Origin: Phytopythium helicoides
Taxonomy: Eukaryota > Oomycota > Peronosporomycetes > Pythiales > Pythiaceae
Direction: 5' to 3'
Assembly: GCA_024867545.1 (NCBI GenBank)
Contig: JANFNE010000017.1
Span: 397,001 to 461,000, forward strand
Length of the DNA stretch: 64,000 bases
Shown here piece after piece: positions 1 to 64,000 of the stretch; positions within the stretch are counted from its first letter, which is position 1, and every line of letters starts with the position of its first letter. The notes beneath the pieces were generated by a model. The model saw nothing but the letters and a program-made list of their open reading frames with translations. It made no database searches and was not told the origin of the DNA. A program made the translations under genes and the position numbers.

Positions 1-1223
1 GCGTTGGGGGCAGAGCTGGTCATTGAGGGTTTATGAGCTCGCCAAGAGCGTTCTCGAATACCGAAAGACGTCATGGCAGTCCTGGGAGCGGTGTGGTGGG
101 TCTTGAATGCGCGAACGAAACATGTTGCCTGTGTCGAGTGCGCCGAGTCGATTTCGTGCCGCCTATTCTTCGACTTGATCTGCGGACGCTCGAGAACGGC
201 GCGGAACGACTTCGAATGAACTGCTCTCTCACTATCCTACTCCTACACCAAAGAAATCGCTACCCACAGAGCGAAACCGGGTAAAACCTTGCCGCTCAAC
301 TGGCCTCGGAAAGTTCCGATCGAGGCCCGTGACAACTAGAACTCAACCTAATGAGCCCCACGGCTGTCAGAACGAATGCCCTGGGCCGACATGACGTTAG
401 GATATTCTTGGTGTCCACGTGATGGAGGGTGAAGAGATGATAACGCTGCTTTCTACTTCGATCCAAAAATCCAGATGGGAACTTGAACAAAACCATCACG
501 GTCGTATTTCGCACAAGGCGAAGGCAGGAGAAGTAGTTGAAGGAAGCTATAGTTGACGGATGATTCGAAAGCAAATTCTTTCATCGTACAGTATCACATC
601 TGAAGACTCACGGTTTACGCATCAACACAACACTGGCATCAACGAGCATTATCATTGATGATGAGCGCAATGATGATTATCACGTGTAACCAAAGTGACG
701 ATCCTCCTCCTCTTTCCCCCATCCACACCAGTTCGGCTGGCGCTGCGTGGCAACCCCACATCATGCTTGCAACTTTGTGCCAAAGTTTCCGGAGGCGCCA
801 CGCATCCCGGTTATTAATAGTCGAGTACAGGCACAAATCCGAGCAGAAAGGAGCGGATACGGACAGCACAGCACAGGGAATCCTTCGTGATGTGATGAGA
901 CAGCGTTGCTCTGTCCGCACAGTGTGAGTGGATGCCATCACCTCCACGTGGACTGCAGTTTGATAAGAATGTCCAAATCAAATAGGATCGACAAGGTTCG
1001 TTTTCTTGTGCCAGGCAACACAGGACTTTTTTGTTGTCCTGTTGTCTAGGAGCGCACCGATCTTGAGAGCAGACATCGCCATCGACACCATCATCACCAC
1101 CACCACCACCACCACAAGAGCATGATCCATACCGGGTGCACAAGACTGTCTACGCACATGTTGCCGAGGAGGCCGACCAACGGCCCGTGCCATCATGGCC
1201 CGCTCCACCCGGCTTCGATTCGA
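1..1223. other. No gene recognised (upstream of polygalacturonase)
   Basis: Several short open frames of about 80-110 codons occur on both strands, but none has a recognisable domain, signal peptide or splice pattern, and they overlap one another. The only structured element is a (CAC)n trinucleotide run near 1093-1116. The last 100 bases form the promoter of the polygalacturonase gene, annotated separately. Confidence 0.5.
1093..1116. repeat. (CAC/ATC)n trinucleotide microsatellite
   Basis: Tandem CAT/CAC triplets lie in non-coding sequence about 200 bp upstream of the polygalacturonase start. It is a simple length-variable repeat; nothing suggests a function. Confidence 0.8.
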
Positions 1224-1243
1224 CCTCATTCCGCCATTTCACT
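1224..1243 (+). promoter_or_regulatory. Oomycete Inr/FPR-like transcription start element
   Basis: The segment CCTCATTCCGCCATTTCACT is close to the known oomycete core promoter, an initiator TCATTYYN followed by a CAWTTT flanking region. It carries one extra base between the two halves. It lies about 90 bp upstream of the polygalacturonase ATG, the usual distance for this element. The match is by eye and start-site usage is inferred. Confidence 0.55.
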
Positions 1244-1316
1244 TGTGAGCGACAAGCCCTGCCAGCCAACCGACCAATCCTCCAGAAGCTACTAACCAAC
1301 CCTCCCAGCCCAAACC

Positions 1317-2405
1317 ATGAAGCTCTTCACCCCCGTCGTTCTCGCATTTGCTGCGCTCGCCACCGTCAACGCCACTCTCATGGTGCGCCAAGAAGCAGAT
1401 GTCAGCACCTGTATGCTTACTGGAACATACAAGCTCGGCACCGACGTCTCGAACTGCAAAATCATTACAATCGGACCGCTCACGGTTCCCGGCGATGTGA
1501 CCCTCGACCTTACCAACGTCCAGTCCGGCGCTACCATCGAGTTCACGGGAACTACGACGTTCGGCGAGGCGGAGGGACAGGGACCGCTTGTGAAGCTCAC
1601 TGGCACGGACCTCACTGTCAAGGGAAGCGGAACCCTCGACGGCCAGGGATCGTGGTACTGGAACAATTACAAAGCCAACTCGAAATTCACCCGTCCAGTT
1701 TTCTTCCGCATGGAGAATGTCATCGGCTCGACTGTGTCAGACTTCACCATCTTGAACTCGCCCTACCGCACCTTCAGCATCATCAACAGCCAGAAAACTG
1801 TGGTCAATAATATTACGCTTGACTCGAAAGCGGGCGATCCCATCGCCAAGAACACGGACGGCTTCGACCTCAGCGGCAACACGGGGGTCAACATCACCAA
1901 CAACAAGGTCCACAACCAGGACGACTGCCTCGCCATGCAGTCGAGCACCACGACTCTCTTCGCCGGCAACACGTGCAATGGCGGCCACGGTATCTCGATC
2001 GGCTCGATTGGTGGTGCGTCCGTCTCGTCCGACACCACGGTCAACGGTCTCACGGTCTCGAACAACAATGTCATCAACAGCGTCAACGGTATCCGCATCA
2101 AGACCATCACGGGAGACTCCGGCACTGTCGAGAACATCAAGTACATTGGCAACACTCTCGCCAACGTGCAGAATGCGATTGTGATCCGTGGCGACTACTC
2201 CAAGGCCCAGCAGGGTTACACGGGTTCGGCCACGAGCTTGGTGACTATCAAGGGCGTCACCATCAGCGGACTATCGGGCAATGCCACCACGCTGTACCAA
2301 ATTCTCGTCAACGAGGCCGACGTCTCGGACTGGTCGTTCTCGGGTATCACAGTGAAGACCTCGTCGACGGGCACCTGCTCGGGCCAGCCCAGCGGTATCT
2401 GCTAA
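1317..2405 (+). CDS. Secreted endopolygalacturonase (GH28)
   Basis: Pectin-degrading glycoside hydrolase family 28 enzyme, 362 residues, no introns. The first 19 residues are a signal peptide (MKLFTPVVLAFAALATVNA), so it should be exported and act on homogalacturonan in plant cell walls. All four GH28 active-site motifs are present in order: NTD at residues 179-181, DD at 202-203, GHG with His224, and RIK at 260-262. The middle is the expected right-handed beta-helix of short repeats (NITNNKV, LTVSNNNV). The ATG is chosen because it begins the signal peptide; an oomycete initiator lies about 90 bp upstream. Length is normal for oomycete and fungal enzymes and the reading frame is intact. Endo rather than exo activity is inferred from the motif set and compact length. 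Confidence 0.95.
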   Translation: MKLFTPVVLAFAALATVNATLMVRQEADVSTCMLTGTYKLGTDVSNCKIITIGPLTVPGDVTLDLTNVQSGATIEFTGTTTFGEAEGQGPLVKLTGTDLTVKGSGTLDGQGSWYWNNYKANSKFTRPVFFRMENVIGSTVSDFTILNSPYRTFSIINSQKTVVNNITLDSKAGDPIAKNTDGFDLSGNTGVNITNNKVHNQDDCLAMQSSTTTLFAGNTCNGGHGISIGSIGGASVSSDTTVNGLTVSNNNVINSVNGIRIKTITGDSGTVENIKYIGNTLANVQNAIVIRGDYSKAQQGYTGSATSLVTIKGVTISGLSGNATTLYQILVNEADVSDWSFSGITVKTSSTGTCSGQPSGIC

Positions 2406-2940
2406 GCAACATGAACCGTTGGATGGCAACGCAATGCAGAGCGAGGCATGCATACTCATAGAGGGGAGTGGCGTGAGTTTGTGGCACAGTGCTGTGGAGG
2501 ATTGAGAGCACCAAAGCCACCGAGCCATAGACTGTTGTAGCGAAGGTTGTACTGGCTTAGCTGAGTATCAGTATCAGCCAGATCATTCAGTTGAAGCCAT
2601 CTTCAACTTGCTCAACAGTTGGTTCCTCAGTGCACGAACTATTTTTTTTTTTTCGTTAGGTAAGAACCATGAGGCCGAACTGTGGCGCCCCTCAAAATGC
2701 TCGTGCTCAGGGGTCTCTTTCAGCGACAGAAGCAGCATGTGGTGCTTTAGCCAGGAGCCTGCAAGTCAAAGCGAGCTCGTTCAGCAACGCCGAGCTCGAC
2801 TTCAGCAGCCGACGTGAAATCCTCAATTGGCATCGACGACCCATATACAAGCGAGAGCCATCCCTTTTCAAATGACTAGCTCTTCAAGCAGCACGACAAA
2901 ACTCTACAGTATGCTGAAGTGGACGTGAACAGCGATCCTC
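2406..2940. other. Intergenic, nothing recognised
   Basis: This is the 3' flank of the polygalacturonase. It holds a T11 run near 2641 and two short overlapping open frames with no recognisable domain. Confidence 0.5.
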
Positions 2941-2944
2941 GGCG

Positions 2945-3760
2945 GCCCTCAACACCGCGGGCTTTGATACTACAGACTCGTTCGACTCCACCGAAAAGAG
3001 TGTAGTACGTGCCTGAATCGGGTCGTCGCCGACTTTTTTTATAGTCGGCAACATTGTGGTCGTGGGCGGCATTCCGAGAGGGTGGATGTGGGCGATGACA
3101 ACTTTCGTGCTGTGGAGAGCGGAGTCCTGGGTATTCTGAGCGGCTCTGCGTCTATCAGCACATTCGGTTCTTTGGCAATGTATTTCGAACTAGCAATGGG
3201 GTGAGTATGTCGTGCGTTACTAGCTCTTTGAACATCGTATGGACATACTGAGTAGCGTGAGTTCGGCCTCGGGCGTGTGTGTTCGTGGCTAGTGCAACCA
3301 CCACGGGGTCTGAAGCGGTGAATCGCCACTACGCCGCCAGCGATCCTGCTGCTCTTTCTACTGTATCATAGTTCTGTGGGCGGTACCATCAGTTGTGGAA
3401 AGTCGTCGCATGGTTGGAAGATTGCTTTCAGCTCTGGCGGCGCGAGCTCTAAGTTTTATGGGCGGGATCGGCGAGGAAAGTGGCCGATGGCCGATGACGT
3501 GCAACTCGTGGGTGGTTCTAGGAGTCACACAGGAAGCATCATCTCGGTGTCAGGCGGCTCTGGAAATAAGTTTGGAGCGAGCGTGACGGTGACCGAGCGG
3601 TGTCGGCAGCACGAGTATCGGCGACGCGCCGTTCGGGTCGTCGTCTGCGGCGGCGTCTAGCACAAGTGTGCGCTCGAGTGGGGTCGTGTCGGTGCGTCGG
3701 TGTCTACGGCCGGGTTTGTGACTATGAACAGTGAAGGCACGAAGGAATGAGCTGTGACGG
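2945..3760 (+). pseudogene. Possible relic of a Gly/Ser-rich repeat extracellular protein
   Basis: Across three plus-strand frames, broken by stops, fragments keep a repetitive Gly/Ser/Thr texture: GFDTTDSFDSTEK near 2960, SGSASISTFGSLAM near 3140, and VGGSRSHTGSIISVSGGSG followed by NKFGASVTVT near 3520-3590. This resembles the 'SGSISLSTG' beta-repeat proteins common in oomycete secretomes. No continuous frame longer than 94 codons and no start or signal peptide was found, so it is at best a decayed copy. It could also be chance composition. Confidence 0.28.
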
Positions 3761-3896
3761 AACACTACACGCACAATGAGGATGGATACCATGAGCACCG
3801 GCATGTCGGCAGGCAAGCCGTTGGATTGGCTACAGTAAAGTCTACTATACTCGTTCATCGTGAGCGGATCTTGAAGAGTCGCTTGCTGCGGTCATC

Positions 3897-5216
3897 ATGG
3901 AAGTCGTGCGGAGCCACGCGCGACTTGCCGAGCTGCTTGCAGCCTCACAGCAGCATGAGCGCGCGGTCGCCCACTATGAGCGCGCTCTGCAGCATCTGCA
4001 GGCTGTGGAGGCTGCAGGTGCCGGCGATTGTAGCGGGACAAGGCGGTGGTGTGGAGTTGCACGCCGCCAGCTGCAGCTGCGCCTCACGCAGTCGCTGGCG
4101 GTGCTCAAGCGCCATCAGGAGGCCATAGACATGCTGGAAGAAGTGGTGAGGCAAGACGCGACGTACATACCCGCGCTCGTCAACCTGGCGGCGCTGCTCA
4201 TGATGACCGAGGGCGGCGATAGGCTCCATGACGCGGAACGACTCTGTGCGAGGGCGATTACGCTTCATCCAGACTTTTCGGAGGCACACTACAACATGAA
4301 CGTGGTGTTGCGACGTCTTGGACGGCAACGAGAGGCCATTGACACGTACTGGAGACTTGCTGCAACGCAACCATGGGCTCCGTCGACCTGTCGTGTCCAA
4401 CAGCAACAATGGCTCTGAGCATCGAGTCGAATGCGTGGCAGGAGCCTGAGAGCGCCGCAGTGATTTGCGTCAAGTGGGGCTGCAAATACGACTCCGAGTA
4501 TGTGAACAAACTGTTTCGAGGACTCGCGCAGAACTGCTCCAACGGTAAATGTGGATGTCATTTGCCTTACGGATGACCCAGAAGGCATCGAGAAGCGCGA
4601 CTGCATCACGTGCTACAGCTCGAAGGCGGATGGAAAGGGTGGTGGAACAAGGCTCAAGTATTTGCACCTCATGTGATGATGAGGGTTGCCGAGCTCAAGC
4701 ACCAACGATGTGCGTATATCGACCTCGACACGGTGATCATCGGAGGTGTTAGTGATCTACTGCTCGGTGAGTTTGGCGATAAGCTCGCGGTACTCCGCAC
4801 CGACGAAATGACAAACGAGCAGCGAAGCAAGGGTACAACAGCAGTATCATGATCTGGGCTGTCAAGCACGCACCCTATCTTGCGGAAACAATTTACGAGC
4901 CCCTGAAAGAACATTTTGACGCCGTGCAGAGGTACATTTACAAGTTCGATCATTGGCTTGAGGTACGATGAGAATTGCATGGCACACTGTTGGTGCTCAT
5001 GCTAACTTTTATTTTGCTGCTATGCGTCAGATGGCAATTCCAAAGGCTGCGTTGATTCAAAACTCGTTGCCTGCTCAAATTGTTGAATACTGTAGTCTGG
5101 ACCAGGATGTGGTAGGGTCTCGCATCGTGCCGAAGTCGGCACGTGTCGTGTGCTTTCCGCTCCACCCAAAGCCGCATGAGGCCACCGACGCGTGGATCCA
5201 AGACTACTGGAGTTGA
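3897..5216 (+). CDS. TPR-containing putative glycosyltransferase, frame-broken
   Basis: The N-terminal part (3897-about 4370) is a run of tetratricopeptide repeats (HERAVAHYERALQHL, ALVNLAALLM, SEAHYNMNVVLRRLGRQREA). The C-terminal part looks like a GT-A type glycosyltransferase: AAVICVKWGCKYDSEYVN, then VICLTDDPEGIE, GWWNKAQVF, and a DxD-like metal/nucleotide site in AYIDLDTVIIGG, then YNSSIMIWA. The pieces lie in different frames, with shifts near 4375, 4547, 4605 and 4835. A normal 75-base intron with a CTAAC branch point precedes the last exon (MAIPKAALIQ to the stop at 5214). An AATAAA signal follows at about 5238. It is convergent with the giant gene, about 50 bp away. The shifts are unlike introns and may be sequence errors or real decay. 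Donor sugar is unknown. Confidence 0.65.
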
Positions 5217-5266
5217 GTTGGCGTCTATTACTTTACAATAAACACATGTAGACTTGATCATGCTCA

Positions 5267-8200
5267 TCAGCATGCCTCATTGCCAAAATCGTCATCATCG
5301 ATGCGCACCCGCGCCACGAAATTCTCGCCCAAAAGAGCTTCCCCGCCTGGAACGTTCAGCCGCACTACAAAGTATTCGTCCCAGTGTTCGTAGCATGTAT
5401 CATCCACGATGGGTACGAGTAATTGCTTTGAAGTCTCTCCAGCAGCAAACGTGATCTGCCCAGCCGTTTGCTGGTAGTCAAAGCACCCATCGCGCTGCGT
5501 TGCCGGCTGCTTCATACAGTCAGCATACTTGTTGGCGTCGATACCGTACGCCGTCAAGTCCTCGGTCGCGTATCCAACGGTAAGAGGCTCCGAAATGTTG
5601 CCACCAGAGCGAGCGATCGTGAGCGACGCTATTCTGTCCGTGTTGCCTTCCATGCAGCTGAATAAGTTGGTAGTGAAGGCCACAGTCGCTAAGCCTGCAT
5701 CATAAAAGAATGCCTGTCCAACGCTCACTGCCAAGGGAGATGTCGTGAACCACGGAGCACCAACTATGAGCGACAGCTTGTCCAAGGCCAGCGCCGTTCC
5801 AAAGCGAGATTGAGCTTGCTTTTTGGGGTACTGGAGCTTGACGACTTCCTTGGGCTCCCACTTCGGTGGGGCTAAAAGCACACCCTTGCCATCGCGAACT
5901 TCGTCGATTCGTCGGAAAATGTAAACGCTCCCCACGGCTTCGAACGCCGCCGACCCGTGGTCACCATGTGCATACGATCCGATAATCGTGTTGTTAGCAT
6001 CGACACCGCTCTGACCAGGCGCTGAAATAGCAGCGATCCCCATATCATCGTCGATGGCAACAGCGAACCCAAAGACATCCTCGGTGCGCTTGTCACTAGC
6101 AGAGAGCCGTGCCTGGAACTCCCACTCGCACAAGCGCCGGTTCATGTTGGCACATGCATCAAGAGAGTTTGGTGCGCGTCGACGGAATGTGTAGGCAACT
6201 CCAGCCTTTGATGTAGAGGCCTGGGCTACGTAGTCTCCCCATGAGAATCGCACGTCATCGAAATTGATATGTCCCCAAAACGCGGTGCTGGAGGCATCAA
6301 CAACGCGAATGCGAGCTGTGCGGTTCTGGTAGTCTGACAAATCCCACGTCACTTTGCGCATGGTCTCCTCGCACATTCCCGTTGCTCGGTAAACAGATAC
6401 TCCATCTATGAGGAGCTCAACATACACTACGCGTAAATCGCAACCACCACCTACGCGAAATGATAGCCATGACCCCAGAATCGTGAATGCCTGTGATGTC
6501 AGAGTACCCTGTGGGCCATCACCTTGGTAGGTTCCAGATGGATCAACACCTGGGAATCTGTAATTTGGCGCGCGACATAGCTTATCGCTGGCAAAGGCGC
6601 ACATACCCGTGTAGCCTGTTGGAGAAACGATGGACACGCATTGCTTTCTTACCCGCCCCTGAACGTGACTCATATGTTCCAACCCAGTAGCGACCTTCAT
6701 GACGAGCGCGCTGACCTACGGTCTCGGAACCGTCCGTTGGAGGCCTCGGTTTGTACATATTCACTCGGGCATATGAGTTGTCCCCAAATGTAGGCTGTGC
6801 GTCGAAAGCTGTGCCAGTCGTCATCCAGCCTGTGAGATCCCCCGTCTCAAAGTTCCACGTCGTGCTAGTGAGTGCATTTGAGCGTGCTGCTCCAACAATC
6901 ACTTGCTCGCCGCTGATCGAGACACTTGCACCGAACTGATCGCCTGCATTAGCATCAGGTGCTTGCAGTCGTGTCTGCTGAATCCACGAACCCAATGTCG
7001 TCACTTCTTGTACTTGTACTTGGTTTCCTGGATCCGACTTGAAAGTGCTGGTGAACGCATCGCAGTCAAGACAGCCGTAACTTCGCCAAGTTGGAACAAG
7101 AGCTGGAACAGAGAGAACTTCACCAACAAATGTGATTCGCCACGTGAAGCCTTGTTCAGCTGTTCCGGAGCGAGACGTCTGAACTAGATGAATGGTTGGC
7201 AGTTCTTCAATTGCGCTTTTCAACGACGTCGCGGTCGCGTTGTAGTAGATTGGTTTGGTAGTAGCAGTCGAGCCCCGGTACGTGGCTGTCAAACAAAATG
7301 ATCCACCCGTCAGCGGGTTGTCAGTGCGCAATTGCACCGACTGCTCCTGCGCCTGGATGTGAAATATATAGACGGCGCCAACACCGAAGTAATACTTGTC
7401 AAAACTCCGGTCGTAGTATTGTCGATCCGAGAAGGCTCCGCCATCAGCGAATGGCGCACCGACAACCAATGTCCGAGCATCCAACGACAATGCTCGACCG
7501 AAATCATAGTCCTGCTCAACGTACTGCTCCAAAATTCTCACGACTCGCTGGTCACTACACCGTAGTAGCGAGTTCAAGGTCCACTGATCACTGGCTCCGC
7601 GGTGGTAGACAAACACTGTCTCGAGCCCAGACGCACCTACGACAGCAATGTCACCGTAGATGGCAACTGCATTGCTTCCCGCATAGTTATGCGTCAAAGA
7701 TGTTGCTGAAGGATCAGTGAGGCTGGCATCTTGTATCCACGATACTCTCGACGCAGTCACGACCCGGCGATATATGAACGCTGCCGGTGAGCCTGGAGCT
7801 CCTATGATTGCGCGAGTGACGCCTAGACTGCCATCGATAGCAACTGAGGCACCAAATCGAGTCGCTCTTGCACATGGAGCAGATGGTGCGACCCGGGCTT
7901 CCAGCTCCCAAAACCCACTCCTTTTCACGTACAAGTATGCAGCCCCGCACTCTTCTACAAGTCCACCTAAGACAAGACTTTGTTTTTCCATAGGAGCACC
8001 CACCACGGCGATATTGCCGTCGTGGTACACGGCAACCGGCAGTGCTGAAGGCACTGTCTTTTTGGGCATTGTCAGGACCGGCGGTCAAAAATTCAAGGCT
8101 TGATCGCGCACCACTGCCGCCATCTCCGTCGTCCTTAATAGTCACGGTTGACCATAGATTTCCGGTCGCACTCGGCCAAATCCCAGGCAGTGAGAGGCGT

Positions 8201-11200
8201 ACAGTTATCGTCTCATCCGGGTCTTCGAGTACTAAATCTCCAGTAGTGGCGATCGAGAAAGTCTTTGTGTTGTCGTTGACGTCAAAGAAGAGCTCATCGG
8301 AGCTCGTCGAGTAGTCGGATAGACCGGCGTAATCATACTTAGCATCAATCCATTGCGATCGTCGATCCGTGCTGCCGTAGAACTGGTCTCGTTCAGTTGC
8401 CGAGCTTACATGCGCCGCCATGAGCCACCGCCCATGCGGTATTTGTGGGTACGGCTCTTGCCCCACGACACCTGGGGCGAAGAATGCGCCAGTTGCATAC
8501 GGCACAGCCTCGAGCATTGACAAGTTTCTTGTACGGCCCAACATGCGGCACGACTTCGACATAGTTGTTCCCACGCTCGTCGGAGTATGCGTCGCCTGTG
8601 TCATAGTTGATGAAGATTTGAGGGGCGCTTGTGGTATCGACGGCACAAAATCCTCCGCCAAAGCTACAACGCTGCACAGTCACGTCAAGTGCTCTGCCCT
8701 CAACGACGCTGTAGGTTTTAGCCGAGAAACCGAGCGATAGGATGCGAATGTCAAACACAAATCCACCCCCAGAGTTGAGCCCCGACACGTATGTGTCGAG
8801 GTTCGGGGCCCCGACGATGGCTGTACGACCGTCAACGGCTACCGAACTGCCAAACCAGCTAAAATACTGCTTCTCACGAGGAAAAAGCGTGGCTTGTTCG
8901 GTCCAAATCCCCGTTTGACTGCGAGTGAAGAGATATGCGTTACTACGTAGCACAGGTGGAACTCGAACTACCCACTTGGCTGCAATTAGAAGTCGTTGTG
9001 TGCTTGCATGAACCTCAACTGGGTTGTCGCTGAGGCTGTCAATCAACGTTAGGCCGTCTGCGTCGACCTCAAGAAGTGGCAGGTCACTCGTTGCCTGCTA
9101 CAAACGTCACGTACCACGTATATCCCATATCATCGGCGGGTCCATTCCGCTTGACGATAACGTTGCCGAATGGCATGTCCGTCTCTAAAATCGACTGCAT
9201 TGTGGCTGCATCCACATTGAACGGTATGTTTCGTGTCGTGACACGTTTGCGCAGTTCATTGGGAGCTCCAGGCCGTCATATTGCCGACCATCGCTCCAAT
9301 GACGAACGACCCTCCAGCGAACATTACCCCAGAAGGCAGCACAGCGGCAGCTGAGGTTGTTATGGCTTGGACAGCTTTGCGGATAGTACGCACACCATCG
9401 TAAAATTCGTGCGCGCCAATCAGTATCGTGTCTTTTGAAACAGCAACTTCTGTGCCAAATCGGTCTCCGCGACGAGTGTTTGAGCCGTACAAGAGCTGTT
9501 GCAGTAGGAAGAATGTATCTGTGCTCGTGCGGCGTGTGAATACTAGGGCTAAACCGCTATCCGTGCCATCTCGACGTGCATTCCGCTCTGCTCCTACTAC
9601 TAGAGTGAAAGTTGTTGTCATGTCAAGATCAATTGCACACCCGAAAGCGGTCTCCCTCGGCAAGCTCGTCGGTCACACGAAGCATAAATTGTCGATTCTG
9701 GAAGTATCCGTCACGCAGGTCAAACACAAATACGGCCCCGCTCGCCGCTGCGTACCCTGGAGCACCAACAGCGAGTGTCACCATTCCTGAAACAGACTTG
9801 GACATACTAATTGCCTGCCCGAATCGGTCTCCTGATGCAGCATCGAATGGGGCGGCGCTTAGTGTTTGAAACAACACCCAGGACGACGTCACAGGGACTG
9901 AATTGATACACAAACACGCGGCCACGCTCATAGAACGAGCCAGGTGCACCAACAGCAGCAAATGTGTCAATAACAGCCACACTTTCGCCAAATTCACTCA
10001 CATTCAGGATCAGGCTAGCAGGAGGAGATAGCTTGTTCTTTTGTGTCCACGCACCACTAGAGCGGGCGAACAAATAGGCAGCTCCACACTGAATTCCCTT
10101 TGCGCCGTCACCGTCGCTCTTGAAGGTTCCAGTTGAAAACTCGCGGATCTCAACCGTTGCAGATGCCCCAGTCTTCGTGAGCCGTGAAGTATCAACAGTA
10201 AGCTCCGGGATGTTTCCGGAAGAGTCAGCAATGTCACCAGACTTGAGCGTTATTTCAAACGTAGTTTGAGCACACAAGGCCCCTCCACCAACCGAGCTGA
10301 TCTGAGCGACATCGACATCTCCATGTGTGATAGAAAGGATACTAGAGATTGCGTTTTGAAGCACTGATGCAGGAGCAGCTGCATTGAATGCGATCGCGGC
10401 CGACTGGAGACCGCGGTACACAAGGCGGAAGAAACCGCCATCAGCATCACAATAAAAATGTTGCCGTTCAAAATCACCAAAGCTCACAGCTGATGGAGCT
10501 CCCACAAGCGCAAGCTCACCTCTCAGACTCACACTCGTGCCGAAAAGGTCGCCCTCGCGTGTGTCACTACCCACAAGATTCCTCCCTGCTGTTTCCAGTC
10601 GTTTTCTGCACGGATAAACACCGCAGCCATACCTGCTCGGTCACCTGGGAATCCCCAGTATGACTCATCGGTTGCCAGTGGAGCTAACTCGTAGCCACCG
10701 ACCTTGAATGATAACACGTGCGTTTGTCCCTTTCAACAGCTGTGTTGTAGACACAGATGTGGAAGAACCGACGGTTGTCGTGGTCGTCACTGCTGTGACT
10801 GCCACTAGGGCTGGTAATGTGCTCGTAGTGTCGACAATTGGACCATAGTCGTTGCGAGTGTTTACCTGAATAAATGTAATAGTCCACGAGTACCCGCCAA
10901 CAGCATTCATCGACGACGATCGTGTGACTCGCACATCATTGATCGATATGAGTTGCTCCAGGGCCTGCTCAACGTCTTGATCCGTAGCGCTCACGCTAAT
11001 ATCCCGTGTCACATCTGTCGGGAAGATATCGTTGCGAAACCGAAGCCGGAACGTGCCTGACACTCGTCCTTGGCCCTCACGAGCCGTAAATACTCCACAT
11101 GACGCACCGTAGCCACTTAGCCCTTCAGGATGTGGAACCAGAGCCGGCACATCATATAGCGCGTCACTGGCAATGAAGGTGACTTGCCATGTAAATGCCT

Positions 11201-14200
11201 GCATAGCTGTTGCAGATAACGAGTCGCTGCGACGAGTAACTCGACGACAGCAAGCCCAAGATCCTGTGTGAGAATGGTAGACAGCTCATCCTCACCAACA
11301 TTGTACTTGATATTGCGTGTAACTCGACTGACGAGCTGCAACGTGAAGAAGCCGCTCAAGACAGTGGACTCAACTAAAACCTTGGCTTGAGTTCCACCAC
11401 GTCCATCTCCGACTGTCGCACCTCGCCCCGTGAGCATGTTGTTTACAACGGTGAGAACAGGCAAGACCCCTTCTGCTTGTAGAAACGTGACTTGCCAGAT
11501 GTAACCATTCCGGCAAGCACAATACGTGTTCGAATCACGAGTCACCACCAATGACTCAAGACCTAGACCCAAATCGAGCTCTAGCGCTACGCGTAGCTGG
11601 ACTGCATCAAAGTTGTACAACAAACGACGTGATACACCGATGGACCCGAGGGAAACCTGAAACCATCCCCCAATAGTTTCCCCTGGTGCAGCAGAGCTCG
11701 TGATTACTTGGATAGCAGGTCGAGCTACTGCTCGAGTTTGAATCACCTGAATTTCATCGACAAAAACCGGCGCATCGCCCGTCACAGTCACAATCTGAAC
11801 CGCAGACGCTGGCTGCTTGGCTCCTGGTGCACCCATAATAAGTGTGTCTCCGTCCACATCAACACTCGCTCCGAGTTGGTCCCCGATAGCAGGTGAGCTA
11901 GATCGTAGTCCATAACCAGAAGAATAAAGCACGTCAAAGAGAGAGCTTGATTGGAGGATGGCGGCCCCGTATTGTGTCTCAAACTCGATTCGATATTTAA
12001 ATCCAAGCCGATCGACCATTAAGTCTGTAAAGGTTGAGCGACCAAACACTATGGGCTTCTCCGAGTCTCCAAGTAGTCGCCCTCCAGGAGGATTCAAATG
12101 CGTATCGACGCTTTGCACTGGTGCCACAGTCGGCGTGGTCGATGTGCACGTCAATATTTTGGCACCGCTGAGCTCCAGAGAATCAGTCCCTGCGTAATCA
12201 AGGTCTCCTGCGGTGTCACCTGTCTGGATTGTGTATTCGAACCGAAGGCGCGGTCCTGGGCTTCCGCCAACGTATGCCCCGTATCGAACAATCGTAGTCA
12301 GAGAGCTACGACTCGGCTGAAAACGCAGGCGAGGAAATGTGTTACTTGACGAAGCAATCACCACAACGCAGGTGCTAAATGTGACCTCCATGACCACCTT
12401 GTCACCAACCGAATAGCGTCCATCAGGCGATAGGAATGCGGAGGAAACTATGCGCGGGCGGCGACCGTTGATTGCGATATTTTTGTTAAAGCTAAGTGAA
12501 CCTTGAGTGAACGGATAAGGCAGATCCAAATTCGCTGGAGTTGTCGGATTTGTCGACAGGTGCAAAATGGACGTGCCATCAGCCGATGTGTCAAGCGAAT
12601 GGTGGTCGACATATTCGAGGTCCGTGCTGTAATCGTCATCGCCCACCGTGTACACGAACGTGAGTTGAGTAGAGCCCGTGCCACCGCTGTATAATGCTTT
12701 GCGCCGATTAGCACCCAGGTCAAGCCAGATAAACGGAGTTCCTTGAACGCTCACATGTTGTGTGAACGTGATTACAATGATCACCACATCACCGCAGCGA
12801 TATAGGCCGTCTGGAGTCGTGGATGTGACACTAGCAATTTTCGGTACCGTTGAGGTGTTGACGTGCAGGATTTGGCCGAGACGAGTACCTAGAGGCGTTG
12901 GAGAAGGGAGTGTCAGCTCAGCATCAGTCGTTGGAGTTGTGGAGAACCGCCGAATGACACACTGGTCGTTGTTAAGCGTTAGCGCGTCAGTGGATACATA
13001 TGCTAGGTCGGGAGACGCGTCACCTTCCTCAACTGTGTATCGAAACAACAAAAATCGGCGGTCGCTCTCATTCACATATCCTTTGCATAACACCGGACGA
13101 CCCAACAACGCGGAGTTGAGAATTAGCTGTGGTGCTTTCTCGGGGTATACTATTGGAGGTGGATCAATAAAGACCTCCAAACTCATTTCAACAACGATGT
13201 CGATTTCATCACCAACAACGAATGTGTTGTCGTTCACTTGGGCGGCAGGCGTTATGGCATCGACTCTTACGACTGTAGGAGCCCGGGTGTCGATCGCAAT
13301 ACCAGCAGGCGTAACGGAAATGCCTGCGAGCGACGTGCTAACGAGTTGGCCGTTATAGTTGATAATTCGGCATGGGGCAGTACATTCGATGGCAGAGTCG
13401 TCGAGTTTATCGAGGCTCGTTGTGAACTCGTTGTCTTGAACGATTTGCATGAATAACAGCTCATGTGTGCCACTTCCAGCCACATACGGAACACTCGCGC
13501 CAGTGTTGATCTTGAACATCGCTAGCCCATCAACTGCAACCTCATCTGAGAAGAGAAATTTGTACGTAATGACTTGATTCGATCCATATTCGCCAGCATC
13601 AACATCAGCTGTAATGCTTAAGATCGTTGTTGGAGTGCTCATTGCGCGGTCAACATAGATCTGTGGATTTGCGAGTCGTAGCGACGGAGCTGGTAGTGTG
13701 AGGAAAACGTCGAGCGTCGGACTAGCTGAGAAACGCCGGATGGTTGCGCCGTTCAACACCAGAGCATTAATTGATCGATAATCAATACCCAGTGGAGCGG
13801 TATCACCGAGGCTCACGGTGTAGATGAATGTGAGCGCGAGAGTTCCACTTCCTGAGCTGTACAGTGCTTGGCGATTATACTCTCCCACTGCCATTTGAAC
13901 AGACGGAGATCCATTTGAAGTGTCCACAACAACACGTGCCGAGAAGCTGATTGCAATTGTGACAGCATCGCCGCGAGAAACATTTACCGCTGGTGCTGAT
14001 ATAACGGAAATGCTTTGCACAGTTGGTGGTACTCCATCGATCGCGATCTGGGCGTTATCCAGCAGACTCTTTTGTGCTGCTGTGGCTGATGCGAGAGACA
14101 GTAATGCGGAGACGCCCATACCCGAGCTTGAAGATTGGAGAAGACGGGTAATGGACCCACCATTTGTGTCCAGCGCGCTGCTGTCACGGTAATTGAGGAA

Positions 14201-16549
14201 TGCATTTCCCGTTGCACTGTGAGAATCGTAGGCGGATACCTTGTAGACGAATGTAAGCACCTTTGTGCCATGTCCTGACGCATAGCCGGCAGGGCGTTTG
14301 ATGTTGCCGGTCTCAAGGAACAGACGAGGGAAACCTGTTACCGCGACGGGTTTCGTGAAAGTCACAGCTAAGCGGATCTCATCCCCTGGTGCGTACACAC
14401 CGTTGCTCGTTATGGATGTGACACCAATTGCTGGATCCACAACCGGTGTTGCAGTGTCAATGCGAATAGTGTTGAGAGACGCGAGGTTATTCGGAGATGT
14501 CACCATCGTGAGTAGCACGTCGGTAGTTGGACGGGTGGAGTAGTGTTTGATAAAGCCACCATTTCTGTTGATCGTATCGGTAACATCAAGAGCAGTCGCC
14601 GTATCTCCAGACTGCACGATGTAGGCGAAAACGAGTGTGTTTGTGTTGTTTCCGCTAGCAAATACGGCGTTACGAGAGGTATCTCCGTTGCCAATTGTGG
14701 TCAGTGTCACTGGTAGAAATGGTGAACCATACACCGTGACAAAGCGAGAGAATACAACTTCAATAGCGATCCGCTCACCAGTTCCGTATTCACCGTTACC
14801 CGGCGACGAGCACCGAACCAATGTGATTGCTGGAGCAGTTGTATCGATGACGACACTGCTTGTCCCTGAAAGGGAGCTAGCTGTCCCTAGGGCAGGAAGT
14901 GTGAACGATGGTGTGTTTCCATTTCGATCGACGATGCTGCTTCCTGAGCCAACAGTGAGCGCATTCACACTGGCGTACTCGAGATCGGAGGATGAGTCTG
15001 TCACCACCACATCGTACTGAAAAATGAGGGTTCTAGACCAGGAACTGATTGTAATACATTGTGCTTGCCCGTTCGCTCCCCCATTCCCTGTCGCGAGCTC
15101 CAGCAGCGGAATCCCAGTTGCATACACATCGTCAGAGAACGTCACCTCGATGGAAAGTCGCGCGCCAACACCGTAGGGCATCGGATACAATGGTGTGGGA
15201 ATCGCGCGAACGTTGGTGACTGACAAAATAGGTGCGGCCAGCGTGTCGACCACGATGCTTGATACTACTGATGCACTAGGGACCACTGTTGCCTTTACTT
15301 CGCCCGTCGATAGCGTCGAAACAACATTGCCACCAGCGTCCAAAAGCGCTACTATCGGTTGGATTTCGTTCGGCTGGCCGTCGAGTACACCATCCGATAT
15401 CTTCTGTACAAGAGATAAAGCGACCGGCGTTCCTCGCAACACGTTAAATAGAGGAGATATTTTCTCGATTGTCGTCTTTGTCCAGCCTGCCACGCCAACA
15501 TTTTTGCTGTAAAGAGAGAATACAAGAGAATAATCGTTTCCAGCTTTGTCAATGTTGAGTCCTCGAAAGATTGCAATTCCGCGCCGAACGGGGGCCTTGA
15601 TCAAATCCGCCGGCTCAAGTGTTCCCCCAGACGGGTTGGATGAAATCGCGACGTGGATGAGACTAGAACTATCTTCTTCAAGCGTGTTACCACCAGAATC
15701 AATTAGCTTCACAATAGGCTGGATACCAAATGCTTTGCCACTGGTAGCTTCGATGGGAAAAGACAAGAGAACCAGCGTGCTACAAACACCAGCTGCGACC
15801 GTAAATGGATTTGTTTCTATGGTTGACCCGCCATCAAGCACTAGACTCGTTGTGTACCGCAGCGTGTATGGAGAACCCGCGACATCAATATAAACCCCTT
15901 GGAACTTGGCAAGTCCACTGCCGATTGATACATTCAGGTTCGCCGCGGGCAGAAGCAGTCCTCCGATGGGGTTCTTGACGATTTCAAGTCGCACGGTGCC
16001 TTCATTTGTCGCCGTGACAACGTTGCCACCCTTATCAACAACCGCGACTTGCGGCTGAGGTAAGAAGGGCGTGCCTCCGTATGCGGTACTGACATCTGCC
16101 ATGATTGCAAGCTTGTAGCGATCACCAACCACAATGTCAAATTCAGCCGTTTCGGTTCGCACTCCATGATAAAGTGACTGCAGAATGAGTGTAAAGCCCT
16201 CGCCAGCCAAGCTGATGTATAAACCTGACAGTTTGGCAATTCCATTGATGAATGCGAACGAGTTGCTCGAAGGCTGCACAGTGGCGAACCGAGACGGACT
16301 CGCGCCGATAACAGCGCGCACTGAGCCGCTGCTTACAGTAGTAAGAATGTTGCCGCTGTCGTCTGTCAGTGCAACAACGGGCTGGAGTGGGAACGGCTCG
16401 CCCGCCACAGAAGTGAGAGGCTGCACGAGGACGACAAGCCCAGCAGATTCCACACTCGGATAGATGGCGGCAAAGACGAGTGCGAAGAGAATCCAAAGCG
16501 AGCGTACGCATACCGTAGAGCGGGAGCAAGCTGTTGCCTCCAGGAGCAT
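5267..16549 (-). CDS. Giant secreted multidomain adhesin-like protein
   Basis: About 3,700 codons read as one gene interrupted by at least ten single-base frame shifts (near 11235, 10710, 10590, 9895, 9640, 9270, 9087, 8520, 8060 and 6640). Residues 1-35 form a signal peptide. Next come about four repeats of a filamin/invasin-like type (VVALTDDSGNIL, GIAKLSGLYI). These are followed by about nine Ig-like repeats of the bacterial SWM type (GVYAPGDEIRLAVTF, TLIFQYDVVVTD, IDTTAP). The C-terminal half has about 14 FG-GAP motifs (e.g. FGASVSISGEQVIVGAA), enough for two seven-bladed propellers, and repeated YTWYVTF-type modules. It also has two Calx-beta domains (one ending at 5267) and a levanase-like carbohydrate-binding domain (WNFETGDLTGWM...WGHINFDDVRF). 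No transmembrane anchor is visible. Cell-surface or matrix adhesion is inferred. Confidence 0.75.
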
Positions 16550-16928
16550 GCTGATAGTGTCCCAAAAACAACCCCTCTCGCACGGAGCACTTTACAGTAG
16601 ACACGGGCGACAAACGATTGTGCTGAGATCAGGAGTAATTGTGCGAGCAGCAAACTAACCTGCTTTACGTCGGCTCGACAAACTTGGCCAACTTGGCTGT
16701 GCTTGTCCATCGAAGAGGCACAATGGAAAAGATACGCTCGTCCATTTTTGCCTACGCCCCTTCAAACAATATTTGCCTCGAAAGAGCTCAGCATTGCGAA
16801 TATTGCATGACGAAGCATTATACGCCGCCAACATCAATAGCAAAACACAAAGCTTCAGTACAGCTCGTAACAGATGAGGCCAAGTTGCAATCACTTGATG
16901 ATTCGAAGAAGAGTCTGAATCTATGCTG
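16550..16928. other. Spacer between GCP2 3' end and giant gene
   Basis: About 380 bp between two minus-strand genes; it should hold the promoter of the giant gene and the GCP2 3' end. I saw no convincing oomycete initiator and no coding potential. Confidence 0.45.
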
Positions 16929-19900
16929 CTAACCCTTAGTGTAGAATCCGTTGTAGTCCAGGCGTGTGCAGAGATTAGAAAGGTGCGAGTTGCTCTGCAA
17001 ACACCATGACCATATCACTCGTTAGACCTTATTGATCTACATGAGAAAGCAGCACACGAATAGGCTCACCTGCAGCAGCGAACGACGCAAGAGCTGCGTC
17101 ATGAACTCTCCGAGCAGGGAGTCAAATTGGTTCTCTAGATCACGCGTCATGCGGACAAACGGGTTCTCGCGATCCCCATCTCGCTCTGTAAGTGCGCGCT
17201 TCACGTCGTCCGAAAGTTCCTTGATACGAGCTCGGCGCATATCGACATGCGAAGATTGCCGACGCTTGAGCCCTCCAGTCTTCTTTCGCAGTGCCCCAGT
17301 TTGTCGCTGGTAGTTGGCTACTGCTGCCTCTGCTTCTTCTCTCGCGCGCTTCTCTGCTCGCCGATCCCGCTCGCTTTCACGCTCTGCCTTGATGGTCTCT
17401 TCATCCATAAAGTATGGACGCGTGAAAGCCTCAATGCTGTTTGCAAACGTCGTGCACACAGTCATGAGCTTGGTCAAAACTCGCAGCAGGTCTGGATCGG
17501 TGAGGAGACATTCCTTCAGGCAAATGTCCAGAAAGTCGCGGTGTAGGGATAGAATATCGTCCACAGTCTCGGCGCTTGCCAAGTGACGCTGAAAATCATG
17601 CCAGCGTGGAGAAATAACCTCAAACATCATGTAGTACACAAAATTCTGCTGAAAGTGCAGCATCCGTTGCCGTAAGCAGAAGGACGGTCCAAGTGCTGAT
17701 CGCAAGGAGAGCTCTTTGGTTGTTTGGTGATTGAGCCACGCATCACAAAGCTGCTGTTCGACGTGTTTGCAAAAGAAGATGTGGCGAAAAATCATTTGGT
17801 ACTTGGTCAAAGCACCACACGAAATCACCAACGACAGTGGCCACTTGACTTTGTAGTCAAGTGTAAACGCGTCGACAACTTTGTATCCTGTGTGAAAGCA
17901 GTGCATCTCATGAGTTAGGTCGATCATGCGTAGAAATATAGAAAGTAGTATCAAGTATCGTACCTGGGTGTCCAATTGAAGACGAAGCAAACGTCGTGAG
18001 AGAGTCGCGTGGCCCTTTTTGAGCGCGTTGGTGAATCGCCTCCATCTGAGAAATCAGGTTGTGCGGTGACAGGAAGCACACGAGGTCGTCTTTGTATGGG
18101 TCCGACGCGCAGGTTGATGTTTGCAGTGAGAGGTGCAACAGCGACTCCAAGCGAGACAGAGATAACTTATCAGCACGTAGCTTAAGCTCTTCTTCTGCGA
18201 CGTGCATAAAATCCACGAAAAAGTCGCCTTGGTCCATCAAGAAATAGTGTTTGATCGAGCTGAGACGATTCACAAGATCGTTTTCCTTGAGAATAGATCC
18301 AGCAGCATCTGGCTTGCAAAAGCGTGTGCTCGGTCGATCATTTCTTCGTACGCAGCTTCCCCAGCAGCATAGTGAATAGGCCCTGCGAACGGGCACGCAA
18401 CCTGACGATTACACGTCCGGAAGATGTTGAGGTACTTGCCTGCGGTTAAAATCTTTTGCTCAAAGCGCGTCAGAAATCGTGGGGTCTGAGTCTTGCGTAC
18501 GGTGTACCGGCTTTCCCAGTAAGTGGAATACGGGTTGTCGCTCACATCCTCCTTTCCAATTTGATCGTCACGCCGGATCATGAACTCGTCGTACGGATCC
18601 ACCAAATCTCCGTGGTAGATCCACCGCTCAACCATCTTCAGGTATGGCACACTAGAGCGTTCCATGAGGAACGAGAATACTTGCCTCGCCTTCGTGTCGC
18701 CCGCCAAAGACGACATCATGTTTTGGATCTCGGTAAGCAGAGAGCCACCGCCAAGTGTATTGCGGCATGCTTCAACAAGCATGCTCAACATCTCCATCGT
18801 GCGCATACTGGGCTGAATCTGGTACCACAACTTCTGCATGGTAAGCGGTTGGTCTTGTCCGGCACTTGTGTGCTTCATCTGATGTTCTAGTTGACCTATC
18901 ACAATGGTGTACTCTTTTAGGAGCACCTTGAGAGCCGCGCAAAGCGCGTGGTTGACTTGTCCGTACTCGTATCGAGAAAACTGCTCCACGTACAAACTCA
19001 GCTGAAGGTAGAACTCACCAAGCCGAAAGCATCGCGATGACAATGAAGAGATGGATGGGTCCATGCCGGGCTGATTGAGCGAGAACTTGAAAGTGCGAAT
19101 CGATTTTGCCGCCTCCGAGCGTGTTTCCGTCACTTCGAGCTTCACATATCGGCCTTCTAACCCGATGAATGCGTAAAGAAGCTCATCAATCATGATACTT
19201 TCCTGCACGGATGGTGGAAAAGTTGACAGCGGTCTGAGGTTGGGTTCACTGATAATCGTTCCAGCATCTTTTCGCTTTGACGAGGGCTGAGCGAATGCCT
19301 CGCCTGTCAAATACTCCCGCTCACGATTCCACACTGGATCGTATGGAACATTCGATTTGGTAATCTCCCAGACTTGAATAACATCATCGATCCGTCATTT
19401 CCTTGCGCAGGACGACACGATGTACTGTGCCGTCTGCACTAGGCTGAACCGATAGGTAGATGTCGGCGGTGTTCATCTTGAACATCAATTTATCGCTCGT
19501 CGCAATGGTCTTTTGCTGCTCCCACAGATAGCTTGCTGATTGCCCGTGCATGTAGGGGTCATGACCGCGAGTGGCCGAGGAAGAAAAAGTTGGACCGCTG
19601 ATACCTCGTCCTACCCCGCGCGAATCCTCGTTGTTAGGATTCACGAGCCTCCATTTTTCGCTATTGGAAATGACTGGGCCTTTCTTCAACGTCACGGTCT
19701 GCGTTAGTGAATCAGCTGAGAGGAAGTGCCCTTTACAGCTTCCAGCAACGCAGTAAAGTGCAACCGTGTCCGAGTAGTGGACCTCACCGCTATCCGTGCG
19801 CAAGCTTGCATTCACAAGCACAAACACCTGATCCTCATCACCACTTCGACCGTCTCCACCTGCGTCGATTAGCACAGTCTTGCTGTAGGCACCTGCTGTG

Positions 19901-20790
19901 CGTACAACTCCAGGAGTATTGCTCGATGAAGGAGGATGACGTGGCGGCAGCTCGCTGCCATCAGTTGGCGAAGGTACAGCAGCCCCCGGCTCTACCGCTG
20001 ATATCCGCAGATACAAATGGTTGTTCAATCGCAGTCGAATCAGCGAGTTGTACAGGATCTCGGTGCCGCAGCTCGTGTACTCACTCGGATCTACCGTCAG
20101 CCCTGCTTTCCGGTAGCGATGTGGCAGTCCAATCGTCGAGGATGCTGCAGCCGCTGCTGCCGCCACCGCTGCCGACGTTGGTGTTGATGTTGCGGACTCT
20201 CCAAAAGCTGAAGCGGTGGCAAAGCTCGAGGCCAGGCTCGTGTTGCCTCCAAACGTAGACGTCGGTCCGTGGCTGACAGTCGGCGCCAGCGACTTGTGCG
20301 AGTTCATGACGTTGTCCACGCGGTGCATGAGCGCGCGATGCGGCGACATCTGGTACTGCGGCTGCTGCAGCTTGTCGCGCTGCCCCGCCGCTCGTGACGC
20401 CGCGCTGAGCGTGGACGCGGACGCGCGACTGGACGGCGTGTTGTTGCTACTCGTGGCCGTGGACGTCGTGGCGTTGGTGCGCGCTCCACCGCGCGCGCTC
20501 TCGAGCGAGGCCAGCGTCTTCTCCAGCGCGCGGCGCGACCGTGGCGTCAGCGGATCCTCCACCGCGCCCGCGCCGCCCGGAAGACCCGTGTTGACCTGCA
20601 GCGCCGAGCCGAAGTCGGCTCTCTTGGCGCCGCGCTGGGGCTCGAACGGCGGCGCGGGAGGCGTCGAGCGCGCGGCAGCAGCTCGTCCACTCGACTGGTA
20701 GGCGCTGGAGCCGCCGCGCAGGCCGGCGGGGCCGCCAGGAGCGTCGTAGCCAGGCGGCGGAGGCGGCGGCGGCAGCTCGTGGTCGTCCAT
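16929..20790 (-). CDS. Gamma-tubulin complex component 2 (GCP2/Spc97)
   Basis: Core subunit of the gamma-tubulin small complex that nucleates microtubules at basal bodies and centrosomes. The GRIP1 part begins near IDELLYAFIGLEGRYVKLE and runs through FSRYEYGQVNHALCAALK, KLWYQIQPSMRTMEML and WIYHGDLVDPYDEF. GRIP2 follows with YFLMDQGDFFVDFMH, VKWPLSLVISCGALTKYQ, RHIFFCKHVEQQLC and LRQRMLHFQQNFVYYMMFEV. I see two introns: one near 17897-17968, and one at 16995-17069 whose last exon encodes LCTRLDYNGFYTKG. Two single-base shifts (about 19388 and 18277) interrupt an otherwise perfect family match. The Pro/Ala/Ser-rich first 200 residues and a following beta-rich stretch before GRIP1 are not part of the animal protein. 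It is divergent from the TMEM115-like gene. Confidence 0.92.
16995..17069 (-). other. Last intron of GCP2
   Basis: A 75-base intron with donor GTGAGCC, a branch-like CTAAC and acceptor TTTGCAG. Removing it changes the C-terminus from a short nonsense tail to the conserved LCTRLDYNGFYTKG, ending at the TAG at 16929-16931. Confidence 0.85.
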
Positions 20791-21156
20791 GATGCGAGTT
20801 TGAAGGCGGGAAGAGCCATGTTGCGCGTTAGGTTCGGATGGGGACAGCGCGAGTGGCTTTATGCGAATCTACTCGCATGTGCTCTGTTTATCGATTAAGT
20901 ACGTATCGTACTTAGGCTCCTTCTGTGCCAGCAGAACGGGAATTATCGAGAGCTAGGAGAAGCGCGGCGCACATGCGGGTAAGTGGTCGGCGTCCGCGAC
21001 CTCCAGCGCGACTCCAGCGGCGCCTGGGGGACCCAAAGTGTGACCAGAGGCGCCGCTTGGTCGTCTCGTGCCTGTGGACCAAGCGCCGTCTCCATACAGC
21101 GAATACTCGCGACGCTGTGGCCGCCGGATTGGACCAACCCCCTAACCGACCGACTG
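20791..21156. promoter_or_regulatory. Divergent intergenic region GCP2 / TMEM115-like
   Basis: About 366 bp between two outward-facing start codons. An ATG-initiated frame at 20983 is in phase with the TMEM115-like first exon. Its translation is Arg/Ser/Gly-rich and not conserved, so I treat it as leader. No clear oomycete initiator was seen. Confidence 0.45.
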
Positions 21157-22625
21157 ATGCGCTCGGTACAGCTTCCCGGGACGCTCGCGCTTCTGGTTGT
21201 ACTCGTGCTCGCGTGGGCCATCGGCGCCATCTTCACGCCGCAGCGTGAGCACTCGGGGGTGCTTGCGCTTTCGGTGGCAGAGTGAGTTTTGTGAAACGTG
21301 GACGTCCTGCCCATCGTGGTGAGCGCTAACTCGCTTGACCGCCATGCTCGACGCAGTGCTATCCTGCGCCACATCCGACCCTGGATCTATGTGACGGCTG
21401 GATTTTATCACCCGCACATCATCCAGGTAGGCGCAGATCGACGTTATGGGTCGTTGGATGGCGACTTACTCTATATTGCTGTAGCTGGTCTTTGTGCTGC
21501 CGGTCGCCTTTGGGCTAGCTAAGCGGGTCGAGCCCGACATCGGCGCCGCCAACCTGTTTAAGATGCTGCTGTTTGCCAACACGCTCTCCAGCCTGGTGAT
21601 CTTCATCGATATGTTCTCGCTCTTCATCATCTTCCGCCACCCGCTTTACCTGTGCGTGCGATTGATCGCTTAGGGGGAGGAGTGGTAACGGAGCACTAAC
21701 AAGCCTTACGACATGCATTTTACAGGCGCACCAGCATGTCTGGCTTTTACGGAGGAATTACGGCGTTGTTGGTTGCATTGATGAAGCCCTCACCGAACGC
21801 AACTGCTCCGTTCATCCCCGGTTTGAAGCTTCGGGTGCGTTTACTGGCTGTTCCATTCTGCGGCAAGCGTCACGCTCAGTGAAGGCAAATAACCTAACTA
21901 TTTCGTTTACAGTTCTACCCGCTAGCTTCCAGCATCTGCTTCTCTGCGCTCACATGCATTGGGCTCGTATCGTCTAGCGTGTCGGTGCGCTACGCGCTGG
22001 TCGGCGCCGGTCCCTTTTCGGTCCTTGGGGGCTTCTTCGGATGGTACTACCTCCGCTTCCTGAGCAAGAACCGTGACCACAGCCAGGGCGATGTGTCCGA
22101 TGACTTTGAGCTTGTGTCGCTACTTCCCGATTACTGCGCGTATGTAGATATCATGGGTGTTGCCATGAAATTGGGACTAACCCTAGTTTTGTTGTTGTTT
22201 GCAGTCCTATCGTTGGCCCGGTTGCAAACTTCTGCTTCAACGTGGTCAAGCTCTGTGGATACTTTAAGAAGCGGCCAACTCACGCTCCACGCATGCTCCC
22301 CGTTCTTGCTGTGAGTACTTGCGGATTTGGAGCGAGGTCGTCCTGTGGTTCTCATGCACGCCTTCGCTGCCGCCCAAGCAGGAAATCAAGAATGATCCGA
22401 TCGCGGAGCGCCGAAAGTAAGCCGTATCTATTGTTGCTCTCTCTCTCTCTCTCTCTGCTGGTTGATTTACTGTACTAATGTCGTGGCCATGGCGAAAACA
22501 GAGCGCGTGCGATGAAGGCGCTAGATGAGAAGCTCGCCAAGTTGGCGAACGCTCGGGACGACGGCGACAGCACTAGCAGCAGCTCGGCGTCTTTGCTTGC
22601 GGCGGAGATCCGCGACGAGGAGTAG
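21157..22625 (+). CDS. TMEM115/DUF1751-family Golgi membrane protein
   Basis: Rhomboid-fold-related integral membrane protein of the Golgi; human TMEM115 acts in Golgi-to-ER retrograde transport. Exons read: a hydrophobic first segment (TLALLVVLVLAWAIG), then RPWIYVTAGFYHPHIIQ, LVFVLPVAFGLAKRVEPD, NLFKMLLFANTLSSLVIF, MSGFYGGITALLVALMKP, FYPLASSICFSALTCIGL and GGFFGWYYLRFL. The C-terminus is cytosolic and charged (RKARAMKALDEKLAKL...). At least five short introns with GT-AG ends separate these (first donor at 21282, acceptor at 21356; second intron 21427-21484). The frame between about 22312 and 22390 is uncertain: either a 71-base intron or a shift. The chosen ATG is the one directly before the hydrophobic segment. 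Convergent with PRPP synthetase. Confidence 0.82.
22434..22456. repeat. (CT)n microsatellite in an intron
   Basis: A run of CT dinucleotides inside the last intron of the TMEM115-like gene. A similar run sits in the intron of the ARL2BP-like gene at 62359-62384. Confidence 0.8.
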
Positions 22626-22816
22626 ATTGCAATGCGCTGTTTGCACATGCGGCATGTCTACCGAGGTTCGTGTCTATACTGCAGGTGATTGACCGATCAA
22701 CATGCAGCGTGGTTAGCGCAAACAGTGAGGACACCGAGCTCGGGGTTTGTGCGTGTATGTACTCTGGTGGCTTGCTACGATCGGAGCCTCGATCTATCTC
22801 GGCGTCAATGCAAGCT

Positions 22817-23943
22817 TTAGTTAAAGAGCATGGACACCGACTTTTTGGAGTGGATGTTGCGGATCGCCTGCGCGACGAGCGGGGCGATATCCAGCTGCAC
22901 GATCTTCTCGTTGCCGACGCAGCTCTCGGGCAGCGGCGTCGTGTTGACGACCACGACCTCCTTGAGGGCCGAGTTCTTGATCTTCTCGCTGGCCGTGCCG
23001 TTGAAGAGACCGTGGGACGCAAAGGCGTAGACGTTGCGGGCGCCGTGGTCGACCAGGTGCTGCGCGGCCTTGCACAGCGTGCCGGCCGTGTCGATCATGT
23101 CGTCGACAATGATGCAGTCAGAGCCCTCAACGGTGCCGACGAGGTCCATGCGGTCGATCTCGTTGGCCTTGATGCGCTGCTTGATGATCATGGCGAGACC
23201 CGTGTTGGGCAGGCCGTGCTTGCCAACCAGCCACTCGCGAACTTCTTGGCGCGCGCGACGCCGCCGGCGTCCGGGGACACCACGACAGGGTTCACGAGCT
23301 CGTGCGTGCCGAAGTAGGTGACGCCGACCAGGCCGCCGTCAAGGTTGTCGACGGGCACGCGCGGGCCGAAGAAGCCCTGGATCTGTCCGCAGTGAGGTCG
23401 ACGGCGATGACGCGGTCGACGCCCATGGCCTCGAGCAGGCGCGCGACGTCGGCGGCCGAGATGGGCACGCGCGCGGCCATCTTGCGGTCCTGGCGCGCGT
23501 AGCCGTAGTAGGGGATGACGGCGGTGATGCGGCGCGCCGAGGAGCGGCGCATGGTGCTGACCATGAGCAGCAGCTCCATGAGGTTCTCGTTGACCGGCAC
23601 GCACGTGGGCTGCACGATGTACACGTCCTTGCCGCGCACGTTCTCGTGCACCATGACGTTGACTTCCCCGTCCGCGAAGCGCTCGACCGTGATCTTTACC
23701 CAGCTCGACGCCCACGAGCTTGGCCACGTTGCTGGCCAGCTCCGGGTTGGCGTTGCCGCTGAAGATCTTGAGGCCGTTCAGCTTGGGCTGCTTGGCCACG
23801 ATGGCCGGCCGAGGGTACGCCGACGGATCCTCCTGCGCCAGCGCCGCACGCGGCTGCGCCCACGACCCCAGCGCGACGCCCGCGGCCGCGCAGCCGAGCG
23901 CAGCGGCCGTCAGCCGCGCGGGACGTACCAGCTGCCGGAACAT
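22817..23943 (-). CDS. Ribose-phosphate pyrophosphokinase (PRPP synthetase)
   Basis: Makes PRPP from ribose 5-phosphate and ATP for nucleotide, histidine and tryptophan synthesis. Conserved segments are all present: [59 protein letters not shown](H)[13 protein letters not shown], and the PRPP-binding loop [15 protein letters not shown]. They lie in three frames. The shifts are an extra A near 23690 (AAAG for AAG), a missing C near 23380 and a missing C near 23237, each restoring the family consensus if undone. The first 55 residues ([20 protein letters not shown]...) are an extension rich in Arg and Ala that looks like a mitochondrial presequence or signal anchor. Divergent from anthranilate synthase II, with a shared motif-rich promoter. 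Confidence 0.92.
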
Positions 23944-24617
23944 GTCGAAGAGGGCGGCGGCGGCGACGATTGAGAAGTGTGAAGCACAACCACGAACCGC
24001 GGGGAACGGTACAGCGTACCACCCTTGCATGCACAGGAGAGGTTCGCAAACACTCGATTGCCAAGGCATGACTTCCAGGTAGTCCACCAAATGACGTCCA
24101 GGAAGTCATCGTATCGGCACCCCCCTATTTTTGACACCCATAGCGAATTCCGCTACCTTGTTCTGGCATTTCACGAATCTGACCACCACTTTTGAAACCA
24201 GCCAATCAGAGGCCGCCAAAATTCCTAGCATTTCTAACACCATTTCTAGCATCGACTACCCGGAAGTCATATGTGGACTGCGGAATCGGCACCTGGTACC
24301 ACAATATAAATTACTTCGTCTGCGATACCCCCAGTGCGCAGAACCCATGAGTGTATACTGAAAGATTACGAAGTATAGTATACAACCATAGTTTTAGCCA
24401 ATGGGAGGCCTCTATCATGGACTACCCGGAAGTCAAAACTCTGGTAGTGGCTACCAGGTAGTCAAATTGTACAGGAAGACGGTACCGGTACCAAGCCGGG
24501 GGCACTTTGTACCGAGCCTTCGGTTCGTGGGACCTTCCGTGTACCTGCACCACAAGAACGTGCAGCGCCTGCAGCTTTGATGGCCCCACACGACACGCCA
24601 CTTTACGAAAAGGGACC
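23944..24617. promoter_or_regulatory. Shared divergent promoter, PRPP synthetase / anthranilate synthase II
   Basis: 674 bp between two opposite start codons with no coding potential. It contains five copies of a 15-bp quasi-palindrome (annotated separately), CCAAT boxes at 24202-24206 and 24398-24402, and KpnI-like GGTACC palindromes near 24294 and 24481-24492. No classical oomycete initiator was recognised. Confidence 0.6.
24070..24463. promoter_or_regulatory. Five-copy 15-bp quasi-palindromic motif cluster
   Basis: Consensus GACTWCCNGGWAGTC, an inverted repeat of GACTWCC around one central base. Copies: 24070-24084 (GACTTCCAGGTAGTC), 24093-24107 (GACGTCCAGGAAGTC), 24254-24268 and 24420-24434 (both GACTACCCGGAAGTC), and 24449-24463 (GGCTACCAGGTAGTC). 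Symmetry and repetition suggest sites for a dimeric DNA-binding protein controlling one or both flanking genes. Function is inferred; the repetition is seen directly. Confidence 0.65.
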
Positions 24618-25370
24618 ATGGTGGCGACGCGCGTGCTGCTCGTGGACAACTACGACTCGTTCACGTACAACATCTACCAGGTGCGCGGGGCTTTTTTTTT
24701 ATGCGGTGGCGCGCGCGCGCGCGTAGAGGTGACCCGGACTGACGCGATATTTTTTGCGTTGGAGCAGTACATGGCGCAGCTGGGGGCGGATGTGGAGGTG
24801 CGCCGCAACGACCAGATCACGCTGGACGAGATCCGCGAGATGAACCCAGACCGCATCATGATCTCGCCCGGCCCTGGATACCCCAAGGACGCGGGCGTGT
24901 CCTGCGATGTCATCCGCGAGTTCGCGGGCAAGATCCCCATCGCTGGCGTCTGCCTCGGTGCGGCTGGCTCCCTGAGTTTGGACGCGATGGTGGGGGTCGC
25001 CTCGCTGACGGTATCGCTCTCTTCTGCGCTGGATGCAATGCAGGCCACCAGGCCATGTTCGAGGTGTTTGGCGGCAAGGTGGACCACGCGGGCGAGATCG
25101 TGCACGGCAAGCAGTCCGTGATGGTGAACGACGGCAAGGGATTGTTCAAGGGCATGCCGGCCGAGTTCAAGGCCGATCCGCTACCACTCGCTCGTGGGAC
25201 TCCCCGAGACGCTGCCGGAAGACCTCGAGGTGACGGCCACGGTCAAGGGCACCAACATGATCATGGGCGTGCGGCACAAAAAGTACAAGGTCGAGGGCTT
25301 CCAGTTCCACCCCGAGAGCATCCTGACCGAGGACGGACTCAAGCTCATCCAGAACTTCCTCGAGATGTGA
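24618..25370 (+). CDS. trpG: Anthranilate synthase component II (glutamine amidotransferase)
   Basis: Class-I glutamine amidotransferase that hydrolyses glutamine and passes ammonia to the anthranilate synthase large subunit, the first step of tryptophan synthesis. Exon 1 gives [17 protein letters not shown]; exon 2 gives [16 protein letters not shown] and [13 protein letters not shown]; exon 3 gives the nucleophile loop [13 protein letters not shown], then IVHGK. The catalytic His-Glu is in [14 protein letters not shown]. Two introns (24679-24768 and about 24958-25048) have GT-AG ends; removing the second joins C-L-G to H-Q. A single extra base near 25178 separates KA from [21 protein letters not shown]. 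Length (about 195 residues) fits a stand-alone subunit rather than a fusion. Start chosen at the ATG preceding [13 protein letters not shown]. Confidence 0.9.
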
Positions 25371-25508
25371 AAAGAGATGGGATAGCAGTACATATAGGTG
25401 TCGGATTCGTAGCGCAGGTTGGATGCGATCCAACCGTGCCCACGCAGTTGAATGGACAGTGCTGCGACGAGTGAGACGCCACACTTCAGTCGTATTTCCG
25501 ATAATTCT

Positions 25509-27179
25509 TCAGTCCTCATTGAAATGAAACTCCAGCCGATCTTCCGACGCAGGAGCGGCCGACGACGCTAGGACCTGCGCAATCGGGACTCACAAGTCAG
25601 CAACAACGCTCACGCAAACCACGCGCAGCAGCACTACTCGTTACCTGAAGATCCTCGATGACGTCCCGGTTGTCCGTCGTCCACGCGAGGAACCGCTGGA
25701 ATTGGTGAGGGGTCATTGTGTTGCGGGTCTGCTGAAGCATGGACTGTCGAACGTAGACAACAAAGTGTCAACAGTTATCTACACAAGCATTGACGTGCCA
25801 AGACATACCTCAGTGCCAGGGAAGTACAGCCAGTCGTGCGCCTGCAACACTGCAAAGCACTTGCGAATGGCGTCGAGCTTGCGCGCTTCGTCGCTAGCGT
25901 ATGTCGACATGCTGGCCAGCTGCCGACACTGCTCGGGCGTCAGCCCAAGCTGCGTGCGCAGCGAGCGCGAGAGGTCGGAGTTATCCGTGGCAACCTCGAT
26001 GAGCACTTGGTTTTCAAAATTGGCTCGGCGAAGCTGGGAGCAACACCACACGAGTTAAGCTTTATAAACGGCTAGATCACCAAGCACGTTCACTGCGCTC
26101 AACATACCGCGTCGGTGTTTCGTGAATGCTGGCCCAAGATGCGAGACATGAGCTCCATCTTGGACTCCTTGGACATCATGGCGTGACGGAGGTGCTCGCC
26201 AGAGCTGTACTCTGTCATCGAGCATTTTTGCAAATCAGCAAAAGAATACAAGTCCATCTAGCGCGATCGCTCACGTACCAAGCGCGCTCTGAAGCTCCTG
26301 CGCCTGCCCGTTGCCGAACTGGTGCGACTTGAGCAAGTTCAACGAGTTCTCGAGCTTTGAGACCTCCCCTTCATAGGTCTCGACCATGCCCTTCTTTTTT
26401 TCGCGACGCACGCGTGCTGAGGCACGGTTGCGCTCCAACCTGTTCAGTATATGTCAGCCTTCTTGGACAAAATGGAACGCCAGTGCAGTTGTCTTGTAGT
26501 TGTTGTGAGCTTACCGTCGTTGCCGCCGGTCGTCTTCCTCCTGCAACTTCTGGTAGATCGATAGCAAGTCTGGCGTGCGCATAATCTGCTTGATCTCTCG
26601 GTGCCCATGAGCGACGGGTCGGTGCCGCTCACGCGCGCCAGCAGCGCCGTGTCCATCGTCAATCCACCGGTGCCAGCCGCAAACTGCGCGGCCGAGATGC
26701 CGCCAACGCCCTCCTGGCGCCGAACCCCCCCTCCTCCCGCCTTCCCACCGGCAGCTCCGGCACCAAACATGGCCGAGCTGTCCTGGAACGACATGGTGCG
26801 CATGCCCGCGGACGGGCTCCGCTGCGTCGCGTCTCGCCCATTGCCCTTGCCGTCTCCATTCGCATTATCTGCGCCACGAACGCTCCGTCCATTAGCCCCG
26901 CAACCACAACAACAAGAAAAAAAGCGCCAGCAGCCAACACAGCGCCGCACCTCGGCCCGCGCCAAACAGCATGCCGGGCTTCATGGCCGGCGGCCCGCGG
27001 CCCAGCACGTCGTAGCCGAACGGCCCCGCGCCGCCTCCGCCCGCGGGCGGCGCGTACGACGGCAGCGCGCTCGGCAGGTCGCCGTCGCCGTCCGCCGCCT
27101 TCCCCGCGGCCGCCGCGGGCTGCAGGAACGAGTGGAACTGCGCGCCGCCGCCGCCCTCGAAGCCCGCGCCGCCCTCCAT
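25509..27179 (-). CDS. bZIP transcription factor (oomycete type)
   Basis: Nuclear DNA-binding protein. After a Gly/Ala/Pro-rich N-terminus comes IKQIMRTPDLLSIYQKLQEE, then the basic region LERNRASARVRREKKK. This has the invariant Asn and, nine positions on, Arg (N-x7-R). A short zipper follows with heptad positions Y, L, L and N. The C-terminal half has LGLTPEQCRQLASMSTYAS, AIRKCFAVLQAHDWLYFPG and FQRFLAWTTDNRDVIEDL, and ends LEFHFNED. There are about six short introns, e.g. one splitting R from LERNRAS near 26439-26515. One single-base loss near 26605 (ACCGAGAGATC for ACCGAGGAGATC) breaks the frame. It is divergent from exonuclease 1 by 150 bp. Target genes are unknown. Confidence 0.85.
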
Positions 27180-27331
27180 CGCGCCGCGGACTTTCTCCCT
27201 TTTGTCGATGCTTTTTCTGGTCAAAGCGCGTGACGCGCGCGGCGTGCCCGGCGAGAAACGCAAGTACCGTACATGAAGCACTAGGTGCGATGGGCTGGAG
27301 GTGTTGGCGAGGTTTCCCGCCAGAAAACGGC

Positions 27332-29553
27332 ATGGGCATCGACGGGCTGCTGCGGCAGCTCAAGGGCGGCGTCGAGGCCGCGCACCTGCGCCAGTTCGCG
27401 GGCCAGACGGTCGTGGTCGACGCCTTCTCGTGGCTGCACAAGGCGTGCGTTCTGCGCGGCGGGGTGGGCTGCGGAATGCAAGCGAGTTGACGTTGACGCC
27501 GGGTGGATGGTGACTGGCTGGTAGGTGCTACGGGTGCGCCTTCGAGCTGTCCACGGGGCGAGCGACAGACTCGTACGTGCGCTACATGCTGCGCAAGGTC
27601 GACCTGGTTCGCTCGTGCGGCGTCAAGCAAGTCATCCTCGTGTTCGACGGCCAGCGCCTGCCGCTCAAGGTGAGGGCCAGCGCGCGACTGAAACATGGGA
27701 TTTCAGCGGGGCTGATGTCACGGTGCAATTAGGCATCGACCCATGAAAAAAGGCAACGATACAAGGAAGAAAACAGGAAGCTCGCGCTCGAGTCGATGCA
27801 GGCGGCGAGGCGCCTCGATGGAGACGATCGGCAAAATGAGATGAACAAGGTGTACTCGTATTTCCAGAAGGTATCGATGGTGGTCAGCTCACTCCTGCTG
27901 AAAGACAATACGCTAAGATTCGTGTGTGTCCATGCAGTCAGTGTCAATAAGTCCACAAGTGATTGAGAACGTCATGAACGCATTTCGTGAAGCCAAGATT
28001 CCGTTCGTCGTCGCACCTTTTGAAGCCGACCCGCAGGTGACTTCAGATGAAGACGGCGATCATGAAATTAAGCACTAGGAGCTGATGACTCTTTGCCAAA
28101 TTCGCTGCTAGATGGTATGGCTATGCAAGGAAGAGGGTGCATCCGCAATCATCACGGAAGACTCGGACGTGCTCGTGTATTGCATGGCTGCCAATGTTGA
28201 CGTTCCAGTTCTCGTGAAACTGGACGATGCTGGATCAGTTCAGGTGACGAAACAAAACAAAAAACCTGCATCGAGTTCACTTCAGCTCTGCTCATCTGTG
28301 ACTTTCGGTAGGCTGTCTCAAGATCGATTCTTCATCGGAACTCACGCAACAGCAGTAAGACGTTGGGTAGATTGAAAGTATGAGTTGTGCGATTGATACG
28401 AACTAACTCTTCATCACTGTAGAGGACGCCTTCATGAAGAAAATCCATTTCTCACATCTGGTGACAAAAACGCGACTAGGATGTTTGTTCAGGCTTGCGT
28501 TCTCGCTGGCTGCGACTTTCTCGACTCGCTGCCCAACACAGGCATCGTGGTAAGTCTAGTCCGATTTCGTCAGAAAGTCCTTCTGAACTCAAGCCAATCT
28601 AACTGGACCTGCCATCATAGACTGCGGTAAAGCACATCTTCAATTTCAGAGGCGCGCCAGACCCCCTGCGTGTTCAACGCATCCTATTCAAGCTGTCGAG
28701 TGGAGGCACAGTGATCCCACCTGACTACAAAGAGGGATTTGCGCAAGCTGAATGTCTGTTCTACCACCACATCATCTTCAATGCGAAGCAACAAGCTTGC
28801 CAGTTTCTTGTCGACCAACATCATGCAAACAGCTTTCCTGATGTTTACAAGCTCGCGTGCGCTTCTCTGAGTGTCGATGAAGACGCGCACCGTGTGGATC
28901 TCCATGCAAGTGGATCGGCATCCAAAAGCAGTTTTTTAGGCTCCATTCCATCCGTCAGTCTAGTCCAGGAGCTCTACGCTGGACGACTCTGCCCGCGTTC
29001 ACTGCGAGAGCTTTCGGTCGCGAACAGCGATTCGAGCCACTCACGAAACGTAGATACACCAGCAATCCACTCGAGCTATTCACAGGATTTGTCATCGAAT
29101 CAAGACGCTAGCTCTCGGGGTAGCGCTTTCGTCACGACAGTCGCTCGGCGAGAAGTTCGCGCTATCCCCGCTGGTAGCTCTCCACCCATTCGCAGTAAAC
29201 ATCACGCGGAATCGTCCATGAAGAGCTTACTTCAGACGTATAGCTCCTCAGTGACACATTCCGGATCGACTCAAAATGTTGTAAGCCACGACGTTGGTAC
29301 GATCGAGTCTCCCGTGAAACAAGTAGTGGAATCTACGGTTGTCAAGCCGACTTCGATGCAAGATCTGTTCAAGCGGCACTCACGCGACACACGAGCCAGC
29401 GAGACATCCGCGCCACTGAAAAAGATCAAGACTACCCCAGCCAACGCCAGCAACTCGGTAGTGATCCAAAGAAACCAAGACAGCAGTCGTCCGAAACTTA
29501 GCAGTTGCAGGCAAGAAGCAGAGGAAATGGAGGAGCAGGTGGAACGCTATTGA
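27332..29553 (+). CDS. EXO1: Exonuclease 1 (FEN1/XPG family)
   Basis: 5'-3' exonuclease/flap endonuclease of mismatch repair and DNA end resection. The N domain starts MGIDGLLRQLKGGVEAAHLR and has VVVDAFSWLHKA and ILVFDGQRLPLK. The I domain has IPFVVAPFEADPQMVWLCKE and IITEDSDVLVYC, then FVQACVLAGCDFLDSLPNTGIV; these carry the family's metal-binding acids. A helix-hairpin-helix stretch (TAVKHIFNF) and a long Ser-rich tail follow, as in other EXO1 proteins. Seven or so introns of 60-110 bases separate the exons. One junction near 28240-28305 does not keep frame with the evident splice sites, so a base may be wrong there. The last exon (28,620-29,553) is open and ends VERY. EXO1 rather than FEN1 because of the tail and I-domain spacing. 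Confidence 0.88.
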
Positions 29554-30920
29554 GCTTTTTCAAAAAGATATGATATATTTTTTTCCGTCTAGACCAGGTT
29601 GAACGACCTTCACTGAAAGTGTATCCATGGGTTGACATTGATAGTGATGGTCTTGAAGTTGTCGTGTGCCGGATCCGCAGAGCTCATTTCCAAATCGGCC
29701 GCGCAGTGCGCAAGCCGGTGCCTTGGCACCCGTTCAGGGATCCAAGGACCCCAAGATGGCGGACTCGCCTCGTTGTGAGCTCGCCATCTCTTCCAAGCTC
29801 ATGTAACCAAGCTCGTGGCTTCCAGTTTGAAGTGGCAATCATCCTACAACCTCGACGTCGACACCAAGGCAGTTTTCAGCAACAACCATACCCCTGGACC
29901 CATAACCTACCCGGGTCTACAGACTGTCTGTGGTTGCGTCGATGTCGCGAGAGTTGGGTGATTGCTTCGCGTTCCGGAGATCAAGGGTGACATTTGAGCG
30001 CGTCTGTGAGTCTCTCGAAGTCTCAAGATGTGAGGAAGATATGAAAAAGTGAAGAGCGACGACAGAGCGAGCTGCGGGTTATCCAGCCACCCCGGCATCT
30101 ACACCAAGGCAGCCTTCAGCAGCCACCAGGAACCGTGGATCACCCAAACCTACTTCTATAGTTCTTTGTGTTGTCTGTTGTTGTGTGGGTGCCGAGGCAC
30201 GTTGTATGACCAGCATCGCGTTTCGGGCTGCTGCAATTCCAAGTTTGAGAAGAAGAGGTGAAGCGCGTGGTAATCGTGAGCAAGAGATGAAGGAGTGTTT
30301 CGGTCACGCAACAAGCGCGATGCCGGTGCACAGGGCAGTGTTCAGCAACAACCATATCCCAGGATCGCGAAACCAGGGCTGTGTTCAGCAACGACCATAT
30401 CCCTGGATCGCAAAATCATGATCTATAAGTGCTGTCTGTGGTTGTATCGATGTCGCAGTGCGTTGCTTGTCCAGCCTCCGATTTGAATGACTCTGGGACA
30501 GCCAACAGCAATCAGGAGTTTGATCGCTCGTTGGATTTCTCGACGGGTATTACGCGCTGTCCGTGACTGTATTGACGATGAGTGGGAGGTACTATGCGCT
30601 CTTGCTTTGCCAATATGGTGTCGGTAGTAGCTTAGTTGTAGCACAGCATTGCAATACAGTGTCTTGTTCGACTGGCTAGATGGAGTTTCTAGTGATTAGT
30701 GACGCAAGAGGGAGCTGAGCCTGGGAAGCATCTACCCTGTGCAACAGCTCCGAATCCAACTCAAAACCCCTAGGTAGTAGCAGTTTCCTTGTTCATTGTG
30801 CTACCAGAGTTACAGTGTGAGGGCATCGCTTCTCAGCACGAGCTTTCGAGATGCGAGTGAGTGCTCCAGGGTGCTGCACCAATGCGACGTGGTGGCGAAG
30901 ATGTCGAGCTGCACAGCCAC
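29554..30920. repeat. Degenerate repeat region with protease-like fragments
   Basis: No complete gene. A motif reading roughly AAGGCAGNNTTCAGCAAC followed by ACCATATCCC and TGGATC recurs near 29862, 30105, 30328 and 30371. A second block (CTGTCTGTGGTTG, then TCGATGTCGC) recurs near 29920, 30170 and 30430. Translated at 30075-30150, one copy reads SCGLSSHPGIYTKAAFSSH then EPWITQTY, which resembles the C-terminal end of trypsin-like serine proteases (C..P..PGxYT...WI). The other copies have the same core with indels. I read this as decayed tandem fragments; the identity is tentative. Confidence 0.4.
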
Positions 30921-31697
30921 TTACAAGCGCGAGTCAGCGCTATCAAAGCCGTTGTTGAACTTGAGGTGCTCCTTGATGAGCGCCGAGATGCTGCGGAAGC
31001 CCGGCGCCTTGGAGTCGTTCGCGAGCTGGAAGATGGCCGACTCGACCGACGTGATGAACGCCCCCGACTGGCGCATGCGCTGTCCAACCACCACAACCTC
31101 AATAAGCACAAAACTCGCGAACGTTGAAACAGTGAAAGCAGATTCTACAAACCTCGAGCGCCGTCGCGCGCGTGAAGCTGGACGAACTCGAGACGGCGTC
31201 GGCGAGCACGTGGACGTCATACCCTCGCTCGAGCAGGTCGAGACATGTCTGAAGCACGCACACGTGGGTCTCGATGCCGCATAGCAGCACGGACTTGCGC
31301 TGCTGCATGTCGGGTGAGCGCAGGTAGTCCTCAACCTCGGGCGTGACCATGGAGAAGAGCGTCTTGTCGAAGACCTTGACGTCGCGCGCGTCCTCGAGGT
31401 TCTTGACGATCTCTGGCACCGTGGGGCCCAGACGCGCCGAGTACTGCGTCGTCACTAGCACGGGCACATCCAAGATCTTGGCGGCCGAGATCTGGCGGTC
31501 AGGAGCACGTCAGTAGGCGCGAACGGCCGGGGGAAGGCGCGGGAATCGCGCGCTCCTACCGCCGAGTTGGTGCCGTGCACCACCGTGGGCAGCTGGAAGA
31601 TGCGGTCGCGGAAGATCTCCTGGATGTCGCACACGAACAGCACGGTGGACGCCGGCAGCAGCTTGCCCAGGCGCCTGGAGGCGGCGGTCAGCGCCAT
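30921..31697 (-). CDS. Isochorismatase-like cysteine hydrolase (ISOC1/2 type)
   Basis: Member of the isochorismatase-like hydrolase superfamily; the substrate of the eukaryotic ISOC branch is not established. The Asp-Lys-Cys triad is visible: D in VLFVCDIQEIFRD, K in VFDKTLFSMVTP, and C in LLCGIETHVCVLQT. LPTVVHGTNSA and PVLVTTQYSARLGPTVPEI complete the fold. Two introns: one about 67 bases splitting NSA from ISAAKILDVPV (near 31495-31560), and one of about 80 bases splitting ATALE from RMRQSGAFITSVE (about 31075-31150). Ends GFDSADSRL. I start at the ATG of MALTAASRRLGKLLPAS. The frame continues open upstream without a recognised domain, so a longer N-terminus is possible. Same strand as the old yellow enzyme 260 bp upstream. 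Confidence 0.88.
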
Positions 31698-31956
31698 GTC
31701 GGCGGTCTTCTTGACAGATTGCGAGTCAACGAGTGCGTTGAACTTGCGGGAATAGGGCGGGCGACTTGAGGTTTGTATGGGACCTGCGGGTTTAGTTGAC
31801 TTGGATTCAACCAGCGCTATTTTGGCCCGGGTTTTTATGTTGATGCTACTCTGTGGGCTTGACCCGGCCCACCCGTACGTTGAAGTGTTCTTCAACATGG
31901 CATCGCTCTTGCTGATTGACGTCTGAAGTAGACCAAGGCAGCGCTTTACAGCGCGC

Positions 31957-33090
31957 CTAAGACTGAATGGACTCGAGGAACGGGTAGTCGGCGTAGCCGA
32001 TGTCGAGCGGCACACCCTCCGTCCAGTAGAATGTCTTGCGGTCCCAGTCGTTGGCGGGAGCGCCGACCTTCAGGCGATGGACCAGGTCCGGTGTCGAGAT
32101 GAAGTCCCGACCGAACGCTACACAGTCGGCGGTCCCGTCCTCAACGACCTGGATGGCTTCGTCGCGAGAGTATCCCGACGCAGTCATGAGCACGCCATTG
32201 TACAGCGGTCGGAAGAACTTGGTCACGCCTCCCTCCGGCACAAGCGGACTCGTGAAGTGGTACCCGCGAGGCTCGATGAGGTGCACGTATGACAGGTTCA
32301 AGCGGTTGAGCTTGCTGATCACGTAGCTGTACGTCTCGGCGGGAGTCGAGTCTGTGCAACCGTTGGTAACACCGAATGGAGATAGCCGGATACCGACTTT
32401 GCTCGAGTCGAGCACGCTCACGATGCCTTCAAGCGTCTCAAGGAGCAGACGCGCGCGATTCTCGATGCTGCCGCCGTATGCGTCCGTGCGCTTATTGACG
32501 CCGTCGCAGAGAAACTGCTCGAGAAGGTACCCGTTTGCAGCGTGGAGCTCGACGCCATCAAAGCCCGCGGCAATGGCGTTCTTGGCTGCGATCTTGTAGT
32601 CCTCCACAATCTGTGGGATTTCATCCAGTTCGAGCGCGCGCGGTGTGCCGTAGCGTTTTCGACCTTCTCGTGTGACCGAAAAGGTCTTGATATTCTCCAT
32701 GGACACAGCGGAGGATGACACGGGTAGCACGCCTTTCGGCAGGTTCAAAGGGTGAGTCATGCGACCAGTGTGGAACAGCTGCACGAAGATCTTGCCGCCC
32801 TTGTCGTGTACGGCTTTGTTCACGAGTTTCCAGCCTTCAATTTGCTCTTGCGTAAAGAGCCCAGGTGATCGATAGTGCCCACAAGCCGACGGGCTGATAT
32901 TCGTAGCCTCCGCGACGATGAGACCGCCATCCGTTGCACGCTGAGCGTGGTAGAGCGCAACGAGATCGGTGCAAACACCAAAGTCGCCTGTGCGCACACG
33001 TGTGAGTGGGGCCATCACCACTCGGTGCTTTAGTTGGACTGGGTTTTTGCCGCCAAGCGTCAGAGGAGAGAAGAGCTTGGAGTTGGCCAT
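31957..33090 (-). CDS. Old yellow enzyme family NADH:flavin oxidoreductase
   Basis: FMN-dependent ene-reductase reducing activated C=C bonds with NAD(P)H. Intact 377-residue frame with no introns. Family landmarks: KHRVVMAPLTRVR near residue 21, LIVAEATNISP at 57, FVQLFHTGR at 102, the substrate-binding HAAN at 183-186 within DGVELHAANGYLLEQF, and the proton donor Tyr in KRTDAYGGSIENRAR. The phosphate-binding end follows: GYSRDEAIQVVEDG and VAFGRDFISTPDL. Length is typical of the plant OPR/yeast OYE branch. No targeting peptide is visible, so probably cytosolic. The physiological substrate cannot be told from sequence. Confidence 0.95.
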   Translation of the reverse strand: MANSKLFSPLTLGGKNPVQLKHRVVMAPLTRVRTGDFGVCTDLVALYHAQRATDGGLIVAEATNISPSACGHYRSPGLFTQEQIEGWKLVNKAVHDKGGKIFVQLFHTGRMTHPLNLPKGVLPVSSSAVSMENIKTFSVTREGRKRYGTPRALELDEIPQIVEDYKIAAKNAIAAGFDGVELHAANGYLLEQFLCDGVNKRTDAYGGSIENRARLLLETLEGIVSVLDSSKVGIRLSPFGVTNGCTDSTPAETYSYVISKLNRLNLSYVHLIEPRGYHFTSPLVPEGGVTKFFRPLYNGVLMTASGYSRDEAIQVVEDGTADCVAFGRDFISTPDLVHRLKVGAPANDWDRKTFYWTEGVPLDIGYADYPFLESIQS

Positions 33091-33750
33091 GTTGGAGAGG
33101 CTCGGAGGTCGAGTAAAATCTGAAGTGTGAGCCTAGAAGCCAAAACACTTGTGCTAGAAGAGGTGGAGGCGAAGATCAGCTTGGAGGCTAGATAGCGTAT
33201 CACGTGCTGTTGATGCAAGCAGTGGCATCCACTTGTCCTCCGCGCTTCGCAAAACCTCAACTTCGACTGACGTGGCCGATGGCGGCTCAGACACTGGCTT
33301 AGCAACTACCAATACTGGCTTCCATCTCGCTGGAGTGCGTTATCACTTCGGCGGTGCAAACTTGGTGTTGACAACTCGATCATTGGATTCCAAGGGATTG
33401 TTACAAAGGGCTTAACACCATGTGAACGAGTCCGAAGATCTCGATGGGTGCTACGTGCTTCATGAATCGCGTGCGGTAAAGAAGTTGCCACTCTGGCTCC
33501 CACTTGACAAAGTTGAAGGGCTAATCGGCTTTCTTGGAATCACAAACGTGCGAGTATCCAAGGCGACACGTGCCACAGCGAGACCTTCGAGCCTGCAGCG
33601 CTCATAGGATAAGAATAAGAATCCTGGTGGCGAGAAGCTCGAATGGGTTCGCCCTCGCATTACTTGAACCTTTGATCCTATTGCTCTACTGACGCACAGT
33701 TGCCTGATCGGCAGTTATAACTTCGCTTGCCTGGCGATTTTCAGACTAAA
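33091..33750. other. Intergenic, nothing recognised
   Basis: 660 bp between the old yellow enzyme start and the acetyltransferase stop. Frames of about 60 codons on both strands have no recognisable domain. It should include the promoter of the old yellow enzyme. Confidence 0.45.
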
Positions 33751-34681
33751 TCACAGCACGAGCTCCATCCAGAGCGCGTCTCGGCCCTCTCGGTAGTAAT
33801 CCTTGCGTGTGGCCAGCACCTCGAAGCCCTCCGACTCGTACAGCGCGCGAGCTGGTCGGCGATCGACGTCCACGAGCAGATGGAGCTTCTTGCACCTGCA
33901 GAGTCAGCCGCAACGATATATCACGCCCATACCACCCCGACGCGTTTGCCCACAAGAGCGAACCTCTTGGATCGCAGCGCGTCCATCGCGGCTCGTAGCA
34001 GCCAGCGGCCGAGTCCCTGGCGTCGCTCGCTCTCGGCGACTGCAAGCTTGTCGATCATCCCTTCGGCCTAGAGGAAAAGGAGGAGAATAGGAAAACGAAA
34101 AAGAGAATCCTTGCAGCGTTCGAGATTTGCGTCTCGCTCAAAGCGACGTACGCCCAGTCTGCGGTAGAGCACGTAGCCGCCGACAACTGACTCGCGCTGT
34201 CTTACAGCAAGTATCATGGTCGTGTTCCTGCAAAAAGGCGTCGTGCAATAGTCGCCGTTACGAGAACGGCGCGATCATCCCGTCGTGACAACCAATGAGC
34301 CACGCACGCCTTGGCCGCCTCCTCGAGCAGTCCGTCTCCCCAGCTCTCGTTCTTGGGGAAGATCCTGCATGAGCAACCAGCGAGAGAGGCGGAGCGTGTG
34401 AAGTGTAAGCACAGAGTTGCACCGCCGCGCACGTTTGGCATGAACAGCACGCGAACATTAGCTCCATGGCGAATGGCGCGTGGTGAATGGCGAGAGCCAC
34501 GCGCGACTCAGCATTAGCCCGCCATCCACCACCTGCCAGAGCCAAGCTCGGAGCACGAAAGAAACCTACTGTACGCACATATGCAGTTCACGTACTTGCG
34601 CTCTAGCCGCACTGCTCCATCGAGCAGCGCCGCGCTGGTCTTCTTGCGCGCTGCGACCTCGAGTCTCCAGCCATCGGACAT
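33751..34681 (-). CDS. GNAT-family N-acetyltransferase
   Basis: Acetyl-CoA-dependent acetyltransferase of about 190 residues assembled from four exons. Exon 1 is MSDGWRLEVAARKKTS...LERK. Exon 2 begins IFPKNESWGDGLLEEA and continues to MILAVRQRESVVGGYVLYRRLG; a short stretch near 34228-34262 is ambiguous and could be a 34-base intron. Exon 3 has the acetyl-CoA pyrophosphate loop RRQGLGRWLLRAAM preceded by GMIDKLAVAESE. Exon 4 has CKKLHLLVDVDRRPARALYESEGFEVL, the usual end of the fold, and ends WMELVL. The intron between exons 3 and 4 runs GTTCGCTC...CTGCAG. Acetyl acceptor unknown. The kinase gene ends only about 45 bp upstream, on the same strand. Confidence 0.82.
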
Positions 34682-34726
34682 ATTCGCCCTTGTGAAAGCG
34701 TTTGCATACTCAGCTCAAGACGTTTT

Positions 34727-35773
34727 CTAATATATTGTACTGTACGCTCCAACGCCAACACATGCAGGACGAGATGGGCTCGCGACGACGGTGACGGCCA
34801 TCGCTTCACGCCTCGCCCAACCGCTGGCGCAGCGGCCAGCGAGCGCCGGGTGGCGTTGCATGTCCAGCGCCGAGATCCGCTGCTGCGGGTCGATGGCGAG
34901 CATCCGCGCCACCAGGTCCTGCGTGGCTGGCGAGATGCAGCCGTCGAGCCCCCAGGCCTGGAACACCGACTTGATGCCGCGGCTCAGCACGTAGCGGAAG
35001 CCCGAGTCGCTGGTCACGGCGGCGTCGAACGGCGGCGACGACGTCAGCAGGATGAACAGCGCGATGCCCATGGACCACACGTCGGCGGCCTTGGGGTCGT
35101 ACGGCTGGCCCAGCGCCACCTCCGGCGCCATGTAGTAGTGCTTGCCCACGCTCTCGCAGCACTCGAAGCGCTCGCCGGTCGGCGGCCCTTGCACGCACAG
35201 CCCAAAGTCGGCGATGACCGCGCGTCCGTCCTGCAGCAGGATGTTCTCGAGGCTCAGGTCGCGGTGCGCCACGCCGATCGAGTGCAGGAACGCCACGCCC
35301 GCGGCCACGTCGGCAAAGTACGCGAGTGCCGAGTCCTCGTCGAGCCGCTTAGCCAGGCACGAGGGCCTGCTCCCTTGCTGGTTGCCCGCGCCGCCGGCGT
35401 CCTCACACTCGTCGTCCTCGCTCGCCGAGCGGAGGATGCACGCGTCGTAGAGGTCGCCGCCGTCGCAAAAGTCCATGACGATGTGCAGCGTCGCGCCGCC
35501 GGGCGACACGAGGCACTCGCGCAGCGCCACGACGTTCGGGTGCCCGCCCAGCGCCGCTACACGCTCCAGCACGTCCACCTCGCGCAGCACGTTCTCGTGC
35601 ACAGGCACGTCGCTGCCGGCGAGCTCTCCGCCCCTCGCCTGGCGCCGCACCGCCAGCGCCAGCTCCACCGTCTTGACCGCCACGCGCTCGCCCGTCACGC
35701 GGTCGCGAGCCAGCAGCACCTCGCCGAAGATGGCCGAGCGCAGCACCGCGAGCGTCTCGAGCCGCGCCGTCAT
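34727..35773 (-). CDS. Serine/threonine protein kinase with atypical glycine loop
   Basis: Single-exon kinase of about 348 residues. Visible subdomains: VAVKTVEL with the ATP-binding Lys, HIVMDFCDGGDLYD hinge, catalytic loop HRDLSLENIL, DFG in VIADFGLCVQ, activation-segment end YYMAPEVALGQPYDPKAADVWSMG, and RMLAIDPQQRISALDM. The Ser-Leu in HRDLSLEN instead of Lys-Pro is common in oomycete kinases. The glycine-rich loop is abnormal: LRSAIFGEVLLA lacks the first two glycines. I chose the ATG at 35773 because it directly precedes the kinase fold; an upstream in-frame ATG would add about 35 residues. CAMK-like by general layout. Substrates and regulation unknown. Confidence 0.88.
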   Translation of the reverse strand: MTARLETLAVLRSAIFGEVLLARDRVTGERVAVKTVELALAVRRQARGGELAGSDVPVHENVLREVDVLERVAALGGHPNVVALRECLVSPGGATLHIVMDFCDGGDLYDACILRSASEDDECEDAGGAGNQQGSRPSCLAKRLDEDSALAYFADVAAGVAFLHSIGVAHRDLSLENILLQDGRAVIADFGLCVQGPPTGERFECCESVGKHYYMAPEVALGQPYDPKAADVWSMGIALFILLTSSPPFDAAVTSDSGFRYVLSRGIKSVFQAWGLDGCISPATQDLVARMLAIDPQQRISALDMQRHPALAGRCASGWARREAMAVTVVASPSRPACVGVGAYSTIY

Positions 35774-36433
35774 GCTCCAAGCCGCGTCCTTTCTCCGAGG
35801 TTGCCCCAGCGAGGTTGAAGTGCGCGCGACGAGTCGGTTTGACGAATGACGGACTCGCAGCCCGCCTGGTCGTCGCAAAGCTACTCTGGGATGCGCAAAT
35901 GGGGAGGGAGGCGTCTGCGGCGGCTAAATGTTCGACGGCGGCGCTCCATCGAGACGCATACATTTGGCAAGTGGGTGGATACCTGACCAGCACTGCCAGA
36001 GGCGCAACAAAAAGGGAGCCGAGAGGCGTCCAACTTCGATCATCCGGGGCTTTTGTCCACGACGCTTGCTCGCGGGTCAAGGAAATCATGACTCTGCATT
36101 ACATCGCGCCGAGACTGAAGCCGACGGCCGGCTGGGCCGGATCCTCACGCCAAGATACAATTTCCTCCCGCTGGGGATCCTTTGGAGTCATTTTGCGGTG
36201 GGACGACGTGCATGCATGCATCATCGACAAAAAATGGGGGAAGCTAAACTTCAACGTTGTTGGCAAGCTTGGGATGTGTCAGCCCAAACGAACGTGAAGT
36301 GCTAGGTGTTGGCTGCCGCGGTCGTCCACAAAGACAGCTATCATCCCACAAATACGCGACTGCAAAGGCGGCACGCCCACCCAGCACGCAATTCCACGAA
36401 CAACAAGCCCACCCGACCAAGCTTTTTTATTCC
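35774..36433. other. Intergenic, nothing recognised
   Basis: 660 bp between the kinase start and the selenophosphate synthetase stop, both on the minus strand. An open frame of 160 codons on the plus strand has no domain and overlaps the kinase leader. It probably contains the kinase promoter. Confidence 0.4.
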
Positions 36434-37759
36434 TTAGTCCTCGGCCGTGATCTCAATGATCGTCGGGTTCTCCACGATGCGAGCGTCCTTCTGGCCGGGC
36501 ACGACGCGGCCGACGACCCACGCAGGCTTGCCGTCCAACTCGCGCAGCTCCTTGATGAAGGCGTCGGCGTTCTCGGCCGGGAGGCACAGCAGCAGACCGC
36601 CCGACGTCTCGGCCGCAAATCCATCCAACAACTTGAACGAGTTGCCGATCTTGTTGTTCACGGCGACCATATTCTTGATGATGGGCAGCGTGTGGATCTC
36701 AAAGTCCACGTCACCGCGCTGCGACTTGGCTTGGTTGCGCGCGTGGGCGAGGATGCCAAAGCCCGTGACGTCCGTCGCCGAGTGCGCTCCATACTGTGTT
36801 GTGGATTGGAAGAACGTTAGTCATCGGGCTTTCGCAATGACGACAAGGAGCATCACTGGTGGTAGCACCTTGTGCATGAGGCGCGCAGCGTTCAGGTTGA
36901 GGCGGCTCATGGACTCGGACGCCATCGCGAAGGCATCCTCAGCGTCCGCGACCGTAACAATGTCCTCAATGCGGGCCCAACGCTCGGGCTTCTTCCGCCA
37001 CTGGAATACGTTGACGGCAACCTGGGTTCCCAGCGGCTTGGTCAGGATGATCACATCCCCGGGAATGGCGTTCTCCGGACGGATGATTTGGCTCTCTGCA
37101 TGATGTGTTGAGACCGCGTTAGTTGCTCATCGCGCAAACACCCCTCATCTACAAATACACCCACCGCTACGGACGCTCATGGCGACGCCGCCGACGATCG
37201 GCCAGGGGTTCATGACGGTCTGTCCGCCCGTGACGTTGGTCTGTGCCTGGTGGGCGAGGTCATTGAATCCTCGGATCATCTGCGTGGTGACGACGTCTCT
37301 CTCCTTCTCGGTCATGTCTCGGCACACGCCGAGGATCATGAGCATCGTGTCGACCTCGGTCACGCCCATGGCGTAGGCGTCCGAGAGCACGTTGGCGCAC
37401 GCGATCTTGCCCTGCACGTACGGGTCCTCGACGGACGGGAAGAAGAAGTCGGTGGTGGACACCAGGTACAGATCCTTGCCGTGCGAGATCTTGACCACGC
37501 TCGAGTCCATGCCGGGCGTCTCGTTGGGCTTGAGGTCGTTCGACAAGTCGTCCAGGTATCCGAGCAGCTTGGCCTGCGGCAGCTTGCACCCGCAGCCCTT
37601 GAGCGCGCTGAAGTTGGTGAGCACGAACGACTCGTCCAGCCCCAGGTCCACGGGGTTGAACGCTCCCGGGTGCGAGCTACGGGCGGCCGCTGGAGCCGCT
37701 GGGGGCGACGCGAACTCACGCGCGATGATCTCCTTGGTGTGCTCGGCGGCGGCTTCCAT
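36434..37759 (-). CDS. Selenophosphate synthetase, cysteine form
   Basis: Makes selenophosphate from selenide and ATP, the selenium donor for selenocysteine. The N-terminal active loop reads FSALKGCGCKLPQAKLLGYL. The position that is selenocysteine in SEPHS2-type enzymes is a TGC Cys here, and the adjacent Lys is kept. Then come DSSVVKIS, DFFFPSVEDPYVQGKIA and NVLSDAYAMGV (metal/ATP site), GGQTVMNPWPIVGGVAMS, VIILTKPLGTQVAVNVFQW, and SATDVTGFGILAHARNQA with AAETSGGLLLCLP. Two introns interrupt it (about 37097-37165 and 36797-36870). The chosen ATG precedes AAAEHTKEIIAREF; the frame is open farther upstream. Divergent from the small B12D-like gene by about 235 bp. Its presence implies selenium use in this organism. 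Confidence 0.92.
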
Positions 37760-37976
37760 GACTTCTTCAGGCTTGAAATGGGGAATGAAAAGATTGGCTT
37801 TTTGACTGGCGAGACGCTGGATTCTGATTGGAGGATATGATGGGCGAGTTTTCGCGAATGAGAGACAGATTACGGCGAGCTTGGCAGCAGCGTCATCGGA
37901 TAATGGGTACACTGGTTGAAGCGGAGGGCGACTGCCATTCACGTTTTCGCTGCACCAGCTCCACGCTCAAGCACAG

Positions 37977-37990
37977 GCTCAATTCTATAT
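37977..37990 (+). promoter_or_regulatory. Initiator-like element before the B12D-like gene
   Basis: GGCTCAATTCTATAT sits immediately before the ATG at 37995 and resembles the oomycete initiator GCTCATTYYN. It would leave a leader of only about 15 bases, so the real start may lie at another initiator-like string near 37934. Confidence 0.35.
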
Positions 37991-37994
37991 CGCT

Positions 37995-38276
37995 ATGGTC
38001 GCTGGACGCACTGCTCGCTCGGCTGCCCAAGTCTGGCTGGGAGAAAAGGCCGCATACCCGATCGTCATCACGTGCTTGGTCGCTTCGAGTTTGGCCGTGG
38101 CCCACGTTTTGCGCATGTCGGCCAAGAGTCCCGATGTGGCGTGGACGAAAGATAGACGCCAAGACCAGTTCCGATACACGGCTGAGGACGGTGCTGACTG
38201 GTCGTCGCAGCGCCACAACCTCGCCACGCTGCACAAGAACGCCATCAACGAGGCCAAGGGGCTCAACAAGGACTGA
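37995..38276 (+). CDS. B12D/NDUFA4-like small mitochondrial membrane protein
   Basis: 93 residues, one exon. The pattern WLGEKAAYPIVITCLVASS, then a single membrane helix, then SAKSPDVAWTKDRR, matches the B12D/MLRQ family: a Tyr-Pro before the helix and an 'N/SPDVxW' box after it. The family contains the NDUFA4 subunit of respiratory complex IV (formerly assigned to complex I). Mitochondrial inner-membrane location follows from the family. The tail is hydrophilic. The frame is intact. Divergent from selenophosphate synthetase. Confidence 0.75.
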   Translation: MVAGRTARSAAQVWLGEKAAYPIVITCLVASSLAVAHVLRMSAKSPDVAWTKDRRQDQFRYTAEDGADWSSQRHNLATLHKNAINEAKGLNKD

Positions 38277-38777
38277 GCAGCTCTCGTTGAAGGAAAAAGG
38301 ATGTACGAAACAAATACAAGCTGCTGAAACGATGAGCCTAGAGGACGTTACTCCAGTACAGTAGTCGTCTTTGTTGTTTGCTCCAACTTGGCTGTGATGT
38401 TGCAATCGCCACGTTGAATCGAGCTACACCAACATCACGAAAAAGTTTGGCTGGATTGGTGCAAGTCCTGGTGATAGATGTTGCGTGCTTGTCCCAACAT
38501 GGTGTTGTCATAATAGACGCGGCACGTGCACGAGATTGCGAATGCACAGTGACAAACCAATGTTGGCGTCGCAGTCAACAAGGGTGGATGGCACTCGGAC
38601 TTTCATTTTTCACAAACATGACATGTAGAAGGCCAAAGCACTGCAACCTTCGGAAGCACGCAGCGAGAAAGCTCAAGGATCGGCACGAACGATAAGCTAT
38701 ACTCTATGATACCACGGCCCTTACAGTGCAAAAACGCTTGAGGCGCAACCAAAGGCTGGATGGGGGCGACTGGGTGT
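38277..38777. other. Convergent 3' intergenic region
   Basis: 500 bp between the B12D-like gene and the stop of the thaumatin-like gene. Short frames only; nothing recognised. Confidence 0.45.
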
Positions 38778-39794
38778 TTACACGCAGTACTTGGTCTTCT
38801 TGGAGCCTGCAGCTGTAGCCGCCGGGGCCTCAGTGGAAGGAGCAGCGGTCTCGACAGCAGGCGTGGTCGGGGCAGGAGTCACGTTGGCCTCGTTGGCCGT
38901 GGAGTCGTCGTACGCGCCGGTGTTGTCCGTCGTGGTGGCGGTCGTAGGAGCGGCAGTCGTGGCTACAGGAGCAGCCGTCGTCTGGACAGGGGCGGCCGTC
39001 GTCTGAACGGGCGTAGCAGTGGTGGCCACGGGCGCTTCCGTCGGCGCCTCCGTTGCAGGGGCCTCCGTAACAGTCGGCGACTCGGTCGTCTGTGAACCGA
39101 CCGATCCAGACGACCCATCCGGGCAGTAGACGAGCTCAAAGTCCGTGTCCAGGTCGCACGCGTGCGTCTTGAGGTCGTCCTGCGGGTACAAGTACGCGTC
39201 GGAGCAGTAGTCGGCGAGGCAATTGAGCTCGCGACAGTTGTCGCCGTTGGTGTTGGAGAGCGGCGTCAAGCGCACAGGCGTGTTGTAGCCAATGCCGGTG
39301 GCCGAGTTGGCCTTGCAGTCGTCAAGCGAAGTGCAGTACTCATGCTGCAGCAACGACAACAACGAGTCAGTGCTCTGCTCGATTCGAGTTGCTGCAGTGT
39401 AAATGCACAAAATAACGTACCCCGGCCGTGAGCTCCGGGGGAATGATGCTGACGTCGTACCAGGCGAGATCGTAGTCGCCGCCGGTGGAGAACTCAACCA
39501 CTGTGCGCAGATATCAGTCAGCATCAAGCAACTCGATCACCAAGGTGTGCGTCTGACCAAGCAGCACTTACGGGTGGCAGACGTGGAGGACCCGTTGCGG
39601 AAGTTGCCCTCGAAGCCCTTGGCGATGGTCTTCTGCGTGGACGCGCCGGCCGCGAGCGTATCGACGCTGTCGGTGTACACGCCGCCCTGGCGGAGGTACA
39701 CGTCGATGCTGGATCCGCAGTTGTTGGTGATGGTGAGCGTGAACGCGTGGGCGTTCGCGGCGACAAGTGCAGCGACAACGGCGGCGCGGAACAT
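38778..39794 (-). CDS. Secreted thaumatin-like protein with Thr/Pro-rich mucin tail
   Basis: Signal peptide MFRAAVVAALVAANAHA, then a thaumatin-fold start FTLTITNNCGSSIDVYLRQG. Exon 2 gives GGDYDLAWYDVSIIPPEL; exon 3 gives HEYCTSLDDCKANSATG, CRELNCLADYCSDAYLYP and a Cys pair near FELVYCPDG. About 100 residues of Thr/Ala/Pro/Val repeats (TEAPVATTATPVQTTAAPVQ) follow, typical of O-glycosylated wall or surface proteins, ending SKKTKYCV. Two introns: one of about 80 bases between TSAT and LVEFS, and one of 72 bases between LTAG and HEYC. It probably sits in the cell wall or extracellular matrix. Fewer Cys than plant thaumatins, so the fold assignment rests on N- and C-terminal patterns. Preceded by a good oomycete initiator. 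Confidence 0.8.
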
Positions 39795-39830
39795 GGTCGA
39801 GAGCAGGAAGCGGCCTGGAGTCGAGCGAGC

Positions 39831-39847
39831 GGATTGATTAATGAGCT
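39831..39847 (-). promoter_or_regulatory. Oomycete initiator element of the thaumatin-like gene
   Basis: On the minus strand the sequence AGCTCATTAATCAATCC matches GCTCATTYYNCAWTTT at about 12-13 positions. It sits about 40 bases upstream of the ATG at 39794, where a transcription start is expected. Confidence 0.6.
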
Positions 39848-41991
39848 AACTGCCAACGGTCGATAACGGCCGGCGCCTTGGTGCCACGGCGAGAGCCGTT
39901 GTTCGAGCGGATGGCATGGACGGGCGGTCGGGCGATCGCCAGCGACCAGATGACGACGGCAAGTGGCGCAGCGCAGCAGGAAAAAGGCGCGGGCGTACGT
40001 ACAATGCGAGCAGCTACGGGCGGGTATCAGGTGCGAGGGCGACAGCCACGAAACCTCCAGCCGCCTGTTTGCGGAGTGAACCGCGGCGCATTTTCGTTGG
40101 CGCTGCGCGCTTCCAGCTGGCGACTCGGAATAGCGCGGGCCTCTACCTACCTGCGCCATACTTGAAGCAAGTATTTTACACCGGACATTCGCCTGATTTA
40201 GGCACCTACGGGTCTGACTACTTTCTGAAGATCGGCAGCGTCCCACGTTGCAGTCCACCCCCGTAGTGTTAGAACAAATCGGCGTGACCGATCCGGATCC
40301 CCCCGAGCAAATTCCAGGAAGCATGGCTGGCGGCCCTCTTGACACCACAGGCGAGCTATAATTACTGCCCGCATTGTCACGGCTGCGGTCGAGCTCGGTA
40401 TTTTGGGCAAGTGCGCATTGACGCTACCGCTGTGGCAATGTATTGGGTGGAAGGAGCAGCTCCTGCGGTCACCACGCGAGTGCTTCTTCCGACTGCGACG
40501 CCACAGTGCGGTGTCGCTCGACGCACAGAGACATTCACCCACGCAAATGTACGCGAGCGCTTCGCAGATTTGACGGTGTGCCATTCGGTTTTGTAGCAGA
40601 AAGGGCTGATACAGCTGCACCTATCGATAGAGACCAGCAGCAAGTGGAGAATCAATTGGGTGGCGACAGACGCAACCATGGGTCTCTCCACACGGCCAAG
40701 GTTGGGTGTGTTTGCACCCGTTACACGGCTGGCAAGTGCCGCCCGCCGGCTGGATTTGTAACTTGACTGCTGCTGACCAGCGCATGTCGATGGAAATTGA
40801 ACTGGTGGTAAGGCTCGCCAGGATAAAATGATAGCGATGCCTTTTCGGTTGGTGCGCCTTTGGGAGTGGAGTAGTTGAAGCAGACTACAAAGGCGGCACT
40901 ATGATAGTTCCCCGGTTTCGAAACGGGCTGTGCTCGCTTTGTAGCTTCGGGAGATCAGATCGGGTTGATCTTTACCCTCATCGGATGTAGCGTTGCGATA
41001 CCGAGAATCCGAGTTAGTTCCAGGAATCTGTGTACAGTACTGCGCCAAGCCAACCGAGATAATCATGGATTGCATTGCTAAAGCTGCAGAAATTTCAAAC
41101 AGCCCAGATGGTATCTGATCGTTTCGAATTGTTGGGTTTCATTCTGCGCTTTTCCATTCAGGATCGCAGTCCAGAAAGCACCGTGTCGAGCATAGCTTGT
41201 AGTAAATACTGGATTTGCACTCGCAATTGAGAGTGCCCACAGAGCCCATTCTATTCGTGTTGTGAGGCTTGTTGCGCCTGAAAACGAACCTTGAGTGTTT
41301 TCCAGAGATAATCTTGTCAAAGATTTCCTTTCGTTTTGGAGTCGCATTGCAGCCTCTTCACCCTCAGTCATTTCAAGGAGCCAAATCTCCGATCAAAAAT
41401 AATGCTTTCATTTTCGTTGCAAGTTGGTCAGTTCTCGGAGTGACATCAAGTGATAGGCGAAAAACAAAACGTCCCAGAGTGCTTTTCGCATTGAAAAAAG
41501 TGGGCGATGCAAAGCTGATCGATTCCAACATCTTTCGTGAGAGCGTTTGGGACAATGGAGAGCAATCAACCGTGATCAAATACGACATCAGAGCCCGGGG
41601 TGTCGTCAGTATGGTCGTCAGTCAAGACGACGCTGTTCATGATTGCGTTCGCCTAGTTTTGATGGCGTTTTCGCTCGGATTCCCGTACACGATGATCTAG
41701 ATGCCTCATTGCTCCAAAGGTGACAGACACAACATGATAGTCCCCGAATACTGGGAAACCGCTGCCTCGTTTTGACGCATTCCCAGCGCAGCCAGCCACA
41801 ATTCAGCGAACATTGACGGTGGAAGTAGTTTTTTGTTGCCGCCATTGCAATTCCAGTCGCCCACAAACTGTCGGAGCGTATCATCGAGGTAACAGATCAT
41901 TTACATCTCAACCGCGCCGTTAGATCGTCCATGCATATCGTGTGTAGCTCTTCATTCGCCACAAAAACTCTTGGTCATCTCGACGTGAGAG
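39848..41991. other. Long spacer, no gene established
   Basis: Over 2 kb without a recognisable product. The first 350 bp are the promoter side of the thaumatin-like gene. A plus-strand frame at 41269-41700 (tail VVSMVVSQDDAVHDCVRLVL) and a plus-strand frame open from about 41830 to the transposon junction (RDIN at 41989-42000) have plausible composition but no domain I know. Sequence from about 41,000 is more AT-rich than the flanking genes. This may be the remnant of a gene or older element. Confidence 0.35.
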
Positions 41992-42000
41992 ACATCAACG

Positions 42001-42042
42001 GGAAAAATTCTTTGCAGGTCAATTCCTGGTCTGGTCAGAATA
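42001..42042 (+). repeat. MULE left terminal inverted repeat
   Basis: Starts GGAAAAATTCTTTGCAGGTC directly after the target duplication. The stretch from 42008 to about 42034 is nearly identical to the reverse complement of the right end, with one substitution (CTGG versus CAGG) and one indel near GAATAG. Confidence 0.85.
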
Positions 42043-42228
42043 GGTCAGGCCTGACCCATCTTTGACCACTATACCGTATCATTTTATCACCTGTCTAAAT
42101 AGATCGAAAACCTCCAATATATAATAATATGAGTGTACCCAATATCCAATTCAGCTTCAACATCAACGTGTTATAGTTCATCAATCGACTCACGAGCAGT
42201 ACACAAGCGACAATATATTATCGCTAAT

Positions 42229-45030
42229 TCATTCCAAATCTTCACCATTCCCATCTTCATCGTTCCCGTCACATTCTTCAGCACATTCACTCTCACTGCT
42301 GTCGCTATAACCACCCCCTCTAGCAAACTCTTCATCCGTCATGCGTGGAATCACTCCTACTCTATACGTAGGACCTAATATATCTGCTTCAATCTCGCTT
42401 TCACTGCTTTCTTCAGTCTCTTTCGATTCATCATTATCAGTAGGTGCATCCGGTAAATGAATTGCAACAGGAATAAAAACCTCATTTCTCAACGGAATAG
42501 TACACAGCCCGTTGGAGGAACTCACACTAAGATGGCGCGTAGCATAACGACGAGCTATTTGCTCGATAACACCCACAAATATTGGCAGACGTGGATGTGA
42601 TTTAGGTATTTCATCATTCAACTCTTTGTTAAATCGTTCGAGTGGGTTGTTGGTTCTGCTCACAATTTTTTTTGAGATACCGTTGATATTCCAAAACTTA
42701 GGCTTAAATTTTTTAATCCATGTTCTTGCGAAGTATCCCCAAAAATGAGCCCATTTTGCAGAAGAGTAGTCAATTTCTTTCTCATTGCACTTGCGTTCAA
42801 TAGTTTCTTGTACCCACTTAACACCTTGTACAGCAATTTTACCTCTTGGGACAACTGTCAACATGTCTAGAATCCCAAATCCCATCGCAATCTCGCACTC
42901 GGCCTTTGGAATTCTGTATTTCTTCATTCGTCTCATACATGCTTGTTTCCAATGAAATAGACAGCCAACCACGTTTACATTTGGAAAAAGTTCATGAATG
43001 GCGCGATGCATCGCTGCCTCGAAATCACAATATATGAATTCAGGATCCATTGCGTCATTTACTTCATTCAAAATAAGGCGGATTGAATGATAGTAAGTTG
43101 AGTACTTTTTAGAAGTAGCTAGCACAAACGCTGTGGGGTAATACCCGTTGGTGACTTTGTCATGCACAGTAAACACAATACACTGCTTGAACTTAGGAGG
43201 TACACATCTAAATGTGCCATCCAAAAACACCGATGACTTGCTTTGCCTTAGTAACTTCAATAGTACGGGGTGTCCCCACCCAAGAAGACGATGCCGTTTT
43301 TTATCGGCTGCATCATAATAACTGTAATGAAAGAGATGAAAGTTCAAACTTGTAGAATTTCCATGGTCATCGAGTACTTGTGATAGAGGTTCTCGTTCGA
43401 GGCGCCCGTATATCTCTCCACCATTAATTTCCGTTCGGACACGGTAGACACGATTCCGTACTTGATTTTCAGACATCCCTCCAATGCTTGTATTGGTCGG
43501 GCCTGTGCCATAAAATTCTATACAAACTCTTTCCCACACACGCGACACTGGCAATCGAATGTCTGATGCTAGCTCGTCTACTCGAGCTAGCATTTCTTTG
43601 TGTCGGTCAATATGTGCAGTCGAAGAGCGCTGTTGTTCTGCAATTGCCACCGAAGTGCCGCAACTGTGGGGCACAAAGTTGCTAAAGCTTCGCGTAGCAA
43701 ATACATAGTCACAACTTCCTCTGCACTTCGCAGGTCTTCTTTTCGTAGGCCGATAGTGGCTACAGCGGTATGCTCTCTTCACTGATGACACATCACCTCT
43801 CGCTGTATATCGATATCCATCGACCCACACTGTGGTTGAGCCTTTTCGATTCAATCTCTCCGCATCACTGCCTACTGATTGCTCGTCATTGCTTTGTGAG
43901 AGTTGCGATTGATCGCTTCCTGAATGAGTGTGGCAACTCCGGTCGTGTGCACATTCTCGCTCGCGCGAGCGCGAGCGAGACCGAAAATGACGACTTCGGC
44001 CGTGTGCATACTCTCGCTCGCGCGAGCGAGACCGGAAATGACGACTTCGGCCGTGTGCATACTCTCGCTCGCGCGAGCGAGACCGGAAATGACGACTTCG
44101 GCCGTGTGCATACTCTCGCTCGCGCGAGCGAGACCGAAAATGACGACTTCGGCCGTGTGCATACTCTCGCTCGCGCGAGCGAGACCGAAAATGACGACTT
44201 CGGCCGTGTGCATACTCTCGCTCGCGCGAGCGAGACCGAAAATGACGACTTCGGCCGTGTGCATACTCTCGCTCGCGCGAGCGAGACCGGAAATGACGAT
44301 TCTCGGTGGTTGCATACTCTCGCTCGCGCGAGCGAGACCGAAAATGACGACTTCGGCCGTGTGCATGCTCTCGCTCGCGCGAGCGAGACCGGAAATGACA
44401 ATTCTCGTTGGTTGCATACTCTCGCTCGCGCGAGCGAGACCGAAAATGATGATTCTCATGCGATGAGTGGTCTTGCTCGTGCGAGCGAGACCGAAAATGC
44501 CGATTGTCATGGAATGAGTGGTCTTGCTCGCGCGAGCGAGACCAAAAATGACGATTCTCATGGAATGCGAGGTCTTGCTCGCGCGATCGAGACCGAAAAT
44601 GCCGATTGTCATGGAATGAGTGGTCTTGCTCGCGCGAGCGAGACCGAAAATGGCGATTCTCGTTGAGTTGTGCAAGCGCTAGCTGCACGTCCTCATCACT
44701 GTCTTGTTCGAATGCATCTACCACCCGCTTGTAATGCGATGGTGCAATGCTCGTGTCATCGTTTTTCGACATTGAATCGCAACTGAGAGGTTGGCTACGT
44801 GTAATTGTCTCTTCTCCGGCAATGGAATAACACTGTTCACTTATGGTGTCTCCCTCTCGAGCACCAGCCTCATCCACAGCTTCCTCTAGAATCAAAACCC
44901 CCCGTGCAGAAGCCTCTACAGCTTCCTCAACTCTCGTAGTCGCCGGCGTAGGAACCTCGACCACAGATTCCACTGCTCTTGAAATTAGCCGTTGCTGACT
45001 CGCAATAGTCTTCTGGGAACGCGTCCTCAT
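42229..45030 (-). CDS. MULE transposase with SR-like repeats and FLYWCH-type zinc finger
   Basis: 933-residue intact frame. Residues about 125-366 are 14 copies of a 17-residue SR-type repeat (core HFRSRSREREYAHGRSR). Residues about 400-455 form a FLYWCH/WRKY-GCM-like zinc finger (VWVDGYRYTARG, AYRCSHYR, CRG, HSC) that probably binds DNA. The catalytic MULE domain has its first Asp in SVFLDGTFRCVP (about 604), its second in FIYCDFEAAMHRAI (about 670) followed by VGCLFHWKQAC, and an acidic candidate in RTNNPLERFNKELN (about 797). The C-terminus is acidic. It would cut at the terminal repeats and mobilise the element. No introns. The repeat block is odd: it is rarely part of MULE transposases I know of. 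Confidence 0.9.
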   Translation of the reverse strand: MRTRSQKTIASQQRLISRAVESVVEVPTPATTRVEEAVEASARGVLILEEAVDEAGAREGDTISEQCYSIAGEETITRSQPLSCDSMSKNDDTSIAPSHYKRVVDAFEQDSDEDVQLALAQLNENRHFRSRSREQDHSFHDNRHFRSRSREQDLAFHENRHFWSRSREQDHSFHDNRHFRSRSHEQDHSSHENHHFRSRSREREYATNENCHFRSRSREREHAHGRSRHFRSRSREREYATTENRHFRSRSREREYAHGRSRHFRSRSREREYAHGRSRHFRSRSREREYAHGRSRHFRSRSREREYAHGRSRHFRSRSREREYAHGRSRHFRSRSREREYAHGRSRHFRSRSRSRERECAHDRSCHTHSGSDQSQLSQSNDEQSVGSDAERLNRKGSTTVWVDGYRYTARGDVSSVKRAYRCSHYRPTKRRPAKCRGSCDYVFATRSFSNFVPHSCGTSVAIAEQQRSSTAHIDRHKEMLARVDELASDIRLPVSRVWERVCIEFYGTGPTNTSIGGMSENQVRNRVYRVRTEINGGEIYGRLEREPLSQVLDDHGNSTSLNFHLFHYSYYDAADKKRHRLLGWGHPVLLKLLRQSKSSVFLDGTFRCVPPKFKQCIVFTVHDKVTNGYYPTAFVLATSKKYSTYYHSIRLILNEVNDAMDPEFIYCDFEAAMHRAIHELFPNVNVVGCLFHWKQACMRRMKKYRIPKAECEIAMGFGILDMLTVVPRGKIAVQGVKWVQETIERKCNEKEIDYSSAKWAHFWGYFARTWIKKFKPKFWNINGISKKIVSRTNNPLERFNKELNDEIPKSHPRLPIFVGVIEQIARRYATRHLSVSSSNGLCTIPLRNEVFIPVAIHLPDAPTDNDESKETEESSESEIEADILGPTYRVGVIPRMTDEEFARGGGYSDSSESECAEECDGNDEDGNGEDLE
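43930..44655. repeat. 51-bp tandem repeat with internal 20-bp perfect palindrome
   Basis: About 14 head-to-tail 51-bp units inside the transposase gene. The units carry TCTCGCTCGCGCGAGCGAGA, a perfect 20-base palindrome, intact in the central copies and decayed toward the right (44460-44640). The unit length is a multiple of three, so copy changes keep the transposase frame. Several other frames, on both strands, are also open through the array. Confidence 0.9.
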
Positions 45031-45167
45031 GCTTCAGATCTGCTTTTAAGTTTCTGGTGTCGTGTGTGTATGATGCTGTGGGCAAGAGAAGAGAGCCGCA
45101 GAGAATCAATCGATCATTGACCAAGAAACCGACCACAACTCCGACCAACTCTATTTGTATTGGAACT

Positions 45168-45209
45168 ATTCTTGACCTGACCAGGAATTGACCTGCAAAG
45201 AAGGCCACC
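45168..45209 (-). repeat. MULE right terminal inverted repeat
   Basis: Reads outward CCTGACCAGGAATTGACC, then TGCAAAGAA and GGCCACC, ending at 45209 next to the second ACATCAACG. It is the inverted partner of 42001-42042. Confidence 0.85.
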
Positions 45210-45218
45210 ACATCAACG

Positions 45219-45500
45219 ACGTCCACCATGAATCAGGGGAACCGCTTTTTCGGTACACCCGACTTCACTTGGGTTTTTGGCTCGTTGAAACAGAAGCACG
45301 GCTTTTTTCAGAGAACGCGGCGAGCGCTTCGCTCACCGACCGCGCGGCGTCGCTCCCTCCACGTACGCGCGTTGCTGGCCGTCGACAGCGCGAACAGCAG
45401 ACGCTCGGGTGTCTCGAGCATCCTCCAGCCAAGTTTGGCGGTCTGGCGAGCTCTGTAGCGTCCAGGAGGGCGGATTCAAGCGACCGAGTCTCGAGCGACC
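45219..45500 (+). promoter_or_regulatory. LIS1 leader/promoter between MULE and start codon
   Basis: 282 bp. Two overlapping frames are open (one from ATG 45228), but neither has a known domain, and both run into the LIS1 first exon in another frame. It presumably holds what is left of the LIS1 promoter and 5' leader, the rest having been pushed 3.2 kb away by the transposon. Confidence 0.45.
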
Positions 45501-47156
45501 ATGGTGCTGACGGACAAGCAGCGCCAGGACCTGTGAGCCGACTGTAGACGCGACAATGGCGGGGAGAAGCGCTCATGGAGTGGTTGTGTGTGCGGAGCAG
45601 GCATCAGTCCGTGCTGGACTACCTCGTGGGCATGGGCGACCGTTTCGCCGAGTCGGCCGCGGCCTTCGAGCGCGAGGCGGACCTCGCCAAGTCGGCGGAC
45701 GGTGGGTGGACGTGGCGAGCTAGGAGCGAGGCTGGAGTTATGGTGCTGATGGCGCTGAGTTGCTGGTCTAGGCAAGCACGCGGGGCTGCTGGAGAAGAAG
45801 TGGACGTCGGTCATCCGGCTGCAGCGCAAGGTCATGGAGCTGGAGAACAAGGTCGCGCAGCTCGAGGAGAGCGCCAAGCTGGGCGGTAACGGCATTGTGA
45901 GTCGTCGGGAGCTGCTCGGCGGACGCGCAAGAACAGAGTTCCTTCCCCATGCCCCTGCCAAGTACTCGCTCACGGGTCATCGTAGCCCCGTCACGGTGCG
46001 TGGCTAGCGCTTGCAGGCTTTACTTAGTGAGCCGGTGGAGCTGACATGAGGACGCGCAACAGTGTTTGGCCTTCCACCCCGTCTTCAGTGTGTTCGTCTC
46101 GGGTAGCGAGGATGCGACGCTCAAGGTCTGGGACTTTGAGACGGGCGAGTATGAGCGCACGCTCAAGGGCCACACGAACGCCGTGCAGGCGGTGGCCTTC
46201 AACCAGCCTGGCACGCTGCTTGCTTCGACTTCAACGGATCTGTCGATCAAGCTCTGGGATTTTTCAACAGACGGTGACTACGAGTGTCTGAAGACGCTCC
46301 GCGGACATGATCACAATGTCTGTGGAGTGGTGTTTGGACCTGGAGCTATTAGCGACCGCCTCTTTTCGTGCTCGCGCGACAACACCATCAAGGTGTGGGA
46401 GATCTCAACGGGATACTGCGTTAACACGCTGAACACAGGCCACAGCGACTGGGTGCGCGACGTGGATGTGAGCGATGACGGCCAGTACCTCGCGTCGTGC
46501 GGCAATGACCGGTCCATCCTGTTTTGGGACCTGCAGAACATGCGCGTGATCCAGTCCATCCGAGAGCATGAGCACGTCGTCGAAAGCATCGTGTTTGCCA
46601 AGTCAGGCGCGCAGGAGACTGCGATCGAGAAGGCTCACTCCAAGAAGCTTGCAGCCGTCGGCGTTGTGATTGGTAATGGCGTAGGAGCAGCAGTCGCAGC
46701 AATCGGCAACGGGGACAGCAGCATGGCAGGAGAGCCTACCGGGGTAATCACTTCGGATTCGCTCTCAACTCGCCGCGTCAAGTTCCTGCTCTCTGGCTCC
46801 CGCGACCGTACTGTCAAACTCTGGGAGGCCTTCAGTGGCATGCTGCTCATGAACTTTGCGAGCCACGAGAACTGGGTGCGCGAGGTTCGACTGCACCCAA
46901 GCGGGAAGTATGCGCTCAGTGTCGCCGAGGACAAAACACTGCGCGCCTTTGACATTGAGGTACGTGGCGTGAAGGTTCTGGTGGTATGGGATTGGTTCGA
47001 GTCTGACATGCTTGTGTGATTCAGACTGGTCGCTGCGTGCGCACGCTGGACGACGCACACGGCCACTTCGTGACGTGCCTCGACGTGCATGCAAGCCTCC
47101 CGCTGGTGGTGACTGGCGGCATCGACAAGCTCATCAACGTGTGGGAGTGCGTGTAG
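45501..47156 (+). CDS. LIS1/NudF dynein regulator (LisH + WD40)
   Basis: Binds cytoplasmic dynein and regulates its motility. Exon 1 (45501-45532) encodes MVLTDKQRQDL. A 68-base intron follows, and exon 2 begins HQSVLDYLVGMGD, completing the LisH motif. After a second intron comes GKHAGLLEKKWTSVIRLQRK and VMELENKVAQLEE (the LIS1-specific linker and coiled coil), then AKYSLTGHRSPVT. The seven WD repeats start at FHPVFSVFVSGSEDATLKVWD and end VVTGGIDKLINVWECV. Insertions, e.g. a Gly/Ala-rich stretch around 46630-46760, lengthen the loop between WD repeats 4 and 5. The last intron (about 46960-47026) precedes TGRCVRTLDDAHGHFVTCLD. The frame is unbroken. The nearby MULE could affect expression. 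Confidence 0.95.
45533..45600 (+). other. First intron of LIS1
   Basis: Donor GTGAGCC, acceptor GAGCAG, 68 bases. Splicing joins ...RQRQDL to HQSVLDYL in frame and rebuilds the LisH motif, which decides the start at 45501 rather than a longer unspliced frame. Confidence 0.85.
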
Positions 47157-47663
47157 ATATAGAGGCGGTCATCAACACGGCAGGATGGAAGAGTTAGCCC
47201 TCCCCCTCACAGCGGTGTGTTGAGCGATGAACGGGGAGGAGCGAGCATCTTGCGTGGCCACGTCAGGTTTAGTTATTGCCGATCCAATGGAGGAGCCGGT
47301 CTGTTCGAGCGGGGAAGTGCCTAGCTGTGCTGTGGAGTCGAGGCGTGAAGAAAGATGAAAGCGAGAGACTGACAACTTGTGCGGCTGACACGAAGGAACG
47401 GAGGGACACACGCGACTGGTTTTGCTGCTGCCCTCTCATCGAAATATTAGCGCATTTACAACGCTCGGGTTCCTCCCTACCGCGGCTGCCGGCCTTGACC
47501 AGCCCCGCGCGTCGTCACGGGCGTGCCTGGCTTTGGCGACGGTCGAAGAGCTGTCTTCACCGTCGTCCGCCGCTCCCGCTCGCCCTAGAGAGTCTGGCCG
47601 CGCAAGGCCACGAGGCGCGCAAGCCACGCGGCGCTGCCGGGAAGGAGACAGTCGTCGAGCTGC
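47157..47663. other. Convergent 3' intergenic region LIS1 / RPS28
   Basis: About 500 bp, no recognisable gene; short overlapping frames only. Confidence 0.45.
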
Positions 47664-47960
47664 TTACCGCAGACGGCGGGCCTCGCGCTCCCACTCGAGC
47701 AGGCAGAGGATGTCGCCCTCGCGCACGGGGCCCTTGACGTTGCGGATGATCTTGCGCTTGTCGTCCTGGAGGAACTCGACGCGCACCTGCGTCACGTTGC
47801 CCGTGTTGCCGGTACGGCCGAGCACGTTCACCACCTTGGCGAGCATGTAGTCACGCGGCTGGTCCTGTATCGATCCATCCATCCACTGTCCTGTCAGCCA
47901 CCCATTCACTCTGGCCGCGATGGACCTCACTCGCACGCCGAGAAGCGCTGGGCGTACCAT
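47664..47960 (-). CDS. RPS28: 40S ribosomal protein S28 (eS28)
   Basis: Small-subunit ribosomal protein near the mRNA exit channel. The mature sequence reads [20 protein letters not shown], then [20 protein letters not shown] and [11 protein letters not shown], the highly conserved eS28 body and tail. The start codon ATG (47958-47960) is directly followed by a 93-base intron (47865-47957, GTACGC...ATACAG). Exon 2 begins [12 protein letters not shown], giving about 68 residues, the normal size. Without splicing the frame would carry about 30 unrelated residues, so the spliced form is preferred. Frame intact. Divergent from the unknown gene downstream. Confidence 0.93.
47865..47957 (-). other. 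Intron immediately after the RPS28 start codon
   Basis: Donor GTACGC begins right after ATG; the acceptor is ATACAG. Exon 1 contributes only the initiator Met. Introns at or next to the start codon are known in ribosomal protein genes of several eukaryotes. Confidence 0.8.
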
Positions 47961-48249
47961 GGCGATGAGAAGTCGATGAGGTTGCGCAGGAGAAAACTAC
48001 TGGGAGTGGGCGGCGGGCGGCGGGTATCGAGGCGTGCAAGCGGCTCAATGGTTGGCTGACAAAAAAAACCTCCCATCCTCCATCTCCCCCGGAGGATTTG
48101 TTGTATACCTGTGTTTTTCTAATACATTGAGACTCAAGGGTTTTTGCAGTTGGAGAGCGCGTGGACTGCCTCCCAGCAGCTGGAGAGCGATACACGCAGT
48201 TGGAGAGCAAGTTGCCGTTCCCCACATTGAAGTCGGCACTTGCACGTCG

Positions 48250-49371
48250 ATGCTCGGCCTCGCCGAGCTGCTTGGCGCGGACGCCGGCATGGTGAGCCGG
48301 GCGTTCGAGTTGCGCAGGAGCTGCGTGGATGGTGATGAGGAGGGATCGATGCCCTCGCAGCGCCGCGTTGGGGAGGAGAGCGGGGCCGAGAAGCTGGCGG
48401 GGACCAAGTGGATGGAGGAGGCCGCGGTGGCGTTTGCGGCCTACAGGAAGCAGGTGCTGTACATTCAGGCGCTTCAGATGCAGCGGGAGCAGCAGAATCA
48501 GCGGTCGTGGGAGCACGGGAAGCAGCAGATTGAGCGAATGCAGCAGGGAGCGGCTGCATTGGCGAAAGGTTCACGGCAAGATGAAAATGAGTACATGGGG
48601 AGCAATGTGTTGGCGGACGCGGTGGAAGAGGACTCTCGTGTAGAGGTGGACGACTCGTGTGGGAACGACGTGGTGACGGACCATGGAGAGGAAGAACCCC
48701 TGGCAGCAACAGGCATACCGTCAGCGAGCAGTTCCATGGCTCACCACTCGAAGAACGACTCCCTGGCGAACTCACACAGATTGTCAGGGATCAACATGCT
48801 GATTGATCTTTCGGACGAAGACTCTCGAGCAGAAATGGACGACTCGCAGCAGTCCAAATGGGACTCGGACACAGCGACCTCAATTTCAACAATCAGCAGA
48901 GGAAGCAACAGCAGCAATAAATCTGCAGAATCTACCACTTCAAGGGCATCAAACGATGCGGAAGATATGAGCGACAACTCACAAAAGGGGCGCATGCCAC
49001 GCTCTAACCTTAAGCGCAAGCGCGATAGCGAAATATGCGAAGCCGACTCCACCGATGATCCGGGCACTCTGCTTACTGGTGGCTTGGCGGCACGAGAGTC
49101 AATTTCCAGCCAGTTTGCTCAAAGACCAACTCAATTACCAGCTCGAGGTGACGGTGCCCTCCCCACGACTAGCCAGATCGCCATCTCGCACATCCTTCGA
49201 TACCACAAGAACGAGTTACCAGTGTCGGCGCGGTTGAAGCTTGCCAAGCATTTAATCCACAACGTTGTGGAAGCCGAAATGTACAATGTGCTGGACGAAG
49301 AATCGCGCGTCGAGTTCGTTCGTGAGTTTGCTGGCTCAATGTCGAGTGGACAAGCTGGGTTCACATCGTGA
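48250..49371 (+). CDS. Unknown Ser/Asp-rich protein
   Basis: I do not recognise the family. The frame is open from 48034, but the first 70 codons overlap the RPS28 divergent promoter, so I prefer the ATG at 48250 (MLGLAELLGADAGM), giving about 373 residues. The N-terminal third is helical (WMEEAAVAFAAYRKQVLYIQ, then ALQMQREQQNQRSWEHGKQQ). The middle is acidic and Ser-rich with repeated 'DEDSR.E.DDS' phrases, then basic NLKRKRD, a possible nuclear signal. The end is a compact helical segment: TSQIAISHILRYHKNELP, SARLKLAKHLIHNVVEAEMY and EESRVEFVREFAG. That tail resembles short protein-interaction domains of nuclear proteins, but no name can be supported. Frame intact. Confidence 0.6.
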   Translation: MLGLAELLGADAGMVSRAFELRRSCVDGDEEGSMPSQRRVGEESGAEKLAGTKWMEEAAVAFAAYRKQVLYIQALQMQREQQNQRSWEHGKQQIERMQQGAAALAKGSRQDENEYMGSNVLADAVEEDSRVEVDDSCGNDVVTDHGEEEPLAATGIPSASSSMAHHSKNDSLANSHRLSGINMLIDLSDEDSRAEMDDSQQSKWDSDTATSISTISRGSNSSNKSAESTTSRASNDAEDMSDNSQKGRMPRSNLKRKRDSEICEADSTDDPGTLLTGGLAARESISSQFAQRPTQLPARGDGALPTTSQIAISHILRYHKNELPVSARLKLAKHLIHNVVEAEMYNVLDEESRVEFVREFAGSMSSGQAGFTS

Positions 49372-49531
49372 TGCGGCACTCGTGCGAACTGGTTTCGCTT
49401 CTTGATCGAATCGAGCTTGGCCTCATCCTCTGACTGGACTTCATAATTTGCGTCGCGTTGCCATAGGCTACCACAAGTAGATTAAATATTGTTTGTGTGC
49501 TAGCCTTACATTGCTTGCCTCGCCTACTTGT

Positions 49532-52500
49532 CTATCTGGATTGGTGGGGCATGCCACGGTGCAGCAAATGCTGGGTGTGGGCAGCTCGAGCAAACGTGTC
49601 GGTGACGCTCGCGAAGCTTGCGGGTGCGACTTCGTACCGTTCGATAACCTTGCGACGTTTGCCTGTCTCGAGCACTTTGAATACTTGTGACAGCTTCAGC
49701 TCGGCGTCCTCGAAGAGCAGCTGAAAGCGGCAGGCTTCGGGCTCGCGACGCAACAATCGGACGTACTCGACGCCGAACGTCTGTTCAATAAGCGCTGAGA
49801 GTGCCTCAAAGCGCTGCTCGCCGACCCACCACCGCAAAAACTCCGGTGCGGCCACTGGCTGATTCAGAGAGAACGAGCGGGCGATCCAACATCCCGTCGA
49901 GTGATCCATGCTAATGCGATGAGACCAGTCGGAGTGTCCAAGTCGCTCGCAAACGCTTGCGAGGTGACCTGGAAATACAACTAGGTCTGCCGAAGCGATT
50001 GCCCAGTCGCCTTGTTCTTCTGGAGACCCAACTCGAGACGAAACGTTGAACGCCGTTCGCAGTAGCTCATCGATCTCGCGCGAAGTGGGAGGCGCGATGT
50101 GGACGTCCAGCACCCATCCGTACTCAAAATCGCGCTCAAGCGCTTGATAGGTATCAATGAACGATAGTGCTCCGTCGGTCATGATACCAACGCGATTGGA
50201 AAGCGCCTGGCATTCGTCCAAGCTAGAGGTTGCGACAACCATGGCTTTACACCGGCCCTCGTCAACCAGCCCTCGCAACACATCCCACACCTGCTGCCGT
50301 GCCTTACCCTCGAGGCCTAGTGTAGGTTCATCTAGCAGCAGCACATCTGGAGCTCCCAACAACGCGAGCGAGAGGCAAAGGCGGCGGCGTTCCCCAGGTA
50401 GTAACGCCCCTACCAACCGGTTTTGTACTTGGGTAAGACGCATCTTGCGAATGAGTTCATCTGCGAGCCCCTCGTACAAATCATGCTGCACTCCAGGGCA
50501 ATGAAGCCGAGCATGAACAAGGATGTGGTCCCGGGTACTTATTGCGTCTCTAAGAAAGTCATCGCGGGCTGGAGAGTACCCAACGCACTGACGCTCACAT
50601 AGGCGGCGCTGGTTCCACACCACATCTGTGCCAGCAAGCACTACCCGACCTCGAGACGGAAGTATCTGCCCACTCAGAATCTGCATCAAAGTTGACTTCC
50701 ACTATCGGGAGCTCCCAGGATGGCAAGGCATTCCCCACGTTTGACGTGGAATGACACATTCCGCACGGCAGCAACACCGTCTGGGCTCGAGTTGGCTGCT
50801 CTGAGCCGTCCTTGTATCAGATCATGAATAATCTGTCGAAAAGATCGCTGAGGAGAGACTCGGGACGCTCGAAATACCTTGGATACAGCATGCACTAACA
50901 CAACAGGGTGTTCAGACTCATTATTTGGATCTTCAGAAGGCAATGGTTGTGATCGGCTTCGACTGAGCAACGCAGCCACACGATGCTCTTCATCGTTCAC
51001 ACGCGGATCGGCCTGGAAACTTGCATTCTCGAGTCGTCGCCCTAGCGATGTATCAGCTTCACTTCCTTTACTCTCCGATTGAAACTTGGTGCGTGATAAG
51101 AGTGCACGCACGTCCACAAAGGACAACGCAGCGTTATCCAACATCACAACGATAGCAAAGTACAGTGCTGCTGTCACGATAAAGTACAGGATAGAGACAC
51201 CTGATGTGGATTCCGAGAATGGAGACAACGCAGCTCCATTCGAATCTGAGTTGATGACGTCCTCCTGCCGCTCTGCACCAAGCAAGTGAAGACTGTAGCT
51301 CAACGCAAACTGAGGGATAAAGCTGAGCAGATTCTGAAAGGCAATCGCGGCATGTGTGTCTCCTGCTCGATCGAGAGGTCCGGTTAACAAGTAGACGGAG
51401 TAGCTGAGCATCGCGAAGAGAATGAATGCGTGGATTTGAGCCAACTCGGAAAGTTGTCCTGTTGACGACCGAGAGCGTCCCGACGAGTGTACCCAGCAGA
51501 ACACGAACGATAAACCGTACGCGAGTGGACAGACTGTGAAGCCGAATAACAAGAGCAGCACAATCAACGCTCCGAAAGGGTTCGCTTCGTCTTTCCGTCG
51601 GCCACATCACTAGTTTGCCATGCAGCCATTCGAAATCCAAGTAACAGTAAGATAAAAAATGCGGCGGATAGGCAGTGAAGAAGCACATCCACGGAATAGT
51701 TGGCCAGCCAAAATGCTGGTATTTTCATTCCCCCAAGCAAGCGGAGGTGCTTGCCACTCCTCAGGGCAAGGTGGCGGGTGGCAAAGCGTCGAATAATCAC
51801 AGCCGGTAGGTAGGAAAACGCAGTCGCTACCAGAAATGCGCTGGTCGTCACTTCTTCACTGGCGAGTTTTTCCCGAACATCTTCATGCTTGGACAGGGGG
51901 AGGGGGTGATTATGAACGACAAGTGACAAGCTTTCATCGCCAGTAAGCACACGGTAGATTGCTTGGTGCATCTGCGCTTTGAAAATCCCCGCTCCGTGCG
52001 GCACCGATGTGTTTACAATAATGTCGAAACTAAAAATGTTGTCAGCCACCGAGGAGTTGGAGACGAAGAATGCAGCTGCTTGGTTCTCAACAGCACTTTC
52101 GGTGGCTCCTGCTGTTGCTGCAGCTGATATGTCAAGGGTAGTTGCGTATCCTGCGAGAAAAAGCCGCCACTGCAATTGCAATAGCTCGAGCTCATCGTCC
52201 GAGGAGTAGCTCACGCCGAAAAGCTGGACTTTTCCACTGTTTTCGACCTCAGCAAGCGAATGAAACCCACCAATCACACCAGTACGAATGCTACTTTCCC
52301 AGAGCATACTGGAAAAAAATTGGCTGCACCAGTCAGTGCTAGCATTCAGCGCCGATGCTGATGTCGAAGATGAGTCGATGCTGGAATTGTGTGCAGTACA
52401 GTGATAAGGCACAAAGATATGATCGCCACCACCGCTGCTATATGCCATGATTTCAGGCAGATGTCGTGATGTCAGAGTGAAACTTGGACTATAAGTGTCA

Positions 52501-55500
52501 CTTCGAAACGCGCCAGTCGCAGCTAGAAGTGCAATCAAGATGAAAACAGGGCCGCAAACACTTGCAAAGGTACGCATCCGCTGTCGTCTGAAGATGAGAG
52601 TGAGTCGCTCGAGAGACAACGTTCCAACTTGCGATGCTATACTCGCGATTGCTGATGCGGTAGCTTCAAAAGAGCTAATCTGACCACTGTTGCGCGTCAT
52701 TGACGCTGCCTGGGGCTCGATATCTATCGTGAAACTTGATTTCCTGCGGAGTCTCCGTGTGGTAACATTCGCAACGAGATCTCATCTACGACCTTTGCCA
52801 CCGCATCATCCAGAGTAGCCAAAGACAATGAATACGCCGTTGCTCCAAAAACAGTTGCATACTGCGTCTCCAGTTGCTGAAACAATGCTGGGAACGCACT
52901 ACTGTGCTTCATCGGAATGCAAACATCGAAAACAGTGGCTGAGTTAGCAGTAACCTGAATGGTACCTGCGTCAGGGTCACAACATGTAGATAGGATGAGC
53001 TGCATGACACGATCGTTCTGAAAACTCGGCGTCTTGGCGAATGATAGTGAGTAGCCAGCCTGGAATCGTAGCTTTAACTGTTCTGGTGAGCCAACGATCG
53101 TCGCCTTGCCGCCCACTAGAACTGAAATCTCATCCCCAAGTGCCTCCGCTTCCTCTACATCGCTTGTGGAGATCACCAGCCCAAGTTTTCGTCTCCGATC
53201 AGAAAGTCTGCCGCCTTCAGTTGGATACGCGATAGCTCGAAGAATATTCCATGCTCGTCGACGGCGAAAAGGATCCATCCCAACTGTCGGTTCATCAAGA
53301 AACACGAATCGAACTTGGCTCTCACTGTCCGCATCGTCTACTGAGAGTTCAGAATTGTCTAGTTCACACGTGAGGAGAGCCATGGCCAGTGATAGCGATC
53401 GCCGAGCACCAGAAGTCAGGTACTTCGCTTTGGTATCGCTCAAATGGAGTAGCTCAAACTGACGGAGCTGCCGATCGACAGCGCGGCGCAAGACGAGAAC
53501 TCGGTTGTTTCCTGTCCCTTCTGCGAATGATGGCACGAGGTCTGCAGAAAGCTCGAGATGGTCCAAAACAGTAAGTTCTGGAAAGAGAGCGTCATCTTGA
53601 AAGCAAAAACTCAGCGCGTTTCGATGGGTCGCGACATACTCTTTCCAAGACACGTCGCCATGACTTAGAGTCATCGCACCTGAGCTCATAGGTAGGCACA
53701 GCGACAATACTGACATCAAGGTAGATTTCCCAGAGTCACGAGGTCCGAGAACACACGAGATTTTGCCCGTAGAAAATCGCAGGTTGACTCCGTCCAGCAC
53801 AGTTTTCTCGCCACCATGTCGTGAAGTTACACCTACTGAAACCCGATGAAGATACAGTGCTCGCGGGTTGGATTTTGGCTCGAGCTGTGGTAGCCGAAGC
53901 TCGCTACCATCACCACATTTCAGTGATGGCTCATCAAGCAAATGAAGAAATCGCGCACCACTTTGCATCCGTGCAGTTGATGTTGCGAGTGACGAAGCAA
54001 GCGGAGATGTCGATAGAAGTGGGCTTCTGATCGCTTTACTCTCCGGGGATTCATCCTGCGCACCTTTGGTTCCTTCATCAACGCTGAGCACTCCATCCGC
54101 GGGTCCGTATGCGGCCATAACCACTGATCCCGGAACGGTTACTGGGCCGTCAGCGTCATTTCCGCTCTTATCGTTGCTTTGACTAGGCGTTGCCGCCAGA
54201 GACCCGAGACGGCCGAATAGCCTTGATACAGCGTATCCAGAACGATGGTAAAATCGGGAAGTACCATTTAGCTGCAGGTCGCTCGAGGAGTCTAGCCGAT
54301 GAGCTATCACCATCGTCTTTTGCGGTGATACGTTGAAGTATAGGCCTACAAGCGTGTACAGAACGCAGTCGATAGCCAAGAAAGTTAGGCTTTCACTTAG
54401 TGACACCCCACCCCACGGTTCATCGACGTTTTCCCAAGAAATGCCTCGCTCCATACTTTCTGCCGCAAGAAGTGCTCGAATGCCCCTCGCTGCTGCCAGT
54501 GGAGAAAGGAGGTTGGCCAACGCAGATGACGACGGCGATAGGTGTTCCAGGAAGCGTTGGTCGAGGAAGAGCAGCAGAGTCAGCACGAGAACACTGATGT
54601 AAACTCCGGCTTGAGAGCTAGAAGTGCAGGAGCTGATGAAAAACGCGTAGCACCATAAGCTCCAAGCGTATAGCGCCAGGAGACACAGCACAAGCAACGC
54701 ATTGCTGTGCCAGAAAAATGTTGAATGAGCTTGCGACGATGAGCTGAAGCAAAGCACTGAGGAAAAGCAGCAAGCCGTGGGCCAAAAACCACGAGAAGAT
54801 CACATGGCGGTCATGCACTCCACGCGTTCGAAGAAACGACCTAGTCCGAGCATCACTCTCACTGGCGTAGGTTGTGATCATCGTAGCCACTGGATACAAA
54901 TATGAACCTGTAAGCGCCAATGGGAACAGTTGGCGACTGCGATCGTAGAACACCGAAGCATCAAGCTGCGATACTGGCATCGCAATTAATCTTGATCCTG
55001 AGAGTGGCTGAGGTAGAACTCGCATTGGCGCAAGCAGTGCCTCCTTGGTCGTGTTTGTAAGCGCAACCGTGACCCCAGTCATGTTGGCACTCCCACCTGC
55101 TGTCGCGTTTCCGGAGACCAACGAGAATGCGAGCTGCCAACTAGAGTTGAGTTTGATATCATTCCCAAGAACTCCAAGTAGCTGGTCATCAACACTTTCA
55201 ATCGTCGCATCATCGACTACTGAGCCACTTTGTGCGCACACGATCGAGTCAATTGAGGATTCATTCTCCCCAGCTGTTGCCAACGAGCCTAAAGTTGAAT
55301 TCCATGCTGGTCGACAGTTGACAAAGCGTGCAACTAATGATTGCAGCGTCAGGAACCCTTCGTGAGCGTACGTCTTGAACTCTTGCGCCTTAATTTGATG
55401 ATCGCGCAACGGGTCCCACAACTGCTCTTTGTCCTGGCCATCGTCCGATGAGGTGCCAACAGTGTTTCCCGCCGCAGTGCTCAGACGAATCGAATACTCT

Positions 55501-56330
55501 ATTGGCGTCGGGATCACGCCAAAGAGCTGCGTGTCTGCGGGGAACTTGTGGAAAACAATAGCTGCGTGGATGGTCGCATTGTACTTGCGTTGACGCCGTA
55601 GTGGTCGCTGCGCACGTACGCTTCGAGCTCTTCCTCGCTGTCAAAGAAAGTCACGACGTCTTGAATACCTGGGATGGTCATCTCGACCTCAACATCGGTA
55701 GAGTTCTCACTATCGCTGGTCTCCCACACGGACTGTAGCACCAATGGCGGGTGCCACGCAGCCAGCGCCGGCAGCAAGTACTCTCTGGTGAACGGCACGT
55801 CCGGCACGATGGCAATCCTGTGCGGAGCAATCCACCCTCCGCAGCTCTCTGCGAGCGCAGTCTCCGACGAAGCGTTGTTGCTCACCCACCCCCGCACGAG
55901 CATATCGAAGCCACACTGGGTCACATCCACGCCCATCCTGCGCGAGCCAGCGTCTGCGTCCTCAATCGCGCGCTGCACCAGCGACACGAGCAGCCCCGGC
56001 ATGGTCGTCTCGAACGCGATGAACGCCGGCTCGCTCCGGTCGGTCGGTGGACGCGAAGAGGCTCATGGGGCGCGCCTCCAGCTCCACCGCGCCGAAGATG
56101 CTGTCCAGCAGCCCGCCGTCGCCTCCGTCCAGCGCGGCGGTCGACGGCGGCCCGAGGCGCGCGGAGCTCCAGCCGTTGGGCACGTCCCGGCGCGAGGCCA
56201 GCGAGCGCCAGACGCCCAGCGCCAGCAGCGCCGCGACCGGCAGCAGCAGCTGCAGCGCCGTGGCGAGCGCGCGCCGGCGCCGAACGAGCAGCCGCCAGTT
56301 GCGGCGCAGCAGCGCGCGCGCGGCGGCCAT
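49532..56330 (-). CDS. ABCA-type full-length ABC transporter with degenerate ATP sites
   Basis: About 2,250 codons, with single-base shifts near 56040, 55530, 54700, 52728, 51570 and 50692. Layout TM-NBD-TM-NBD with a large first extracytoplasmic loop after an N-terminal helix (LATALQLLLPVAALLALGVW), as in the lipid-transporting ABCA subfamily. NBD1: Walker A GPRDSGKST, Q-loop SFCFQDDALFPELT, signature LTSGARRSLSLA, Walker B FVFLDEPTVGMDP, H-loop position Ser in VISTSDVEEAEAL. NBD2: GAPDSGKST (once one missing A is allowed for), SPARDDFL in place of the Q-loop, LLPGERRRLCLSLALL for the signature, VLLLDEPTLGLE, and Ser again for the H-loop His (VATSSLDECQAL). Membrane helices cluster around 54,600-54,900 and 51,300-51,800. 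Lipid substrate inferred from the subfamily only. Confidence 0.85.
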
Positions 56331-56716
56331 GGCGAGTCGCGGAGTGGTCGGCAGCGCCGCATCATCGGCTTTGGATCTGTTATCCGCCCGTTGGATGGCG
56401 TGATGGGCGAAAGGCGCTGGAACTGGAGAAAGGGGAGGACGTTAAGCTTGATTTTTGTATGTGGGAGGGAGTTCCAGAGTCAGGTGGGGACGAGAGAGGC
56501 GAGTCTGGAGTTTGGGTTGTTCGTGATCATATACTTGAACCCAGTATGGTGGGTGAAAGGTGGGATACTGGAGGTTTGGGATTGACAAATGAGATGGGTT
56601 CAGGGGGTACTAATGATTCGTCCATACGATTTTCAAGTCTAGAGTTGAACCTACGAGTGGCAAGTGACTGGCCCACTTCAACTTTGCGCAATGCTCATCA
56701 AAAATGACACACCGCA
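56331..56716. other. ABCA promoter side / KATNAL2 3' flank
   Basis: 385 bp between two minus-strand genes. Purine-rich plus strand (GGGAGGGAG, GGTGGGG). Nothing coding was recognised; it presumably holds the ABCA promoter. Confidence 0.45.
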
Positions 56717-58452
56717 TCATGTCGAGCCGAACCTGACCTGCCACTGCTGGTACTTCTTGAGCACTTGCTGCGTGGATGGCCGCGTCTTGTCGAGGGCGGC
56801 GAGCAAAGTCCAAGGGTTGCACGTGCCCGAGCAGCTCCATCCACCCCTCGGTCGTGTCTGCCTGGTTGCTGGAGCGAAAAGCGGCAGCACAACCGCTGTC
56901 TGCGGACTCCAGCTTTTCCATCAATCGTCGGACCGGGGCCATGCACGCCTCCTTCGCGACCAGTTTGATATCAGCGCCCGAGTAACCCTCTGTCTTTATC
57001 ACAGCATCGTCGAAAGGGAAATCAGCTGGGGTGTACGGAGCCAACAATGACGAAAAGAGCGACCGACGAGCTTCTGGTGAGGGTAAGTCGACGAGCACAC
57101 GCTTTTCGAGTCGTCGCAGCATGGCTGCATCCAAGTCCCACGGCAGGTTACTTGCGGCAAGCACAAACACGACGTCGTTTGTGCGCGATAGCCCATCCAT
57201 CTGGATAAGCAGCTCTGTCTTCATCCTGCGACTTGCCTCGTGCTCTTGCCCGCCACCTCCACTGTCGCGTTGCCCCATGATCGAATCTATCTCGTCGAGG
57301 AATATTGTGGATGGCGCGTGGTATCTCGCAAGCTCAAATAGGATACGGATGAGCTTCTCGGAATCTCCTCGATATTTGCTCACAATGGAAGATGCAGAAA
57401 TGTTGAAAAATGTGGTGCGGCACTCGGTGGCGACGGCTTTGGCCAGCATCGTCTTGCCGTTTCCGGGCGGACCGTATAGAAGAATTCCAGTCCATGGTGA
57501 CAGCAAGCCCTGAAAGAGCATTGGGTACTTGAGGGGCATCACAACAGCTTCCTTTAACAGCCGCTTGGTTTCTAGCAACCCAATTACATCGTCCCACCGC
57601 ACGTTGGGGTTCTTCTGAAAGATTTCGCGCGTGATCATCTCTGCGAGCGGTTTTAGCTCAGAATCGCTCATGAAATGTGGCAGTGGCTTCAAAAGTCTCT
57701 CCTCGACAGTCTCTTCTGGTTGGTCATCTGGTGATGATCGCTTGTTGTTGGCACTGGCAGGTGCACCGCTGCGATTTGGTTTGCCATAAACTTGTGAGGG
57801 TTTCTGCCCTATCAACCCGAGATCCATCGCAGTTGGAGAGTCATCCTCAGGTACCGTTGTTGCCTGCGCCTTACCGGCTTTGGGACCGGTGGAGGGGATA
57901 CCACTACTACTGTTGTTGCTGATTGCCTTCATTGCAATGTTGTTTTCAACACGAGCTTCTACTGGCATATTGGGCGACGAGTAATCATTCCGCCGTGCTC
58001 TCCTCTCGGCGGCAGCAGCCTTCTTATCGTTTGCACCTTTGGATCGATCTTGCTCATCTGGCGATACTCTCCGCACAAGTTTGGGTGGCTTGCCGAACTT
58101 GAACTCCTGGAATTCCTCGTACTCCTGGGCATTTCCATATCAGTGCTTCTCCCCTACCATCATTCAGCAATTTGCACACCTGGATGATGCGGAGAGATCG
58201 ATGTTCTCGACAACGTCAAACTTGGAGATCGCAACACCTGCCTCTTGCTGCAGCCGCTCCGCCGTTTGCGAGTACCCATGCTCGACGCAATGGTGTAACA
58301 TGAGGATGAGGACATTTCGTTTTCGCTCAATCAGCCGCTTTTCCTCCTGCTCAAACAATGATCAGCATGGCGCCACAGAACCAGCGATCAGCGATGATAC
58401 ATACTGCCAGTCGACTCTCGTTCTGCGCTTTGAGCTGCATCAATGAGCTCAT
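56717..58452 (-). CDS. Katanin p60-like AAA ATPase (KATNAL2 type) with LisH
   Basis: Microtubule-severing AAA ATPase family; KATNAL2 acts on cilia, flagella and centrioles. Exon 1 is [16 protein letters not shown]; exon 2 has a LisH motif ([20 protein letters not shown], then RLQQEAG). Exon 3 starts [19 protein letters not shown], then a low-complexity linker. The AAA core has Walker [20 protein letters not shown], pore loop [19 protein letters not shown], Walker [17 protein letters not shown], and arginine finger [20 protein letters not shown]. The true C-terminus, [20 protein letters not shown] then QWQ, lies one frame over after a shift near 56830 and ends at 56717. The phase at the exon 2/3 junction also does not fit, so another base may be wrong near 58150. 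Upstream of the LC8 gene in the opposite direction. Confidence 0.9.
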
Positions 58453-58681
58453 TGTCGCTGATTGAGAGGGGATCTCCTGGTTATTGCTGTGAGTTTTTTA
58501 CTCACACTGCTTGCCGTTTTGTGCGAGCGTTGCATAAATCAAAATAGGTTGATGAAGAATCCTGGTGCTTCGAGAGCTCCGAGCGACTCTTGCAATGAGA
58601 TGGCGACTGTTTGGATCCTCAAGAGCGAGCAATCAGCAAGGGGAAGCCACTCGACAAGTCGCCAAACTTGATCTTCATCAG

Positions 58682-58693
58682 GTCATTTTCACT
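58682..58693 (+). promoter_or_regulatory. Initiator-like TCATTTTCACT before LC8 gene
   Basis: GGTCATTTTCACTCTACC lies about 20 bases before the ATG and resembles TCATTYYNCA. It would give a very short leader, which is known for oomycete genes. Confidence 0.4.
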
Positions 58694-58704
58694 CTACCAA
58701 AGTA

Positions 58705-59040
58705 ATGCCAGAGCCATCTGGAGCTGCGAGCGCTGGCGCTGAGCTTTCCGAGGCCGAATACCGCAAGATCTCGTCGCGGCCGCACCTCAAACACAACGAC
58801 ATGACGGCCGAGGTGTGCGCCGAGACGATTGAGATCATCACCATGGCGTGCGACAAGCATGTGCCAGTCAAGAACTACGAGGCAGCGGCGCAGCTCATCA
58901 AGCAGGGGATGGACAAGAAGTTCGGCTCGTCGTGGCACTGCTTCATTGGCGAGGGCTACGGCTTCGACGTGAGCTATCAGCAGCGCCATATGCTGTACCT
59001 GTACGTGGGGGAGATCGGCGTGCTCGTCTACAAGTGCTAG
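58705..59040 (+). CDS. Dynein light chain LC8/DYNLL type
   Basis: 111 residues, one exon. Homodimeric hub protein of cytoplasmic and axonemal dyneins. Conserved body: VCAETIEIITMACDKHV, NYEAAAQLIKQGMDKKFGSS, WHCFIGEGYGFDVSYQ and LYLYVGEIGVLVYKC. The ligand-binding strand normally reads FGxxFVTHE; here it is HCFIGEGYGFDV, so this is a divergent LC8-like chain, possibly an axonemal paralogue. The first 20 residues are Ala/Ser/Glu-rich and not conserved. Frame intact. It faces away from KATNAL2, with about 250 bp between the starts. Confidence 0.9.
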   Translation: MPEPSGAASAGAELSEAEYRKISSRPHLKHNDMTAEVCAETIEIITMACDKHVPVKNYEAAAQLIKQGMDKKFGSSWHCFIGEGYGFDVSYQQRHMLYLYVGEIGVLVYKC

Positions 59041-59185
59041 CCGTCGCTCAGTATTTTCTCTTGGGATAACGACACCTCTTGCTTCCGACGTGCTTGAATG
59101 CCGGGTGTTGCCTGCTCATCCTGCTCGCTTGGTTGACTATCTGACTATCTCTTACTATACACGCTCGTCGCGATCTTGAGCTTCA

Positions 59186-59626
59186 CTATGTGGCCTTGAC
59201 GGTGCCGTACGCCCTGTCCTTCGTGCCACTCGGGAGCTCCAGCTTCTGCTCCTTCTTGATCTCGATCTCGGGGCTGTGGCGCGCGTCCAACGCCTTCATC
59301 GCCAGCACGAACGCTTCGCTCGCGTGCTCGGGGTGCAGCAGGTTGAAGCGCTTGTCGAACGCCGTCCTCGCGTCGCCCGCGCCTGTTTCCGACCGACTGG
59401 ACGCGCTCCTCCGCCTCGAGCGTACGCAGAGCGCGAGCAGCGAGGCCAGCAAGACGCCGCCGTAGCACGCGCCGCCAAGTAGACAGTTGCGCTCCGCGCT
59501 GGCCGCGTCCACGCGCAGCCCGTGCACAAAACGCGGCTGGAGGCGCAGCATCAGCGCGAACAGCGGCAGCAGCATCGAGCCGGCCGTGGACAGCGCCAGC
59601 GCGGCGTGCAGCCAGCCGTCGCCCAT
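59186..59626 (-). CDS. Small membrane protein, unknown
   Basis: 146 residues from MGDGWLHAALAL. Two membrane helices: LSTAGSMLLPLFALMLRL near the start and LLGGACYGGVLLASLLALCV in the middle, followed by a basic stretch (RSRRRSASSR) and a soluble tail (HPEHASEAFVLAMKALDARH). An in-frame ATG at 59782 would add 52 residues, but that part is translated promoter repeat (TLIGQN twice, from CCAAT-box sequence), so I prefer the internal ATG. No family recognised. Confidence 0.6.
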   Translation of the reverse strand: MGDGWLHAALALSTAGSMLLPLFALMLRLQPRFVHGLRVDAASAERNCLLGGACYGGVLLASLLALCVRSRRRSASSRSETGAGDARTAFDKRFNLLHPEHASEAFVLAMKALDARHSPEIEIKKEQKLELPSGTKDRAYGTVKAT

Positions 59627-59711
59627 GCTCGTCCTTTCTCGAGCCTTTCCGTTGTGGCGAGCTTGCCTCGCTTGTGCACCCAGAGGTAAATTGGTGAATG
59701 ATATATTTTGG

Positions 59712-59746
59712 CCAATGAGAGTTGTCTCAGATGGATTTTGACCAAT
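59712..59746 (-). promoter_or_regulatory. Two CCAAT boxes upstream of the small membrane protein
   Basis: GGCCAATGAG at 59711-59720 and GACCAATCAA at 59740-59749 are spaced 30 bases apart, about 85-120 bases before the chosen ATG. On the minus strand they read ATTGG. Their pairing suggests promoter use; unproven. Confidence 0.45.
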
Positions 59747-59809
59747 CAACGTGGGGTAAGAATGAGTTGACACGCACTTCAACTTATGATGATCTACTTT
59801 AGGGGTGCG

Positions 59810-61585
59810 CTACAGCACCGACTTGCCCTCGGGCGCTGGTGGAGGAGGCGCGCGGTGGTCGCGGAAGCTCTTGAGCTCTGCCAGACGCACGAACCGGTGG
59901 TAGATCAGCGGGTGCAGCTGGCTCAATCGCCCAGGGCTCTCGGCGAAGCACACGAACAGCGTCTTGATGACCGCGGCGATCACCTGCGTCGCGATCGACA
60001 GCGTCGTGTAGCACAGCGTAAAACTCGCCAGTGCGAAGAAAACCGTGTGCTTGGTACCCGTCGCGAACGCCGAGACGGTCAGCGCGCACATAATACTCGC
60101 CCAGCCGTTGCCACCCAGCAGAAGGATGCGGCTCGTGAGATCATCATCCACAATCGCCTCGACGCCGTGAGTTTCTATGAGAGCCCAAGTGTCGTGCGCA
60201 GCCACGTAAAACGGCGTCCCGTATCCAGCGATGTGCGCAAACGAGTACTTGTGGTACGTGCGGATGAACCTATCCGCTTGTTCGGATCGCAGCGACAAGA
60301 AGCGCCGAGAGAGCACCGACTCGTCGCGGCGAGCCCAACGCAACACATTCCAGACGAGGTGAGCAAGCGGACACAACAGCGAGCCGACGCAGATGGAGCC
60401 GAAGGACGTAGTCAGTGCCCGGCGCAAATAATGCAGCACGACTCGGCGGTCCATCTTGAAGCGAAAGCTGCTGCCGCCGCCAGACTCCTCGTCTACGGCA
60501 GCGCCATTCTCGGCCATCATTGCTTCACGGACTGGCGGCGACAACTCGGAGGAGTCGTCACGGTAATACCATAGCATTGTGGCGCCCGAGACGACAATCG
60601 TCAAAATGTTCTTGAACACGTTCGAAGTCCAGTAGAAGTGGAAGTACACGACCATCATAGAAAGCGACCACGGCGACACTCCACCTTGCGCAGCGACGTA
60701 CGCGATCGGTAGTGCAGACCCAGCTTGCCCAAATCGTGTAGAACGCGCAGCATGGCAGAAGTGACGTAGCCCTAGTGCAGGGTGCATCACCAAGAATTCG
60801 CTCACCAGCTCGAAAAAGACAGCGACGAAATCAAATCCGTTGCGGACCTTGAAGGACCAAGCGAACTCCAGTGCTGCAAGTGCACACACGAAAATCGCCA
60901 GCAGCTGGGCGTCGCTGTTGTCGAGCAGAAATAACTCAACCGCGAGAATCGTCATGCCGGTAATGGAGAAGACGCACGACGCCTGCACGTATCGCATCTT
61001 GGAGTTGAAGATGAACAGCAGCAGCCAGCCGAGCGCGAAGAGCACGTTGATCACGCACAGTGAGCGCAGCTTGATGCCCACGTCCAAGACGGACAGCGCC
61101 TCCGCCGGGTCGAACGAGTCGTCCTGCGAGTCAACGTCGTCGCGCTGCTGCCTGCTCGCCTCACTCCCCGCGTTAATCCCGCTGACGACGCTCTCCCTGT
61201 CGCTCATATAGACGGCCGTCTCGCCCATGGAGCGCGCACTGCTCGTGGCCGCCAGCACCAGCAGCAGGTGCAGCGCGTAAAGCACCGTGAAGGGCACGTC
61301 CCGGAAGGTCAGCGGCGCGTGCAGCGAGGGCAGCGGGCGCTCGCCGCTGGCGCTGTCCGTCATGGACAGCGGGATGAGGTTGGCCTTGTCGTCGAGCGAG
61401 TCGAGGCTGCTGGCGGCGGGCGACAGCGCCAGGTCCTCCATCTCGCCCACGTCGTCCTCGCTCGCCGGCCGGTCGTTCGCGTTGTCGATGTCGATGCTCA
61501 AGGGGCGCATCTTGGGCGGTGCCTCGCTCGCCTCCATGGCTGGCGCAGGTGCTTGCGGGGCTTCCGGTCGCGCTGTCAGCGCCAC
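59810..61585 (-). CDS. Choline transporter-like protein (CTL/SLC44/Pns1 family)
   Basis: 591 residues, one exon, intact. Acidic and Ser-rich cytosolic N-terminus of about 95 residues (DIDNANDRPASEDDVGEMED), then about ten membrane helices: VPFTVLYALHLLLVLAATSS, LCVINVLFALGWLLLFIF, ITGMTILAVELFLL and others. CTL landmarks are present: FHFYWTSNVFKNILTIVVSG followed by ATMLWYY, then TTSFGSICVGSLLCPLAHLV, and HDTWALIETHGVEAIVDDDL before the last helices. The family includes choline/ethanolamine transporters and yeast Pns1, whose substrate is unsettled, so transport of choline is only inferred. Plasma-membrane location likely. Start at the first ATG; a later Met (MEASEAPPK) is possible. Confidence 0.85.
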   Translation of the reverse strand: MALTARPEAPQAPAPAMEASEAPPKMRPLSIDIDNANDRPASEDDVGEMEDLALSPAASSLDSLDDKANLIPLSMTDSASGERPLPSLHAPLTFRDVPFTVLYALHLLLVLAATSSARSMGETAVYMSDRESVVSGINAGSEASRQQRDDVDSQDDSFDPAEALSVLDVGIKLRSLCVINVLFALGWLLLFIFNSKMRYVQASCVFSITGMTILAVELFLLDNSDAQLLAIFVCALAALEFAWSFKVRNGFDFVAVFFELVSEFLVMHPALGLRHFCHAARSTRFGQAGSALPIAYVAAQGGVSPWSLSMMVVYFHFYWTSNVFKNILTIVVSGATMLWYYRDDSSELSPPVREAMMAENGAAVDEESGGGSSFRFKMDRRVVLHYLRRALTTSFGSICVGSLLCPLAHLVWNVLRWARRDESVLSRRFLSLRSEQADRFIRTYHKYSFAHIAGYGTPFYVAAHDTWALIETHGVEAIVDDDLTSRILLLGGNGWASIMCALTVSAFATGTKHTVFFALASFTLCYTTLSIATQVIAAVIKTLFVCFAESPGRLSQLHPLIYHRFVRLAELKSFRDHRAPPPPAPEGKSVL

Positions 61586-62114
61586 GAGGCCCAGGAATAG
61601 CCGCCACCTCGGCGCTTCTTCCTCGTCCTCGGCAAGCTGCCTGTCAAAGTAACTTCCCCGCTCGCTGAATATATTGTACTGATACGTGTTATCCCATCAT
61701 TGCCGCGTGCCTCGCCTTTTGAACCGCACGGCGACTGAAAGCCCGCCACGTACCGAACTTCGCCAGCTGATTTACCTACTAAATCAATAGGTCAACGATC
61801 GATTTGCATGCTGGGATGCTAGACCCGTGTAATGCATTAAGAAAAGTCGACGGGCCTCTCCCGTCGCTTTGTCGTCCGTCGCTAAGAAAGCCCCAGGTTG
61901 ACTCGGACTCAGTATGCAGAGTATCTATCCAGCGGCGTCGGAAACGGTGCTCGCCGCCCCCACCAGCGCCGCCTGCCCCGCCCTCCCGGCGCTGCCCCCG
62001 CCGCCTGCTGCCCCCCAGACGCGCGCTTAGTAGCGAGAACGCGAGCCGACGCCCAGCGCGCTCCCATCCCGACCTCTCCGGCGTGAATCCGCGCGCTGCA
62101 GCCCTCGCCCCGCC
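61586..62114. promoter_or_regulatory. Divergent intergenic region CTL / ARL2BP-like
   Basis: About 530 bp between outward-facing starts. The right part (61960-62100) is Pro/Arg-coding by composition (CCGCC-rich) and open in one frame, but has no conserved sequence. No clear initiator seen. Confidence 0.4.
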
Positions 62115-62353
62115 ATGGCGTCGCATTTTGACGCCATCGAGCTCATCACACGCTACGAGACGCCGCTCATCAAGGACATGGAGCCCACGGACGACGTGCT
62201 CGAGTGGGTCGCGGCCTACGTCGGCAGCGACGCCTTCCAGGACAAGATCACCGACTACTGCGCCGGCAACGCCGACAAGTTCACCATCCTGCTGACCAAG
62301 GGCGGGCCTTCGGCCGCCGACCTGGACGCCGTAGAGGGGTGCGTGCTCGCGTT

Positions 62354-62386
<33 letters not shown>

Positions 62387-62907
62387 CTGTCTGTCTGTTC
62401 GTCTGCATGATATGCTGATCGTCCGCCTGTCCATTGTCCGCCCCATCTATTGATCGCAGCACCTGGAAGCAACTGCACGAGGAGTTCATCGACACGGCCA
62501 ACGGCTACATCGAGGCCTTCCTCGTCGAGCACGGGTTCACCATGGCGCAGTACGAGAAGCGCTGCGACGAGGAGATGGCGCTCTCGGAGGAGCGCCAGCG
62601 GCACACGCGCCTCTCGTTCTTTGTGCAGATCATCATGGCGTGCTGCGAGTACGAGCAGTTCCTCAACCTCATGCGGCGTGTAGCCGACCCCGAGTACAGC
62701 GACAAGAAGGAGCTGCAGTACGAGGCCGAGTCCATCTTGTGCGAGGCCAACAGCGCGGACGAGGCCGCCGCGGGTGAGCAGGACGCGGCGCTGCGCGCCA
62801 AGAAGGCGGCCTCCGCGCAGGAGTTCCTAGATTTTTTCCAGGCGAACCCCGAGGTGTCGCTCGACGAACTCACTCTCGAGTTCCAGAAGCGCATGGAGAT
62901 CAGCTGA
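62115..62907 (+). CDS. BART-domain protein (ARL2BP/CFAP36-like)
   Basis: Two exons. Exon 1 (62115-62338): MASHFDAIELITRYETPLIK, then VLEWVAAYVGSDAFQDKITD and YCAGNADKF. A 121-base intron (62339-62459) contains a (CT)n run. Exon 2: TWKQLHEEFIDTANGYIEAF, EHGFTMAQYEKRCDEEM, FVQIIMACCEYEQFLNLM, then an Ala/Glu-rich helix and a final FQANPEVSLDELTLEFQKRM. The all-helical first two-thirds match the BART domain that binds ARL2/ARL3 GTPases. The tail makes it closer to CFAP36, a ciliary/flagellar protein, than to the short ARL2BP. A flagellar role fits the dynein and katanin genes nearby but is inferred. Intact frame, about 224 residues. Confidence 0.8.
62359..62384. repeat. (CT)n microsatellite in intron
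   Basis: CT dinucleotide run of about 26 bases inside the only intron of the BART-domain gene. Confidence 0.85.
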
Positions 62908-62971
62908 GGTGCCCCCCGAGTCGAAGTACAGTATTTCAAGTAGCGTGACGTGTCTGCTCGTCTTCCGCCCC

Positions 62972-62990
62972 CTCTTTTTTTTTTTTTTAT
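62972..62990. repeat. T homopolymer run
   Basis: About 18 T residues in the 3' flank of the BART-domain gene; homopolymer length here is likely unreliable. Confidence 0.7.
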
Positions 62991-63091
62991 GCGCTGTTCG
63001 CGGCTGAAGCGAGCGCGAGTGCATGTTTCAGAGAAATAGAACTCGGGATTGGGCGCTTGTTGGCAAACATGTATCTGTTGAACTACCTCTC

Positions 63092-63920
63092 TTAGTCTTG
63101 CCAAAGGTGCTTTGAGACGGATAACGGCAGCGAGATGCAGCCTACAAGAGGCGAGTCGGATGCGATGGAACATACAAGCTCCATGATGTCCTCTGTAAAA
63201 AGCGTTTGTAAATCCTTGACACCGTAGCGCTCATGCCCAATCGACTTGCCATCAAAATGGGGCTGAAGCAAAGCTTGGAGGTCTTTCCACACCAGCTCTC
63301 GGAGTATTTGGCTCTCGCTCTGTCGAATACATTTTGACTGGTTTCTGGCAAGGAACCGATAGACGTCTCCGAGGTCTTCAACCGTGAGTCCATGCGTGAG
63401 GGGGCCATCTTTTTCGCAACCAAATATTCGAGTGGTAAATGGCTTGATTAGGCTGCCAAAGCGAGTGATAAAGTTTGCGCGCAGTAGTTCAATTGTTTCG
63501 TGCCCAAACGCCCCGAACCCTTCATGCCGACCCAGCAGTGATTCTATATCATCCATGTCCAGATAGCCTCGCATCTGATGATCGAGGCAGCTAAAGATCA
63601 GTGCCAGATTCGCTTCGACTGCATCCATGGTTTGCTTGGTTGCGTGGGTATATTCTTGCTTTCGCTGACTACGACTTTGCTCGTCGTCGCCAACGACCCG
63701 GATGCCAACAATGTACTCTCCGGGGCTCAGAGTGGTCACGACCTACATGCGTTGGAACGTGTTAGAGTCAGTTTACGACGCAACCTAGCTTTCGGTTTGT
63801 TACCTTCGCAAAGATTTGCGAGCGATCATGCTCCTCAAAATCGTACTCAGGGCTACTTGATTCCGCATGAAGATTGAGCTTATCGGCATCATAGCGGCGT
63901 ATGTGTATCTCCAATTTAGA
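63092..63920 (-). CDS. 3' part of an unknown gene with an EF-hand-like segment (runs off the window)
   Basis: At least two exons are visible. The upstream exon (about 63,810-63,920) encodes EIHIRRYDADKLNLHAE and YDFEEHDRSQIFAK. An intron of about 65 bases (GTAACA...ATGTAG, about 63,740-63,808) follows. The last exon starts VVTTLSPGEYIVGIRVV, a beta-rich stretch reminiscent of calpain-type domains, and continues to ALIFSCLDHQMRGYLDMDDI, a degenerate EF-hand loop. It ends with a helical part stopping at 63092 (SVSKHLWQD). The start lies outside the window to the right or in unrecognised exons. No family name can be supported. Confidence 0.55.
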
Positions 63921-64000
63921 TGCTGGTAGACATATCTTAGATGCGCTTCGGCTTTTCAGTAAACCTGTTGCAGCTACCGTAGTAATTGTAGTAGCGCTGA

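What the first reader, a model, noticed from the sequence alone, without database searches (positions are those of the whole stretch)
24070..24463. Five copies of a symmetrical 15-bp site in the promoter shared by PRPP synthetase and anthranilate synthase II
GACTWCCNGGWAGTC occurs five times within 394 bp (24070, 24093, 24254, 24420, 24449), always with a single central base between the two half-sites. The two central copies at 24254 and 24420 are identical. It lies between a gene that makes PRPP and a gene that opens the tryptophan pathway, which consumes PRPP one step later. A shared dimeric regulator coordinating precursor supply and amino-acid synthesis would explain the number and symmetry. 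I know of no described oomycete regulator with this site.
Basis: partly seen in the sequence, partly recalled or inferred. Interest (0 to 1): 0.78.

Follow-up and report, generated by a model that had tools for sequence, protein, structure and literature searches.

The report
Genome-wide palindromic DNA site, repeat-borne here
The symmetrical 15-base DNA site between these two genes is real and occurs dozens of times across this organism's genome, probably as the landing site of an unknown paired protein, but part of this cluster lies in a scattered repeat and nothing found here ties it to control of the tryptophan pathway.

Summary
The five sites are there: three match GACTWCCNGGWAGTC exactly, two (24093, 24449) differ by one base. 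The word is far from chance: in this 49.06-Mb genome it occurs 48 times exactly against 0 for the reversed control, and 243 against 37 with up to one mismatch. The one-base spacer is special: 48 sites, against 9 for spacers 2-9 together, control 6. At 27 of 48 sites the flanks match no other fetched site; 22 of these also stand alone. In 26 such loci the symmetry extends outward (AWT-GACTWCC-N-GGWAGTC-AWT) and sites avoid open reading frames. A dimeric sequence-specific binding protein is the best explanation.

The PRPP/tryptophan story is not supported. Window 24068-24270, holding sites 1-3, is a copy of a dispersed repeat found elsewhere, in whole or part, at 74-94% identity. TrpE-like, TrpD, TrpC and HisG loci carry no site with 0-1 mismatch. 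Annotated neighbours share no pathway. In five repeat copies not chosen for an exact site, the right palindrome is within one mismatch in one.

Verdict: a real long palindrome that I found in no held text, partly spread by repeats; function inferred, cross-species conservation untestable here.

The parts
24070..24084 (.). site A, GACTTCCAGGTAGTC, exact; left end of the dispersed repeat; about 127 bp upstream of the PRPP synthetase ATG
24093..24107 (.). site B, GACGTCCAGGAAGTC, one mismatch, 23 bp from site A
24254..24268 (.). site C, GACTACCCGGAAGTC, exact; right end of the dispersed repeat
24420..24434 (.). site D, GACTACCCGGAAGTC, exact; outside the detected repeat; about 198 bp upstream of the trpG ATG
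24449..24463 (.). site E, GGCTACCAGGTAGTC, one mismatch, 29 bp from site D
24068..24270 (+). copy of a dispersed repeat of about 200 bp with inverted 17-nt ends; matched elsewhere in the genome, in whole or part, at 74-94% identity
   Evidence: (I2)
24254..24392 (+). stretch that matches C24:30870-30999 at 80%, so the segment between sites C and D is also repeated at least once
24200..24214 (+). CCAAT-box-like block AGCCAATCAGAGGCC inside the repeat
   Evidence: (D5)
24396..24410 (+). second CCAAT-box-like block AGCCAATGGGAGGCC, just before site D
   Evidence: D5
22817..23943 (-). PRPP synthetase gene, with frame changes in the assembly
24618..25370 (+). TrpG-type glutamine amidotransferase gene, with a probable intron at about 24682-24767 and frame changes

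Best explanation
GACTWCCNGGWAGTC (extended AWTGACTWCCNGGWAGTCAWT) is the binding site of a sequence-specific DNA-binding protein that acts as a symmetric dimer with rigid geometry. 48 perfect sites are scattered through the genome, mostly outside open reading frames, where the protein would act as a transcription factor or chromatin factor. The same site is carried, often in pairs 22-23 bp apart (start to start), by short dispersed repeats; one copy sits between PRPP synthetase and trpG and holds sites A-C. Shown: the word, its enrichment, the spacer preference, flank symmetry, avoidance of ORFs, and the repeat. Inferred: a protein, dimerisation, transcriptional action, and any effect on these two genes.
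For: 48 exact sites on 29 contigs against 0 reversed control and 243 against 37 with up to one mismatch. Spacers of 2-9 give 9 sites in all, control 6. Freeing position 5 and its partner gives 64 sites, of which 48 are A/T on both sides. Flanks of 27 of 48 sites match no other fetched site, and 22 of these also have no second site (up to 2 mismatches) within 300 bp. Among 26 of the 27 (the window site D left out) the next bases outward are biased symmetrically: T 26 of 52, A/T 38 of 52, A 24 of 52. 5 of 26 lie in an ORF of at least 150 aa against 875 of 1500 random window positions (p=7e-5). 19 of 34 adjacent site pairs up to 80 bp apart are 22 or 23 bp apart (recounted). The repeat is shown.
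Against: No protein, binding or expression data, and no cross-species test. The lean to upstream regions (12 of 26 within 600 bp against 256 of 1500, p=6e-4) is not significant once only positions outside ORFs are compared (12 of 21 against 256 of 625, p=0.18), nor within 300 bp (6 of 26 against 175 of 1500, p=0.11); so promoter bias as such is unproven. In five repeat copies not chosen for an exact site the right palindrome is within one mismatch in 1 of 5. A genome-wide pair pattern was not enriched over its control (17+11 against 33+1) and solo sites show no convincing partner at 22-23 bp, so the phased pairs are largely a property of repeat arrays. The annotated neighbours form no coherent regulon. 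The flank comparison was among fetched loci only; of its 22 solo loci, L016 and L020 show short similarity to the arrays beside the site.
Confidence: 0.52

Rival explanations
1. The palindrome is a mobile-element sequence: the end or transposase-binding site of one or more MITE-like families. Solo copies are worn-down remnants, with no host regulation.
For: 21 of 48 exact sites have flanks similar to another fetched site locus or to another part of their own. The window copy has inverted 17-nt ends that contain the palindrome. Arrays lie in or beside at least two different repeat families. The palindrome is within one mismatch in only 1 of 5 unselected repeat copies.
Against: At least 20 solo sites have flanks unrelated to other fetched loci, and the flank-unrelated set shares an extended symmetric preference. 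No convincing flanking direct duplication in 26 loci: 4-8 bases 0, 3 bases 1, 2 bases 4. Decay to remnants would not be expected to leave exactly this word perfect while all else vanishes (inference).
Confidence: 0.29
2. A dedicated dimeric regulator coordinates PRPP supply and tryptophan synthesis through this shared promoter.
For: Five sites in one intergenic region: A-C 127-311 bp from the PRPP synthetase ATG, D and E 198 and 169 bp from the trpG ATG. No other place in the list of 48 holds three exact sites within a few hundred bases. The window amidotransferase is likely TrpG, since a PabA-PabB-type fusion exists separately.
Against: Sites A-C lie in a dispersed repeat. TrpE-like, TrpD, TrpC and HisG loci have no site at 0-1 mismatch. 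ORFs near other sites include P450, aquaporin, sulfate and amino-acid transporters, kinases, PSME4, MTHFD and others.
Confidence: 0.05
3. The site has a chromosomal role (insulator-like, replication or pairing site) and no gene-specific regulatory role.
For: Scattered over 29 contigs, mostly outside ORFs, near genes without evident common function; promoter bias beyond ORF avoidance is not significant. Long, information-rich palindrome.
Against: Only 48 exact sites in 49 Mb. No direct evidence of any such role.
Confidence: 0.1

Closest known systems
Binding sites dispersed by transposable elements (for example CTCF sites spread by mouse SINE B2; recalled, the one listing was not read)
   Same: A host-factor-like site occurs both alone and inside many copies of a short repeat.
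Predicted promoter motifs of Phytophthora infestans (PMC3597505 passages; PMC3520976 abstract, section 17 and passages; PMC3599244 passages)
   Same: Over-represented, palindromic words of the kind those studies treat as transcription-factor sites.
   Different: The 103 motifs of PMC3597505 are 6-9 nt long and five are palindromes; this one is 15-21 nt. Letter fragments of it gave only unrelated or partial matches, such as AAGTCA inside examples of motif-3 of PMC3520976. Six exact variants are in 0 held papers. Logos and supplements were not readable.
Heat-shock-factor sites of P. infestans (PMC11267843, outline, Results parts 1-3 of 4, passages)
   Same: TTC...GAA inverted units; when W is T the core reads TTCCNGGAA.
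   Different: The P. infestans sites named there are ungapped or have gaps of 1-2 nt; here the gap would be 3, and A replaces T in 56 of 96 half-sites.
GCN4/AP-1-type bZIP sites (TGACTCA, reported for PITG_04908 in PMC11267843)
   Same: Contains TGACT half-sites facing each other.
   Different: The halves are separated by WCCNGGW and do not overlap by one base, and the inner bases are fixed as well.
MITEs (definition recalled)
   Same: Short, dispersed, with inverted ends (window 24068-24084 / 24254-24270).
   Different: No transposase partner or target duplication shown; each end is itself a palindrome; many sites lie outside any repeat detected among the fetched loci.

Membership tests
Transcription-factor binding site | over-represented above a matched control | tested here: met
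   48 against 0 exact; 243 against 37 with up to one mismatch
Transcription-factor binding site | fixed internal geometry | tested here: met
   spacer 1: 48 sites; spacers 2-9: 9 sites in all, control 6; spacer 0 was not tested
Transcription-factor binding site | positional bias to promoters | tested here: inconclusive
   avoids ORFs (5 of 26 against 875 of 1500, p=7e-5); upstream lean 12 of 26 against 256 of 1500 overall, but 12 of 21 against 256 of 625 (p=0.18) outside ORFs; mechanical ORF calls, background from the window only
Transcription-factor binding site | conservation in related species | not testable with these tools
   no relatives of G000 are held
Transcription-factor binding site | bound by a protein and affects expression | not testable with these tools
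   needs an experiment
Tryptophan/PRPP regulon | site upstream of other Trp/His genes | tested here: not met
   loci of TrpD, the TrpE-like gene, TrpC (two copies) and HisG hold no site at 0-1 mismatch; upstream coverage estimated at 0.8-1.3 kb; the PabA-PabB-type locus has one 1-mismatch site 1.46 kb past the domain match and its promoter was not covered; purine genes not tested
MITE-type element (window 24068-24270) | dispersed multicopy short repeat | tested here: met
   20 further matches in the genome besides itself, some two per place and several covering only the right part
MITE-type element (window 24068-24270) | terminal inverted repeats | tested here: inconclusive
   17-nt arms 94% complementary in the window copy, but copies differ at the left end
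MITE-type element (window 24068-24270) | target-site duplication | tested here: inconclusive
   looked for by eye in the alignment, none seen; around palindromes of 26 flank-unrelated loci none of 4-8 bases
Heat-shock element | TTC/GAA units with the spacings named for P. infestans | tested here: not met
   A in place of T in 56 of 96 half-sites breaks TTC/GAA; spacings from PMC11267843
GCN4/AP-1 site | TGACTCA (or TGACGTCA, recalled) | tested here: not met
   TGACT halves lie 7 bp apart with fixed inner bases

The most novel reading that the evidence does not exclude
This lineage has an undescribed dimeric DNA-binding protein, perhaps a domesticated transposase, with an unusually long (about 21-bp) palindromic site, and short repeats carrying phased pairs of that site have been rewiring its network, including insertion into the shared promoter of PRPP synthetase and trpG.
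Probability: 0.3. Interest if true: 0.62.

Novelty: new member of a known kind. Interest (0 to 1): 0.4.

Why it matters
The oomycete promoter motifs in the texts I read are short. A 15-21-bp palindrome with 48 perfect places is a sharp bait for identifying a factor. The mix of solo and repeat-borne sites would give a stramenopile example of mobile DNA spreading regulatory sites, a process I know mainly from animals and plants (recalled).

Tried and rejected
Pathway-specific regulon: rejected on the Trp/His loci and mixed neighbours.

Transposon footprint: looked for flanking direct duplications in 26 loci. 2 bases: 4 (expected 1.8); 3 bases: 1 (expected 0.5); 4-8 bases: 0. Not supported.

RNA gene in the repeats: Rfam over 18 of the 51 loci held then found only a U5 snRNA in L040, on the minus strand, so the array lies downstream of it. 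Not a common feature.

CCAAT box as an obligate partner: present near many sites, but a 5-mer is expected often in 415 bp; not pursued.

Genome-wide phased pairs: the pattern was not enriched over its control (28 against 34). The control's excess on one strand was not inspected.

Solo sites with a hidden partner: for 22 sites, offset 23 was the second lowest of 106 offsets (z -2.7; the lowest was 38) and offset 22 was average; not convincing.

Promoter bias: looked significant at first but not once ORF positions are excluded. I lowered the best explanation from 0.55 to 0.52 and raised the mobile-element rival from 0.27 to 0.29 for that.

A scan for an oomycete-type initiator (consensus recalled) gave 7 matches with 3.3 expected, and 4 of 100 shuffles reached 7; inconclusive.

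Literature: the listings showed no report of this site; one search is the only search for its letters across all held papers. Supplements and logos could not be read.

Full report
What is there. The interval between the PRPP synthetase ATG (minus strand, 23943) and the trpG ATG (plus strand, 24618) is 674 bp. It holds sites A 24070, B 24093, C 24254, D 24420 and E 24449. A, C and D match GACTWCCNGGWAGTC exactly; B and E have one mismatch. In the window the exact word occurs 3 times and in none of 100 shuffles. Gene identities hold: Pribosyl_synth and ribP_PPkin matches for the minus-strand gene, GATase and (below cut-off, on a broken gene) trpG_papA-type matches for the plus-strand gene. The genome has a separate GATase + Anth_synt_I_N + Chorismate_bind fusion (PabA-PabB type; L055), so the free-standing amidotransferase in the window is more likely TrpG than PabA (inference). 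Both window genes change frame in this assembly.

Is it chance? No. The window lies in a genome of 49,062,832 bases in 100 contigs. The exact word occurs 48 times, on 29 contigs, the reversed control 0; with up to one mismatch 243 against 37. The one-base centre is special: spacers 2 to 9 together give 9 sites, control 6 (spacer 0 was not tested). Position 5 prefers A/T: freeing it and its partner gives 64 sites, of which 48 are A/T on both sides. About 3 kb around each of the 48 exact sites was fetched (L001-L045; three of these are overlapping window stretches, and L024, L035 and L040 hold two sites, tallied).

Repeat or regulator? Both. With the site masked, the 150-bp flanks of 21 of 48 exact sites match another fetched site locus or another part of their own, and 27 do not; 22 of the 27 also have no second site (up to 2 mismatches) within 300 bp. 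This comparison was within the fetched set, not the whole genome. Two of the 22 (L016, L020) have short similarity to the arrays beside the site; other array flanks that hit solo loci L011, L015, L017 and L033 did so on the site itself, and one hit L034 about 180 bp from its site. The window's sites A-C fall in the repeat class: 24068-24270 matches places on C50, C8, C5, C24, C6, C39, C7, C11, C64 and C57 at 74-94% identity. The C50, C7 and C24:2138114 matches span nearly all of it, C5, C39 and C11 most of it, and the rest only the right part without sites A and B. The window copy has 17-nt inverted ends, each containing the palindrome, and an internal AGCCAATCAGAGGCC block kept, with small changes, in the aligned copies. 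The stretch 24254-24392 also matches C24:30870-30999 at 80%, while 24393-24616, with D and E, found only itself in the DNA search. Arrays of sites also lie beside a second, hairpin-like repeat with CCAAT boxes in L014, L019, L028 and L040.

The sites with unrelated flanks are the best evidence for a binding protein. In 26 such loci (the 27 less window site D), outward positions show T in 26 of 52, A/T in 38 of 52 and A in 24 of 52 (p 7e-7, 2e-5, 5e-5), so the site extends symmetrically to about 21 bp. 5 of 26 lie in an ORF of at least 150 aa against 875 of 1500 random window positions (Fisher p 7e-5). 12 of 26 lie outside ORFs and within 600 bp upstream of one against 256 of 1500 (p 6e-4), but among positions outside ORFs this is 12 of 21 against 256 of 625 (p 0.18), and within 300 bp 6 of 26 against 175 of 1500 (p 0.11). 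So ORF avoidance is clear and promoter preference is not. For 16 repeat-class loci, 3 lie in an ORF and 6 within 600 bp upstream. ORF calls were mechanical and the background came from the 64-kb window only.

Spacing. Among adjacent sites (up to 3 mismatches) within 80 bp in L001-L051 and the window (L052-L059 left out), 19 of 34 are 22 or 23 bp apart, about two helical turns, as expected of dimers side by side. But a genome-wide pattern for such pairs was not above its control (17+11 against 33+1) and solo sites show no clear partner, so phasing belongs mainly to the repeat arrays. In five repeat copies found by similarity and not chosen by an exact site, the right palindrome is within one mismatch in 1 of 5 (a sixth such locus, L050, matches another stretch and was not in that alignment); it is not visibly protected there.

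The pathway idea. TrpD (C22), two chorismate-binding genes (TrpE-like on C16, by exclusion; PabA-PabB type on C68), TrpC (C38 and C93, 97% identical and perhaps two haplotypes) and HisG (C35) were found. Scanning their loci gave no exact site, and one 1-mismatch site 1.46 kb past the domain match in the PabA-PabB locus. Coverage upstream of each gene was roughly 0.8-1.3 kb by estimate, and the PabA-PabB promoter was not covered. Pfam on 59 ORFs near other sites, on either side and not always downstream of the site (the PabA-PabB ORF not counted), gave a hit for 22 and none for 37. The hits are mixed: PSME4, amino-acid, sulfate and nucleotide-sugar transporters, aquaporin, P450, kinases, MTHFD, mitochondrial carrier, SHQ1-like, DnaJ, GDPD and others. 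I see no sign of a Trp, His or PRPP regulon.

Mechanism. I think a symmetric dimer binds this word and acts on nearby genes or chromatin, and that repeats carried extra copies into this promoter. Symmetry, spacer preference, flank preference and ORF avoidance are shown; the protein, its dimerisation and any effect on transcription are inferred. The nearest rival is that the word is a transposase-type site and solo copies are remnants.

Comparison. P. infestans motif studies list words of 6-9 nt (PMC3597505, passages), CCAAT and initiator elements (PMC3599244, passages), 19 conserved motifs (PMC3520976, abstract, section 17 and passages), and protein-array specificities for 73 factors (PMC11267843, outline and Results parts 1-3 of 4). 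Fragments of the word, looked up in these four and in PMC10031896 (passages), gave only short or partial matches, and six exact variants appear in none of 5.39 million held papers. Logos and supplements were not readable, so a match to one of the 73 specificities is not excluded.

Noticed in passing
window 22817-23943 and 24618-25370: Both flanking genes change reading frame in a way that looks like single-base assembly errors (for example near 25170 in trpG and 23705 in PRPP synthetase; read by eye), besides a probable intron in trpG.
   Followed up: partly
L014:1636-1727, L019:1524-1711, L028:1730-1845, L040:1307-1423: A second short repeat of about 110 bp with long inverted arms and CCAAT/ATTGG on the arms, with copies of the 15-bp site (0-3 mismatches) close by.
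   Followed up: partly
L028, L040, L014, L019, L029, L039, L041; genome-wide: A second recurrent word, ACACGGTG, occurs near several of the arrays; its longer form AAAACACGGTGNG has 16 exact places genome-wide against 2 for the reversed control.
   Followed up: partly
L056 and L057 (C93:41238-44510, C38:282166-285435): Two TrpC regions are 97% identical over 3.3 kb, so the assembly may keep some haplotype duplicates.
   Followed up: no
L055:1-2403: Fused amidotransferase and chorismate-binding gene of PabA-PabB type.
   Followed up: partly
L040:1622-1740: U5 spliceosomal RNA gene on the minus strand, about 80 bp from an exact site.
   Followed up: no
L009:3-1013 and 1495-3015: Two tandem amino-acid transporter genes with an exact site at the boundary between them.
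   Followed up: no
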